Shown here in pieces: positions 1 through 51,638 of a DNA stretch of 51,638 nt. Source of the DNA: Planctomycetia bacterium (GTDB lineage: Bacteria; Planctomycetota; Planctomycetia; Gemmatales; Gemmataceae). The stretch covers positions 1 to 51,638 of the forward strand of contig SXID01000234.1 of NCBI GenBank assembly GCA_005772955.1. The letters are read 5' to 3'. The first letter of the stretch is position 1; every line of letters begins with the position of its first letter. The position numbers and the translations under genes are program-made. Under the pieces are notes generated by a model. The model worked only from the letters and a program-made list of their open reading frames with translations. It was not told the origin of the DNA and did no database searches.

Positions 1-125
1 ACGCGCCCGCGCTTCGGTGTGAACGTGAGTGCAGGGTCCGATTCGCCCGGTTGATAAAGCCGCACCTCCACCTGATTCCAGTACCCGCTTGAGGATTCGC
101 ACCCGCGACTCCGTCAACGGCCACC

Positions 126-154
126 AACCGAATGCTCTCGCTCGCGGGTATAAT
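126..154 (+). promoter_or_regulatory. Candidate promoter of the amidinotransferase gene
   Basis: A perfect TATAAT -10 hexamer lies at 149-154, 36 bases before the ATG at 191, in otherwise GC-rich DNA. No good -35 box sits 17 bases upstream (126-131 is a poor match), so the call rests on the -10 alone. Confidence 0.4.
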
Positions 155-190
155 AACCGCAACGATCCGCATTACGCAAAGCGAGCCGGT

Positions 191-1018
191 ATGTCGCAGC
201 CGCGAATCCTGATGTGCCCGCCGGACCACTACGGCATCGAGTACGAAATCAACCCGTGGATGAACCGGTCGCTCGGCGCCGTTGCCGCACTTGCATTTCG
301 ACAGTGGCAGCAGTTGCACGACACGCTCACATCGCTAGGGGTGAAGGTCGAACGGATGACGCCGCAGAAGGGACTGCCCGACCTCGTGTTCACCGCGAAC
401 GCCGGGCTGGTGTTCCGCAACTCGTTCATCAGTAGCCGATTCAAACACGAAGTACGAGCGAAGGAGTCGCCGCACTTCGACGCGTGGTTTGCCGCAAACG
501 GCTTCACGGTCACGCACCTGCCGGAGAACTCGTTCCACGAAGGCGTGGGCGACGCGCTGTTCTGCGGCGACACGCTGTTCGCGGGGTATCGCACGCGGTC
601 GGACGCGAGCGCGCACCAGTGGGTCGGCAAAACGCTCGAAGTGCGTGTGCTCCCCCTCGAACTCGTGAACCCACGGTTCTACCACCTCGACACGTGCTTC
701 TGCCCCCTCAGCCCGGGCGAGGCGATCTACTTCCCTAACGCGTTCGACGCCTACGGCAAGCGAGTCCTCACGACGCACGTGCCGAAGCTGATTCCCGTAG
801 TTGAGGAAGAAGCACTCCGGTTTGGGTGCAACGCGGTGGTGGTGGGCAAGACGGTGGTTCACAACAGCCGCTGTCCGCGACTAGCCGAAGACCTGACCCG
901 CGCCGGCTACAAACCGATTGAAGTGGAGTTAGACGAGTTCCTGAAGGCCGGTGGCAGCGCGAAGTGCCTCACACTGCGGCTCGACGGCGAAGAAGCAGCG
1001 TCGTGGCGTGGAATCTAA
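191..1018 (+). CDS. Amidinotransferase / DDAH-like guanidino-modifying enzyme
   Basis: 275-residue protein of the arginine deiminase / dimethylarginine dimethylaminohydrolase / amidinotransferase fold, which acts on guanidino groups through a Cys-His dyad. The catalytic His is probably H165 (in FYHLDTCF). The nucleophile is probably C259, in SAKCLTLRL near the C terminus, where the family keeps its cysteine. An acidic loop (ALFCGDTLFAGYRTRSD) matches the substrate-binding region. The ATG at 191 is chosen because the family similarity starts at MSQPRIL and a TATAAT lies 36 bases upstream; the open frame continues back to position 29 but that part has no family character. The substrate (methylarginine, arginine or another guanidine) cannot be told from sequence. 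It is monocistronic and converges with the next gene. Confidence 0.85.
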   Translation: MSQPRILMCPPDHYGIEYEINPWMNRSLGAVAALAFRQWQQLHDTLTSLGVKVERMTPQKGLPDLVFTANAGLVFRNSFISSRFKHEVRAKESPHFDAWFAANGFTVTHLPENSFHEGVGDALFCGDTLFAGYRTRSDASAHQWVGKTLEVRVLPLELVNPRFYHLDTCFCPLSPGEAIYFPNAFDAYGKRVLTTHVPKLIPVVEEEALRFGCNAVVVGKTVVHNSRCPRLAEDLTRAGYKPIEVELDEFLKAGGSAKCLTLRLDGEEAASWRGI

Positions 1019-1058
1019 GGGCACCGGGCGTCAGCCGCTAGTACTCTTCGCACGGCTC

Positions 1059-2141
1059 TCAATCCATCCCCATCCGCAAGCGTCGGCGTACGTGTTCAGG
1101 CGCGAGCGGCTGGAAGAGCGATCCGCCAAGCCAGCCGCCGAGCAGACCGAGAAACAGCACACCGCCAACCGCGGCAGCGGCAGCCGCGGGGTCTGTTGGT
1201 GCGAGTTCGCCGAGCGACAACTTGCCGAGCCAGTAACTGATCGGGCCGAGTGCCTCGCCGCGTGCGGCGGTCGCGCCGAGCACGCCTACCCCGCCAAGAC
1301 CGCCGGCGATGATTCCATGACGCGTGCCCGCGCCGGTGGCCGCGCCGGCGAGACCGCCACCGACCAGCACGCCCAGAACCGCGAACTGCCACGTGATGAA
1401 CTGCGCCTGGCCCACGCTATCGACCTTCAGCATCCCGCCCGAATACTTCTGAAAGCCCTTTCGCACCGGATCGGCCGACGTGACCGCGACCACCATCAGC
1501 AGCGCCCCGACCAGAATGCGTGCCCATGCGGTCGGGCGTCCGGTGGTGGCCGGTTCGCCGATCGCGAAGCGTGATGAACTGAGTTTGTTCCGGTCCGGGA
1601 TCGGCATGTCGATGGCGGGAACCGCACCCCACACGCGCGCCGCGTACACGCCCGCGATGCCGCCCACGGCAGCCAGCACCAGCGGCTGGATGTACAGCAC
1701 GAGGTCGTGCAGCGGCGCGCCGGCCGCGATTTCGGCTGCGAGGAACAATACGCCGCACACCGCGCCGACGGTCGCCCCGAACACGAACCCGCCGACCCTG
1801 CCGGCTGCCGCCAGGACCGACCCGAAGATCACGGCCACGACCTGACCTCCGCACACAGTCGCCAATCCTTCGAGCGACGACCACCACGCGCCAGGGTCCG
1901 AGTGCGCAGCGAGAACTACCCCGGTCGCGAGTTTCCGCAGGCCGAGGTACAGACTCAGCGCGAAGACCGCACCCACGACGACCCGGCCGGCCGGCGTCGG
2001 TTGTGGAATCGGTGGCAGTGGCTTTGGGTGTGGGGCGTCTGCGCCGGCCGTCTCGTGTGGCAACAGCAGCAAGCCCCCGCACTGCGGGCACTGATTCGAT
2101 CCGGCGAACGCGGCGTGACACGCGGGGCAAAACAGTTGCAT
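1059..2141 (-). CDS. Zinc-ribbon-headed multi-pass membrane protein
   Basis: 360 residues. A short zinc ribbon opens the protein (C5-x2-C8 ... C18-x2-C21), followed by a proline-rich linker (about 38-52) and roughly seven hydrophobic segments rich in Gly, Ala and Val (about 53-75, 95-120, 125-145, 150-170, 205-225, 250-285 and 315-340). The layout resembles planctomycete membrane proteins with a 'zinc-ribbon + membrane' design, but the family function is unknown to me. The ATG at 2141 is preferred over the longer frame to 2336 because the zinc ribbon begins immediately and the extra N-terminal part lies in a palindromic intergenic repeat. The alanine run near the C terminus (in TDPAAAAAAVGG) is low complexity. 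Confidence 0.7.
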   Translation of the reverse strand: MQLFCPACHAAFAGSNQCPQCGGLLLLPHETAGADAPHPKPLPPIPQPTPAGRVVVGAVFALSLYLGLRKLATGVVLAAHSDPGAWWSSLEGLATVCGGQVVAVIFGSVLAAAGRVGGFVFGATVGAVCGVLFLAAEIAAGAPLHDLVLYIQPLVLAAVGGIAGVYAARVWGAVPAIDMPIPDRNKLSSSRFAIGEPATTGRPTAWARILVGALLMVVAVTSADPVRKGFQKYSGGMLKVDSVGQAQFITWQFAVLGVLVGGGLAGAATGAGTRHGIIAGGLGGVGVLGATAARGEALGPISYWLGKLSLGELAPTDPAAAAAAVGGVLFLGLLGGWLGGSLFQPLAPEHVRRRLRMGMD

Positions 2142-2459
2142 AGTTGCGGTTCCGGTTACGCCATACGTGGTCCAATTACAGCTTCGAACGCACGCGGTTG
2201 GGAGTGAGGCGTTTGTCCCCCTCGCCCCGGCTTTGCTGGGAGAGAGTTGGGGTGCGGGATCTTCTGCATGACCCGACTCAAACCAAGCACCCCTCACCCT
2301 GCCCTCTCCCCGCAAAGCTAGGGCGAGGGAAATCACTCAAACCCGGCCGCGAAAAGGATAGAACGCAATTCGCTCCCGTGCCGTGCGAACCTTGTCGGTT
2401 GTGAACTACACCGCGATGCGTTAACCTGCGGGGGTTCCTTCCGTTTGGAGGTTCTGCCC
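2142..2459. other. Intergenic region with a long inverted repeat
   Basis: No convincing gene is seen in these 318 bases. They separate the divergent membrane-protein and secreted-protein genes. Most of the middle is the CCCTCGCCC / GGGCGAGGG inverted repeat described separately. The remaining 120 bases before the secreted-protein gene must hold its promoter, but no clear -35/-10 pair stands out. Confidence 0.5.
2219..2332. repeat. Inverted palindromic repeat, CTCTCCC-type
   Basis: The left arm starts at 2219 with CCCTCGCCCCGGCTTTGC. The right arm ends near 2331 with GCAAAGCTAGGGCGAGGG. Each arm also contains a CTCTCCC/GGGAGAG motif, so a doublet of small hairpins is embedded in a larger inverted repeat. 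The same GAGAGGG/CCCTCTCC and GTGAGGGG vocabulary returns at 32481-32626. This is the look of a REP-type doublet rather than of a terminator with a U-tract. Confidence 0.7.
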
Positions 2460-2915
2460 ATGCGCTCGGTTGTCGTTGCTCTGCTGATCACGTTGGCCGC
2501 ACCGGTGTCGGCCGCAGACAAGAACGAAGACAAAGCCAGGGACGCGGCCGTCGCGTTCCTGAAAGCGGTGAAAGCGAAAGACAGCGACGCCGTACTGAAA
2601 GCGTCCGCGGCGCCGTTCATCTACCGCGACGGCGACAAGCCGGCTGTACTGAAGGACGAGGCCGCGCTCAAGGCATGGCTGAAGGACCGGCTCGAAGAGA
2701 TCAAGGACGCCGACAAGGTGCCGACCACAGTCGATAAGCTCGCGCCGTTCGCGGACATCAAAGCGAAGATCGGCGACGAAGCAGCCCGGAAGATGATCGA
2801 GGACGTCATCGGGAAGGACGGGTTCGTGGCTTACGTCGCGGCCGATGGGAAGACGCTCCCGATCCTCGTTCGGATCAAGGATGGCAAGGCGATTGTCGTC
2901 GGGCTGGCTCGCTAA
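2460..2915 (+). CDS. Small secreted protein of unknown function
   Basis: 151 residues. A clear signal peptide (MRSVVVALLITLAAPVSAADK, cleavage probably after VSAA) precedes a Lys/Asp/Ala-rich domain. The start of the mature part (KARDAAVAFLKAVKAKDSDAVLKAS) recalls the first helix of NTF2-like / DUF4878-type small proteins, but I cannot assign a family. The ATG at 2460 follows GGAG at 2447-2450 with a 9-base spacer; an in-frame TTG at 2445 would precede that site. Its TAA overlaps the hemY ATG by one base (TAATG), so the two are probably co-transcribed. Expected to be periplasmic or exported. Confidence 0.75.
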   Translation: MRSVVVALLITLAAPVSAADKNEDKARDAAVAFLKAVKAKDSDAVLKASAAPFIYRDGDKPAVLKDEAALKAWLKDRLEEIKDADKVPTTVDKLAPFADIKAKIGDEAARKMIEDVIGKDGFVAYVAADGKTLPILVRIKDGKAIVVGLAR

Positions 2916-4309
2916 TGCCGCACGTCGTCGTTGTCGGTGGCGGGTTGACCGGCTTGACGGTCGCGTTCCGCCTGAAGCAGTTCGCGCCGGACGCGGCGGT
3001 CACGGTTCTGGAGCCTCGCAACCAGCCGGGCGGGAACATCCGCACTGAAGTCCACCGCGGGTTCACGGTCGAGTGCGGGCCGAACGGGTTCCTCGATCGC
3101 ACACCCGCAATACCGAACCTCGTGCGCGATCTGGGGCTATCGGACCAACTCCTCGCGGCCAGCGACGGGAGCCGCAAGAACCGCTATGTGTTCGTAGGCG
3201 GCAAGCTCCACAAACTCCCCGGCGGGCCGTTTGGATTACTCACCACATCCTTGCTCTCGCTTCGCGGCAAGTGGGATCTGATCTCCGAACCGTGGCGCAA
3301 AACACCTCCGTCATTAGCTGAAGAATCTGTTCAGGAGTTCGTGACGCGGCGTGCTGGGAAGGAGGCCGCCGACATCTTCGCGGACGCGCTCGTAACCGGC
3401 ATTCACGGCGGCGACCCCGCGATGCTAAGCGTGGCCGCGGCGTTCCCGCGACTCCCGGTGATGGAGCGCGAAGCCGGGAGCGTGGTTCGCGGGTTCATGC
3501 GCGCCGCGAAGAAGCGCAAGGCGGACGCGAAGGAGCGCGGCGAACCGGTGTCCGGCCCGATGAAGATGTGGTCGTTCCGCGAAGGGCTGAGTGTGCTGGT
3601 CAACGCGATGAGTGAGCAACTCGGTGAGTCCGTGCGGTGCGGCATCACGGTGGAATCCGTCTCCGAGGCCGCGAGCGTGTCCCCGTGGACCGTTCACGGG
3701 CAGCGCGGGTACACGTGGTCCGTGGACGCGGTGGTGCTGGCGTGCCCGGCCTACGAGCAGGCCGCGATCCTCGCGGACCTGAACCCGCCGCTGGCCGATG
3801 AAATCGGCGCGATCCCGTACAACCGAATCGCGGTGGTGGCGCTCGGTTACCGCGAAGACCACTGCCCCGGCCGTCACGACGGGTTCGGCTACATCGCGCC
3901 GCAGAACACGCGGCGCGACGTGTTGGGCGTGCAGTGGTGTTCGAGCATCTTCCCGGACCGCGCCCCGCAGGGCTTCGTGTTGTGGCGTGCGTTGTGTGGC
4001 GGCGTTCACCGCGCGGAGCAAGTCGAGTGGGACGACGACCGGTTGGGCAAAGCCGTCCACGAAGAAATCAAGCTTGCGATGGGCGTGACCGGCGAACCGG
4101 TATTCCGGCGGATCGTGCGCTGGCCGAACGCGATTCCGCAATACGTGATCGGTCACCTCGACCGCGTCGCGCGCATCGACGCCCTAACCGCGAAGCACCG
4201 CGGGTTATTCCTGACGGGCAACGCGTACCGCGGCGTGGCAATGGCCGACTGCGTGGAGCAAGCCGAAGTGACTGCGGCGAAGGTCGCGCGGCACCTGCAA
4301 TCGCAGTGA
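2915..4309 (+). CDS. hemY: Protoporphyrinogen/coproporphyrinogen oxidase (FAD, oxygen-dependent)
   Basis: 464-residue flavoprotein that oxidises protoporphyrinogen IX (or coproporphyrinogen III) late in heme synthesis. The N terminus is a Rossmann FAD-binding motif (VVVVGGGLTGLTVAFRL, residues 4-20) followed by the acidic ribose-binding stretch and PGGNIRT. The family C-terminal FAD motif (GLFLTGNAYRGVAMADCVEQ) is intact. Length equals the family norm (450-480). NCBI models often call this oxygen-dependent type HemG; HemY is the Bacillus name. It is translationally coupled to the upstream secreted-protein gene. No other heme gene is nearby. Whether the product is protoporphyrin or coproporphyrin III (HemQ route) cannot be decided here. 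Confidence 0.9.
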   Translation: MPHVVVVGGGLTGLTVAFRLKQFAPDAAVTVLEPRNQPGGNIRTEVHRGFTVECGPNGFLDRTPAIPNLVRDLGLSDQLLAASDGSRKNRYVFVGGKLHKLPGGPFGLLTTSLLSLRGKWDLISEPWRKTPPSLAEESVQEFVTRRAGKEAADIFADALVTGIHGGDPAMLSVAAAFPRLPVMEREAGSVVRGFMRAAKKRKADAKERGEPVSGPMKMWSFREGLSVLVNAMSEQLGESVRCGITVESVSEAASVSPWTVHGQRGYTWSVDAVVLACPAYEQAAILADLNPPLADEIGAIPYNRIAVVALGYREDHCPGRHDGFGYIAPQNTRRDVLGVQWCSSIFPDRAPQGFVLWRALCGGVHRAEQVEWDDDRLGKAVHEEIKLAMGVTGEPVFRRIVRWPNAIPQYVIGHLDRVARIDALTAKHRGLFLTGNAYRGVAMADCVEQAEVTAAKVARHLQSQ

Positions 4310-4433
4310 GGGCGAGCGATGACCGTTGCGGAATAGTTCGCGTGCGAAGACATGGGGACGATGCTTAAATTCCTCCGAACGCGAAGGCCAAATCGGACAA
4401 TACGCCTGATTGCCGTGAGCGGAGCGAGCGCCA

Positions 4434-4458
4434 CTCCCCTTCCCTTCAGGGAGGGGGC
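4434..4458. repeat. Short palindrome, CCCTTCCCTTCAGGGAGGG type
   Basis: A C-rich half (CCCCTTCCCT) faces a G-rich half (AGGGAGGGG) around a TTC/TCA turn, in the 242-base gap after hemY. A core of about 20 bases is repeated at 29744-29764, inside the SNF2 gene. It could act as a weak terminator for hemY but lacks a U-tract. Confidence 0.6.
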
Positions 4459-4485
4459 CGGGTGGTAAAGGTCGAACCAGGACGA

Positions 4486-4515
4486 TTGTGATACGATCCA
4501 TTTCACGGGTATACT
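4486..4515 (+). promoter_or_regulatory. Candidate sigma-70-type promoter for the first DUF1549/DUF1553 module
   Basis: TTGTGA at 4486-4491 (4 of 6 to TTGACA), an 18-base spacer, then TATACT at 4510-4515 (5 of 6 to TATAAT). The predicted transcript start is about 30 bases before the ATG at 4552. Planctomycete promoter consensus is little known, so this is a pattern match only. Confidence 0.45.
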
Positions 4516-4551
4516 GACTCCCACTGCCCGTTCTCCCTCCCGGCGCTGACA

Positions 4552-6681
4552 ATGCGAACCGCGGCCGCGCTATTGCTTCTGGTCGCGATTCCGTTGCTAC
4601 CGGTTCGCGCCGACGAACCGCAAAACCACTGGGCCTGGAAGAAACCCGAACGCCCGAAGGTGCCTGCGATTGAAGGGCAGACCCTCGCGAACCCGATCGA
4701 CGCGTTCATTCGCGCGAAGTTAACAGACGCGAAACTCTCTCCCGCTCCGCCCGCGACACGCGAACAACTCATTCGCCGCGTGACGTTCGACCTTCACGGA
4801 CTTCCGTCCACACCGGAAGAAGTGGACGCGTTCGTGACCGACAAGGCACCCGACGCGTGGTCGAAGGTTGTGGACCGGTTGCTCGCGTCGCCGCGATACG
4901 GCGAGCGCTGGGGCCGGCACTGGCTCGACCTCGCCCGCTACGCCGACACCAACGGCTACGAGTTCGACGAACCGCGACCGGACGCGTGGCGTTACCGCGA
5001 TTACGTCATCAAAGCACTCAACGATGATAAGCCGTTCAACCGGTTCGTGATCGAGCAACTCGCCGGCGACGAAGCCTTCCCAAACGAACCCGACGCGCTG
5101 ATCGCAACCGGGTTCAACCTGCTCGGTCCCGACATGACCGACTCCGCGGACCAACCGCAGCGCCGGTTCAACACGCTCACCGACATGACCGACACCGCGG
5201 CCCTCGCGTTCCTGGGCCTCACGGTCACGTGCGCCCGGTGTCATGATCACAAGTTCGAGCCGATTTCGCAGAAGGACTACTTCCGCCTTCAAGCGTTCTT
5301 CACGCCCGCGAACTTCCGCAAGGACGTTCCGGTCGCGACCCCGGCGGATGCGAAAGTCCGCGCCGCGGCGGCCCGCGAGTACGACGAACTTACGACGGAC
5401 TTGCGCAAGCAGATCGCCGCTATCGAAGAACCGCACCGCAAGAAAATGTACGAAGCCAAGTTGGCAAAGCTCACAGCCGACGCACAGGCCGCGCACCGCG
5501 CGGCCCCGGACCAGCGCACCGGCGGGCAGTTGGAACTGGTCGCGGAAACGGAATCCAAGGTTCGCGTCACGGACGCGGAGATTGCGAAGGCGCTTACCGC
5601 GAATGAGGTCGCGAAGACCAACGAACTGAGGGCAAAGCTGAAGACGTTCGACGACAAGAAGCCGCTGGCGTCACCGGTCGCGCTGGGTTTGAGTGACAAG
5701 CCGGGCACGCCGCCGAAAACGTTCCTGCTTGAACGCGGCGAACTCACCAAGAAGGGCGAGGAGGTTCTCGCCGGTTTCCCCGCGATCCTGCTACCGGGCG
5801 GAAAAGCAGCACCCGCGACCGTGCAGACGCTGCCGGGGAGTACCGGACGCCGCCTCGCCCTCGCGAACTGGATCGCGAGCTCCGACAACCCGCTGACGGC
5901 TCGCGTGATCGTGAACCGTCTCTGGCAGCATCACTTTGGTAAAGGCATCGTCGCGACGGCGAGCGACTTCGGCCTTCGCGGGCAGAAGCCGACGCACCCC
6001 GAACTGCTCGACTGGCTCGCGTCCGAGTTGGTAACCGGCGAGTGGAAACTGAAGCGCCTTCACCGAATGATGCTGCTTTCCGAGACTTATCAGCAATCCA
6101 CGCAGGTGAGCAAGGCCGCCACCGCGTTCGACCCCGACAACAAGTTGCTATCGCACGCGAACCGATTGCGGCTCGAAGGTGAAGCGGTTCGCGACGCGCT
6201 GTTCGTGGTCGGCGGGCGCCTCAACACGAAGATGGGCGGCCCCGGCGTCGTGCTGCCGGAAGCGGCGCGCGCGGCCGGTGGCTCGCGGCCGGTCACGGTC
6301 ACGACCGATACGAAGGAGTACGCTCGCCGTAGCGTGTACCTGTTCTCGCGCCGCAACCTGAAGCTCGCGTTCCTCGAAGCGTTCGACTTGCCCGATAGCA
6401 ACCTGAGTTGCCCGAAGCGCGAGCGCAGCACCACCGCAACGCAGGCGCTCGCGCTACTCAACGCCGACGAAACGATGGCCGCCGCGAAGGCGCTCGCGGA
6501 GCGACTGACACGCGAAGCGAAGACGGAAGAAGAACGCGTCGTGCTCGCGTTTCGGCTCACGCTCGGCCGCGCGCCAAGCGAGAAGGAACGGGAGCGTGCG
6601 AAAGCGTTCCTGACGAAATCGCCGCTGAGCGAACTGTGCCGCGCGCTGTTCAACGTGAACGAGTTCATCTACTTGGATTGA
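4552..6681 (+). CDS. DUF1549 and DUF1553 domain protein (no N-terminal PSCyt1 cytochrome domain)
   Basis: 709-residue exported protein of the large Planctomycete-type family. A signal peptide (MRTAAALLLLVAIPLLPVRA) leads to a DUF1549 domain (about 45-260), which includes the family signature GERWGRHWLDLARYADTNGY and a CxxCH site (CARCHDHKFEPIS). A Lys/Glu/Ala-rich, probably coiled-coil insert follows (about 280-370), then DUF1553 (about 430-700) ending in the usual NVNEFIYLD. Unlike its relative at 10741, it has no PSCyt1 heme-binding domain in front of DUF1549. The only CxxCH is the internal one. It is paired with the DUF1501 gene 81 bases downstream, the standard arrangement in planctomycetes. 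The biochemical role of the family is not established; polysaccharide degradation has been suggested from context. Confidence 0.9.
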   Translation: MRTAAALLLLVAIPLLPVRADEPQNHWAWKKPERPKVPAIEGQTLANPIDAFIRAKLTDAKLSPAPPATREQLIRRVTFDLHGLPSTPEEVDAFVTDKAPDAWSKVVDRLLASPRYGERWGRHWLDLARYADTNGYEFDEPRPDAWRYRDYVIKALNDDKPFNRFVIEQLAGDEAFPNEPDALIATGFNLLGPDMTDSADQPQRRFNTLTDMTDTAALAFLGLTVTCARCHDHKFEPISQKDYFRLQAFFTPANFRKDVPVATPADAKVRAAAAREYDELTTDLRKQIAAIEEPHRKKMYEAKLAKLTADAQAAHRAAPDQRTGGQLELVAETESKVRVTDAEIAKALTANEVAKTNELRAKLKTFDDKKPLASPVALGLSDKPGTPPKTFLLERGELTKKGEEVLAGFPAILLPGGKAAPATVQTLPGSTGRRLALANWIASSDNPLTARVIVNRLWQHHFGKGIVATASDFGLRGQKPTHPELLDWLASELVTGEWKLKRLHRMMLLSETYQQSTQVSKAATAFDPDNKLLSHANRLRLEGEAVRDALFVVGGRLNTKMGGPGVVLPEAARAAGGSRPVTVTTDTKEYARRSVYLFSRRNLKLAFLEAFDLPDSNLSCPKRERSTTATQALALLNADETMAAAKALAERLTREAKTEEERVVLAFRLTLGRAPSEKERERAKAFLTKSPLSELCRALFNVNEFIYLD

Positions 6682-6694
6682 ACGCCGGTTTAGC

Positions 6695-6741
6695 ATGCGA
6701 CCCGCCGGGTCGCATGAGGTTGCGGCGACCCGCTGGGTCGC
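6695..6741. repeat. Two consecutive GCGACCCGCYGGGTCGC palindromes
   Basis: A 21-base palindrome (arms ATGCGACCC / GGGTCGCAT, 6695-6715) is followed by a second copy (GCGACCC-GCT-GGGTCGC, 6725-6741) between the paired DUF1549/DUF1553 and DUF1501 genes. There is no U-tract, so this is more likely a REP-like element than a terminator. It could partly uncouple expression of the pair. Confidence 0.65.
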
Positions 6742-6762
6742 ACGCGAAACGAGAACTCTCCC

Positions 6763-8175
6763 ATGCTCTCAGACCCCACTTGGTTCGAGCGCCGGGCCTT
6801 CCTCAAGTCTGGCTTTGGAGCCATTGCGCTTGCAGCAATGCTGCGCGAACAAGGCTTGCTCGCCGACGAGAAGGTTGTCGATCCGCTCGCGCCCAAGAAG
6901 CCGCATTTTGAAGCAAGCGCGAAGCGCGTCATCTTCCTGTTCATGTCCGGCGGACCGTCGCACATGGACACGTTCGACCCCAAGCCCGAACTCACGCGCC
7001 TCCACGGCGAAAAGCTGCCCGAGTCGTTCGGCCCGGTGAAGACGCGCCGCGGCGTGGACAAGAACAAACTGCTCGCGTCGAAACGCACCTTCAAGAAGTA
7101 CGGCAAGTCGGGCATCGAAGTGTCGGACTGGTTCCCGCACATCGGCGCGAACATCGATGACGTTTGCCTGCTACGCGGGTGCTACGGCGACAGCGTCACG
7201 CATCCGGAATCCGTGTACCTGATGAACACCGGCTCCATCCTGATGGGACGGCCCAGCCTCGGCGCGTGGGTCAGCTACGGACTCGGCACCGAAAACCGCA
7301 ACATGCCCGCGTTCGTGGTACTGCCCGACCCCGGCGGTTGGCCGAAGGGCGGCGCGCCCGCGTGGGGCAACGGCTACATCCCCGCCGCCTATCAAGGCAC
7401 GGTCGTGAAAGGCGGCGCGGCGCCCATCGAGCATCTCGCGACCCCACCGGGTGTCAGCGCGGAACAGCAGCGACGCACGCTCGACTTCATCGGCGAGAGC
7501 AATCGCACGCACGGCGAATCGCGTTCTGGCGATTCGGAGCTGTCGGCGCGGATCGCGGCTTACGAACTCGCGTACCGGATGCAGGCGCACGCACCGGAGG
7601 TTGTCGATCTCACGAAGGAGACCGCGGAGACGAAGGCGCGCTACGGCATCGACCGCAAGGAGACATCCGAGTTCGGCACGCGATGCTTGCTCGCGCGGCG
7701 CATGGTCGAACGCGGCGTCCGGTTCGTGCAACTCTACAGCGGCGACACGAACGGCTGGGACGCGCACTCCGATCTCGAGGCTAATCACAGCAAGCTCTGT
7801 CTTCAAAGCGACAAGCCAATCGCGGGGCTGTTAACCGATCTGAAACGCAATGGGTTACTGAAGGACACGCTGGTGGTGTGGGGCGGCGAGTTCGGACGCA
7901 CACCGATGACCGAAGGCACGAATGGTCGTGACCACAACCCGCACGGCTTTTCGATGTGGCTCGCTGGCGGCGGCGTGAAGGGCGGGCAGACCATCGGCAA
8001 CACGGACGCAATCGGGCTGCGCGCGGCGGAAGGAAAGACGCACGTCCACGACGTACACGCAACCATCCTTCACCTGCTCGGGTTCAACCACCTTAAGCTC
8101 ACGTTCAGGCACAACGGCCGCAACGAGCGCCTCACCGACAACGCCGGTGAGGTGATCGAAAAGGCGCTGACGTAA
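6763..8175 (+). CDS. DUF1501 domain protein (alkaline-phosphatase-like fold), copy 1
   Basis: 470 residues. The N terminus has a twin-arginine-type export signal (ERRAFLKSGFGAIALAAML), as usual for DUF1501. The fold is sulfatase/alkaline-phosphatase-like. Family landmarks seen are FLFMSGGPSHMDTFDPKPEL (about 49-68), a central LNTG/MNTGSILMGRPSLG block, GWDAHSDLEANH, and the C-terminal VVWGGEFGRTPM...GRDHNPHGFSMWLAGGG...VHDVHATILHLLGF. The conserved Asp and His residues in these blocks are the expected metal ligands. It is coupled with the DUF1549/DUF1553 gene upstream. The substrate is unknown. Start: the ATG at 6763 places the TAT motif at residue 9. Confidence 0.9.
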   Translation: MLSDPTWFERRAFLKSGFGAIALAAMLREQGLLADEKVVDPLAPKKPHFEASAKRVIFLFMSGGPSHMDTFDPKPELTRLHGEKLPESFGPVKTRRGVDKNKLLASKRTFKKYGKSGIEVSDWFPHIGANIDDVCLLRGCYGDSVTHPESVYLMNTGSILMGRPSLGAWVSYGLGTENRNMPAFVVLPDPGGWPKGGAPAWGNGYIPAAYQGTVVKGGAAPIEHLATPPGVSAEQQRRTLDFIGESNRTHGESRSGDSELSARIAAYELAYRMQAHAPEVVDLTKETAETKARYGIDRKETSEFGTRCLLARRMVERGVRFVQLYSGDTNGWDAHSDLEANHSKLCLQSDKPIAGLLTDLKRNGLLKDTLVVWGGEFGRTPMTEGTNGRDHNPHGFSMWLAGGGVKGGQTIGNTDAIGLRAAEGKTHVHDVHATILHLLGFNHLKLTFRHNGRNERLTDNAGEVIEKALT

Positions 8176-8293
8176 GCGGTCTTTCTTCTGGTGACCAATA
8201 CTACGGGTTCCGCGTGACCTGCCACCCGCTCGACCGGTCCCAGATGGTCGCGCTCCGCGACCTTAGCACACGCGCCATTCGTCGAGACAACTC

Positions 8294-10246
8294 ATGCGAA
8301 CTCTGTTCTCGCTTCTCACGATCGTCCTCGTGCCGTGCGCGGCGGTCGCGGATGGGCTGGAGCCGCTCAAGTACAACAACCCCGGCCTCGTCGTCGATCT
8401 CGGTGTGGGGTTGTGGGCGTGGCCGGTGCCGTGCGACGCGGACGGCGACGGCGACTTCGATCTCATCGTCTCGTGCCCCGACAAACCGTCCAACGGCGTG
8501 TGGTTTTTCGAGAACGTGACCGGCGACACGAAAAAGAAAAAGCTGCCAGTGTTCAAGTCGGCGCGGAAACTCAGCAGCACCGTTCACTACGTCATGCCGA
8601 GCTACGCGGACGGCAAACTCCGCGTCCTCACGCCCGGCACCGAACATCCAAATTTCACGACGAGGGGACTGGCGGAGAGGACGGTGCTGTCTGTGTCGAA
8701 AGGCTTCTACAAGCCGGAGGGCAAGCAGCCGAAAGGCCCGAAGGTACGGCATAATCAGTGGCGCTACGCGGACTACGACGGCGACGGAAAACTGGACCTC
8801 ATCGTCGGCATCGAGGACTGGAGCTTCTACGGTTGGGACGATGCTTACAACGCACGCGGCGAGTGGCGGAACGGCCCGCTACACGGCTTCGTGTTCGTGT
8901 TCCTCGCGAAAGAAGACGGGAAGTTCGCTGAGCCGTTTCGCGTGGAAGCCGGCGGCAAGCTGATTGACGTTTTCGGCTGCCCGTCCCCGAACTTCGCGGA
9001 CTTCGACGCCGACGGCGACCTCGATTTGCTGTGCGGCGAGTTCCTCGATGGCTTCACCTATTACGAGAACGTCGGCACACGCACGAAACCGAAGTATGCC
9101 GAAGGCCGACGCCTTAAGGACGCGAAGGGCGCACCGCTGACGATGGACCTGCAGATGATTGTGCCGGTCGCGTTCGACTGGGACACAGACGGCGACTTGG
9201 ACCTCATCGTGGGCGACGAAGATGGGCGGGTCGCGTTCGTGGAGCACACCGGGAAGCTCGACGCGAACCGCGTGCCGGTGTTCGCGCCGCCGGTGTACTT
9301 CCAACAGCAGGCGGACACGCTCAAGTGCGGCGCACTCGCCACGCCCGTGAGCGTGGACTGGGACGGCGACGGCGATCTCGACATCCTGAGCGGGAACACT
9401 GCGGGGTACATCGAGTTCTTCGAGAACCTGGGCGGACCTCGCGTCGCGGAACCAAAGTGGGCCGCGCCGAAACGCCTCGAAGTCGATGGCAAGCCGTTCC
9501 GCGTGATGGCCGGGTCGAGCGGCAGCATTCAGGGGCCGGCGGAAGCGAAGTGGGGCTACACCACGTTCAGCGCCGCGGACTGGGACGGCGACGGTCTACC
9601 CGACATTATCCTCAACAGCATTCTGGGCGATGTTGTGTGGCTGAAGAACGGCGGCACACGCAAGCAACCGAAGTTGAGCGCACCGCAACCGATCGAGGTG
9701 GAATGGACGAAGCACACGCCGCCGCCTGAACTCGCCTGGGGCTGGCGGAAGCCACGAGGCAAGGCGCTGCTCACGCAGTGGCGCACCACACCGGTCGTGT
9801 TCGACTTCAACCGCGACGGACTACCCGATCTCGCGATGCTCGACACCGAAGGCTACCTCGCGTTCTTCGAGCGGGCGAGACGTGACGGAAAGTTGGTGCT
9901 GCTTCCGCCGCGGCGCGCGTTCGCATTCGAGAACGGCGAACCGCTCCGGTTGAACGCGAACACCGCAGGCAAAAGTGGCCGCCGTAAGTTGTGCGTGACG
10001 GACTGGGACGGTGACGGGAAGTTCGACTTCCTGCTGAACTCCGTGAACGCGGACCTTCTCCAACAGGCGGGTGAGAAGAACGGCAACTGGGTGTTCAAGA
10101 ACGCGGGCACGCTCGCGAAGCAGAACATCGAGGGCCACGACGTGAGTCCGAACGTGACGGACTTCGATGGCGATGGTGTGCCCGACTTTCTCGGTGGCGC
10201 GGAAGACGGTCGCTTCTACTTCCTCCGCAACCCGCGATCGAAGTAA
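8294..10246 (+). CDS. Secreted FG-GAP / VCBS repeat protein (beta-propeller)
   Basis: 650 residues. A signal peptide (MRTLFSLLTIVLVPCAAVADG) is followed by nine recognisable FG-GAP/VCBS units, each with a calcium-binding-like DxDxDG loop and a following LIVG or equivalent. Examples are DADGDGDFDLIV, DYDGDGKLDLIVG, DFDADGDLDLLCG, DWDTDGDLDLIVGD, DWDGDGDLDILSGN, DWDGDGLPDIIL, DFNRDGLPDLAML, DWDGDGKFDFLL and DFDGDGVPDFLGG. Such repeats fold as a seven- or eight-blade propeller and usually mediate binding, so an extracytoplasmic ligand-binding role is likely. No catalytic domain is seen. It lies between the two DUF1549/DUF1501 modules on the same strand, 118 bases after the first DUF1501 gene, and may belong to the same expression unit. 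Confidence 0.85.
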   Translation: MRTLFSLLTIVLVPCAAVADGLEPLKYNNPGLVVDLGVGLWAWPVPCDADGDGDFDLIVSCPDKPSNGVWFFENVTGDTKKKKLPVFKSARKLSSTVHYVMPSYADGKLRVLTPGTEHPNFTTRGLAERTVLSVSKGFYKPEGKQPKGPKVRHNQWRYADYDGDGKLDLIVGIEDWSFYGWDDAYNARGEWRNGPLHGFVFVFLAKEDGKFAEPFRVEAGGKLIDVFGCPSPNFADFDADGDLDLLCGEFLDGFTYYENVGTRTKPKYAEGRRLKDAKGAPLTMDLQMIVPVAFDWDTDGDLDLIVGDEDGRVAFVEHTGKLDANRVPVFAPPVYFQQQADTLKCGALATPVSVDWDGDGDLDILSGNTAGYIEFFENLGGPRVAEPKWAAPKRLEVDGKPFRVMAGSSGSIQGPAEAKWGYTTFSAADWDGDGLPDIILNSILGDVVWLKNGGTRKQPKLSAPQPIEVEWTKHTPPPELAWGWRKPRGKALLTQWRTTPVVFDFNRDGLPDLAMLDTEGYLAFFERARRDGKLVLLPPRRAFAFENGEPLRLNANTAGKSGRRKLCVTDWDGDGKFDFLLNSVNADLLQQAGEKNGNWVFKNAGTLAKQNIEGHDVSPNVTDFDGDGVPDFLGGAEDGRFYFLRNPRSK

Positions 10247-10250
10247 TCAT

Positions 10251-10290
10251 GCCGCTTGCGGCTTCACGTGCGCCCCGACCGGGGCGTGTG
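10251..10290. repeat. CCGCTTGCGGCTTC repeat followed by a GC hairpin
   Basis: The 18-mer GCCGCTTGCGGCTTCRCG (one mismatch to the copy at 14375) begins at 10251, directly after the FG-GAP gene. A small stem CGCCCC / GGGGCG follows (about 10271-10287). It is located between two convergent genes and may serve both as their 3' hairpin. Confidence 0.6.
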
Positions 10291-10298
10291 AGTCACCC

Positions 10299-10610
10299 TC
10301 AGCGCGGTGCCCGGTCGCGGTACACATGGCAAGAGGTCTTCTCCGGTAAGTTCTGCCGGTAGTGGTATTCGGCCCGCTTGAGGAGCGTCTCGTCGGACTG
10401 CGTCGGGCCATGTTTGATCTCGTGCCGCATCGCGGGCAACGCGTCGCTTAGCGAACACCCAATGCGCGACGCGAGTTGGCGCGTGAGACTTTCCTCGCGC
10501 TCATCCGCGAACGCAACCGCACACCCGCCGCGCCCCGCCGCGAATCGGGCGACACCTAGCGCTGCGACCACGCCCACCGCAACAGCCACCACAACCAATT
10601 CGTCCGACAT
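10299..10610 (-). CDS. Small membrane-anchored protein of unknown function
   Basis: 103 residues. The N terminus is one hydrophobic segment (DELVVVAVAVGVVAALGVARFAA, about residues 3-24). It is followed by a charged cytoplasmic or periplasmic tail containing two cysteines and a Lys/His/Arg-rich end (YHYRQNLPEKTSCHVYRDR). The ATG at 10610 is preceded by a textbook GGAGG with a 6-base spacer, which makes it a real gene despite its size. It is divergent from the DUF1549 gene at 10741, with 130 bases between. I recognise no family. Confidence 0.6.
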   Translation of the reverse strand: MSDELVVVAVAVGVVAALGVARFAAGRGGCAVAFADEREESLTRQLASRIGCSLSDALPAMRHEIKHGPTQSDETLLKRAEYHYRQNLPEKTSCHVYRDRAPR

Positions 10611-10740
10611 TGGTGACCTCCAACTCAGTGGGAATCTGCCACACACATCGTACCCGATTCGCCGACCGCGCCAACGAACTACTTCCGCGAGCCGCGCTGG
10701 GGTATCATGTCTTTCACCCCACTCTCTGGTGCCGACGCTC

Positions 10741-12906
10741 ATGCGGATCCTCGCACTCACTTCGCTCCTGCTCCTCGCTCAGACGAATGCGTTTGCCGCG
10801 CCCCCGGACTTCGATAAGGACGTGGTCGCGGTGCTCACGTCGCATTGTCTCGACTGTCACTCTGGGCCCGACCCGAAGGGCAAACTCGACCTCACCCGCA
10901 AAGACGCGGTCCTCGGTGCGAAAGGCTCTGTCGTCGCGGGCAACCCAGACGCGAGTGAGTTGTGGAAGAAAGTCGCGGCCAACGAGATGCCGCCCAAGAA
11001 GCCGCTATCGGGCGAAGAGAAAGCGGTGCTGAAAGAGTGGATCGCTAACGGGGCGAAGTGGGGCACCGACCCCATCGACCCACTCGCGGCGACCACCACA
11101 AAGCGCGCCGGCCGCGACTGGTGGAGCCTTCAACCGGTCAAGCCGCCTGCCTACCCGTCGGGCCGCAACCCGATCGATTACTTTGTCCAACGCAAACTGA
11201 GTGACAAGGGGATGTCACCCGCTCCGCCCGCTGACCGGCGCACGCTGATTCGTCGCGTCCACTTCGACCTGCTCGGCATTCCGCCCACGTTCGAGGAAGT
11301 GGAAGCGTTCGCGAACGACAAGGCGCCCGACGCTTACGAAAAGCTGGTCGATAAGTTGCTCGCGTCGCCGCACTACGGCGAGCGCTGGGGCCGTTACTGG
11401 CTCGATGTCGCGCGCTACGCGGAGACGTGCGGTTACGAGCGCGATCAGGGGAAGCCAGACGTGTGGAAGTATCGCGACTGGGTCATCAAGGCGTTCAACG
11501 ACGATATGCCGTTTGACAGATTCGTGCTGGAACAACTCGCGGGCGACGAGTTGCCGAACGCGACCGCAGCTACCACCGTCGCAACCGGTTTCATCAGGCT
11601 TGGCACGTGGAACGACGAACCGAACGACCCGAACGAGTACAAGTACGACCGGCTCGAAGACATGGTCGGCGCGACCAGCACCGCGTTCCTCGCAATGACC
11701 GTGAAGTGCGCGCGCTGCCACGACCACAAGTTCGACGCGATCCGCCAAACGGACTATTACCGCATGGCGGGGGCGTTCTGGGCCGGATTCATCGAACCGG
11801 GTCCGCGCAACTCGCTCGGCGGTCCTGATGCCAAGGCGCTTGGGCACGACGCGGTGTTCGGCTGGACCGATCGCGGGCGCGACGTACCGCCCATTAAGCT
11901 TCTCAAGAAGGGCGACCCGAACCGGCCCGGCGCGATTGTCGAACCGGGCCAGCTTTCCATGATTCCGGCACTCGACAAGCCGCTCGCGGCGCCGCCCGCA
12001 GGCGCGAAGACGACCACGCGGCGGCTTCAACTCGCGCGGTGGATCGTTGATCCCAAGAACCCACTGACGGCTCGCGTGTGGGTGAATCGCGTGTGGCAGT
12101 ACCACTTCGGGCAGGCACTTGTGCGCACGCCGGACAACTTCGGCTTCACCGGCGAGAAGCCAACGCACCCAGAACTACTCGACTGGCTCGCGGGCGAACT
12201 CGTCGAACGCGGCTGGAGTACCAAGCGCCTTCACCGGATCATTCTGCTCTCCGCGACCTACCGCCAAAGTTCGATTCACCCGAAGCAGGATGAGTACGCG
12301 AAGGTTGACGCGGGCAACCGCCTCTGGTGGCACGCGGATCGCCGGCGCCTCGACGCGGAGGCACTTCGCGATTCGCTGCTCTTCGCGGGCGGGAACTTGA
12401 AGCTCGACAAGATCGGCGGGCCGAGTTTCGCACCGGAGATTCCGGCGGACGCGCTCGAAGGGCTGTCGATGAAGGGCGCCGCATGGAAGCCGTCGCCCGC
12501 GGCGGAGCAAGGCCGGCGCAGCGTGTACATCTTCGCGAAACGCGGACTGCTGCCGCCACTGCTCACGACGTTCGACCTGCCTGACACGACGCTCCCCAGT
12601 TGCATGCGCGACGTGACCACGGTTCCGACGCAATCGCTCGCACTGCTCAACAACCCATTCGTTCACGACCAAAGCACTGCAATGGCGAAGCGCATCGGCA
12701 CCGCTAAGAAACGCATGGAGCAAGTGACACACGCGTGGCGGCTGACGCTGGGCCGCGACCCGCGCGACGCGGAAGTAACTGCGGCGCTCGCGCATCTGGA
12801 GAAGCAATCGAAGACGTTCGCGAAGCGCCCGGACCCGGCCTTCGACGCGCTCGCATCCCTCTGCCACGTGTTGCTGAACACCAACGAATTCATGTACGTC
12901 GATTGA
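10741..12906 (+). CDS. PSCyt1 (cytochrome-c-like) + DUF1549 + DUF1553 protein
   Basis: 721 residues. A signal peptide (MRILALTSLLLLAQTNAFA) is followed by a Planctomycete cytochrome C domain with a heme-binding CxxCH (in SHCLDCHSGPD, about residues 37-42) and the MPPKKPLSGEEKAVLKEWI segment typical of PSCyt1. DUF1549 then spans about 140-350 (GERWGRYWLDVARYAETCGY and a second CxxCH in KCARCHDHKFDAI), and DUF1553 about 415-715, ending NTNEFMYVD. The ATG at 10741 begins the signal peptide; the much longer upstream frame has no family content. It is followed 35 bases later by its DUF1501 partner. It presumably works outside the cytoplasm with covalently bound heme. Confidence 0.9.
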   Translation: MRILALTSLLLLAQTNAFAAPPDFDKDVVAVLTSHCLDCHSGPDPKGKLDLTRKDAVLGAKGSVVAGNPDASELWKKVAANEMPPKKPLSGEEKAVLKEWIANGAKWGTDPIDPLAATTTKRAGRDWWSLQPVKPPAYPSGRNPIDYFVQRKLSDKGMSPAPPADRRTLIRRVHFDLLGIPPTFEEVEAFANDKAPDAYEKLVDKLLASPHYGERWGRYWLDVARYAETCGYERDQGKPDVWKYRDWVIKAFNDDMPFDRFVLEQLAGDELPNATAATTVATGFIRLGTWNDEPNDPNEYKYDRLEDMVGATSTAFLAMTVKCARCHDHKFDAIRQTDYYRMAGAFWAGFIEPGPRNSLGGPDAKALGHDAVFGWTDRGRDVPPIKLLKKGDPNRPGAIVEPGQLSMIPALDKPLAAPPAGAKTTTRRLQLARWIVDPKNPLTARVWVNRVWQYHFGQALVRTPDNFGFTGEKPTHPELLDWLAGELVERGWSTKRLHRIILLSATYRQSSIHPKQDEYAKVDAGNRLWWHADRRRLDAEALRDSLLFAGGNLKLDKIGGPSFAPEIPADALEGLSMKGAAWKPSPAAEQGRRSVYIFAKRGLLPPLLTTFDLPDTTLPSCMRDVTTVPTQSLALLNNPFVHDQSTAMAKRIGTAKKRMEQVTHAWRLTLGRDPRDAEVTAALAHLEKQSKTFAKRPDPAFDALASLCHVLLNTNEFMYVD

Positions 12907-12941
12907 ACGCACTTCGCGTAGCCGCGACCCCTGGAGTGAAT

Positions 12942-14372
12942 ATGTCCTTCTTTCCCTGTGGCCTCACGCGGCGCGAACTCATCTGGGAGATGGGCGGCGG
13001 GTTCGCCGGCATCGCGCTCGCGGGTCTGCTCGCGTCCGAGTCGCACGCCGATGCACCGAACGGTTCGCCGCTCGCACCGAAGAAGCCGCACTTCCCCACG
13101 AAGGTGAAGAGTTGCATCTTCCTCATGATGAATGGCGGACCGTCGCAAGTGGACACGTTCGACCCGAAGCCCGAACTGGAGAAGTTCGCCGGAACCGAGA
13201 TTCCGAAGGACAAGAAGTTCATCAACTCCGGCGGCCGAAAGATCGGGTTCCTCACACCCGCGTTCCGCAAATTCCGGCCGGGTGGCAAGAGCGGACTGCC
13301 CGTCTCCGATTACTTCCCACGCGTGCGCGAACACGCGGACAAGCTCGCGGTGATACGGTCGTGCCATACGGACAGCCACGCACACGGCTCGGCACTGGTG
13401 ATGATGAACACCGGCAAGACGTTCATCGGCCGGCCTTCACTTGGAAGCTGGTCGGTTTACGGTCTCGGCACAGTCAACCAGAACCTGCCCGGCTACGTGG
13501 TGCTGATGGACAAGCGCGGCGGCCCGATCAGCGGTCAACCGAACTGGTCGAGCGGGTTCATTTCGGCCGCGTACTCCGGTACGCTGTTCCGCCCAAGTGG
13601 TGATCCCATCCTCGACCTTCGCGGGCCTCAACACGTCACGAAGGAAGCTCAACGCGAACAACTCGACCTGCTCGCGACGTTGAACCAACAGCACATGGAA
13701 TCGCGACCCGGAGGGCGCGAACTCGCGGCGCGTGCGGCGAGTTACGAGCTCGCGTTCAAGATGCAGGCCGCGGCGCCCGAAGCGGTCGATCTCACGAAAG
13801 AATCCACCAAGACACAAGAGCTGTATGGCGTCGGCAAAAAGCCCACCGACGAGTTCGGGCGGAACTGCCTGATCGCGCGACGCCTAGTGGAACGCGGCGT
13901 GCGCTTCGTGCAACTCTACTCCGGCGGCGGGCACTTGGAAGATACCTGGGACGCGCACGCGGGCATCGAGTCGAACCACGGCAAGCACGCGGCGGAGATC
14001 GATCAGCCGATCGCGGCGCTGTTAACCGACTTGGCGGCGCGCGGGTTGCTTGATGAAACGCTAATCGTGTGGGGCGGCGAGTTCGGGCGGATGCCGTTCA
14101 GCGAGGGGAAGAACGAGCCGGGGCGGAACCACAACCCTTACGGCTTCTCGATGTGGCTCGCCGGCGGCGGCGTGAGAGGCGGAATCTCGTATGGCTCAAC
14201 CGACGAACTCGGCTTCGAGGCGGTAGAGAACAAGGTTCACGTCCACGACCTGCACGCGACCATCCTTCACCTGATGGGCCTCGACCACGAGAAACTCACG
14301 TACTTCCACCAGGGGCGACACGAGCGCTTAACGGATGTATACGGAAATGTGGTGAAGGACATTCTTTCGTAG
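12942..14372 (+). CDS. DUF1501 domain protein, copy 2
   Basis: 476 residues. The TAT-like N terminus is TRRELIWEMGGGFAGIALAGL. Family blocks are complete: FLMMNGGPSQVDTFDPKPEL, VMMNTGKTFIGRPSLGSW, TWDAHAGIESNHGKH and VWGGEFGRMPFSEG...GRNHNPYGFSMWLAGGG...VHDLHATILHLMGLDHEKLT. The ATG at 12942 follows GGAG (12932-12935) with a short spacer. It forms the second module with the PSCyt1/DUF1549/DUF1553 gene immediately upstream. Its TAG stop (14370-14372) is the first part of the TAGGCGCCGCTTGCGG... hairpin that follows. Confidence 0.9.
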   Translation: MSFFPCGLTRRELIWEMGGGFAGIALAGLLASESHADAPNGSPLAPKKPHFPTKVKSCIFLMMNGGPSQVDTFDPKPELEKFAGTEIPKDKKFINSGGRKIGFLTPAFRKFRPGGKSGLPVSDYFPRVREHADKLAVIRSCHTDSHAHGSALVMMNTGKTFIGRPSLGSWSVYGLGTVNQNLPGYVVLMDKRGGPISGQPNWSSGFISAAYSGTLFRPSGDPILDLRGPQHVTKEAQREQLDLLATLNQQHMESRPGGRELAARAASYELAFKMQAAAPEAVDLTKESTKTQELYGVGKKPTDEFGRNCLIARRLVERGVRFVQLYSGGGHLEDTWDAHAGIESNHGKHAAEIDQPIAALLTDLAARGLLDETLIVWGGEFGRMPFSEGKNEPGRNHNPYGFSMWLAGGGVRGGISYGSTDELGFEAVENKVHVHDLHATILHLMGLDHEKLTYFHQGRHERLTDVYGNVVKDILS

Positions 14373-14373
14373 G

Positions 14374-14418
14374 CGCCGCTTGCGGCTTCGCGGGGCGCTC
14401 GCGAAGCCGCAAGCGGCG
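14374..14418. terminator. Perfect 19-bp hairpin, GCCGCTTGCGGCTTCGCG element in inverted pair
   Basis: Left arm 14374-14392 and right arm 14400-14418 are perfectly complementary, with a 7-base loop. The stem lies between the convergent DUF1501 and DUF1080 genes and could terminate both. There is no U-tract, and single copies of the same 18-mer lie elsewhere, even inside genes, so it is equally a mobile or amplifiable palindrome. Confidence 0.65.
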
Positions 14419-14429
14419 AGAGACAGCCC

Positions 14430-15233
14430 TCACTTCTTCAGCGGGTGGATCTCGAACTTGCGGACGTACAACTCGAACCCTTCCGTTTGCAGCAGGATCT
14501 TCCCAGCGGCGGGAGTCACGTCGTAAGCGTGGTTCACCTTCACGCCGTTCACGTAGACGGTCAGCTTCGCGCCGTCGGCCACACACTCCACCTTCGTCCA
14601 CTCGCCGAGTTTGCTCTCCACGTCGTCCTTGCCGTAGGTGTCGAGCAGTTCCTTGAACTCGGGGTCGTGCTTGTTCCACCACAATTGCCGGCCCGTGAAC
14701 ACCGTCTTCTCGCCGCCTTCCTTCCAGCGCGGGCGCTTGTCCGCGCCGAGAACGATGTCGCTCGTGAGCTGCACGGGAATCACTTTATCCTTCTCGTCCT
14801 TACCGCGAATCGTGATCAGGTCGCCGCAGCAACCCTGCGCCAACTGACACTCGATGCACGCCATCCACGTGCCGTTCGCGCCGCCGTCGGGACCGGTCGC
14901 GTGGAGCAGTAAGCCGGAGTTGCGGACGTACTTCCCGCCGTCCGTCTTCTTGCCCCACTTGTATTCCACTACGACGCGGTAGTCCTTGTACGCCTTGTCG
15001 GTCGCGATATATCCGAAGCCGTCGCCGGTGATGTGCAGGTTGCCGTCGGCCACGCGAAACACCTTTTTCGGGTCTTCGCGTTTTGAGTCCTTCAGCCACG
15101 TGGTCAACCCGCGCAGATCTTTGCCGTTGAACAGTGCGGCGGTTTCCTTCGGGCTAACCGGTTCGTCGGCAGCGAGCGCAGCGCCGACAGGCGCGAAGGC
15201 AACAACCACAAGCGCGAAGATGAAACGAGTCAT
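14430..15233 (-). CDS. DUF1080 (3-keto-disaccharide hydrolase / lectin-like) secreted protein
   Basis: 267 residues. A signal peptide (MTRFIFALVVVAFAPVGAALA) leads to a single DUF1080 domain, a concanavalin-like jelly roll. Recognisable blocks are ETAALFNGKDLRGLTTWL near the start, YKDYRVVVEYKWGKK, RNSGLLLHATGPDGG, WMACIECQLAQG, and the final GKILLQTEGFELYVRKFEIHPL. The family is abundant in planctomycetes; some members hydrolyse 3-keto-glycosides. Extra cysteines (IECQLAQGCCGD) may form disulfides. The ATG at 15233 begins the signal peptide and follows AGAGGA; the longer frame upstream is antisense to the SDR gene. It is divergent from the kynurenine operon. Confidence 0.85.
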   Translation of the reverse strand: MTRFIFALVVVAFAPVGAALAADEPVSPKETAALFNGKDLRGLTTWLKDSKREDPKKVFRVADGNLHITGDGFGYIATDKAYKDYRVVVEYKWGKKTDGGKYVRNSGLLLHATGPDGGANGTWMACIECQLAQGCCGDLITIRGKDEKDKVIPVQLTSDIVLGADKRPRWKEGGEKTVFTGRQLWWNKHDPEFKELLDTYGKDDVESKLGEWTKVECVADGAKLTVYVNGVKVNHAYDVTPAAGKILLQTEGFELYVRKFEIHPLKK

Positions 15234-15332
15234 GCGAGAGTCCTCTGAGGGGTCCGCACACGGTAACACGATCGCGGTTCGTGGTGGTAGGATGTTCTTG
15301 TGAGGCGCGCCGCGTTCCCATAGCATCCGATC

Positions 15333-16085
15333 ATGACAAAAGACCTCTCCGGTAAGAAGGCTCTGGTTTGTGGCGGGTCGCAGGGCATCGGCCTCGCAGC
15401 GGCACGCGCCTTCGCCGCGCAAGGAGCAGCAGTTACCGTGCTCGCTCGCTCCGAGCCACCGGGCGAACACGGCTTTGCATTCCTCAGGGCTGACCTGCAA
15501 CAAATCGAAGACCTGATTCCCACGCTTGAGAAGCAGTTGCAGACACCGCCCGCGTTCCACATCCTCGTGAACAACAGCGGCGGCCCGCCGCCCGGCGCGG
15601 TGGTCGATGCAACCGTGGATCAGTTCCTCACCGCGTTTCGGCAACAACTCCTCGCGTCGCATCTGCTGGTGCAATGGCTTCTGCCCGCGATGAAGGCGCA
15701 CGGTTACGGCCGCGTTATCAACGTCATCTCCACGAGCGTGCGCGAACCGATCGAAGGCTTGGGGGTATCGAACACGATTCGCGGGGCCGTGGCGTCGTGG
15801 TCGAAGACGCTGTCGCGCGAAGTGGGCAAGTTCGGTATCACGGTGAACAACGTGCTGCCCGGTGCGACGCGAACCGGCCGCCTGGAATCGATCATCAAGC
15901 GGAAGGCCGCGACCGGCACGCCACAGGAAGAGATCGAAGCGAAGATGCGTGCGGAGATTCCCGCGGGCCGGTTCGCGGAGCCGGCAGAAGTCGGGGCGGT
16001 GATCGCGTTCCTCGCGTCGCCCGCGGCGGGGTACATTTCCGGCACGAGCATCCCAGTGGATGGCGGGAGGTTGCACTGTGTCTGA
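15333..16085 (+). CDS. Short-chain dehydrogenase-like protein lacking the catalytic Tyr-Lys pair
   Basis: 250 residues with an SDR Rossmann fold: a glycine motif (CGGSQGIG, residues 13-20), NNSG (80-83, in place of NNAG), a catalytic-type Ser at S133, and a normal C terminus (GYISGTSIPVDGG). Where SDRs carry YxxxK, 13 residues after the Ser, this protein has S146-N-T-I-R150, so both the Tyr and the Lys are gone. It is the first gene of the kynurenine/3-hydroxyanthranilate cluster and overlaps the next gene by 8 bases, so it should be co-expressed. Its role is unknown. It may be a binding or non-redox SDR acting on an unstable semialdehyde, or an SDR of the 'BKR-like' subgroup with a non-canonical active site. 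The ATG at 15333 is used. Confidence 0.8.
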   Translation: MTKDLSGKKALVCGGSQGIGLAAARAFAAQGAAVTVLARSEPPGEHGFAFLRADLQQIEDLIPTLEKQLQTPPAFHILVNNSGGPPPGAVVDATVDQFLTAFRQQLLASHLLVQWLLPAMKAHGYGRVINVISTSVREPIEGLGVSNTIRGAVASWSKTLSREVGKFGITVNNVLPGATRTGRLESIIKRKAATGTPQEEIEAKMRAEIPAGRFAEPAEVGAVIAFLASPAAGYISGTSIPVDGGRLHCV

Positions 16086-17532
16086 GCAACCGGCGTTCTT
16101 GAACTTCATTAACGGTTCGTTCGCCGCGCCCGCGAGCGGCGGCTACTTCGCCGTCCACGAACCGGCAACCGGTCAGATCTACGCAACCGTCGCCGCTTCC
16201 GATTCACGCGACGTGGCGCGAGCGTGCGAGGCCGCGGAGAAGGCTGCGCCCGCGTGGTGCGCGATGCCCACCGAGAAGCGCGCCGCGATTCTGGACACCA
16301 TCGCGAGCAAGCTGGAATCGCAACTCGAACGCTTCGCACAGGCGGAATCAAAAGACACCGGCAAGCCAGTGTCGCTCGCGCGCGCCGTGGACATTCCGCG
16401 AGCGGTGTCGAACTTCCGCTTCTTCGCGGGCGCGATTCAACACTTCGCGAGCGAATGCCACCCGACTTCATCGGATGTGCTGAACTATACGCTGCGCCAC
16501 CCGCTCGGCGTGGTTGGGTGTATCTCGCCGTGGAACCTGCCGCTGTACCTGTTCACCTGGAAGATTGCCCCCGCGCTCGCGGCCGGGAACTGCGTGGTCG
16601 CGAAACCGAGCGAAGTCACGCCCGCGACCGCGACGATGCTCGCGGAACTGTGCGCCGAAGCCGGCCTTCCGCCCGGCGTGCTGAATGTCGTTCACGGAAC
16701 TGGCCTCGAAGTGGGCGAAGCGATCTGCACGCACCCCACCATCAAGGCGATCTCGTTCACCGGCGGTACGAAGACCGGCGCGCGGATCGCGTCAGTCGCG
16801 GCCCCGCTGTTCAAGAAGCTCTCGCTGGAGTTGGGTGGAAAGAATCCAGTCCTGATCTTCGACGACGCGGACTTCGACGCGATGCTCGCCACCACGCTCC
16901 GCTCGTCGTTCAGCAATCAAGGCGAGATCTGTCTGTGCGGGTCGCGCATCTTCGTGCAGGACGGGATCTACGATCATTTCAAGGCGGAATTCGTGAAACG
17001 CGCGAAGGCGCTCCGCGTCGGCGACCCGCTTGACGCGAGTACCGAGCAGGGCGCACTGGTGTCCGAGCAGCACCACGCGAAGGTGCGAAGCAATCTCGAT
17101 CTCGCACGCAATGAAGGTGGCACGATCCTCTGCGGTGGCGAAGTGATTACGCCGCCGGGCCGGTGCGCAAAGGGCTGGTTCCTCGCGCCCGCGGTGATGG
17201 AAGGGCTTCCGCACGCGTGCCGCACGAGCCAGGAGGAAATCTTTGGCCCGGTCGCGTCGCTGTACCGCTTCAAGACGGAGGAAGAGGCGGTGACACTCGC
17301 GAACGACACACCCTACGGTCTCGCGTCCGTCGTGTGGACGCGCTCGCTCGACCGCGCCCACCGTGTAGCCGCGAACCTACACGCCGGCATCACCTGGGTG
17401 AACTGTTGGATGGTTCGCGATTTGCGAACGCCCTTCGGTGGGGTAAAACAGTCCGGTGTCGGGCGCGAGGGCGGATGGGAAGCCTTGCGATTCTTCACCG
17501 AACCGAAAAACGTGTGCCTCAAGTTGTCGTGA
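16078..17532 (+). CDS. 2-Aminomuconate 6-semialdehyde dehydrogenase (ALDH family)
   Basis: 484-residue aldehyde dehydrogenase that should oxidise 2-aminomuconate semialdehyde to 2-aminomuconate with NAD+. The active site is intact: N153 in SPWNLPL, E251 in LELGGKNP, and nucleophile C285 in NQGEICLCG. The C-terminal TPFGGVKQSGVGREGG, whose Arg binds the substrate carboxylate in characterised enzymes, is also present. The ALDH8/2-hydroxymuconate-semialdehyde branch is suggested by these blocks and confirmed by context, as it lies between an SDR and a RidA deaminase in a kynurenine cluster. The GTG at 16078 is chosen because GGGAGG lies 8 bases before it; it overlaps the SDR gene. The equivalent gene is called nbaE or amnC in proteobacteria. 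Confidence 0.88.
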   Translation: MSEQPAFLNFINGSFAAPASGGYFAVHEPATGQIYATVAASDSRDVARACEAAEKAAPAWCAMPTEKRAAILDTIASKLESQLERFAQAESKDTGKPVSLARAVDIPRAVSNFRFFAGAIQHFASECHPTSSDVLNYTLRHPLGVVGCISPWNLPLYLFTWKIAPALAAGNCVVAKPSEVTPATATMLAELCAEAGLPPGVLNVVHGTGLEVGEAICTHPTIKAISFTGGTKTGARIASVAAPLFKKLSLELGGKNPVLIFDDADFDAMLATTLRSSFSNQGEICLCGSRIFVQDGIYDHFKAEFVKRAKALRVGDPLDASTEQGALVSEQHHAKVRSNLDLARNEGGTILCGGEVITPPGRCAKGWFLAPAVMEGLPHACRTSQEEIFGPVASLYRFKTEEEAVTLANDTPYGLASVVWTRSLDRAHRVAANLHAGITWVNCWMVRDLRTPFGGVKQSGVGREGGWEALRFFTEPKNVCLKLS

Positions 17533-17535
17533 AGC

Positions 17536-17961
17536 ATGAGCCTGATTCAGCGCAAGTTCGTGTCGGAACGTGCCGCGGAACCGGTCGGCGCGTACCCGCA
17601 CGCGCGGCAGGTCGGGAACCTGCTGTTCCTCTCCGGCATCGGACCGCGAGAACGCTGTAGTAAAGCCATCCCTGGAGTTATGATGGATGAAGCCGGAAGT
17701 GTGCTCGATTACGACATCGTGTTAGAGGCGAAGTCGGTGTTCCGCAACATCCGGTTCATCCTCGAAGATGCCGGGAGTGCGTGGGAGAACATCATCGACG
17801 TGACGGTGTTCCTCACGTCTATCGAGCGCGACTTCGCACGGTTCAATGCTGTGTACCGCGAGCACTTCGGTAGCGTCGAACCGTGCCGCACGACCGTCGA
17901 AGTGAACCGGTTACCGACGCCCATTCACGTCGAGTTGAAAGTGATTGCCACGATCGAGTAG
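17536..17961 (+). CDS. RidA-family 2-aminomuconate deaminase
   Basis: 141 residues of the Rid/YjgF/UK114 fold. The N-terminal PVGAYPHARQVGNLLFLSGI and the C-terminal CRTTVEVNRLPTPIHVELKVIA hold the family's signature, including the Arg that anchors the substrate carboxylate and the Glu of the HVELK segment. An insert (GPRERCSKAIPGVMMDEAG) distinguishes the aminomuconate deaminase type from housekeeping RidA. It begins 3 bases after the dehydrogenase gene. The inferred reaction is hydrolytic deamination of 2-aminomuconate to 4-oxalocrotonate. The TAG stop is followed by a GGAGCTGC... palindromic element. Confidence 0.85.
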   Translation: MSLIQRKFVSERAAEPVGAYPHARQVGNLLFLSGIGPRERCSKAIPGVMMDEAGSVLDYDIVLEAKSVFRNIRFILEDAGSAWENIIDVTVFLTSIERDFARFNAVYREHFGSVEPCRTTVEVNRLPTPIHVELKVIATIE

Positions 17962-17988
17962 GAGCTGCTTGCGACGCCGCATGCGGCG
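17962..17988. repeat. Palindrome in the RidA-HAAO junction
   Basis: A diverged TGCTTGCG motif precedes a perfect 14-base palindrome (CGCCGCATGCGGCG, 17975-17988) in the 45-base gap. It resembles the CCGCTTGCGGC family. The HAAO ribosome site (ACAGGAG, 17994-18000) follows directly. Confidence 0.5.
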
Positions 17989-18006
17989 AACTTACAGGAG
18001 TCTTCC

Positions 18007-18525
18007 ATGCTCCGTGCGCCGCTGAACTTCAAGCGATGGATCGACGAGCACCGCCCCCTGTTGAAGCCGCCGGTCGGCAACAAGATGGTGTTCGAGGACG
18101 CGGACTTCATCATCATGGTGGTCGGGTCGAATACGCGAAAAGACTTCCACGTCAACGACGGCGAAGAGTTCTTCTATCAGCTCGAAGGCGACATCATCTT
18201 GAAGGTGCAGGACGAGGGGAAGATCGTCGATATTCCGATTCGCGAGGGCGACGTCTTCTTGCTACCGCCGCGCGTACCGCACTCGCCGCGCCGCCCGGAG
18301 AATAGCATCGGCCTCGTGATCGAGAAGAAACGCGAAGCGAACCAAGTTGACGGCTTCCAGTGGTACTGCGAAGGGTGCGGGGCGAGGCTGCACGAGGAGT
18401 TCGCGCACATCACGAACATCGTCACGCAACTGCCGCCGATCTTCACGCGGTTCTACGGCGACGAAGCGAAACGCGTGTGCACGGCGTGCGGCGCACGGTT
18501 CACCGATCCTGCGAAGCCGAAGTAG
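18007..18525 (+). CDS. nbaC: 3-Hydroxyanthranilate 3,4-dioxygenase
   Basis: 172-residue cupin that opens the ring of 3-hydroxyanthranilate to 2-amino-3-carboxymuconate semialdehyde using Fe(II). All catalytic residues of the bacterial enzyme are visible: R44, H48 and E54 in NTRKDFHVNDGEE, then H92, R96 and E106 in PHSPRRPENSIGLVIE. H48, E54 and H92 are the iron ligands. The C-terminal rubredoxin-like second iron site of bacterial HAAO is also complete (C121, C124, C158, C161). Length matches the family (about 174). The ATG at 18007 follows ACAGGAG. The TAG stop (18523-18525) lies inside the left arm of a 26-bp perfect hairpin. Confidence 0.95.
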   Translation: MLRAPLNFKRWIDEHRPLLKPPVGNKMVFEDADFIIMVVGSNTRKDFHVNDGEEFFYQLEGDIILKVQDEGKIVDIPIREGDVFLLPPRVPHSPRRPENSIGLVIEKKREANQVDGFQWYCEGCGARLHEEFAHITNIVTQLPPIFTRFYGDEAKRVCTACGARFTDPAKPK

Positions 18526-18583
18526 TAGGCACACTCCGTGTGCCGTTCCGACAACCGCGGCACACGGAGTGTGCCTACTACTT
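18520..18583. terminator. 26-bp perfect hairpin at the HAAO stop codon
   Basis: Arms 18520-18545 and 18558-18583 are exact complements (TAGTAGGCACACTCCGTGTG / reverse), with a 12-base loop. The left arm contains the HAAO TAG and each arm contains its own small palindrome (CACACTCCGTGTG). On the plus strand CTTT follows, a poor U-tract. Inside an operon it may attenuate transcription or protect the upstream mRNA; it also fits the REPIN pattern (two REP-like ends, inverted). Confidence 0.6.
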
Positions 18584-18592
18584 TGAGAACCC

Positions 18593-19603
18593 ATGCTCAC
18601 CGTCGACGTTCACACGCACATTCTGCCGCAGCACCTGCCGCGATGGGCCGACCGCTTCGGCTACGGCGGCTTCGTCGAACTCGCGCACCACGCCCCCGGT
18701 TGCGCGCACATGATGATCCACGACAAGTCCTTCCGCGAAGTCGAGATGAACTGCTGGAGCGCCGAGAAGCGGATCGAGGAATGCGAAGCGTGTGGCGTTC
18801 GCCTGCAAGTGCTCTCGACCGTGCCGGTGATGTTCAGCTACTGGGCGAAGCCGGAACACGGCTACGAGGTCTCGCGGTTCCTCAACGACGACATCGCGGA
18901 GACCGTGCGGAAGTACCCCAAGCGGTTTATTGGTCTGGGCACGCTCCCATTACAAGACCCAGAACGCGCAGTGCGCGAGTTAGACCGCTGTGTGAACGAG
19001 CTCGGCTTTCGCGGCGTGCAGATCGGGTCGAACGTCAACCAGACGAATCTGAACGCGGCGGAATTGTTCCCGGTATTCCAGCGCGCGGAAGAGATCGGCG
19101 CCGCGGTGTTCGTTCACCCGTGGGAGATGTTCGGCAACAACGAACTGAACCAATACTGGATGCCGTGGTTGGTCGGGATGCCAGCGGAGACGACACGCGC
19201 GATCGTGTCGCTGATCTTCGGCGGTGTTCTGGAGCGGCTCCCGAAGCTACGGATCGCGTTCGCGCACGGTGGCGGGTCGTTCCCCGCAACCGTCGGCCGC
19301 ATCGAACAGGGCTTCCGCTGTCGCCCGGATTTGTGCGCGATCCACAACCAGGTGAACCCGCGTGAGTACCTGCGCCGCATCGTCGTCGATTCGCTCGTCC
19401 ACGACGCTCGCGCGCTGCAATACCTGATCGACGTGATGGGTTCGGACCGCGTCACGCTCGGCACCGACTACCCGTTCCCGCTCGGCGAGGCGGAACCCGG
19501 CGCGCTCATCCGCTCCATGAACCTGCCACGCGAAACCCAAGAAGACCTGTTCTTCCGCACCGCGTGTTCGTGGCTCGGTGTGGCACCGGAACAACTGGAA
19601 TAA
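18593..19603 (+). CDS. 2-Amino-3-carboxymuconate-6-semialdehyde decarboxylase (ACMSD)
   Basis: 336-residue amidohydrolase-fold decarboxylase that converts ACMS to 2-aminomuconate semialdehyde, diverting the intermediate from quinolinate. Zinc ligands are visible: H7 and H9 (VDVHTHILP), H175 (VFVHPWEMF) and D292 (TLGTDYPFPLGE). The catalytic HGGGSFPATVGRIEQGF block, with its His and Arg, is present. Length is as in Pseudomonas and human ACMSD (332-336). Its presence next to the aminomuconate enzymes argues for tryptophan catabolism rather than NAD synthesis. The gene follows the hairpin; the ATG at 18593 is 9 bases after it. Confidence 0.95.
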   Translation: MLTVDVHTHILPQHLPRWADRFGYGGFVELAHHAPGCAHMMIHDKSFREVEMNCWSAEKRIEECEACGVRLQVLSTVPVMFSYWAKPEHGYEVSRFLNDDIAETVRKYPKRFIGLGTLPLQDPERAVRELDRCVNELGFRGVQIGSNVNQTNLNAAELFPVFQRAEEIGAAVFVHPWEMFGNNELNQYWMPWLVGMPAETTRAIVSLIFGGVLERLPKLRIAFAHGGGSFPATVGRIEQGFRCRPDLCAIHNQVNPREYLRRIVVDSLVHDARALQYLIDVMGSDRVTLGTDYPFPLGEAEPGALIRSMNLPRETQEDLFFRTACSWLGVAPEQLE

Positions 19604-19604
19604 G

Positions 19605-19655
19605 CGCCGCTTGCGGCCTCGCGTGTGTTGGAGTACCGCGACGCCGCAAGTGGCG
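19605..19655. repeat. CCGCTTGCGGC inverted pair in the ACMSD-KynB junction
   Basis: Arms 19605-19623 and 19637-19655 pair with two mismatches around a 13-base loop. The left arm matches the 18-mer of 14375. It sits immediately after the ACMSD TAA and 17 bases before the next ATG. Confidence 0.65.
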
Positions 19656-19671
19656 AACCAATGACAACACC

Positions 19672-20418
19672 ATGTACCTACACATCCCTCGCGGGAACTC
19701 CGCCGACATCTCGATTCCGCTCGACCCACACGGGCCGCAGCCGAACGCCTACGGCGTTCCGCCTGCAACCGCTCGCCCGTATTCCGGCGACGGCTTCACG
19801 CTCGACACGCGGCAAGGCGGTTCGTGCAACTGCGAGGTCATCCACGTCGTCCCACACTGCCACGGAACGCACACCGAGAGCGTCGGACACATCACCACCG
19901 AGCGGTTTCCAATTACTGCGGTGCAACTCCCACTGCTCTTGTCGTGTTCGGTCATCTCGGTGACACCCGAAGGCCGCGAGATTCGCGCCGATGCAATCGA
20001 ACGCGCCACAGCCCGCATTCCGGCAGAGTTCCTCGATGCGCTCGTCGTACGCACGCTGCCGAATTCCGGCGACAAAGCCACGCGGCGGTGGGAAAATGCC
20101 ACCACGCCATACTTCGCACCCGAAGCGATGGCAGTAATCCGCGCCAAGGGGATTCAACACCTGTTGGTCGATCTGCCGTCGCTCGACCCTCTGTATGATG
20201 ACGGACGACTCGCGGCGCATCGCGTGTTCTGGGACATGCCGCCCGGCTCGAAAGAGTTGCCGAGCGAAGGCGCACGCCAGCGCACGGTGACGGAGATGAT
20301 CTACGTTCCCGACGACGTGCCGACCGGGCGCTATATGCTCACGATTCAGCTTCCGCACATCGTCTCCGACGCGGTTCCGTCTCGCCCGATCCTGTTCTTT
20401 CTGGACGAGGACGAATGA
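19672..20418 (+). CDS. kynB: Kynurenine formamidase (cyclase family, KynB-type)
   Basis: 248 residues of the metal-dependent 'cyclase' fold. The characteristic HxGTHxE motif is present (PHCHGTHTESVGHI); the His residues and the acidic residue bind the two metals. Downstream features are LVDLPSLDPLYDDG and HRVFW, typical of KynB. It would hydrolyse N-formylkynurenine to kynurenine and formate. The motif has Glu-Ser-Val in place of the commoner Asp-x-Pro, so it is a somewhat divergent member; the cluster context makes the assignment likely. ATG at 19672; an ATG at 19661 is out of frame. It overlaps kynU by 4 bases (ATGA). Confidence 0.85.
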   Translation: MYLHIPRGNSADISIPLDPHGPQPNAYGVPPATARPYSGDGFTLDTRQGGSCNCEVIHVVPHCHGTHTESVGHITTERFPITAVQLPLLLSCSVISVTPEGREIRADAIERATARIPAEFLDALVVRTLPNSGDKATRRWENATTPYFAPEAMAVIRAKGIQHLLVDLPSLDPLYDDGRLAAHRVFWDMPPGSKELPSEGARQRTVTEMIYVPDDVPTGRYMLTIQLPHIVSDAVPSRPILFFLDEDE

Positions 20419-21680
20419 CGCTCGATGAACTCCGCGAACACGCGGCCGAACTCGACCGGAATGACCCCCTCACACAGTTCCGCGACCGGTTCTGCATCCC
20501 ACGCCACACCGACGGCACGGAGGTCGCATACCTGTGCGGCAACTCGCTTGGCCTCGCACCGAAAGCCGCTCGCGCGACCGTTGGGCAAGAGTTGGTCGCG
20601 TGGGAGAACCTCGGCGTCGAAGGGCACTTCAAGCACGAGCGGCCGTGGGTGTCGTTTCACGAACTGTTCGCGACACACCTCGCACAGATCGTCGGCGCGA
20701 AGCCGTACGAAGTCGTCGCGATGAACACGCTCACAGTAAACCTTCACCTGATGCTCACGAGTTTCTACCGACCGAACTCGCGGCGGTTCAAGGTACTCGT
20801 CGGGCACACGGCGTTCCCCTCGGATCGGTATGCGATCGCTTCGCAAATCGCCCTACGCGGCTATTCCCCTGACGAAGCGATCGTGACTGCCAAGCCGCTT
20901 GCGGCTTCGCGAGTGCTCCGCACCGAGGACGTTGTTGAGTTGATCGAACAACACGCTGGCGAACTGGCACTCGTGCTGATGGACGGCGTGAACTACTACA
21001 CCGGGGAGTTGATCGACATCGCGGCCATCACGGAATCAGCGCACCGGCACGGGATCGTCGCGGGGTTCGATCTCGCGCATGCGGCCGGCAACGTGCCGCT
21101 CGCGCTGCACGACTGGAACGCCGACTTCGCCGTGTGGTGCCACTACAAGTACCTCAACGGCGGGCCGGGGTGCGTCGCCGGGTGCTTCGTTCACGAGCAT
21201 CACGGCCTCGCCCGCGAACCGCTTCCGCGAATGGCCGGTTGGTGGGGGCACGACAAACACAGTCGGTTCGGGATGGGACCGGAGTTTGAGCCAATCCCCG
21301 GCGCGGAGGGTTGGCAACTGAGCAACCCGCCGCTGTTCTCGCTCGCGGCGTTGTTGCCGGCGCTCGAACTGTTCGCGGAATCCGGAATGGACCGCCTTCG
21401 CGCGAAGAGCGAAGCCCTCACGGGGTTCCTCGAACACGCGCTGCGAGAGCTGTTCCCGGAGTGGGTCGAAATCATCACGCCGAGTGAACCGGCACGGCGC
21501 GGGTGTCAGTTGTCCGTTCGCGTGAAGCGCGACGCGAAGTCAGCGTTCGCGTCGCTCGTCGCGAACGGCGTGATCTGCGACTGGCGCGAACCAGACGTGA
21601 TCCGCTTGGCTCCGGTGCCGCTGTACAACCAGTTTGCCGATGTTGTGCGAGTCGCGGAGGTGTTGTCGTGTGCGAAGTAA
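20415..21680 (+). CDS. kynU: Kynureninase
   Basis: 421-residue PLP enzyme that cleaves (3-hydroxy)kynurenine to (3-hydroxy)anthranilate and alanine. Fold-type I landmarks are present: the PLP Asp in FDLAHAAGN, the Schiff-base lysine K245 in CHYKYLNGGPG, and RMAGWWGHD. The start overlaps kynB (ATGA) and the end overlaps kmo by 13 bases, implying translational coupling. Within the gene an exact 18-base copy of the dispersed palindrome (20894-20911) encodes part of AKPLAASRVL, a surface-like stretch; the reading frame is not disturbed. Confidence 0.95.
   Translation: MTLDELREHAAELDRNDPLTQFRDRFCIPRHTDGTEVAYLCGNSLGLAPKAARATVGQELVAWENLGVEGHFKHERPWVSFHELFATHLAQIVGAKPYEVVAMNTLTVNLHLMLTSFYRPNSRRFKVLVGHTAFPSDRYAIASQIALRGYSPDEAIVTAKPLAASRVLRTEDVVELIEQHAGELALVLMDGVNYYTGELIDIAAITESAHRHGIVAGFDLAHAAGNVPLALHDWNADFAVWCHYKYLNGGPGCVAGCFVHEHHGLAREPLPRMAGWWGHDKHSRFGMGPEFEPIPGAEGWQLSNPPLFSLAALLPALELFAESGMDRLRAKSEALTGFLEHALRELFPEWVEIITPSEPARRGCQLSVRVKRDAKSAFASLVANGVICDWREPDVIRLAPVPLYNQFADVVRVAEVLSCAK
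20894..20911 (+). repeat. 18-mer GCCGCTTGCGGCTTCGCG inside kynU
   Basis: Exact match to the left arm of the hairpin at 14375-14392, here used as coding sequence (PLAAS in frame). Single arm only; no inverted partner next to it. Confidence 0.7.
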
Positions 21681-23017
21681 CACTGGTCGGCGGCGGGTTG
21701 TCCGGTGCGCTGCTCGCGCTGATGCTCGCCCGCCGGGGCGTGAAGGTCACCGTGTACGAACGCCGCGCGGACCAGCGCGCCGACCAGATCGAAGAAGGCC
21801 GGTCGATCAACCTCGCGCTCTCCGCTCGCGGGATTCACGCGCTCTCGCTCGTCGGTCTCGATTCGGAAGTGCTGGCGCGGGCGATTCCGATGCGCGGCCG
21901 CTACATCCATCCTGTCAGCGGACCATGTTCGCTCATTCCTTACGGCCGCAAGCCGGACGAGGTGATTCACTCCGTCAGCCGGCGCGGTCTGAACGCTCAT
22001 CTTCTGGACGCGCTCTCGCGCGAGGCGAACGCGACCGTTCATTTCCAACACCGCTGCACTCACTACAACCCCCGTGCCGGCGCTCTCACCGTCTACGACG
22101 AAGCAACCACGAACGAGTTCACCACAGAGGTGTCTTGCGTGATCGGCACCGACGGTGCCGCGTCCGCGGTGCGTGATGCGATGATGCACTCATCACGGAT
22201 GAACTACTCGCAGGCGTATCTCGAGCACGGCTACAAGGAACTCACGATTCCGCCCGCGGCCGACGGCTCATTGAGGATCGAACCGAACGCGCTGCACATC
22301 TGGCCGCGCGGCGGGTTCATGATGATCGCGCTGCCCAATTTAGATCGCTCCTTTACGTGTACGCTGTTCTTGCCACACGTGGGCACGCCGGGCTTCGATC
22401 AGCTTTCCACTCGCGAAGCCGCGAGCGGCTTTTTTGCCCGGACATTTCCTGATGCGCTGCCGCTACTCCCCAACCTCGAAGACGAATTCTTCCGCAACCC
22501 GACCGGCGGCCTCGTGACCGTGCGCTGTTCGCCGTGGCATTTCGACGGCCGCGCACTTCTACTCGGTGACGCGGCACACGCGATCGTCCCATTCTTCGGC
22601 CAGGGAATGAACTGCGCGTTCGAGGACTGCGAGGTGTTGCTGAACCTCTTCGACCAGCACGCGGCGAACTGGGACGAGGTGTTCCCACGGTTCTTTGAAG
22701 CACGGAAGCCGAACACGGATGCGATCGCGCAACTCGCGCTGGACAATTTCGTGGAGATGCGTGACACGTCCGGCGACCCGCGATTCGCGCGGAAGCGGCA
22801 ACTCGAACACAAACTCGAAGAGCGATTCCCCGGGCAGTTCGTCTCGAAGTACGCGATGGTGTCGTTCCACCGCGTCCCGTACCTCGAAGCGCTCGAACGC
22901 GGACGCGTGCAGGACCGCATCCTGATGGACGTGTGTTCGCGCGCAAGTTCGCTCGCGGAGATCGACGCGGACGCGGTGTTCGCGTGCCTGCACGAGGCGA
23001 TCGGTAACGTATCGTAA
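21668..23017 (+). CDS. kmo: Kynurenine 3-monooxygenase
   Basis: 449-residue FAD hydroxylase. The N terminus has the GxGxxG-type FAD motif (VGGGLSGALLALMLARRG, from residue 7), then the group A blocks EEGRSINLALSARG and the FAD-binding LLGDAAHAIVPFFGQGMNC (about 298-316), characteristic of KMO. It makes 3-hydroxykynurenine from kynurenine with NADPH and O2. The C terminus is hydrophilic, unlike the membrane-anchored eukaryotic enzyme. The GTG at 21668 is selected because GGAGG lies 7 bases upstream and the FAD motif starts directly; it overlaps kynU by 13 bases. A near-copy of the 18-mer palindrome (22412-22429) lies in the reading frame. Confidence 0.93.
   Translation: MCEVTLVGGGLSGALLALMLARRGVKVTVYERRADQRADQIEEGRSINLALSARGIHALSLVGLDSEVLARAIPMRGRYIHPVSGPCSLIPYGRKPDEVIHSVSRRGLNAHLLDALSREANATVHFQHRCTHYNPRAGALTVYDEATTNEFTTEVSCVIGTDGAASAVRDAMMHSSRMNYSQAYLEHGYKELTIPPAADGSLRIEPNALHIWPRGGFMMIALPNLDRSFTCTLFLPHVGTPGFDQLSTREAASGFFARTFPDALPLLPNLEDEFFRNPTGGLVTVRCSPWHFDGRALLLGDAAHAIVPFFGQGMNCAFEDCEVLLNLFDQHAANWDEVFPRFFEARKPNTDAIAQLALDNFVEMRDTSGDPRFARKRQLEHKLEERFPGQFVSKYAMVSFHRVPYLEALERGRVQDRILMDVCSRASSLAEIDADAVFACLHEAIGNVS
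22412..22429 (-). repeat. 18-mer palindromic repeat inside kmo (one mismatch)
   Basis: CGCGAAGCCGCGAGCGGC is the reverse complement of the 14375 arm with one change, followed by TTTTTT. It codes for a short stretch around REAASGFF. Together with a T-run it could also act as an internal pause site. Confidence 0.65.
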
Positions 23018-23066
23018 CCGCACCCGCGTGCCGGAGGCGTGGAGAACTCGAACCGCGTTGTGCGGG

Positions 23067-24482
23067 TCACGCCAGGATGTCCTTCACCACGCGCGAAGGC
23101 TCCACGCCGGTGAGCTTCATGTCGAGACCATGGTACTTCACGCTGAACTTCTCGTGGTCGATGCCGAGCAAGTGCAACACGGTCGCGTGCAGGTCGCGGA
23201 CGTGGACCACATTCTCGACCGACGCGTAGCCAAGTTCGTCGGTAGCACCGTAACCGATCCCGCCCTTGATGCCGCCGCCCGCGAGCCACATCGAGAAGCC
23301 CTTCATGTGGTGGTCGCGACCGGGACCGCCCTTCCCCTGGAACATCGGCGTGCGGCCGAACTCACCGCCCCAGATAATGAGCGTGTCCTTCAGCATGTCG
23401 CGCTTCTTCAGGTCGGTTAACAGCGCCCACGTCGCGCGGTCGGTCGCACCGCAGCAGATGCCCATGTACTTCACCAGATCGCCGTGGTGGTCCCAGTCGC
23501 GGTGGTAGAGTTGGATGAACCGCGTGCCGCGCTCCGCGAGCCGCCGCGCCATCAGGCAGTTCGACGCGAACGACCCGTCCCCTGGGGTCGCGCCATATAG
23601 CTCCAACACGTCCTTCGGCTCCTTCGAGATGTCCATCAAGTTCGGGACGCTCGACTGCATCTTGAACGCCATCTCATACGCCGCGACGCGTGTTTCCACT
23701 TCCGGGTTCTTCACGGTGGCGTTGCGATGTCGGTCGAGTTCGCCAACGGCGTCCACGAGGTTGCGTTGTTGCGCCTCGGACACCCCTTTGGGGTTGCGCA
23801 AGTAGTACACCGGGTCGCCGGTGCTGTTGAACTCGACGCCCTGGAATCGCCCCGGCAGGAACCCGTTGCCCCACATCCGTTGCGAAATTGGTTGCGGGTT
23901 GCGCCCGGCGAAACTGGTCATCACAACAAAACCGGGCAGGTCTTCGGATTCGCTCCCCAGACCATAATTCACCCAACTGCCGATGCTCGGTCGCCCGCTG
24001 ATCGCGGTGCCGGTGTTCATCACCGTGTGAGCTGGGTCGTGGTTGATCTGGTCCGTCACCATCGAGCGCACGATGGCGATGTCGTCCGCGAACTTCGCGT
24101 GATACGGCAGGAAATCGCTGATCTGCTGCCCGCTCTTGCCGTGTTGTTTGAACTTCGTGAGGTGCCCTTGCACCTTCAGTTTCGCGCCTTGCAGTTGCGC
24201 GATCGGTTGCCCCTTCGTGAACGACTCCGGCATCGGCTGCCCGTCGAGTTTGTCGAGGCCGGGCTTGTAGTCGAACGTTTCGAGGTGACTCGGCCCGCCG
24301 GACATGTAGAGGAAGATGACGCGTTTCGCTTTCGGAAGGTGGTGCGGAATGTTGGGCAGGCCGCGATATTTCTCCGCAGCGCTGAGGTCGCGTGTGAGGA
24401 GTGCATCAAGCGCAATCGAACCGAGGCCGACGCCCGTGGTGGAGAGGAAAGCGCGCCGCGTCAGGTAATCGAAAGGAGGCAT
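23067..24482 (-). CDS. DUF1501 domain protein, copy 3 (no DUF1549/1553 partner)
   Basis: 471 residues. TAT-type N terminus LTRRAFLSTTGVGLGSIALDALL. Family blocks: FLYMSGGPSHLETFDYKPGL, TVMNTGTAISGRPSIGSW, YHRDWDHHGDLVKYMG, IIWGGEFGRTPMFQG...GRDHHMKGFSMWLAGGG...VRDLHATVLHLLGIDHEKF. The latter half has DHH and HH variations typical of a different DUF1501 subgroup from the two copies at 6.8 and 12.9 kb. Usually such a gene follows a DUF1549/DUF1553 gene, but here the upstream 455 bases are decayed sequence and the next gene is a thioredoxin-domain protein. The ATG at 24482 is preferred to the GTG at 24494; no clear ribosome site supports either. Confidence 0.88.
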   Translation of the reverse strand: MPPFDYLTRRAFLSTTGVGLGSIALDALLTRDLSAAEKYRGLPNIPHHLPKAKRVIFLYMSGGPSHLETFDYKPGLDKLDGQPMPESFTKGQPIAQLQGAKLKVQGHLTKFKQHGKSGQQISDFLPYHAKFADDIAIVRSMVTDQINHDPAHTVMNTGTAISGRPSIGSWVNYGLGSESEDLPGFVVMTSFAGRNPQPISQRMWGNGFLPGRFQGVEFNSTGDPVYYLRNPKGVSEAQQRNLVDAVGELDRHRNATVKNPEVETRVAAYEMAFKMQSSVPNLMDISKEPKDVLELYGATPGDGSFASNCLMARRLAERGTRFIQLYHRDWDHHGDLVKYMGICCGATDRATWALLTDLKKRDMLKDTLIIWGGEFGRTPMFQGKGGPGRDHHMKGFSMWLAGGGIKGGIGYGATDELGYASVENVVHVRDLHATVLHLLGIDHEKFSVKYHGLDMKLTGVEPSRVVKDILA

Positions 24483-24937
24483 AGTCGCAACCACAGGTCG
24501 AGGAGCGTGGGTTGAGGCAGACCGTTATCGGGCATGCCTCAACTCACTTGCTTCAGAGTACCACGAACAACACCGAACAGACGGCCCCTTGTCGTCGATG
24601 ACAACGGGAGTGTAGCCGAACGCGGGTTCAGACAGCGATCGCCGGCGCAGCACGAGCTTCGCGTCCGGTTCGAGGCAGTACAACCACGCACTCCACGCCC
24701 TTCGGCACGGTCGTGAAACTCACCGGTTCTTCCAGCACGAACGGCACTTCCCTCGTTTCCTTACCGTTCACGACGAACAGCGCCAACTTGTTCGTGTCGG
24801 GAACTGTCAGCATCTCTCATACGTCGCCGTTCGCGTCCTCTGGTAAGCACCCCCGACGCCCTTCTTTTCGGTCCACTTGCCACCGCGACAGCGCCACACC
24901 TGACGCCGGCCGCGGCGAGTGCCCACCAATACAGTTC
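24483..24937. other. 455-base gap with decayed coding remnants
   Basis: No intact gene is seen. On the minus strand the frame that reads PEDANGDV, then a TGA, then EMLTVPDTNKLALFVVNGKE and on to about 24628 has natural amino acid composition. Another minus frame further upstream (about 24830-24920) reads RGGKWTEKKGVGGAY, again protein-like. This looks like a degraded gene broken by stops and frameshifts, possibly once a partner of the DUF1501 gene, but I cannot name a family. Confidence 0.4.
24628..24935 (-). pseudogene. Probable gene remnant, family not recognised
   Basis: The longest open part (24628-24813, 61 codons: MLTVPDTNKLALFVVNGKE...) is preceded in frame by protein-like PEDANGDV and a stop codon three codons before its Met. 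A different frame supplies protein-like sequence (GGKWTEKKGVGG) a little further upstream. I infer a pseudogene with at least one nonsense change and one frameshift. Confidence 0.35.
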
Positions 24938-27040
<2,103 letters not shown>

Positions 27041-27118
27041 GGCGTGTCTCGTGGTACGTCGGGTGATAGGATTGTAGGGCCGGCGGGCGTGAACCGCGCC
27101 CCCTTGAGGAGATTGCTG

Positions 27119-27931
27119 ATGCCCTACCAAAGTTTGATAGCCGTCATTGCGGTGTGCTTCGCGACGACACCGTTCGCCGTGGCCGAAGAACCGCCGAAGA
27201 AGGCAATCACGCCGCTAACGCGAGCGCACGCGCACAACGATTACGAACACACCCGGCCCCTTCTCGACGCGATCGATCACGGCTTTTGCAGTGTGGAAGC
27301 CGACATCTGGCTCTCGAACGGAAACCTACTCGTCGGGCACACGCCGCTCTCGCTGAAGAAGGACCGCACGCTCGAATCGCTCTACCTCGACCCTCTTCGC
27401 GAACGTGCGAAAACCAACGGAGGGAAGGTTTACCCGAAAGGCCCGGCCTTTTTCCTCATGATCGACATCAAGTCCGACGCGAAGGCCACCTACGCGGCGC
27501 TCGCGAAGGTGCTGGAGAACTACGCGGACCTGCTCACGGTAACGCGTGACGGCAAAACCGAAGCGAAAGCTGTGACCGTTGTCATCAGCGGCAACCGCGC
27601 CGTGAAGGACATCGCGGACCAGAAGACGCGATACGCCGCGATCGACGGCCGGCCGTCGGACCTCGACGGCGACAAGTCGTCTTCACTCGTGCCGTGGATC
27701 AGCGATTCATGGAAGACGCAGTTCGAATGGGACGGCACCGGCGCGATGCCGGACGACGAGCGGAAGAAGCTCCGCGAGTTAGTCGCGAAGGCACACAAGC
27801 AGGGACGCAAGGTGCGGTTCTGGGCCACACCAGAGAAAGTGGAAGTGTGGAAGGAACTGCTCGCGGCCGATGTGGACTTTCTGAATACCGACAAGCTCGC
27901 GGAGTTGGAGAAGTTCTTGCGCGATAAGTAG
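27119..27931 (+). CDS. Secreted phosphodiesterase-like protein (GDPD/PI-PLC fold, AIM6-like)
   Basis: 270 residues. Signal peptide [24 protein letters not shown], then a TIM-barrel phosphodiesterase domain: [21 protein letters not shown] (catalytic-type His residues), [19 protein letters not shown] (metal-binding Glu/Asp and a second His), [12 protein letters not shown] (acidic ligand) and a final [25 protein letters not shown]. This matches the glycerophosphodiester phosphodiesterase superfamily branch that includes yeast AIM6. The substrate is unknown. GAGGAG precedes the ATG at 27119. The TAG stop is in the left arm of the shared hairpin. Confidence 0.85.
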
Positions 27932-27965
27932 GCGAACCCCGACCACGAGGTCGGGGTTCGCCTAC
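27928..27965. terminator. Shared bidirectional hairpin holding both stop codons
   Basis: Arms 27928-27944 (GTAGGCGAACCCCGACC) and 27949-27965 are perfect 17-bp complements with a 4-base loop. The plus-strand gene ends with TAG at 27929-27931, and the minus-strand SNF2 gene ends with TAG at 27964-27962. Thus one symmetrical element supplies a stop codon to each convergent gene. Confidence 0.8.
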
Positions 27966-29845
27966 TGTCGTTTGGGCCGTGCCTCGATGTCAAACAACCC
28001 GAAGATGTCTTCCTCGCTCAGGCCCATCGTCGCGGGCTTGTCGGCTTGCGCGAGCAGGTCGTTGAACACCTTCCGCTTGGCCTCCAGAATCTCTGCGATC
28101 CGCTGCTCGATGGTTCCCTCGGAGAGAAATCGCGTAACCGTGACCGGGTGCTTCTGGCCGATCCGGTGTGCGCGGTTGATCGCCTGATCTTCCACCGCGG
28201 GGTTCCACCAGCGGTCGAACAGGAACACGTAGTTCGTGAACTGTAGGTTCAACCCCACGCTGCCGGTGCCGTAGCTCATAAGCAGCACGTGCGCGTCCGG
28301 ATCGGCTTTGAACCGGTCTAGTATCGGTGTCCGTTGGTTCTGCGGAATGCGCCCGTGGTACTGCAACGCGCCGTACTTCGATAGTGCCTTCGCGAGCACT
28401 TCGAGCGGTTCCACCCACTGCGAAAAGATGATCGCCTTCCGCCCGCTCTCCGCGACCTCTTCCATGTCGGAAAGAAGCTGCACGAGTTTCGCGCTCTCAC
28501 CGGTCGCGGGGTCAAAGTTGCAAATCTGCTTCAACCGCATGACGAGCTGGAACACGTGCTGAATGGTGACGGTGTCGCCGAGTTCGTTCAGGTGAACGAC
28601 GCCGTCATCCTCGGCACGTGCGTACGCGACTCGCTGCGCCGCCGTGAGTTCCACTTCGAGGTCACGCATCACCTTCGGCGGCATGTCCGTGAGCACGTCG
28701 TCCTTCGTGCGGCGAAGGATGCAGTCTTTGGTCAACTGCTGAATGCGCCGCGGCGGGGTGTCCGCCGGGAGGCGGCCCGGGTCGATGAACTCGAAGAGGT
28801 TGATGAGATCATCGGCGTGGTTCTCGATGGGCGTGCCCGTGAGCGCCCAACTGCGCGCGCGGTTTAGTGAGCGCACCGCGTGGGCCGTCTTCGAGTCCTT
28901 GTTCTTGATGCGTTGGGCTTCGTCCAGCACCACCGCGTCGAAGTAGACACGCTTGTCCGAGGCGAGGTCGCAGTCTCGCGTGAGCGTTTCGTAGTTGATG
29001 AGCTTCAGCGGGCAGTTGGAAACGAACCACGTGCTGCGGCGCTGGTCCGGGTCTCCTTCAAATGTCTCGAAGGGGATATCCGGCGCCCACATCTTCAGTT
29101 CGCGTGCCCAGTTGTGCATGAGCGGCTTCGGGCACACCACCAGCGCCTGTTTGATCTCGCCCGAGTGGAACAGCAGCCGCAACGTGAGAATCGCCTGCGC
29201 GGTTTTGCCCAGGCCCATTTCGTCCGCGAGCAGAGCGTGGTGCCTGGGCATGAGGAACGCGATGCCTTCAAGCTGGTACGGATACGGCTCGAACGGTACT
29301 TCGAGCTGTTTCCCGTCGAACAGCCCGTCGAGCGGCGGTTGCAGGAGATAGAGGAGGCGATCCTTGAAGAGAACCGTATCCACGGTCGGCTTTGGGCGGA
29401 TGCGCGGCTTCGCGCTCTCCTGATGATCCGGCAGCACGGGTGCGGGGAGATTCACGGAGTGGCGGACGACCGTCGGCTCGGTCGCGGGTCGCGGAGGCGG
29501 GTTGTACTCTGCGGGCGGCGCGGGGAACTTCCACCCCTCGGTGGTCACGCTCAGTTCCAGCCGACCGAGCGATCGTACCCACGGCGTTTCGGTGAGCAAC
29601 CGCGTTTCACGCACATTCGGTTCGAGTGGGTGATCGAGCTTCGGTAGGTCGAAGACACCTACCCCCCAGCCCCCACCCTGAACAGAGGAGGAGAAAGAGT
29701 TGAGCGGTACGTCAAGCGCAAGCGAAGTCTCGATGTCGGTCTCCCCCTTCCCTTCAGGGAGGGGAGGTAACACCACGAACAACTCGTTCCCCAAAGCGAG
29801 AGCCGTGGGAATCGCCTCTTCCGCTTCCACATCAAGCCGCAGCAC
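27962..29845 (-). CDS. SNF2-family ATP-dependent helicase/translocase
   Basis: 627 residues. Helicase lobe 1: motif I DEMGLGKT (208-215), motif II DEAQ (308-311) and LTGTPIENHADDLINLFEF. Lobe 2: AIIFSQWVEPLEVLA, YHGRIPQNQR, LMSYGTGSVGLNLQFTNYVFLFDRWWNP and AINRAHRIGQKHPVTVTRFLSEGTIEQRI. The bacterial SNF2 type lacks a SWIM or N-terminal binding domain; the first 180 residues are low in similarity and include segments coded by repeats (PPLPEGKGE and SSVQGGGWGVGVF). GTG start at 29845 with GGGAG about 9 bases upstream; it overlaps the upstream gene by 14 bases, so the two are coupled. Likely a DNA-remodelling or repair motor. Confidence 0.9.
   Translation of the reverse strand: MLRLDVEAEEAIPTALALGNELFVVLPPLPEGKGETDIETSLALDVPLNSFSSSVQGGGWGVGVFDLPKLDHPLEPNVRETRLLTETPWVRSLGRLELSVTTEGWKFPAPPAEYNPPPRPATEPTVVRHSVNLPAPVLPDHQESAKPRIRPKPTVDTVLFKDRLLYLLQPPLDGLFDGKQLEVPFEPYPYQLEGIAFLMPRHHALLADEMGLGKTAQAILTLRLLFHSGEIKQALVVCPKPLMHNWARELKMWAPDIPFETFEGDPDQRRSTWFVSNCPLKLINYETLTRDCDLASDKRVYFDAVVLDEAQRIKNKDSKTAHAVRSLNRARSWALTGTPIENHADDLINLFEFIDPGRLPADTPPRRIQQLTKDCILRRTKDDVLTDMPPKVMRDLEVELTAAQRVAYARAEDDGVVHLNELGDTVTIQHVFQLVMRLKQICNFDPATGESAKLVQLLSDMEEVAESGRKAIIFSQWVEPLEVLAKALSKYGALQYHGRIPQNQRTPILDRFKADPDAHVLLMSYGTGSVGLNLQFTNYVFLFDRWWNPAVEDQAINRAHRIGQKHPVTVTRFLSEGTIEQRIAEILEAKRKVFNDLLAQADKPATMGLSEEDIFGLFDIEARPKRQ
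29743..29767. repeat. CCCTTCCCTTCAGGGAGGG palindrome inside the SNF2 gene
   Basis: The palindrome shared with 4434-4458 lies in frame near the start of the SNF2 gene and codes for about PPLPEGKGE. A further C-rich stretch (29662-29680) codes for the Gly-rich GGGWGVGV. Both fall in the poorly conserved N-terminal region, which fits repeat insertion tolerated as coding sequence. Confidence 0.6.
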
Positions 29846-30428
29846 GGTTAGTCACTCCCATCTTGCGGGCTTCGCCCACGGCTTCGCGAATGCGCGCGAA
29901 CGGTTCCGCCAGATCGACCGCCGAATCCACACCAGCCAGTAGCGCCACTACCGCATCGCGATCAGACTCGAACCGTGCCGACAGCAGCAACCCGCCCGGC
30001 GAGCGAGCGTGCGCGAACATGATCGCGTCCGTTACTGTGATGCCCGGCGTGGAAATCGCGACCACCGGAATTTCGATTCGCGCCCGCATCGCCAACGCCG
30101 ACGGTGAGTCTGTAACGATTAGATCGGGTTTCGTGCCAGTCTTCTCCACCAGCGTCTTTCCGATCACGTCGGCATGAAGGTACTCCGTCAAAGTGGAACC
30201 GTAGAGGGCGCTCTGGACGCGGTTCGGTTGCACGGCGGTCGTGAGGCGGAACTCAAGCGGGCGGCCCCAGCCGTTGGTGACCAGATACCCGCCGAGCCAG
30301 CCGGTTTGGTCTTGCAGCACCGCGAGGAAACCGAGCGTCAGCGGGCCATTTGGTTTCGGTGAAGCGGACTGGAGTGTCACGGTGAATAATCCCCGAACAT
30401 CGGAAGCTATCAGTGAAGCATCCCCCAC
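29832..30428 (-). CDS. Conserved hypothetical protein upstream of the SNF2 gene
   Basis: 198 residues from a GTG at 30428; a GTG at 30380 (VTLQSASPKP) is an equally possible start. The sequence has a globular alternation of hydrophobic strands (GPLTLGFLAVLQDQTGWLGGYLVTNGWGRPLEFRLT), then KPDLIVTDSPSALAMRARIEIPVVAIS. No signal peptide or known catalytic motif is seen. It overlaps the SNF2 gene by 14 bases, suggesting a joint role, for example as an accessory protein to the translocase. I do not recognise the family. Confidence 0.6.
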   Translation of the reverse strand: MGDASLIASDVRGLFTVTLQSASPKPNGPLTLGFLAVLQDQTGWLGGYLVTNGWGRPLEFRLTTAVQPNRVQSALYGSTLTEYLHADVIGKTLVEKTGTKPDLIVTDSPSALAMRARIEIPVVAISTPGITVTDAIMFAHARSPGGLLLSARFESDRDAVVALLAGVDSAVDLAEPFARIREAVGEARKMGVTNRAAA

Positions 30429-30674
30429 ATCGGTTCGGAGCGACAGGACGGTTCATGGGTGTTTGGGCAGAAGGCGCGATTGGGCGCGCCCCAGGCGCGG
30501 CAGCCGGAACCGGTTGCCCAACTTATCGAACTTGCCCGGATGAGCGTTGAAATGTTCATTGCACGAATCCGTTACTTCGCGGATGAATGTTCGCGGCTAA
30601 AGTGGGCTTCCGAATTGGCCGCTGAGAAGTAAAACGAACGGTACACGCTCGCGCAACCAAGGCACAGGTACGAG

Positions 30675-32387
30675 ATGTCCGACGAAACCGCACCGAAGTT
30701 GTCTCCCGTTGAAGGCCACAAGGAAGAGGGTCGCTACCTTCGCGGCACGCTCGCGGAGGAGATCGCGGACCCCACGCTCGACCACCTCAGCGACGCGAAC
30801 AAGAGCCTCATCAAGTTCCACGGGAGCTACGAGCAGGAAGACCGCGACGCCCGCAAGACCCGCGGTAAGACCGGTGTGGGCAAGGCGTACATGTTCATGA
30901 TCCGCTTGAAGTTGCCCGGCGGGAAGTTGACCGCGGACCAGTACCTCGCGATGGATCACATCGCGGGCCAGTACGCGAACGGCACACTCCGCATCACGAC
31001 ACGTCAGAGCTTCCAGTTCCATGGCGTGCTGAAGGGCAACCTCAAAGCGACGATAGCCGCGATCAACACATCGCTGGTCACCACGCTGGGCGGGTGCGGC
31101 GACGTGAACCGCAACGTGCTGACGTGCCCGGCGCCCCTACCCGACCCGACCCGCGCCCAGATGATGCGCGACTGCGAAGCGGTCGCGGCGCATCTCGCAC
31201 CGAAAGCTGGAAAGCAGGCGTATCACGAAATCTGGCTCAATGGCGAACCGGTGAAGTTCGGCGATGACGCAGGCGCAGAGGAACCGATCTACGGGAAAAC
31301 GTACCTGCCGCGAAAGTTCAAGGTGGCGTTCTCGTTACCGCACGACAACTGCACCGACATCCTCGCGCAGTGCCTCGGCTTCCAGGCGATTAGCGAGAAG
31401 GGCAATCTGATCGGCTACAACCTGTTCGCGGGTGGCGGGCAGGGTCAGACGAACTCGAACCCCGACACCTACCCGCTGCTCGCGCAACCGGTCGGGTTCA
31501 TCGACCCCAGCGAAGTGCTGGCCGCGTCGGAAGGCACCATCAAGTTGTTCCGCGATCACGGCGACCGCACCAACCGCAAGCGGGCGCGTCTGAAATACGT
31601 GATGAAGGATTGGGGCTTGGAGAAGTTCCGCGAAGTGTTCTACCGCGACTACTTCCCGCACCCGGCGCGGTCCGTGCGCGAGGTCGCGATCACGGGTCTC
31701 GATCTGCACCACGGCTGGCAAAGCATGGGGGGCGGGAAGTTCTTCTTGGGCCTCTCAGTCGAAAATGGTCGCATCAAAGACGAAAGCCACTTGCGGCTTC
31801 GCAGTGGTCTTCGCGCGATCGTGGCGAAGTACAAGTGCGAAGTGCGCCTCACCACGCAGCAGGATATCATGCTGTGCGGGCTGTCGATGGACGAACGCGC
31901 GGGCGTCGATTCGATGCTGAGCGAGTACGGCGTTCCGCGGCCCGAAACGCTGTCGCAGGTACAGCGACTGAGCATGGCGTGCCCCGCAGTGCCGACGTGC
32001 CCGCTCGCGCTCACCGAAAGCGAGCGCGCGCTGCCGGCGCTGGTCGATCAACTGGAAGTGGCGCTGAAGGAAGTGGGTTTGGCCGACGAGCCGATCAGCG
32101 TGCGGATGACCGGTTGCCCGAACGGGTGCGCGCGCCCGTACCAGAGTGAGGTCGGGATTGTGGGTCGCGGCGGCACGAAGTACACGCTGTACATCGGCGG
32201 CGACAGCTACGGCCGCCGGCTGAACACCGAGATTCAGGACAGCGTGCCGTTCGACCAACTCGTGCCGAAGTTGTCGAAGGTGTTCGCGGCGTTCGCGACG
32301 GAGCGCACTAAGGGCGAACTCTTCGGCGACTACTGCACGCGTATCGGGATGCCGAAACTGAAGGAACTGATCGGCGCGCCGGCGTAA
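30675..32387 (+). CDS. cysI: Assimilatory sulfite reductase hemoprotein (siroheme/4Fe-4S)
   Basis: 570 residues, exactly the length of E. coli CysI. The siroheme/[4Fe-4S] cysteines are C436 and C442 (CPAVPTCPLALTESER) and C481 and C485 (GCPNGCARPY), almost superposable on E. coli C434/C440/C479/C483. The N-terminal half contains TLRITTRQSFQFHG and GGCGDVNRNVLTCPAP, the siroheme-contact segments. It reduces sulfite to sulfide with six electrons; no cysJ flavoprotein or other sulfate-assimilation gene is in the window, so electrons may come from ferredoxin or a distant partner. ATG at 30675. A degenerate copy of the CCGCTTGCGGCTTCGCG repeat lies in frame at 31787-31804. Confidence 0.93.
   Translation: MSDETAPKLSPVEGHKEEGRYLRGTLAEEIADPTLDHLSDANKSLIKFHGSYEQEDRDARKTRGKTGVGKAYMFMIRLKLPGGKLTADQYLAMDHIAGQYANGTLRITTRQSFQFHGVLKGNLKATIAAINTSLVTTLGGCGDVNRNVLTCPAPLPDPTRAQMMRDCEAVAAHLAPKAGKQAYHEIWLNGEPVKFGDDAGAEEPIYGKTYLPRKFKVAFSLPHDNCTDILAQCLGFQAISEKGNLIGYNLFAGGGQGQTNSNPDTYPLLAQPVGFIDPSEVLAASEGTIKLFRDHGDRTNRKRARLKYVMKDWGLEKFREVFYRDYFPHPARSVREVAITGLDLHHGWQSMGGGKFFLGLSVENGRIKDESHLRLRSGLRAIVAKYKCEVRLTTQQDIMLCGLSMDERAGVDSMLSEYGVPRPETLSQVQRLSMACPAVPTCPLALTESERALPALVDQLEVALKEVGLADEPISVRMTGCPNGCARPYQSEVGIVGRGGTKYTLYIGGDSYGRRLNTEIQDSVPFDQLVPKLSKVFAAFATERTKGELFGDYCTRIGMPKLKELIGAPA
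31787..31804 (+). repeat. Diverged 18-mer palindromic repeat inside cysI
   Basis: GCCACTTGCGGCTTCGCA differs from the 14375 arm at two positions, in frame within cysI (around ESHLRLRSGL). It is weaker than the kynU copy, and chance or codon bias could explain it. Confidence 0.4.
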
Positions 32388-32480
32388 TTCGCGCGGACCT
32401 ACTCGGCTCGTGCCGCACCGGTGACCCCGACATTGATTGCAAGTGGGTGCTTCAGGTCCTGTTGGGCAACGCGTGAGAGG

Positions 32481-32626
32481 TTTGTCTTTGCCCCTCTCCC
32501 CGTGCGGGAGAGGGTGGTCGGCGCCTCGCCGACCGGGTGAGGGGCAAACTCCCCGCGCCGTGAAGCCTCACCCCTCACCCCGCCGCGAAGCGCGGCGACC
32601 CTCTCCCGCAAGGGGAGAGGGCAAAA
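32481..32626. repeat. REPIN-like inverted doublet, CCTCTCCC/GGGAGAGGG family
   Basis: The left half (about 32481-32548) has a CCCCTCTCCCCGTGCGGGAG hairpin, then GGTCGGCGCCTCGCCGACC and GGGTGAGGGG. The right half (about 32570-32626) is its inverted counterpart with a different internal stem (GCCGCGAAGCGCGGC). Two hairpin units face each other in the 255-base gap between cysI and the glycosylase gene, 17 bases before the latter's GTG. No U-tract. Confidence 0.75.
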
Positions 32627-32642
32627 CCAAAGGCGTGGTCGC

Positions 32643-33395
32643 GTGCCCGACGACACAATCGATCTCGTTCAGCAGGTGCGAGCGCACCTCGAATCGCTCG
32701 CCGCCACTGGGGTGCTGTTCGTGCCGCGCGGCGCGGCTATCGTACACGCTCCGCTGCGCGTCGCGGCTACGCCGATTGCGACGCCCGTCGAAGCACCGGC
32801 GCCGCAAGAGGATCCCTTCGAGACGCGCCTGCGCGAACTCGAAGTGCTGCGCACCGAAGTCGCCGCGTGCGACAAGTGCAGCGAGTTGTTCGCCACCCGC
32901 TTGCAGACGGTGTTCGGGACTGGGCCGCTCGACGCGGAGGTGGCGTTCGTCGGGGACGCGCCCGGTTCGGGCGAAGACGCACAGGGCGAACCGTTCGTCG
33001 GCACCGGTGGGCAAGTGCTCGGCCGCATCATCGGCGCGTGCGGGTTCACACGTGATCGCGTCTACCTGTTCAACGCCATCAAGTGCCGTCCTCCGAATAA
33101 CCGCGTGCCCACCATGGCCGAGTGCGCCAACTGTCGCGACTTCTTCCGCCGTCAGTTCGATCTGGTGAAGCCAAAACACCTATTCGCGATGGGCGAGTTC
33201 GTATCGAAGTTGCTGAGCGGACAGAAAGCGACGCTGGCGGAACTGCGCGGCAAAGTTCACGAGTATCGCGGGGTGCCGCTGATCTGCACGCACCACCCCA
33301 ACGACATCGAGACCGACAAGACCGGTCGGTTGAAGGCCGAAACGGGACTCGACATGAGGTTGCTGCTCACGACGATGGGCCGCGAACCAAAGTAG
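32643..33395 (+). CDS. Uracil-DNA glycosylase family 4 (4Fe-4S)
   Basis: 250 residues. After a Pro/Ala-rich N-terminal extension (about 1-60) comes a family-4/5 UDG domain: C-x2-C of the iron-sulfur site (ACDKCSEL), motif [36 protein letters not shown], and the further Cys in AECANC; the C-terminal motif reads THHPND. It should remove uracil from DNA. Motif A has Asp in place of the commoner Glu in GEAPG, and the C-terminal HP motif departs from the usual HPAYLL. The GTG at 32643 starts immediately after the REPIN; no better start is available. The TAG stop is the left end of a GTAGGACAGGC hairpin. Confidence 0.88.
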
Positions 33396-33416
33396 GACAG
33401 GCTCGAAGCCTGTCCC
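33392..33416. repeat. GTAGGACAGGCTCGAAGCCTGTCC hairpin at the UDG stop
   Basis: Arms GGACAGGCT (33395-33403) and AGCCTGTCC (33407-33415) pair with a 3-base loop; the gene's TAG (33393-33395) forms the left edge. It could act as a 3' stabiliser or terminator. Confidence 0.6.
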
Positions 33417-33571
33417 ACTGCCGCTGGTACACACCCAACAGGTTGCACTCCGGGTATCGCAGCGCGGTGCGTGCCACGAATTCCATCGTGTTCAGTAGCG
33501 GGAATCGGGAGAGTTCGGAGCAAACATCGACCCACGCGAACCCCACTACGCAGAAACCGCAAACGGCTACA

Positions 33572-34594
33572 TTAGCGCCCGGCGACACCGACGGGCCAGT
33601 CGCCAAGGCCGATGCGGTCGTGGTCGATCTTGCCCATCAGTTCGTTGTACACGTGTTTCACGTTGTCCTTGTTCATGTCGGTCTCGGCCACATTCACGCC
33701 GGTCCACTCCTTGTACCACGGGAAGTCCAAGCCCTTCGTGATGTCCTCCACCGTCTTCTTGGCGTCGATGCCTTTCTGAACCGCCGCGCGGAGTTCGCCA
33801 AAGTAACGCTTCTCCAGCGCGAACAGATCCTTGCGCGAAATCTTCCCGTGACCGGGGCAGACGAGGTCGATCTCCAACTTGTCCATCGCGTCGAGACACT
33901 TGATCCAGTTCGCGGAGTTGGCGTGCCCCATGTAGTTGAACGCGCCGTTCACGCACGCGTCACCGGTGCAAAGGATCTTGTGCTTCGGCAGATACGCGCT
34001 CGCGTCGCCAGCCGTGTGGCTGTGCCCGAAGTGCATGAACACCACGTGCTGCGTGTCGTCCTTCAGTTCGTATTTGTCATCAAAGGAAATATCCACCTGC
34101 TTGAGTACGTTGTCCTTGATGTCTTTGCGGTCCTTAGCGGCGTCTTCCCACTGTTTCGGGCCGTTCACCTTCAGCATACGAGCGGCGTTCTTGTGCGCGA
34201 CGATCTGCGCGCCCTCCTTCGCCCAGATGGTGTTGCCGTAGGCGTGGTCGCCGTGGTGGTGCGTGTCGAGGACGTACTTGATCGGCTTCTTGGTTGTCTT
34301 CTTGATGTCCGCGATCACATCGGCAGCTTCCTTTGGGAAGTTCGCATCGATCACGACGACATAATCCTTGAAGACAATCCAGGTGTGATTGCTCCCGCCG
34401 AACGGAATCTTCTTGTCGTTGGCGGAGATGGACGAGTAGCGGAAGAACACGCCGGGCGCGATCTCCTTCACATCGTTGAACTTCATCTCCGGGATGGGCA
34501 GTTGCTTCGGTTCGTCCTTCTTGTCGGCCCCGGCGTAGACGACGACGGCGAACGCGACACCGACCGACGCGAGCAACGCGATACGTTTTAACAT
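33572..34594 (-). CDS. Secreted MBL-fold metallo-hydrolase
   Basis: 340 residues. Signal peptide (MLKRIALLASVGVAFAVVVYAG), then a metallo-beta-lactamase fold with the metal motif THHHGDHAYGN (about 112-122), a third His in FGHSHTAGDASAYL, the bridging Asp in ILCTGDACVNGAFNY and the distal His in LVCPGHGKISR. All five standard ligand positions are filled, so it should be an active di-zinc hydrolase. The substrate cannot be inferred; similar exported MBL proteins occur in many planctomycetes. ATG at 34594. The gene follows the terminator of the RRM gene on the same strand. Confidence 0.87.
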   Translation of the reverse strand: MLKRIALLASVGVAFAVVVYAGADKKDEPKQLPIPEMKFNDVKEIAPGVFFRYSSISANDKKIPFGGSNHTWIVFKDYVVVIDANFPKEAADVIADIKKTTKKPIKYVLDTHHHGDHAYGNTIWAKEGAQIVAHKNAARMLKVNGPKQWEDAAKDRKDIKDNVLKQVDISFDDKYELKDDTQHVVFMHFGHSHTAGDASAYLPKHKILCTGDACVNGAFNYMGHANSANWIKCLDAMDKLEIDLVCPGHGKISRKDLFALEKRYFGELRAAVQKGIDAKKTVEDITKGLDFPWYKEWTGVNVAETDMNKDNVKHVYNELMGKIDHDRIGLGDWPVGVAGR

Positions 34595-34644
34595 GTTGAT
34601 TCCGGGGGAGGAGGAGACGTGAGGAGAGCGTAACCGGCGTGAGG

Positions 34645-34698
34645 GGAAAAAGAAAGCCCCGGCTCTCGCTTCGCTGTTGAGGCGGAGAGCCGGGGCTT
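34645..34698 (-). terminator. Rho-independent terminator downstream of the RRM gene
   Basis: On the minus strand the stem is GAGAGCCGGGGCTT / AAGCCCCGGCTCTC (arms 34685-34698 and 34654-34667, 14 bp). It is directly followed by TTTCTTTTTCCCC (34653 to about 34641), a good U-tract. About 170 bases of transcript lie between the RRM stop and this stem. Confidence 0.85.
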
Positions 34699-34870
34699 CC
34701 GGTTGAGCTAACCCTCGCGACGCGGGTGTCGTTCCGCCAGGCGAAGAAGAATCTATCTCCTTGGTCCCGTCGGTGACCCCCGCCCAGCAGTAGGTCGTGG
34801 ACTACACGACCCGTGCGGCGCGAGAGAAGTCGGTCGCCGTGAGCGTCAGCCCCCGGCAATTATCTGTTGC

Positions 34871-35230
34871 TTAGTAGCGGCCACCGCCGCCGCTGCCGCC
34901 ACGGCCGCCGCCGTAGCCACCGCCACCGCCGCCGTAGCCGCCGCCGCCGCCGCCGCTGCGGCCACCGCCACCGGTGCGGGGACGCTCTTCGCGGGGCTTG
35001 GCCTCGTTCACGGTCAGAGTCCGGCCGCCGAGCTGAGCGCCGTTGAGCGCCGCGATGGCCTCGTCACCACCGTCGTGCATCTCGACGAACGCGAACCCGC
35101 GACTGCGGCCCGTTTCGCGGTCGCTGACAATCTGCGCGCCCAGTACGGTGCCGTACTGGGAGAACGCCTGCACCAGATCTTCGCTGGTGGTCTGGAACGA
35201 GATGTTCCCGACATAGAGCTTCTTTGCCAT
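34871..35230 (-). CDS. Glycine-rich RRM RNA-binding protein
   Basis: 119 residues. One RNA recognition motif (about 3-80) with RNP2 LYVGNI (5-10) and RNP1 RGFAFVEM (44-51), aromatic residues intact, then a tail of about 30 residues almost purely Gly with Tyr, Ser and Arg (GGGGYGGG, GGRGGSGGGGRY). This is the bacterial Rbp type, often cold-induced in cyanobacteria and believed to act as an RNA chaperone. The ATG at 35230 is used; a TTG at 35236 is in frame. It has a long AT-containing leader and its own terminator, so it is probably an independently regulated, abundant transcript. Confidence 0.92.
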   Translation of the reverse strand: MAKKLYVGNISFQTTSEDLVQAFSQYGTVLGAQIVSDRETGRSRGFAFVEMHDGGDEAIAALNGAQLGGRTLTVNEAKPREERPRTGGGGRSGGGGGGYGGGGGGYGGGRGGSGGGGRY

Positions 35231-35593
35231 GATCAATTCACTTCTTGGGCCATCGGCCCGATAGAACGCTGCGCGGATTCCCCCGCGCGAAAGGCAGGAA
35301 CGGACGAGTAGCTGAGGCGCTCGGTCATTCGCGCTTGGTAAGCGGAACGATGAGACACCGCAGTTCCTCTGCGACGATGCTAGCTTGACTGTCTTGGAGG
35401 CTGTGAGGGTAGCTCAGAGTCGAAAGACCAAGAAGTGCAGAGCGAGATAGCAGCAAAGCGGTTCGTAGCTCCTGAGGTGAACGGCACCCGCCGCCCAGTG
35501 AAAAGAATAATACGTTGTGTTCAGGAAATAAAAAGGGCAATTCCGCAAGAAATTGCTCGCCGGCCACCTGAACGTCCTCCCGGCTCGTAGTTC
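35231..35593. other. Intergenic stretch, probable RRM leader
   Basis: No convincing gene. The stretch runs between the divergent RRM and ScpA genes, before the palindromic doublet at 35594. An AT-rich patch (about 35500-35540, with AATAATACG and AAATAAAAAG on the plus strand) is unusual for this genome and would suit a promoter for the RRM gene reading left, which would give a 5' leader near 280 bases. This is inference only. Confidence 0.35.
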
Positions 35594-35752
35594 GTTGCAT
35601 CTCAAGGTAGGCAACTCGCTCCGCGAGTTGCACGGGAACGCGCGTTGTGCGTTGCATCTCAAGGTAGGCAACTCGCTCCGCGAGTTGCGCGGGAACGCGC
35701 GTTGTGCGCTCCGCCGTTGCGAAGGTGTCACTCGCGGAGCGAGTGACCTACC
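35594..35752. repeat. REPIN-like element with a 57-bp tandem duplication
   Basis: Two 57-base units (35594-35650 and 35651-35707) differ by one base. Each holds GGTAGG-CA-ACTCGCTCCGCGAGT, a small hairpin. The element ends at 35752 with the inverted counterpart ACTCGCGGAGCGAGTGACCTACC. The ends GGTAGG...CCTACC are inverted repeats with a nested palindrome, as in REPINs. A second copy without the duplication is at 50701-50793. The outer ORF reading (MRSAVAKVSLAERV...) is repeat-coded and not part of scpA. Confidence 0.85.
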
Positions 35753-35770
35753 CTATCCGGCGCTCCGCGT

Positions 35771-35776
35771 TATACT
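35771..35776 (+). promoter_or_regulatory. Possible -10 box very close to scpA start
   Basis: TATACT at 35771-35776 ends only 8 bases before the ATG at 35785. If used, the transcript would begin at or one to two bases before the start codon, that is, nearly leaderless. No clear ribosome site precedes the ATG, which agrees with this reading. Confidence 0.3.
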
Positions 35777-35784
35777 GCGATCCC

Positions 35785-36513
35785 ATGTCACACCTCGTCG
35801 CACTCGACGCCTTCCACGGTCCGCTCGACCTGCTCCTCTATCTGGTCAAGCGGAACGAGGTGGACGTTCTCGACATCCCCATCGCCACACTCGCCGACCA
35901 GTTTCTCGCCTACGTCCTCGCCGTCAAAGATCTCGACATCGAGTTCGCTGGCGAGTTCCTGGTGATGGCCGCGACACTCATGGAGATCAAGAGCCGGACG
36001 CTGTTGCCGGCCGACGCGCAGTTCGCGCCCGACGACCAACCGGACCCGCGGCGCGAACTCGTACGGCAGTTGTTGGAGTACCGCAAGTTCAAGGACGCGG
36101 CTGCGGCGCTCGAAGCGAAAGCGGAAGCCGCCGGTACGCGAGTCGCACGCCTTGAACCACCCGAAGCGGCGCGCGAGCGCGAGCCGAAAGTGCGCCCGGT
36201 CGAACTGTGGGATCTGGTCAGCGCGTTCGCACGCCTCATGCGCGAAACGCAATCACTACAGCCCACAACCATCGCGGTGGACGACACGCCGCAACACGTT
36301 TATGAGGCGCAACTCAAGGACCGCGTGGCTGCGGCCGGCGGGCGATTACCGTTCCGCGACGCGTTCCCGCCACCGTACTTCAAGGCGCGGCTGATCGGCA
36401 TCTTCCTCGCCATTCTCGAACTGATCCGGCACTGCGGGCTGGGCCTTGAGCAGCCCGAACCCGAAGGCGACATCTTCCTCGTTACCGTGTCGGACACGGC
36501 CGGTATCTTGTAG
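35785..36513 (+). CDS. scpA: Segregation and condensation protein A
   Basis: 242 residues, the kleisin subunit of the SMC-ScpA-ScpB chromosome condensation complex. The N-terminal FHGPLDLLLYLVKRNEVDVLDIPI, then EFAGEFLVMAATLMEIKSRTLLP, are the family signature that contacts SMC; the C-terminal winged-helix segment (FKARLIGIFLAILELIRHCGLGLEQ) is present. Length is normal (about 240-260). The ATG at 35785 is selected; the upstream extension to 35704 encodes palindromic repeat. scpB and smc are not in the window. The TAG stop overlaps a TAGGGTGGGTC palindromic element. Confidence 0.93.
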   Translation: MSHLVALDAFHGPLDLLLYLVKRNEVDVLDIPIATLADQFLAYVLAVKDLDIEFAGEFLVMAATLMEIKSRTLLPADAQFAPDDQPDPRRELVRQLLEYRKFKDAAAALEAKAEAAGTRVARLEPPEAAREREPKVRPVELWDLVSAFARLMRETQSLQPTTIAVDDTPQHVYEAQLKDRVAAAGGRLPFRDAFPPPYFKARLIGIFLAILELIRHCGLGLEQPEPEGDIFLVTVSDTAGIL

Positions 36514-36548
36514 GGTGGGTCGAGCCGGCTTTGCGGCGAAGGCCCACC
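36511..36548. repeat. TAGGGTGGGTCGAGCC...GGCCCACC palindromic element at the scpA stop
   Basis: GTGGGTC near 36515 faces GGCCCAC near 36541, with an inner GCCGGC/GCGGC stem. The scpA TAG begins the element. It lies 20 bases before the next gene's ATG. Confidence 0.5.
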
Positions 36549-36568
36549 ACACGAAAGCGAACACCACC

Positions 36569-37366
36569 ATGTCTACCTCACCATCAGCGCGACCGGTCGC
36601 GCTCATTACCGGGGCCAGCGCCGGGATCGGTGCCGAACTCGCCCGGTTGCTCGCGGTCGATCACGACCTTGTTCTTACCGCGCGGCGCACGGAGCAACTC
36701 CAGACGCTCGCGGACGAGTTGAAGCAGAAACATGCGGCGACCTGCCACGTGTTCCCCGCGGATCTCGCGGAGCCAGACGCGCCTCGCAAGTTTTTCGATG
36801 CCATTCACGCCGCGGGAATCACAATCGACGTGCTGGTGAACAACGCCGGGTTCGGCGATGTGGGCAAGTTCGCGCAATCGGACCTCGGCAAAGCACTCCG
36901 CATGATTCAACTGAACGTGACCGCGCTCACCGAACTGACGGGCTTGTTCTTGCCCGCGTTCGTCGCGCGGAACCGCGGACGCATCCTCAACGTCGGATCT
37001 ATCGCGGGGTTCCAGGCCGGGCCGTACATGGCGGTGTACTACGCGACGAAAGCCTACGTGAACTCGTTCTCCGAGGCGCTTCACGTCGAACTGCGCAAGA
37101 CCGGTGTCACGGTCACGGTGCTGTGTCCCGGTCCAGTGGCGACCGAGTTCGCCGCTGTTTCAGGAATGCAAACGACGCGCGTATTCAGCGCGGGTCAGGC
37201 GATGGGCGCGCGCCAGGTCGCATCAGCCGGTCTTCGCGCGCTGAAGGCGGGACGGCGAATGGTCGTCCCCGGCTGGCGGAACAAGATGATGCTGTTCGCG
37301 GAACGATTCTTACCGCGAAGTGCGGTTCTGAACGCGGTGAAGTGGATGATGAGCCGCCGGGTGTAA
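36569..37366 (+). CDS. SDR family oxidoreductase
   Basis: 265 residues, a classical short-chain dehydrogenase. NAD(P) motif TGASAGIG near residue 14, ARR after the second strand (NADP preference), NNAGFGDVG, catalytic Ser in VGSIAGF, and Y-x-x-x-K in YYATK. The C-terminal region (PGWRNKMMLFAERFLPRSAVLNAVKWMM) suggests the YqjQ/DltE-like group of SDRs acting on lipophilic substrates with a membrane-associated tail. The substrate is unknown. Contrast with the SDR at 15.3 kb, which lacks the Tyr and Lys. ATG at 36569. Confidence 0.88.
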   Translation: MSTSPSARPVALITGASAGIGAELARLLAVDHDLVLTARRTEQLQTLADELKQKHAATCHVFPADLAEPDAPRKFFDAIHAAGITIDVLVNNAGFGDVGKFAQSDLGKALRMIQLNVTALTELTGLFLPAFVARNRGRILNVGSIAGFQAGPYMAVYYATKAYVNSFSEALHVELRKTGVTVTVLCPGPVATEFAAVSGMQTTRVFSAGQAMGARQVASAGLRALKAGRRMVVPGWRNKMMLFAERFLPRSAVLNAVKWMMSRRV

Positions 37367-37372
37367 TCCAGA

Positions 37373-37456
37373 CAAGGAGAAGGGAAGAAGGGGAGACAAG
37401 GAGAGAAAGCCAAGATTGGTTTTCTCTCCTTGTCTCCCCTTCTCCCTTCTCTTCAA
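37373..37456. terminator. Long purine/pyrimidine inverted repeat between convergent genes
   Basis: A left arm of about 40 bases of G/A-rich sequence (37373-37413, AAGGAGAAGGGAAGAAGGGG...) pairs with the C/T-rich right arm (37416-37456) with a few mismatches. The HEAT gene's stop (TGA, 37455-37453) is in the right arm. It may terminate both convergent genes, and the purine strand could also form triplex DNA. Confidence 0.65.
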
Positions 37457-38121
37457 GAGACGGCGAACACGAGCGGGATGAAATGGTCGGTGCTGGACAT
37501 ACCGCGACAGCGGTCGTCTTCCGCCTCGGCGGTGCGGATCGCGGCACGCACATCGTCATCGTCGGGCGCGAGGTGGTTCAAGATTTTTATGCACCGGCCG
37601 CGGAACTCGGAGTCGGCGTTGCGCAGTCCATCGAGAAGCGTGGGCACGGCCCCGCGGCCGACCTGTTTGAGGGCGGTTGCAGCCACCACGCGACAGCGAG
37701 TATCCGCTTCGCCCAGCAGGTTCACCAGCCCGTGAACGGCCGGACCCGCGGCTGGGCCGAGACGTCCAAGCGTGCCAGCACAGTCGCGGCGTACGCTAGT
37801 GTCCGCGTCTCGCAGTCCGATCACAAGCGTGGGCATGGCGGGGATCGCCTGTACGCCGAAGTCGCCCAGCGCGCGAGCCGCGCGACGCCGCACGCGAGCC
37901 GAAGAGTCCCGCATCCCCTTCGCGAGAGCCGCGACCCGCTTGGCGGCGGGCACCTGCAGTTCCGCCAGTGCGACCACGGCCATTTCTCGCACCTGCGGGT
38001 TCGGGTTGTCCTGAGCCTCCAGTAGCACTTCATGAGCCGCGTTCGTCTGCGCGTCCGACAGCCCGTGGACGAAAATGGTGAAAACCAGTTTGTGCATCAC
38101 TTGTGGTGTAAGCAGTTCCAT
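37453..38121 (-). CDS. HEAT-repeat protein
   Basis: 222 residues made largely of HEAT/PBS-lyase-type repeats: VREMAVVALAELQVPAAKRVAALAKGMRD, VRRRAARALGDFGVQAIPAMPTLVIGLRD, VRRDCAGTLGRLGPAAGPAVHGLVNLLGE, CRVVAATALKQVGRGAVPTLLDGLRN and FRGRCIKILNHLAPDDDDV. Each has the Pro and the VRxxAAxALG helix typical of such solenoids. Probably a protein-protein scaffold; no enzymatic domain. ATG at 38121. Confidence 0.85.
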   Translation of the reverse strand: MELLTPQVMHKLVFTIFVHGLSDAQTNAAHEVLLEAQDNPNPQVREMAVVALAELQVPAAKRVAALAKGMRDSSARVRRRAARALGDFGVQAIPAMPTLVIGLRDADTSVRRDCAGTLGRLGPAAGPAVHGLVNLLGEADTRCRVVAATALKQVGRGAVPTLLDGLRNADSEFRGRCIKILNHLAPDDDDVRAAIRTAEAEDDRCRGMSSTDHFIPLVFAVS

Positions 38122-38269
38122 AGTGAGCAAACCTGAGGGCGGATGACTCGCTCGAGGGCGGTCGCGGGATATTGGTTATCCCAACCGTAGGTCACCGGTT
38201 CAGCAAATGATCGGTCCGCCTCGGACGAATTGCGTACCCGCACACCGAGAATTAACACCCGTGAAGGCA

Positions 38270-38290
38270 GCGTTAACGCACGTTAACGCC
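38270..38290. promoter_or_regulatory. Duplicate CGTTAACGC operator-like sites
   Basis: Two consecutive 10-base copies (CGTTAACGCA, CGTTAACGCC; 38271-38290); the first is a perfect palindrome GCGTTAACGC (38270-38279). The spacing of one helical turn (10 bp) suits cooperative binding of a repressor. It lies about 150 bases upstream of the ROK kinase. No regulator is identified in the window. Confidence 0.4.
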
Positions 38291-38395
38291 CTCACCTGTC
38301 ACAACCCCGGCGCCATCGGTACAACTTGGTCATCGGTCATTCGTCATTGGTCCTTCGTTTAAGGCGAGTTGGGAGTGTGAGCGACCGGAGAAACA

Positions 38396-38423
38396 CCCGT
38401 GACCCGTGACCCATGACCCGTGA
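38396..38423 (+). repeat. Four 7-bp tandem repeats (CCCRTGA) before the ROK kinase gene
   Basis: CCCGTGA, CCCGTGA, CCCATGA and CCCGTGA follow one another directly, ending 15 bases before the ATG at 38439. Copy number change by slippage would alter the leader near the ribosome site. Confidence 0.7.
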
Positions 38424-38438
38424 CCAACCGAGGGAACC

Positions 38439-39434
38439 ATGACCAAGCAGGGAAAGTACGTCGGACTGGATGTCGGCGGGACCACGATGAAAGCCGCCGT
38501 GGTGACAGACGCCGGGGTGCCGCTGTCCAAGCCGGTGGTGATGGACACCAACCCAGAGCGCGGACAGGACGAAGGTTTGGAGACGATGTGTGAGACAATT
38601 CGTCGCGCGATCGGAGCCGCGAACCTCACGCTCGCCGACATCACCGCAATCGGGGTCGCGACGCCCGGCCTCATGGACATCAAAGCGGGGCTGATCCTCG
38701 ACCCCCCGAACCTGAAGCCGTGGAAGAACGTGCCCGTTCGCGACCACATCGCGAAGGTGTTCGGCAAACCGACCGCGTATCAGAATGACGCGAACGCGGC
38801 CGCCTACGGCGAGTTCTGGGTGGGCGCCGCCCGTGATGCGAAAAGCATGGTCCTGTTCACTCTCGGAACCGGCGTCGGCGGCGGCATCATCCTGGGCGAT
38901 GTGATCGTTGAGGGCGAGCACAGCCACGGCGGGGAACTGGGCCACATGCGAATCGCGATGCCCGACACCGGCCGGCAGTGCGGGTGCGGCGCGCGCGGGT
39001 GCCTCGAAGCCTACGCCAGCGCGACGAACGTGGTGAAGCGCGCGCGCGAAGACATGGCCTGCTGGCGTGGACCGGCGAGCAAACTCCGCGACTACTACAC
39101 CGCCACCGACGACGACTTCACCGCGAAGGTGATCTTCCAGCACGCGGCCGAGGGCGACGAGTTGGCCCTCAAGGTGGTGGACGACACCGCGTACTACCTC
39201 GCACTGGGCGCGTGCGCGGCGATGGCGACCGTGGACCCCGAGATGATTGTGTTCGGCGGCGGGATGGTCGGGGCCGGCGAATGGTTCCGATCAAAGATCG
39301 ATATCTACGCGAAACGATACGGGCTACCATTCCCGACCAAGAAGGTGAAGATCGCGTTCGCGAGTCTCGGCTCGGACGCCGGGTTCATCGGCACCGCCGG
39401 CTGCGCGAAACTGCTGATGCAGAAGAAGGTGTAA
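38439..39434 (+). CDS. ROK-family glucokinase
   Basis: 331 residues. The phosphate motif DVGGTT is at 11-16, the sugar-binding catalytic Asp is D117 (QNDANAAAYGEFW), FTLGTGVGGGIILG follows, and the zinc-binding ROK signature is CGCGARGCLEAYAS with an upstream His (GHMRI). These identify a bacterial ROK glucokinase; the substrate (glucose, or N-acetylhexosamine) is inferred from family similarity. ATG at 38439 with GAGGGAA. It may be controlled by the CGTTAACGC sites upstream. Confidence 0.9.
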   Translation: MTKQGKYVGLDVGGTTMKAAVVTDAGVPLSKPVVMDTNPERGQDEGLETMCETIRRAIGAANLTLADITAIGVATPGLMDIKAGLILDPPNLKPWKNVPVRDHIAKVFGKPTAYQNDANAAAYGEFWVGAARDAKSMVLFTLGTGVGGGIILGDVIVEGEHSHGGELGHMRIAMPDTGRQCGCGARGCLEAYASATNVVKRAREDMACWRGPASKLRDYYTATDDDFTAKVIFQHAAEGDELALKVVDDTAYYLALGACAAMATVDPEMIVFGGGMVGAGEWFRSKIDIYAKRYGLPFPTKKVKIAFASLGSDAGFIGTAGCAKLLMQKKV

Positions 39435-39457
39435 ATTCCCTCGCGCGACGGCGGACC

Positions 39458-39501
39458 CGTTTAGCCGCGACCCGGAGTCCGCGGAGGGGAGCGGCTAAAC
39501 G
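39458..39501. repeat. CGTTTAGCCGC inverted pair after the ROK kinase
   Basis: 11-bp perfect arms (39458-39468 and 39491-39501) flank a small inner stem (CCGGAGTCCGCGG). No U-tract. It occupies the gap before the next plus-strand gene and is another member of the palindromic load. Confidence 0.6.
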
Positions 39502-39527
39502 TCCGAAGCGCTGGGTTCGGAGAAACA

Positions 39528-39965
39528 ATGGACGACGAGTTCGACCGGCCCAGCTTCGAGCGCCCGGTCGCGGAGTTAAAGCGGGTCGCCCGTTACCAGC
39601 GGTGGCTGATCGCGGTGGTGCTGGCGCAACTGACACTGTGGGGTGGGTTCATCGCGCTGACAGTTCTGAGCCCAGGGCGCGAACCGGACGTGCAGTTCCC
39701 TGTGATACTCACGTTCATCCTCGGCTGCGTTGGCGGGATCTACGTGTTCCTGTTGTCGTGGGAACTGCGCGGTGCGTTCGCCGCGTTCGTGTTCGGCCTC
39801 GCGACGACTATCCCGTGCATGGGATTGCTGATCCTCACGTTAGTGAGCGGGTACGCAACGGCCGAGTTGCGGAAGCACGGGGTGAAAGTGGGCATGTTCG
39901 GCGCGCGTGTGGCCGCGATCGATGAGCGCCCGTCGCTCTACGACGATGACGACGCCGGCTGGTGA
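39528..39965 (+). CDS. Small integral membrane protein of unknown function
   Basis: 145 residues. Three hydrophobic segments (about 20-45 WLIAVVLAQLTLWGGFIAL, 55-80 VILTFILGCVGGIYVFLL, 85-110 FVFGLATTIPCMGLLILTLV), a short cytoplasmic N terminus (DDEFDRPSF) and an acidic C terminus (YDDDDAGW). No motif recognised. ATG at 39528. Confidence 0.7.
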   Translation: MDDEFDRPSFERPVAELKRVARYQRWLIAVVLAQLTLWGGFIALTVLSPGREPDVQFPVILTFILGCVGGIYVFLLSWELRGAFAAFVFGLATTIPCMGLLILTLVSGYATAELRKHGVKVGMFGARVAAIDERPSLYDDDDAGW

Positions 39966-40003
39966 GCGGCTACGGGCGTTTCTCACTTCGGGCGGCGGAG
40001 CGG

Positions 40004-41134
40004 TCAGGCGCGAGTTCGGGGCGTACCACTTGTCGAACCAGACTTGTTCGGGGAACCACCCACACGCCGACGCGCCAGCTTCAACTTCGGTACAGGCACG
40101 TCGTGTTCGTCCTCGATGTCGCCCACGATCTCTTCCAGCACGTCTTCGAGCGTGATCAGGCCCAGAACTTTACCCTCGGCGTCGCGCACCACGGCCATTG
40201 GCCGGTGCGACTTGCGGAACAAACGGAACGCGTTAGACACCGGCTCTTCCGGGTCGAGAAACGTCGCGGGGTAGAGCGCGTCCTCGAGCACCACAGCGCC
40301 GGATGTGCTGAACAGGAAGAACAAGTCCTTCGTGTTGACAATACCGACGATCTTGTCCGGCGTGCCGTCGAACACGGGCATTCGCGTGTGTGCGCCGAGT
40401 CGCGCGATTTCGAGTACCTTGTCGGGCGGCGTAGATACGTCCAGCGCAGACATCTTCTCACGCGACACCATGCAGTCACGCACCACTTTGTCGGCCAGCG
40501 CAAACACGCCCAGCACCATGTCGGCGGCGTCCGCGTCGATCTCACCGGCCTCTTCGCTGTCTTCCACCAGCAGGCGCAGTTCGTTCACGGTGTGAACCTC
40601 GCCCTCCTCGCCGTCGCCGCGATAGCCCAGACGCCGGAGGAACCAGTTGCTCGACCCATTCATGAGCTGGATGAGCGGCGACGTGGCCCGACCGAACAGG
40701 TACACGGGCCGCGCCACCCACAGCCCGACCCACTCGCTCTCTTGCAGCGCCGCGAGCTTTGGCATCTGCTCGCCGAAGACGACGTGCATGTACGTGATGA
40801 GCGACAGCGTGACGAGGATGGAAAGCGCCCGCGACCACTCGCCCGGCAGCCCGGACATCAGCGGATGAATGAGCCGGTGAATGGCCGGTTCGCTGACGAA
40901 CCCGAGCGCGAGGCTCGCGACCGTGATGCCGAGTTGGCACGCGGCGACGCTCCGGTTCAGGTCGTCGAGAGCCGCGAGCAGACCGATCGCGCCTTTCTTC
41001 CCCTGGTTCACGAGTTCTTCGACCCGCGTCCGGCGGATCGCGACCAGCGCGAACTCCGCCGCGACGAAGAACCCGTTGATCGCGACGAGCAGCGGAATCG
41101 CGACCAACCCGACGATCAGCAGCGTCTGACTCAT
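40004..41134 (-). CDS. Hemolysin-family CNNM/CBS membrane protein without C-terminal CorC domain
   Basis: 376 residues from the ATG at 41134. CNNM transmembrane domain (about 1-170: IPLLVAINGFFVAAEFALVAIRRTRVEELV; QLGITVASLALGFVSEPA; YMHVVFGEQMPKLAAL), a VNELRLLVEDSEEAGEI linker, then a CBS pair (CMVSREKMSALDVSTPPDKVLEIARLGAHTRMPVFDG; HRPMAVVRDAEGKVLGLITLEDVLEEIVGDI). The usual 80-residue CorC_HlyC domain after the CBS pair is missing: the protein ends about 30 residues after LEDVLEEIVGDIEDE in a basic tail. GTG starts at 41188 (preceded by AGGAAA) or further upstream are possible. Inferred role: divalent cation (Mg2+/Co2+) transport. Confidence 0.88.
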   Translation of the reverse strand: MSQTLLIVGLVAIPLLVAINGFFVAAEFALVAIRRTRVEELVNQGKKGAIGLLAALDDLNRSVAACQLGITVASLALGFVSEPAIHRLIHPLMSGLPGEWSRALSILVTLSLITYMHVVFGEQMPKLAALQESEWVGLWVARPVYLFGRATSPLIQLMNGSSNWFLRRLGYRGDGEEGEVHTVNELRLLVEDSEEAGEIDADAADMVLGVFALADKVVRDCMVSREKMSALDVSTPPDKVLEIARLGAHTRMPVFDGTPDKIVGIVNTKDLFFLFSTSGAVVLEDALYPATFLDPEEPVSNAFRLFRKSHRPMAVVRDAEGKVLGLITLEDVLEEIVGDIEDEHDVPVPKLKLARRRVGGSPNKSGSTSGTPRTRA

Positions 41135-41304
41135 CTCGCCACCGGTTTCGGCTAGGAGTGCGAGCGAATCAGCGGACCACGCAACCACGGAGGTTTCCTG
41201 TTGTTGAGGACGCCGCGTCCGCACAACGCGAGCACGGGACACGGCTATTCTATCACAACGGCCCGGAGCAACCGAACCGCGGTGAGTGAGAGAATTCGCC
41301 TACG

Positions 41305-41532
41305 ATGAACGACCGCACAGCAGTCCTGGCCGCGATCGTGGTCCACCCGAACGCCGGTACCCGGGTCGTGCGAGAAGGAGGAGGCGAAACTCCGGTCGCG
41401 AGCATCGAAGGCCCGCGACGCGAGTCGCCTGTTCCCGCAGGCTTGCGGCACCTGTGTGCCACCAACGTATCCGACGCGGACCGGGCCGTTCTCGAATCGC
41501 GGTTCGAGAAGCGTGTCGAGTTCCCGTCGTGA
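41305..41532 (+). pseudogene. Internally deleted TIGR02996-LRR relic
   Basis: A 75-codon open frame whose first 20 residues (MNDRTAVLAAIVVHPNAGTR) align with the TIGR02996 start of the paralogues downstream (MNDHDALLRAIIEQPNEDTP) and whose last residues (LESRFEKRVEFPS) resemble their C-terminal end (LRKRFGDRVFL). The 300-residue LRR body is missing, and the DTPRLVFADWLEE part is destroyed. I infer a copy that lost its centre; it may still be translated. Confidence 0.55.
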
Positions 41533-41617
41533 CCGTGGCGCCACTGGCATAGGCGCGGGTGGTACGGGCCGCGTAAACTGCGCTGGTGAAATCGCCACTG
41601 GAGGACGCCTCCCACCC

Positions 41618-42877
41618 GTGATCAGTTCGCACAATGCACTGTACCGCGCCATTTGCGCGTACCCGGACGAGGACACGCCGCGCCTCGCGTTCGCTGATCT
41701 CGTCGAGGAGAACGGCGAGGACCGGCGTGCCGCGTTCATCCGCGCGCAGGTCGCACTCGCGAGACTGCCGACCTACGACCCGGTCTGGGTGAACACGCGC
41801 CAGCACGACCCAGACGCCGCGACCGGGTGGCTCATGACCGGCACTCTTCCGGCGCTGCCCGCCGGGTGTGGGTGGCACCGGTTCGAGTTCCGCCGCGGGT
41901 TCCCGTGGAAGGTCGGCGTACTCTCCCTCTCCGCGTTCCTCGACAGCGGTGACGCGGTGTTCGAGGCCGCCCCCATCCGGGCCATCGACGTCGACCCACG
42001 CGACCGCCCCGACCTCACGGCGCTGGCCGACTGGCCGCACCTCACGCGATTACACCGGCTCACATTCTCCACCGGGTGGTTCGGTGCGGCCGACATCGCC
42101 CGGTTCGCCGAATCCCCGCACGCGAAGAACATCACCGAACTGGGCTTCGAGTTCGAGAGCCTCGCGCCAGAGGGATTGACCGCGCTGGCGGCGGCGCCCC
42201 TGTTCGGGCGATTAACGGCCCTCGAACTGAGTGGCAACGCCTTCCCGCCCGCGCTGCTCGTGGATTCGCTCGGCGCCGCACGCCGCGCCGGTGCGCTATC
42301 ACGGTTGGCGATCCACCATCGCGTGGGGCGCGACGACGCCGAAGCATTGTTTAGGCTACCGGCACTCCGGGAACTTCAGCACCTGGACATGAGCGACAAC
42401 CCGCTCGCCGCGGACGGCGTGCGCGAACTCGCCGAGAGCGGAATCGTTCGCGGACTGCGCACGCTGAACCTGAGCAAGACCAAGCCCGGCGTTCCGGGCG
42501 TGAAGGCGCTGACCGAGGCGAGCGGCCTCGCAGGGTTGCGCATGCTCGATCTCTCCAACAACGCGCTGGGGCCGTCCGCGGTGAAGGCGCTGGCCGGGTG
42601 TGCGGGCGTTCGCGGGCTGCGCGTGCTGAACCTCTCGAACAACCACGTGCGAGACTCCGGCGCGGCCGATCTCGCTGCATCGAGCGCGCTCGCGGGTCTG
42701 CTCGAACTCGACCTGTGTGAAGCCGAGATCGGCGATGCGGGCGCGCGCGCGCTAGCCGGATCGCCGCATCTGGACGGACTGCTTCGGCTCGACCTCCGCA
42801 CCCGCACCGGGCGCGGGTTCGGCGACACCGCCCTCGGCGCTCTGGTCGAGCGATTCGGGGACCGCGTGTGTTTGTAG
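41618..42877 (+). CDS. TIGR02996 domain LRR protein, array copy 1
   Basis: 419 residues. The first 45 residues are the TIGR02996 repeat-companion domain (NALYRAICAYPDEDTPRLAF, then ADLVEENGEDRRAAFIRAQ) known from Gemmata. A linker follows, with LPALPAGCGWHRFEFRRGFPWKV. The rest is an LRR solenoid of the ribonuclease-inhibitor type, with units such as LQHLDMSDNPLAADGVRELAESG, LRTLNLSKTKPGVPGVKALTEAS, LRMLDLSNNALGPSAVKALAG and LRVLNLSNNHVRDSGAADLA. The terminal cap is ALVERFGDRVCL. GTG at 41618; GGAGG lies 13 bases upstream. No signal peptide, so probably cytoplasmic. The function is unknown; such proteins are massively amplified in Gemmata. Confidence 0.85.
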   Translation: MISSHNALYRAICAYPDEDTPRLAFADLVEENGEDRRAAFIRAQVALARLPTYDPVWVNTRQHDPDAATGWLMTGTLPALPAGCGWHRFEFRRGFPWKVGVLSLSAFLDSGDAVFEAAPIRAIDVDPRDRPDLTALADWPHLTRLHRLTFSTGWFGAADIARFAESPHAKNITELGFEFESLAPEGLTALAAAPLFGRLTALELSGNAFPPALLVDSLGAARRAGALSRLAIHHRVGRDDAEALFRLPALRELQHLDMSDNPLAADGVRELAESGIVRGLRTLNLSKTKPGVPGVKALTEASGLAGLRMLDLSNNALGPSAVKALAGCAGVRGLRVLNLSNNHVRDSGAADLAASSALAGLLELDLCEAEIGDAGARALAGSPHLDGLLRLDLRTRTGRGFGDTALGALVERFGDRVCL

Positions 42878-42883
42878 AAAGCA

Positions 42884-42953
42884 CGAAATTCGAAATAGAA
42901 AGACAGCACGCACCGCTTCCGTATTCCTTTTGGATTTCGCGTTTCGAATTTCG
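42884..42953. repeat. AT-rich inverted repeat between array copies 1 and 2
   Basis: CGAAATTCGAAA (42884-42895) and TTTCGAATTTCG (42942-42953) are perfect inverted arms in a locally AT-rich stretch, each arm itself palindromic (AATTCGAA/TTCGAATT). Could serve as a terminator for copy 1 or be another REP-type element. Confidence 0.6.
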
Positions 42954-42968
42954 AATCTGGGTTTCCCC

Positions 42969-44213
42969 GTGACTGACCGCGACTCACTCTACCGTGCCGT
43001 TCTCGACAACCCCGACGACGACACCCTGCGCTTGGTCTACGCCGATGCGATCGAAGAGAGCGGCGACGCACGCCGGGCAGCATTCGTCCGCACCCGCGTC
43101 GAGCTGAGTCACGTCCCGGAGTACGACCCGTTCGCAATCCGCGCGCGGTATCACGACCGGAAGAAGCAGGCGGAAGGTGTACGGTGGATCGGGGAACTAC
43201 CTCCCCTGCCGGACGGCATCTCCTGGGCACGTGACCCGTTCCGCCGCGGGTTGCCGGGGGCGATTCAGGCGCGCGACGGCGCCGCGTTCGTCGCTCACGC
43301 CGATGACCTCTTCGCGCTGTACCCCATCGAATCGCTCGAACTCAAAGCCACACGCGTCGCGGACACGGCTGCGTTCACCGCGTGCCACTGGCTGACCCGG
43401 GTCCGATACCTCTCGCTCCTGGAAGGCGCGGGTGGTCCGACGGTGCAGCGGTTACTCGACTCGGACCACTTCGAGCGATTGACGGCGCTTCATCTCGGCC
43501 CGCAGATGACGACCGCACCAACCGTCCGCGCGGCCGTGCGGAGCCGCGTTTTCAAACACCTCACCGATTTGAGCGTCCACGAAGACCGGCGTGGCGGCGG
43601 GTCGCTCGCTGGCGAACTGGCGCGTCTCACCACCCCCCCGCAACTCAAGCGACTCGACCTCGCCAGCAACCGGTTAACGGCGGAATCGCTCGGCCCACTG
43701 GTCGCGTCGGCCGCGTTGGAAACGGTCGAAGAACTCGACCTGAGCGACAACCACCTCGGCGCGGCAGGTCTGACCGCACTCGCGGGGGCAGCACTCCCCA
43801 ACCTGCGAGTTCTCCACTTGCTCCGCACGGGGCCAACCGTCGAAGGTATCGCGGCGCTGGTTGCGGCAGACTTCTTGCCCGCACTGCGGAGCCTCTCGCT
43901 CGGCGTGAACGGACTCGTTCCGACCGCCACGACTCCACTCGCGGGGGCGTCGGCCGCGAACCTCCGTGTGCTAAACCTCCACGACAACCGGTTTGGCGAT
44001 CGCGGTGCGGAATCGATCGCGAAAAGCGCGAACCTCGCGGGGTTGCTCACGCTCGATGTGGCGGAGTCGTACGTCGGTACCGCGGGCGCGGACGCGCTCT
44101 CACGGAGCGAGCACCTGACCGGTCTGATGTACCTCAACGTGTACGGCAACGCGTTCGACGCGCCCGCCGCGGGCCGACTGCGGAAGCGGTTCGGCGATCG
44201 CGTGTTCCTCTAA
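42969..44213 (+). CDS. TIGR02996 domain LRR protein, array copy 2
   Basis: 414 residues. TIGR02996 domain: DSLYRAVLDNPDDDTLRLVY, then ADAIEESGDARRAAFVRTRVEL; the usual Trp after AD is replaced by Ala. The linker reads LPPLPDGISWARDPFRRGLPG. LRR units follow (LKRLDLASNRLTAESLGPLV, VEELDLSDNHLGAAGLTALA, LRVLNLHDNRFGDRGAESIA, GLMYLNVYGNAFDAPAAG), ending RLRKRFGDRVFL. GTG at 42969, next to the AT-rich repeat. Eight bases separate it from the start of the broken copy 3. Confidence 0.85.
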   Translation: MTDRDSLYRAVLDNPDDDTLRLVYADAIEESGDARRAAFVRTRVELSHVPEYDPFAIRARYHDRKKQAEGVRWIGELPPLPDGISWARDPFRRGLPGAIQARDGAAFVAHADDLFALYPIESLELKATRVADTAAFTACHWLTRVRYLSLLEGAGGPTVQRLLDSDHFERLTALHLGPQMTTAPTVRAAVRSRVFKHLTDLSVHEDRRGGGSLAGELARLTTPPQLKRLDLASNRLTAESLGPLVASAALETVEELDLSDNHLGAAGLTALAGAALPNLRVLHLLRTGPTVEGIAALVAADFLPALRSLSLGVNGLVPTATTPLAGASAANLRVLNLHDNRFGDRGAESIAKSANLAGLLTLDVAESYVGTAGADALSRSEHLTGLMYLNVYGNAFDAPAAGRLRKRFGDRVFL

Positions 44214-44221
44214 CCCCACAC

Positions 44222-45493
44222 ATGAACGACCACGATGCCCTCCTTCGCGCGATCATCGAGCAACCCAACGAGGACACACCCAGGCTCGTGTTCGCAGACT
44301 GACTCGACGAGAACGCCGACGCGTTCTCCGACCCGAACGGCGTGCGCGCCCGCGCCCAGTTCATCCGCACTGACATCGCGATGTCACAGCGCGCGGAGTT
44401 CGACCCCGAGCGACTGCGGTGGGAACTGATCGAAAAGCCGCGGGACGAGGCGGAACCGTGGGCGACCGACGCGCTGCCGGGCTTGCCGAAGGGTTGCACG
44501 TTCGTGCGGGAACCGCTGTTCCGGCGCGGGTTCCCGTGGATGCTGGTGTGCGAGCCACTCGATGGCCGGATTCCCGACCCGCCGCTCGATGCGTTCCCGC
44601 TGGAAGGCGTGCGGTTCCGCCACTGCGGTCCCGCAAGCGTCGAACTGCTGCGAACAGTGCCGTGGGCCGCGAAACTGCTCACCGTGGAATTTGAACGCGG
44701 CAACACGGCTCCAATCAATGTCGATCGCCTGTTCCCCTTCGTCGGCCTCCACTCGTTGAGGCGGCTCTCGTTCCTACAAGACGCGATCATCGCGCCGGAA
44801 GCGCGGATGTTACCCGCGTCGCACCTGTTCCGGCGCTTGCACGCGCTCACCATCCGTGGCGCACCCGTCGGGACCGCGATCCTGGAAGCGATCCTCCGGG
44901 ACGGCGGCACGAACGTGTTGGGCGAGTTGCACCTTGTCGCGTGCCGCGTGCCGGAGAACCCGCTCGCGGAGGTGCTCGATTCCCCCGCGACGGCGTACCT
45001 CGAAACGCTGACCCTGAGCGGCGACGGGCTTGGGATGCCGCAAAAGTTCCGCGCGTTTGGTCGAGTCGCCAACGCTCCGCCGCTGAGGTCACTCGACATC
45101 CGCGACGAGTCGCCGGGGGAAACGGGGATTGGTTTCTTCCTCGGGTCGCCGATTCCGGGCGGGCTACAGCGGCTCGACCTGTCGCGCAGTTCGCTCAACC
45201 GCGCTCGCGTGCAGGCGCTCGCGGGCGGCGAGTTCGACAACCTCCGCGTCCTCCGGTTGTACGGCAACTCGGTCGGCAACGAAGGCGCGGTCGCGCTCGC
45301 CCACTCACCGCGCCTCGCCGGACTGCTCGTTCTTAACCTCGGTTACTGCATGGTCGGTGACGAAGGCATTCTCGCGATCCTCGAATCGCCGCTCGCCGAC
45401 GGGTTGGTATTCCTCGACCTGACCGGTTCGCCCGCGTCCGCGGAAACGAAAGAGTTGCTCAAGGCGCGGATGGGCGACCGCGTGCGGCTCTAG
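44222..45493 (+). pseudogene. TIGR02996 LRR protein, array copy 3, interrupted by TGA at codon 27
   Basis: The frame starts at the ATG 44222 (MNDHDALLRAIIEQPNEDTP RLVFAD) and hits TGA at 44300-44302. It then continues without a break for 397 codons (LDENADAFSDPNGVRARAQF ... to MGDRVRL). The stop lies where the domain consensus has Trp (ADWLEE), so a single G-to-A change (TGG to TGA) explains it. The remainder has the RRGFPWML linker and full LRRs. It could be translated from an internal GTG at 44342, without the TIGR02996 core, or be a recent pseudogene, a sequencing error, or rarely a read-through. The intact downstream frame implies a recent event. Confidence 0.8.
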
Positions 45494-45529
45494 CGGCACC
45501 CCTTGCGGGATAGCTGCTAAACTAATCTC

Positions 45530-46795
45530 ATGTCCGACCGCGACGCGCTCCTGAGCGCCATCTGCGAACAGCCCGACGAAGACACTCCGCGACTCGTGTT
45601 CGCCGACTACCTGGAGGAACGCGACGAAGCGCCGCGCGCCGCGTTCATCCGCGCGCAGGTGGAACTTGCGACCACGCCACCGTGGGAACCGTTCGCGGTG
45701 CGGTGCCAGTGGCGCACGCCGAATCTGGTGAACGGCGCGCCGTTCCTCACCACGCTCCCGAAGCTCGAAGGCTCCCCGGTGGGGTGGGCGACAGGACCGT
45801 TCCGCCGTGGGTTCGGCTGGTGGCTCAACGTGCGAATGGTATCGGAGTGGGACACGTATGTCGCGCCGCATTTCGACTTCACCCCGATTGGAAAAGTCAC
45901 GTTGTGGAACGCAACCATCGACGACTGGCGCCGCGTAGCGGCTTCTTCGTGCGTGAAGCACCTGCGCGAAATTGTGTTCGTTGTCAGCCCCATCGAACCA
46001 CTGTTCACGCTTCGTGATGTACCAGCTGCGAACGGCATTACCGACCTGCACTTTACTCGGGCAGGCGGGGCCGGGATGCCTGAGGTGATCGAAGACCTGT
46101 TCCGCTCGCGGCTCGGCGCGGCAATTCGCGGACTGCACTTCAACGCCGGGAATCACGAGCCGCTCAACGCACTTCTGGCCGCGATCAACACCGGCGGATC
46201 GCTCGACCGGCTCTCATTCCAGACGATGGAGTTGACCGCGAATCACTTGCGCCGGTTGTTCGACGGCCCGACCGCTGGCGCGCTGACGGAATTGCACTTC
46301 CGCAACGAGTTGTTCAGCGGGGATGGGCTGCGCGTGCTGGCCGATCTACTCCCGCCCACGCTCCGCGACCTCACGCTGATCAACATCGGAATGCGGGCCG
46401 ACGGGCTGGAAGTACTCGCGAGGAGTGACCGCCTGACGAACCTGAACCGCCTGAACCTGAGTACGAACCCGCTCACGCCGCGCGCGGTGAAGGTGCTGTC
46501 GCTCTCGCACTCGCTGACCTCGCTGCGTGCGATCGACCTGACCAACTGCCACATCGGGGACAAGGGCGTGTGTCACCTCACGCAGGCGAAGTGGTGGCCC
46601 GGCCTGGTGGAGGTGAACCTGCGGAACAACCCGATCTCGAATGCCGGCGTGAAGCACCTTCTCAACGCGTTCGTGCCACCAGACCTCACCGCACTCGTCT
46701 TCGACGCTGGCACGCTCGGCACCGAGAGCCGGGCCGCGCTGGTGAAGAAATTCGGGGCGGCGGTCGTGTTTGTCGCGCCCGAACCGCCCGGTTGA
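45530..46795 (+). CDS. TIGR02996 domain LRR protein, array copy 4
   Basis: 421 residues. TIGR02996 domain intact (SDRDALLSAICEQPDEDTPR, then LVFADYLEERDEAPRAAFIRAQ) with Tyr at the usual Trp position. Linker LPKLEGSPVGWATGPFRRGFGW, then a longer, more diverged region and C-terminal LRRs (LTNLNRLNLSTNPLTPRAVKVL, LTSLRAIDLTNCHIGDKGVC, LVEVNLRNNPISNAGVKHLL). It ends RAALVKKFGAAVVFVAPEPPG, a longer tail than its sisters. ATG at 45530, 37 bases after copy 3. The -10-like TAAACT 9-14 bases before the ATG hints at a very short leader. Confidence 0.85.
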   Translation: MSDRDALLSAICEQPDEDTPRLVFADYLEERDEAPRAAFIRAQVELATTPPWEPFAVRCQWRTPNLVNGAPFLTTLPKLEGSPVGWATGPFRRGFGWWLNVRMVSEWDTYVAPHFDFTPIGKVTLWNATIDDWRRVAASSCVKHLREIVFVVSPIEPLFTLRDVPAANGITDLHFTRAGGAGMPEVIEDLFRSRLGAAIRGLHFNAGNHEPLNALLAAINTGGSLDRLSFQTMELTANHLRRLFDGPTAGALTELHFRNELFSGDGLRVLADLLPPTLRDLTLINIGMRADGLEVLARSDRLTNLNRLNLSTNPLTPRAVKVLSLSHSLTSLRAIDLTNCHIGDKGVCHLTQAKWWPGLVEVNLRNNPISNAGVKHLLNAFVPPDLTALVFDAGTLGTESRAALVKKFGAAVVFVAPEPPG

Positions 46796-46826
46796 CCTGA
46801 AGCCCCAGTTCCGCGAGTATGACGGC

Positions 46827-47228
46827 ATGAGCATGAGCATGAAGAAGTTCGCGGCCGTGGTTCGCGACGCGATCGACTCGCTGCCGGACGAGATCCGGCG
46901 GCACATGGAAAACGTCGTCGTGGACGTGGAGGACGATCCTTCCGACGAGTTCCTGCGCGAGGCCGGCTTCACGGAAGAGGAGATCGAAGCCGGCGATTCG
47001 CTATACGGCTACTTCATGCCGTTCGAGGGTACGTCCTCTTCCGAGATGTTGGAGAACCCGAACCGCATTCTGATCTTCAAGAACCCGCTCGAAGAGGACT
47101 TCCCCGACCCGAAGGAGTTGCTCATCGAGATTCGGAAGACGGTGGTTCACGAGATCGCGCACCACTTCGGCTGGTCCGACCGCGACCTCGAGCGGTTCGA
47201 CGACAACCCCGACCCCTTCAAAGAGTAG
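46827..47228 (+). CDS. Minimal metallopeptidase (zincin, DUF1025-type)
   Basis: 133 residues with the zinc motif HEIAHHFGWSD near the C terminus (HEIAH at 108-112). The protein matches the length and layout of the small 'minimal zincin' family: a helical N terminus (FAAVVRDAIDSLPDEIRRHMENVVVDVED), strands, then the HExxH helix. It is possibly an aminopeptidase-like or regulatory zinc protein; activity is not established. Start chosen at ATG 46827, the first of three in-frame ATGs (MSMSMKK). An extended frame to 46770 overlaps the previous gene and is unlikely. Confidence 0.85.
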   Translation: MSMSMKKFAAVVRDAIDSLPDEIRRHMENVVVDVEDDPSDEFLREAGFTEEEIEAGDSLYGYFMPFEGTSSSEMLENPNRILIFKNPLEEDFPDPKELLIEIRKTVVHEIAHHFGWSDRDLERFDDNPDPFKE

Positions 47229-47309
47229 CCGCGCGCCGGCACCGTTCGCCTTGCACCCCTTCCCGACTTTCGCTATTCCCCCCGGCCCATAGTCTCGGAG
47301 CCGGGTTCC

Positions 47310-48263
47310 ATGCCGCTGCCGGTGGCCCTCAGTCTCGTTGACGTGACCGTGCGATACGCTGAACGCATCGCAATAGAAGCGGTGTCGCTCGAGGTGCGGC
47401 GTGGTGAAATCGTCGGCTTACTCGGGCCGAACGGGTCCGGCAAAAGCACCACGCTCGCGGTCGCCGCGGGCGTCCTCGATCCCGCCTCCGGCGCGGTAAC
47501 GGTCGAAGGGCGCACACGCGCCGCAAACCCGGCCGCGTTCGCGATTCGCGTGGGGCTGGTGCCGCAAGACCCGGCAGTTTACGACGAACTCACCGCCGCG
47601 CAAAACCTCACGTTCTTCGGAGAGCTATACGGCCTCGCAGGTAGCGACCTGCGCCGTCGCGTTGCGCGAACGCTCGCTCGCGTGAAGCTCACCGACCGCG
47701 CGCAGCATCGCGTCTCGACCTTCTCTGGTGGAATGAAACAGCGGCTCAATCTCGCCGCGGCGCTGCTGCACGACCCGCCCGTTCTGCTACTCGACGAGCC
47801 GACCGCGTCACTCGATCCCGCGAGCCGCGACTCGCTGTTCGCCGACCTCACGCGATTCCGCGACGACGGCCACGCGATCCTGCTCACCACGCACCACATC
47901 GACGAAGCCGAAGCCGGGTGCGACCGCGTCGCGGTGTTGGAGAAGGGAAAGTTGGTCGCGAGCGGTTCGCCTTCGGACTTGCTCCTCGCGAAGCCAGCCG
48001 ACCGCGCCGTTCTCTACGGCCACCTCCGCACGCGTCCGCCCAAATACCTCGAACGGGCGATTACGCGGCGCCTCGGTACAGGCGTCGAACTCGAAATCAC
48101 CGGCCGCCGACTGCGGCTTTCCGCCGACACGAGCGAGCAACTCGGCGTGGCCCTCGCGACTCTGCTCGCCGAAGGAATCGAACTGGACGCGTACCGCACA
48201 CCGGCCGGCGCGCTGGAACGGGCACTGCGTTCCGAAGAGTGCGGAGCGGGGGAACGCCCGTGA
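47310..48263 (+). CDS. ABC exporter ATP-binding protein
   Basis: 317 residues. Walker A GPNGSGKST (39-47), Q-loop in VGLVPQDPAVYDELTAAQNL, signature FSGGMKQR, Walker B LLLLDEPTASLDP, and H-loop TTHHIDEAE are all intact. The C-terminal 80 residues are an accessory domain seen in ABC-2 (DrrA/NatA-like) ATPases. It pairs with the downstream permease, with a 4-base overlap (GTGA). Cargo is unknown; drug, lipid or polysaccharide are all possible. ATG at 47310. Confidence 0.9.
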   Translation: MPLPVALSLVDVTVRYAERIAIEAVSLEVRRGEIVGLLGPNGSGKSTTLAVAAGVLDPASGAVTVEGRTRAANPAAFAIRVGLVPQDPAVYDELTAAQNLTFFGELYGLAGSDLRRRVARTLARVKLTDRAQHRVSTFSGGMKQRLNLAAALLHDPPVLLLDEPTASLDPASRDSLFADLTRFRDDGHAILLTTHHIDEAEAGCDRVAVLEKGKLVASGSPSDLLLAKPADRAVLYGHLRTRPPKYLERAITRRLGTGVELEITGRRLRLSADTSEQLGVALATLLAEGIELDAYRTPAGALERALRSEECGAGERP

Positions 48264-49441
48264 CGAACAAGTTGTCACTGACGCTTACACTCGCTCGCAA
48301 GGACTGGCGGCTCTTCTGGGCCGACCGGCGTGCGGCGGTGCTGTGTTTCATCGTGCCGGTGCTGCTCGCGTCCGCGTTCGGCACGATCTTTTCTCGGCCC
48401 AGTTCCGGTGGCGCCGCCAACCTCTCCGTTCTCGTGGTGGTCGAAGACGACGGACCATTCACGCGACAGGTCGCGAATGATCTTCTCGCGTCACCGCGAT
48501 TCGACGCAAAGGAAGTATCTCGTGCGGAGGCGGAAGCCGCAGTTGCGCATCGAAAGGCCGTGGCCGTCGTGCTGCCGGGCGGTTTCGAGCGGCTCAAGAG
48601 CTGGCAACCCGGCGTCACAACCGAGCAGCCGGAACTGCTACTGCTTCACCACCCGAACGCCGCGCCTGAGCGACAGATGACCCAGGGTGTCGTCATGGAA
48701 GCGGTGATGAAACGCGTCACACGCGAAGCGTTCGCCGACGTGTTGAAGGGCGATGACGCGGCGCTCACGCCGCCGTTCCGTGTTGAGGCGATGGCTGTGT
48801 CGCCGCACGCAGGAACGCAATTCAATTCGTACTCGCACAGCTTCTGCGGGATGACCCTCCAGTACCTGTTGTTCTGGGGCATGGAGAGCGGGTTGCTGTT
48901 CCTGCGCGAACGCCAGCGCAGCGTGTGGACGCGTGTGCGTGCGGCGGCGGTTCCGCTGTCGTGCGTGATCGGCGGTAAATCGCTCGCGACCGCGTTCATC
49001 GCGCTGCTGCAAGTGCTGGTCACGTTCGGCGTCGGCTACGTCGCGTTCGGCGTGCGAATCGACGGTTCCGTGATCGGCTTCGTGCTGCTGGCGATGACCG
49101 CGTGCGGACTCGCGGCGGCAACCGGGTTGCTGGTTGCCGCAATCGGCGGAACCGAGGCCCGCGCGCGGAACGTCAGCATCCTGGTCATTCTCGGCGTGTC
49201 GATGCTCGGCGGGTTGTGGGTGCCGGGGTTCTTGCTCCCCGCGTGGGCGCGGGACGTGTCGCTCTCGCTACCGACAACGTGGGCGCTACGCGGGTTCGAG
49301 ACGGTGACGTGGCAAGGCGGCGGGCTCCGAGCCGCGCTGCCGAGCATAGCGGTCGTGACCGGGTTCACGCTGTTGCTGCTGTTGGTTGCCGCGCTCCGGT
49401 TGAAGTTCACGGAACGAAGCCTGCGGCCAGGACAGGCGTAG
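48260..49441 (+). CDS. ABC-2 type exporter permease
   Basis: 393 residues. One TM helix near the N terminus (AAVLCFIVPVLLASAFGTIF), an extracytoplasmic domain of about 150 residues (LSVLVVVEDDGPFTRQVANDLL...), then five hydrophobic segments from about residue 205 (LQYLLFWGMESGLLFLRERQ; TAFIALLQVLVTFGVGYVAF; VIGFVLLAMTACGLAAATGLL; LVILGVSMLGGLWVPGFLL; IAVVTGFTLLLLLVAALRL). This is the ABC2_membrane_3 layout (YhgE/NatB-like). The GTG at 48260 overlaps the ATPase gene stop. It is likely a half-transporter forming a homodimer with the ATPase. Confidence 0.88.
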   Translation: MTNKLSLTLTLARKDWRLFWADRRAAVLCFIVPVLLASAFGTIFSRPSSGGAANLSVLVVVEDDGPFTRQVANDLLASPRFDAKEVSRAEAEAAVAHRKAVAVVLPGGFERLKSWQPGVTTEQPELLLLHHPNAAPERQMTQGVVMEAVMKRVTREAFADVLKGDDAALTPPFRVEAMAVSPHAGTQFNSYSHSFCGMTLQYLLFWGMESGLLFLRERQRSVWTRVRAAAVPLSCVIGGKSLATAFIALLQVLVTFGVGYVAFGVRIDGSVIGFVLLAMTACGLAAATGLLVAAIGGTEARARNVSILVILGVSMLGGLWVPGFLLPAWARDVSLSLPTTWALRGFETVTWQGGGLRAALPSIAVVTGFTLLLLLVAALRLKFTERSLRPGQA

Positions 49442-49570
49442 AGGATGTTTCCGTTCCCGACCTCGTGTGCGGCGCGACGCTCCGAATTCTTCGTACCAAC
49501 GTATTTCCTTCACGCCACGGACCGGATACCTTCACCAGTAGCACATCACGCCGTCATGGAGGGACTCGCA

Positions 49571-49915
49571 ATGACGTTCGGGATGGTTGTGCAATTGCCC
49601 GTTACGGACTCGTTCGGTACGGACGCGGATTTCGACCTGCGCACGCAGTTGGAGCGCGACCTCAGCGCGGCCCTAGCCGCGGAATGCGCCGGCGAGTGCG
49701 GTCGCGGCGATACCGATGCCGGGCGCATGAGCATCTATCTGGAAATCGTTCCCGATCCGAATCTGACCTTGCGCGTCGTCAAAGACGTCCTCTCGCGCCT
49801 CGAACTGTTGCACCGGGCGACGGTCGTACTGGAAACCCGCAGCGACGCGGACCCGGACGACATCGACCGCCGTACCCTCTGGCCGTTACAACCGGCACCC
49901 GCTCGCGTGGCCTGA
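49571..49915 (+). CDS. Small hypothetical protein
   Basis: 114 residues. The ATG at 49571 follows a strong GGAGGG (49558-49563) with a 7-base spacer, preferred to the ATG at 49556. The sequence (MTFGMVVQLPVTDSFGTDAD, acidic helices, MSIYLEIVPDPNLTLRVVKDVLSRLELLHRATVV) has no recognised motif or signal peptide. Probably soluble and cytoplasmic. It might be an immunity- or regulator-like protein, but nothing supports a specific role. Confidence 0.65.
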   Translation: MTFGMVVQLPVTDSFGTDADFDLRTQLERDLSAALAAECAGECGRGDTDAGRMSIYLEIVPDPNLTLRVVKDVLSRLELLHRATVVLETRSDADPDDIDRRTLWPLQPAPARVA

Positions 49916-49937
49916 CTCGCCTACTTATTCGCGTTCT

Positions 49938-50002
49938 ACCGGCGGGCTGACACCGCTCCGCTCACAAAGCTACTCTGAGCGGCGCGGTGCCAGCCCGCCG
50001 GT
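49938..50002. repeat. 27-bp inverted repeat ACCGGCGGGCTG...CAGCCCGCCGGT
   Basis: Arms 49938-49964 and 49976-50002 pair with two mismatches around an 11-base loop. It lies in the gap after the hypothetical protein and before the BON gene. The GCCGGCGGGCTG core is a different palindrome family from the others. Confidence 0.7.
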
Positions 50003-50067
50003 GCTTTATCCTGTATTACGTGCCCCAAGCGGCGCGGTCGCAAATCGTTCCGCCGTGGATCGCGTTC

Positions 50068-50463
50068 ATGCGCCAGATTTCCGCCGTGCTGATTCTGATG
50101 GCGATGTTCCTGTTGCTCGTCGGCAGCCGGTTCAAGGCGTCCGACGGAGACAAACTCGCGTCCGTGTCGCGATTGACGGTGCGGAAGGTGCAATCTGCGA
50201 TGCCGCCGGCGGTGAGCGTGGTCGCGCCGATGGACGCGCTGCGGAGGGAGATGCCCACCCATGCCGACGACGCGGTTCGCGCGAGGCTCGCGGCCGACAA
50301 GCGGTTCGTGGGCGTCGAGTTCAAGGTGACAGCGGAGGGGAACGTGGTCACGCTTCGCGGCGTGGTGCCGGACGCCCGCGTGAAGCGCCTCGCGGTCGGC
50401 GTGGCCGAGAACACCGTGGGGGTCGAGAAGGTGGTGGACGAACTCGCGGTTCCTGCGGAATGA
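50068..50463 (+). CDS. BON-domain protein with N-terminal membrane anchor
   Basis: 131 residues. A hydrophobic N terminus (MRQISAVLILMAMFLLLVGS) acts as a signal anchor, a linker follows, and residues about 70-130 form one BON domain (VRARLAADKRFVGVEFKVTA, then EGNVVTLRGVVPDARVKRLA, then VGVEKVVDELAV). The strand-turn-strand pattern and the conserved Gly in TLRG are visible. BON domains bind lipids or phospholipid membranes; the protein would sit in the periplasm. ATG at 50068; the longer frame from 49987 overlaps the repeat. Confidence 0.8.
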   Translation: MRQISAVLILMAMFLLLVGSRFKASDGDKLASVSRLTVRKVQSAMPPAVSVVAPMDALRREMPTHADDAVRARLAADKRFVGVEFKVTAEGNVVTLRGVVPDARVKRLAVGVAENTVGVEKVVDELAVPAE

Positions 50464-50674
50464 GCGCGGCATTGGCTCCGTCAGTTTCCCGCGCGAGCAT
50501 CACATACGCATCCAGGCGCGGCGTGTCCGTGGGCACATACTCAATCCGCTCGACTGGTAAGGGGGTGCCGTGCTGTTCGGCCACAGCAGCCACACCGTCG
50601 AGTACGGACTGAAGCACGTCTTCGGGCGCAATCTGACCTTCGCCTCCAGTCCCTTTCACTGAGTTGGCTGTCAT
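50348..50674 (-). CDS. Doubtful small protein, partly antisense to the BON gene
   Basis: 108 codons from the ATG at 50674. Residues 1-60 (SVKGTGGEGQIAPEDVLQSV, VAAVAEQHGTPLPVERIEYVPT) look protein-like and lie in a region without other genes. The last 40 or so residues (RVRPPPSRPPRCSRPRRPRG) are the antisense shadow of the BON gene, so if the gene is real its true end may have been lost by a frameshift. The frame extends back through a REP element (QLAERVAYLE). Confidence 0.35.
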   Translation of the reverse strand: MTANSVKGTGGEGQIAPEDVLQSVLDGVAAVAEQHGTPLPVERIEYVPTDTPRLDAYVMLARETDGANAALIPQEPRVRPPPSRPPRCSRPRRPRGASRGRPAPRREA

Positions 50675-50700
50675 CAGCCAACGTGTGTTCCGTTGCCGTT

Positions 50701-50793
50701 CAAGGTAGGCAACTCGCTCCGCGAGTTGCGCGTTGGCGGTCATGGTGCGTTGGTCTGTCGCGAAGGTGTCACTCGCGGAGCGAGTGACCTACC
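50701..50793. repeat. REPIN-like element, second copy
   Basis: Begins CAAGGTAGGCAACTCGCTCC (50701) and ends GAGCGAGTGACCTACC (50793). Both ends are the same as those of the element at 35594-35752. The centre differs, and this copy lacks the 57-base duplication. It lies upstream of the terminator of groEL. Confidence 0.85.
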
Positions 50794-50795
50794 TT

Positions 50796-50843
50796 AAAAC
50801 ACCCGCGGCCCGGTTACTCGTCGTGAGTAACCGGGCCGCGGGT
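50796..50843 (-). terminator. Rho-independent terminator of groEL
   Basis: On the minus strand the perfect 19-bp stem ACCCGCGGCCCGGTTACTC / GAGTAACCGGGCCGCGGGT (arms 50825-50843 and 50801-50819, 5-base loop) is followed by TGTTTTA. It lies 25 bases after the groEL stop. Confidence 0.9.
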
Positions 50844-50867
50844 CTTAATTGCTCACTGAAAACTGGC

Positions 50868-51638
50868 TTAGTACATGTCGTCGTAGGCGCCTGGGGCCGG
50901 GTCTTTCTTGTCCTTCTTCTGCTCTTCCGCGATCATCGCGTCGGAGGTCAGAAGCAGCGTCGCGACGCTGGCGGCGTTCTGCAGCGCGCTGCGAACGACC
51001 TTGGTGGGGTCGATGATGCCCTTCTCGATCAGGGTGCAGTATTCGCTGGCGCGGGCGTCGTAGCCGTAGTTCTTGTCCTTCTTGGCGAGCACCTCGTTGG
51101 CCACCACGTTGCCGTCCTCGCCCGCGTTCTCGACGATCTGCTTCAGCGGTGCGCGGCACGCGCGGACGATAATCTTGTACCCAACGCGCTCGTCGTCGGT
51201 GAGCGCTTCGGGGGCGACCAGGCCTTCGCTGGCGCGGAGCAGCGCGGTGCCGCCGCCGGGCAGGATGCCTTCCTGGTGCGCGGCCTTGGTCGCGTGCATC
51301 GCGTCCTCGACCCGCATCTTCTTTTCCTTCACTTCGCTCTCGGTCGCCCCGCCGACGTTGATCTTCGCGACCCCACCGGACAGCTTCGCGATCCGCTCCT
51401 GCAGCTTTTCCGTGTCGTAGTCGCTTGTGCTCTTGTCCAGTTCCTTCTGGATGGTCCCGATCCGCTCCTTGATTTCCTTCTTGGTGCCGGCGCCCTCGAT
51501 CACGGTGGTGTTGTCCTTGTCCACCTTGATCTTCTTCGCGGTGCCCAGGTCTTCGAGCGTGACCGTTTCGAGCTTCATGCCCAGGTCTTCGAAGATCGCC
51601 TTGCCGCCGGTCAACACCGCAAGGTCCTGCAGCATGGC
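50868..51638 (-). CDS. groL: Chaperonin GroEL, C-terminal part (5' end beyond window)
   Basis: The last 256 codons of GroEL; the gene continues beyond 51638. Apical and intermediate domain segments are present ([72 protein letters not shown]). The C terminus is [16 protein letters not shown]: the Gly-Gly-Met tail of many GroELs is absent. The equatorial hinge sequence [20 protein letters not shown] is slightly divergent but typical of the family. It has a strong terminator downstream. Whether groES lies upstream cannot be seen. Confidence 0.95.

Follow-up and report, generated by a model that had tools for sequence, protein, structure and literature searches.

The window, a stretch of 51,638 nucleotides from a planctomycete of the family Gemmataceae, carries on its plus strand kynU, encoding kynureninase (20415-21680, with KYNU_C and Aminotran_5 domains), and kmo, encoding an FAD-binding mono-oxygenase (21671-23017; FAD_binding_3 was detected with the longer ORF 21503-23017, and the gene, overlooked by our home-made gene caller, was added by hand). 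Both genes contain a short palindromic unit, here called R1, which reads GCCGC-TT-GCGGC and then TTCGCG, frequently with AG or GG next. The kynU copy (20894-20911, plus strand) is exact and codes for K-PLAASR, and the kmo copy (22412-22429, minus strand) has one mismatch and codes for REAASG. The same kynurenine region holds an R1 inverted pair at 19606-19654 (19606-19623, plus, one mismatch; 19637-19654, minus, two mismatches), lying between an amidohydrolase ORF (18593-19603) and a cyclase-like ORF (19564-20418, whose start our gene caller places at 19672). Elsewhere in the window are an exact inverted pair, or REPIN-like doublet, at 14375-14417 (14375-14392, plus; 14400-14417, minus) between an ORF ending at 14372 and the ORF 14430-16109; a single unit at 10251-10268 (plus, one mismatch), intergenic according to the home-made caller; a weak R1-like unit, also intergenic, at 17970-17987 (minus, three mismatches); and a two-mismatch match at 31786-31803 (plus) inside cysI (ORF 30675-32387). 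As single-stranded DNA, the doublet at 14375-14417 is predicted to form a 20-bp stem with a 5-nt loop at -31.1 kcal/mol (z -6.75 for the fold of 14370-14422); the lone kynU unit folds no better than its shuffles (z -0.31). The initial annotation had listed seven places for this repeat, and all were recovered, some of them one base away, along with two more, the weak unit at 17970 and the minus-strand unit at 19637 that pairs with the one at 19606. Its claim that such a number is far beyond chance is borne out: nine matches at up to three mismatches compare with a mean of 0.37 (maximum 2) in 100 dinucleotide shuffles.

The genome-wide count that the initial annotation had proposed as a check finds 370 R1 matches at up to two mismatches (188 + 182) in the 5.93-Mb genome, vs. 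three (1 + 2) for the reversed pattern. In an 847-kb sample made up of the window and 40 stretches of the genome, R1 words are the top over-represented 12- and 14-mers (not 8- and 10-mers), and R1 at up to two mismatches occurs 48 times in 213,904 intergenic bases vs. 11 times in 633,213 bases of CDS. The genome search yielded 78 exact copies in all: 62 lie between genes, 42 of these as members of inverted pairs, and 16 lie within predicted CDS. A set of 167 places at up to two mismatches, in which exact copies are over-represented owing to the choice of stretches, divides into 132 intergenic, 34 coding and one at a gene edge. These assignments are those of the home-made caller, which gives the gene holding two of the coding copies a score of only 24. 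Of the 59 sample copies at up to two mismatches, 32 stand in inverted pairs, 12 pairs with tails inward and 5 with tails outward. R1 shows several of the features by which REP and REPIN families are recognized, namely more than 100 copies, hairpin-forming inverted doublets, a mostly extragenic location, and a RAYT gene flanked by the repeat. The CGTC ending that marks one class of REPs is not among its features, since 24 of 43 exact cores terminate in CTTC and 5 in CGTC; nor was any conserved tag seen across 37 aligned copies, with GTAG or CTAC near 10 of 110 cores.

The intergenic copies are unevenly placed. Convergent spaces hold 1.0 per kb (15 in 15.1 kb), tandem spaces 0.30 (23 in 77.7 kb) and divergent spaces 0.12 (4 in 32.9 kb), and the nearest gene end is a 3' end in 31 of 42 cases. 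Such a bias would suit intergenic pairs retained mainly as RNA hairpins (terminators or mRNA stabilizers) with any mobility in the past, as would the several R1-rich genomes described below that have no close RAYT gene. We consider this reading unlikely: it leaves the RAYT flanks and the coding copies unaccounted for, and an equal position bias, which counter-selection elsewhere can produce, is published for REPs generally in the accessible portion of PMC3733652.

A RAYT-type (Y1_Tnp) transposase gene, of the sort that the initial annotation had suggested looking for, is present in the genome and flanked by R1. Y1_Tnp is found at eight places, six of them above the Pfam cut-off. The RAYT-like ORF at locus L032 (contig C234) scores 28 bits against Y1_Tnp (cut-off 23); its best NCBIfam hit is NF047646, yet at 43.9 bits, under the cut-off of 80, and a search of solved structures returned no relative at E 0.01. 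The stretches MPDHVH and YI(K/E)(R/K)NP, which we take to be the sites of the HUH motif and the catalytic tyrosine, are kept in all five of L032 and its four close orthologues. At L032 an R1-core inverted pair lies upstream and an R1 unit lies 7 bases downstream of the stop codon. R1 occurs on both sides of the gene in five of five cases, our own and four at 59-68% identity (in genomes G014, G004, G015 and G003), where a flank means up to three mismatches of the 18-mer or up to one of the 12-nt core; one flank of L115, the G014 gene, is reached only by allowing three mismatches. Among more distant homologues (12 rows, 11 distinct genes; 29-50% identity), only two have a one-mismatch R1 core within 200 bp. 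Three of the distant homologues were checked for inverted repeats and have other palindromes, that of L138 having a GGCTTGCGGC stretch in common with R1. Copy number and RAYT linkage together suggest that R1 is mobile, and it is very probably the unit of a REP/REPIN-type family dependent on the RAYT-type transposase at L032.

Across 25 genomes of the family, R1 counts are two-peaked, with 10 rich genomes (63-371) and 15 at background (0-16). With an identity threshold of about 50%, a RAYT is found in 6 of the 10 rich genomes vs. 1 of the 15 poor ones (Fisher p 0.007); with a threshold of 59%, the figures are 4 of 10 vs. 1 of 15 (p 0.12), both values being uncorrected for kinship. Two of the six at about 50%, those of G021 and G022, have no R1 flanks, and the G022 gene is partial and contains a stop. 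Four genomes are R1-rich with no close RAYT (G001, G008, G010, and G018, the last only 65% complete), and G003 has a close RAYT with only 11 R1 matches. RAYT presence and R1 copy number agree only loosely across genomes; gene loss, incomplete assemblies, or a different RAYT are possible reasons for the mismatches.

R1 could instead be a signal maintained by selection or by biased uptake, whether a DNA uptake sequence or a motif for recombination or chromosome organization, its coding copies having arisen by point mutation. Uptake sequences also show inverted pairs close to gene 3' ends, and the copies in kynU and kmo are length-neutral, as motifs evolved by substitution would be. This explanation is nevertheless very unlikely, given that R1 flanks a specific transposase clade in five of five genes, that its presence is patchy inside one genus, and that coding copies fall mostly in one phase with amino acids changed wholesale (see below). 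A density of 370 in 5.9 Mb is, moreover, low by uptake-sequence standards.

Within the CDS of the sample, R1 occurs eight times at up to one mismatch, vs. a mean of 0.4 (maximum 2) in 60 synonymous-codon shuffles and none when codon order is shuffled. At up to two mismatches the figure is 11 vs. 2.2 (maximum 7) in 633 kb of CDS, so a lone two-mismatch coding match such as that in cysI is within reach of chance. A single reading phase accounts for 28 of the 34 coding copies, read as PLAAS-like residues on one strand and AKPQAA-like residues on the other (p 6e-9 against an expectation of one third, paired copies not being independent). Hosts with Pfam support include PutA, an AcrB-type pump, SelB, an AMP-binding enzyme and an E2 acyltransferase, together with MBOAT, PSCyt2/PSD1, Methyltransf_32 and Spermine_synth proteins; the PSD1 and PSCyt2 domains suggest a planctomycete related to Gemmata. 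In the host proteins R1 probably sits in tolerant loops, "loop" being a reading based on alignments and variability. The R1 unit is stop-free in all six frames, and intergenic doublets are open in a mean of 5.2 of six frames (n = 17), vs. 3.8-3.9 for random intergenic 61-mers. Stop-free frames may favor entry into genes but are not required for it. None of the 17 doublets of the sample lies in CDS; coding doublets do occur elsewhere in the genome. The initial annotation had proposed a dispersed sequence that actively spreads and can enter genes in frame. That the sequence is dispersed and occurs in frame within genes is borne out, and the spreading itself is what copy number and RAYT linkage would suggest.

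That the coding matches reflect mere chance, or codon usage in conserved enzymes, is extremely unlikely: for the coding set as a whole it is ruled out by the synonymous shuffle (8 vs. 0.4), and the kynU and kmo residues are unlike those of repeat-free orthologues. For cysI it is probably true, as that match has two mismatches and falls in a conserved stretch, with 2.2 such matches expected per 633 kb of CDS. Every one of the 17 other genomes whose orthologue extends over the site has the motif xR(L/M)R(S/A)G and differs only in the residues before it (the G018 orthologue does not cover this part), and the match in our genome consists mostly of the conserved LRLRSG stretch. The initial annotation counted cysI among the hosts and named residues conserved in all orthologues as the result that would tell against a copy; this is the result obtained, and the cysI match is probably not a repeat copy.

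In kynU and kmo, comparison with orthologues points to real R1 copies in which residues have been substituted with little or no change in length, rather than simply added as the idea of entry into genes might suggest. The kynU sequence PLAASRV is found in G000 (the genome of the window) and in G001, and seven repeat-free orthologues have, at equal length, P-x-x-G-E-type residues there or, in the case of the 52%-identical outgroup G027, RPGSEL. In G018 and G010 the copy has diverged to LAASHV and is followed by a stretch six residues shorter. G000 and G001 likewise share the kmo sequence REAASG (G001 being two residues shorter close by), and G003 has a related RDAASG; seven repeat-free orthologues have other residues at the site, and six of the seven are of the same length. 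Simple insertion is unsupported for either gene, since repeat-free orthologues of equal length exist.

A similar pattern is seen in other single coding copies. Of 23 such copies, 11 were compared in length with repeat-free orthologues (kynU, kmo, C8, C123_6454, C85_63631, C33, C74, C123_8093, C180, C108 and C129), in alignments that used differing relatives and no statistical test; the remainder are cysI (probable chance), C30, C229 and C237 (no clear repeat-free orthologue), and C258, C194, C85_96179, C40, C51, C68, C196 and C248. Although the R1 unit is 6-8 codons long, the net change in length is 0 in five, at most 3 residues in five, and +6 in one. Equal lengths are seen for the PSCyt2 protein (vs. 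G012, G001 and G015), MBOAT (vs. G001) and SelB (vs. six repeat-free genomes), and the differences for six other single copies are +2, -1, +1, +3, -3 and +6. SelB offers the widest view. Its stretch is 38 residues long in G000 with R1, and likewise in repeat-free G006, G003, G002, G017, G008 and G004; it is 2 residues longer in G010 with R1, and reaches 83-142 residues in G001, G012, G007, G016 and G005, which have larger inserts. The SLPF residues beside the G001 insert are also present in G000, and the G001 insert itself contains a one-mismatch R1 match. These counts omit 4 of 17 SelB loci that could not be parsed (10 of 17 with a stricter motif), as was also the case for 9 of 16 PutA loci.

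The stretches that hold R1 in G000 carry other palindrome-like inserts in G001 in six hosts (SelB, the pump, PutA, the AMP-binding enzyme, C108 and C129), and in G012 in SelB and the AMP-binding enzyme. On the SelB alignments, insertion followed by deletion is a possible origin of single coding copies; no clean empty site for an R1 doublet was found. As a separate observation, the C229 copy (G000, L224) and its counterpart in G001 (L276) share one site but face opposite ways, as would follow from a flip of the palindrome, in genes of a paralogous family whose orthology is uncertain.

Taken as a RAYT-dependent family, R1 would behave as follows. The L032 transposase would copy single-stranded R1 hairpins into new places, and the majority of copies landing in genes would be purged. 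Copies would survive where they encode PLAAS or AKPQAA within tolerant loops, perhaps aided by six stop-free frames. Intragenic doublets may afterwards collapse or be cut down to one unit; alternatively, a single unit may take the place of local sequence directly. Either course would leave loops near their original length. One specific form of replacement, in which RAYT-made single-stranded DNA would anneal, at the replication fork, to a partly matching stretch and be copied in, overwriting coding sequence much as in oligo recombineering, strikes us as rather unlikely.

R1 belongs to a known kind of element, because intragenic REPs and Rickettsia palindromic elements have already been published. 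It resembles the REP/REPIN and RAYT system of Pseudomonas fluorescens SBW25, as described in the accessible part of PMC3116915, in being a short palindrome with hundreds of copies, hairpin doublets, RAYT flanks and a mostly intergenic location. It differs from the SBW25 REPs in having no GTAG tag and in that 16 of its 78 exact copies fall within predicted CDS; excerpts of the same report give 1,067 occurrences of the SBW25 16-mers, only 14 of which overlap genes. A role for GTAG in the cleavage of REPs by TnpA-REP is described in the available text of PMC8266576. Intragenic GTAG/CGTC REPs, dimers included, are reported from several species, most of them in O. terrae and R. conorii, and for those in genes of known proteins flexible linkers or loops were suggested (PMC3733652, in the sections available). 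Like these, R1 units and dimers lie within genes of known proteins; unlike these, so far as those sections describe them, R1 cores are mostly CTTC-ended (24/43) and single genic units are nearly length-neutral. Rickettsia palindromic elements, according to the portion of PMC10969869 at hand, similarly place a palindrome in frame within unrelated host proteins, but they are inserted sequences of about 150 bp, whereas R1 units are 18-24 bp and linked to a RAYT-type gene. The TIRYT/TIRtron elements in the same excerpts of PMC3733652 also pair a RAYT-like transposase with non-GTAG flanking repeats that form families; R1 differs from them in being short and having many coding copies. R1 is unusual in two ways: its coding copies are nearly length-neutral, and the palindromes that occupy a given enzyme loop turn over within the genus. 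Searches of an open-licence library turned up no report of the R1 family, of near length-neutral coding copies, or of these elements in the genus. Short mobile palindromes are usually viewed as intergenic, yet the RAYT-linked R1, open in six frames, occurs in core enzymes, and in relatives other palindromes occupy the same loops of these enzymes. Since both R1-bearing and R1-free relatives are available, the manner in which selfish palindromes enter proteins (insertion vs. overwriting) can be put to the test.

Two further palindromic families occur in the genome. R2 (the CTCGCGGAGCGAGT family) forms GTAG-tagged inverted repeats resembling classical REPINs at window positions 35604-35752 and 50699-50798, carries the tag in 15 of 17 exact copies, and flanks a second RAYT-type transposase gene, L037. 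The R2 unit is open in three of six frames and its doublets in 1.4 of six (n = 10), vs. 2.8 for random 110-mers; all 18 tagged units are intergenic, and none of 10 doublets in the sample lies in CDS. R2 was considered as an internal control that avoids genes, but this use is weakened by an excess of bare R2 cores in CDS (9 vs. 1.35, maximum 5, in 20 shuffles). R3 (CCCTTCTTAGGGGAGGGG) has 140 genome matches at up to two mismatches, and 13 of its 21 sample copies are in predicted CDS, vs. 0.6 by synonymous shuffle, coding for peptides such as PLPPAPSPKKGGG...PPPFLGEGVGGRGS (examples are at L041, L050, L054, L055, L056 and L065, e.g. L041:10753-10852). Its six coding doublets are open in only 2-3 of six frames. 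The argument from six open frames is thus incomplete, because R3 and bare R2 cores also exceed the shuffle in CDS. Two other inverted repeats were noted in the window: a perfect 26-base repeat with a 12-base spacer at 18520-18583, at the end of the ORF 18007-18525, and a 31-base repeat at 37383-37446 that is 94% complementary, with a 2-base loop and a purine-rich left arm.
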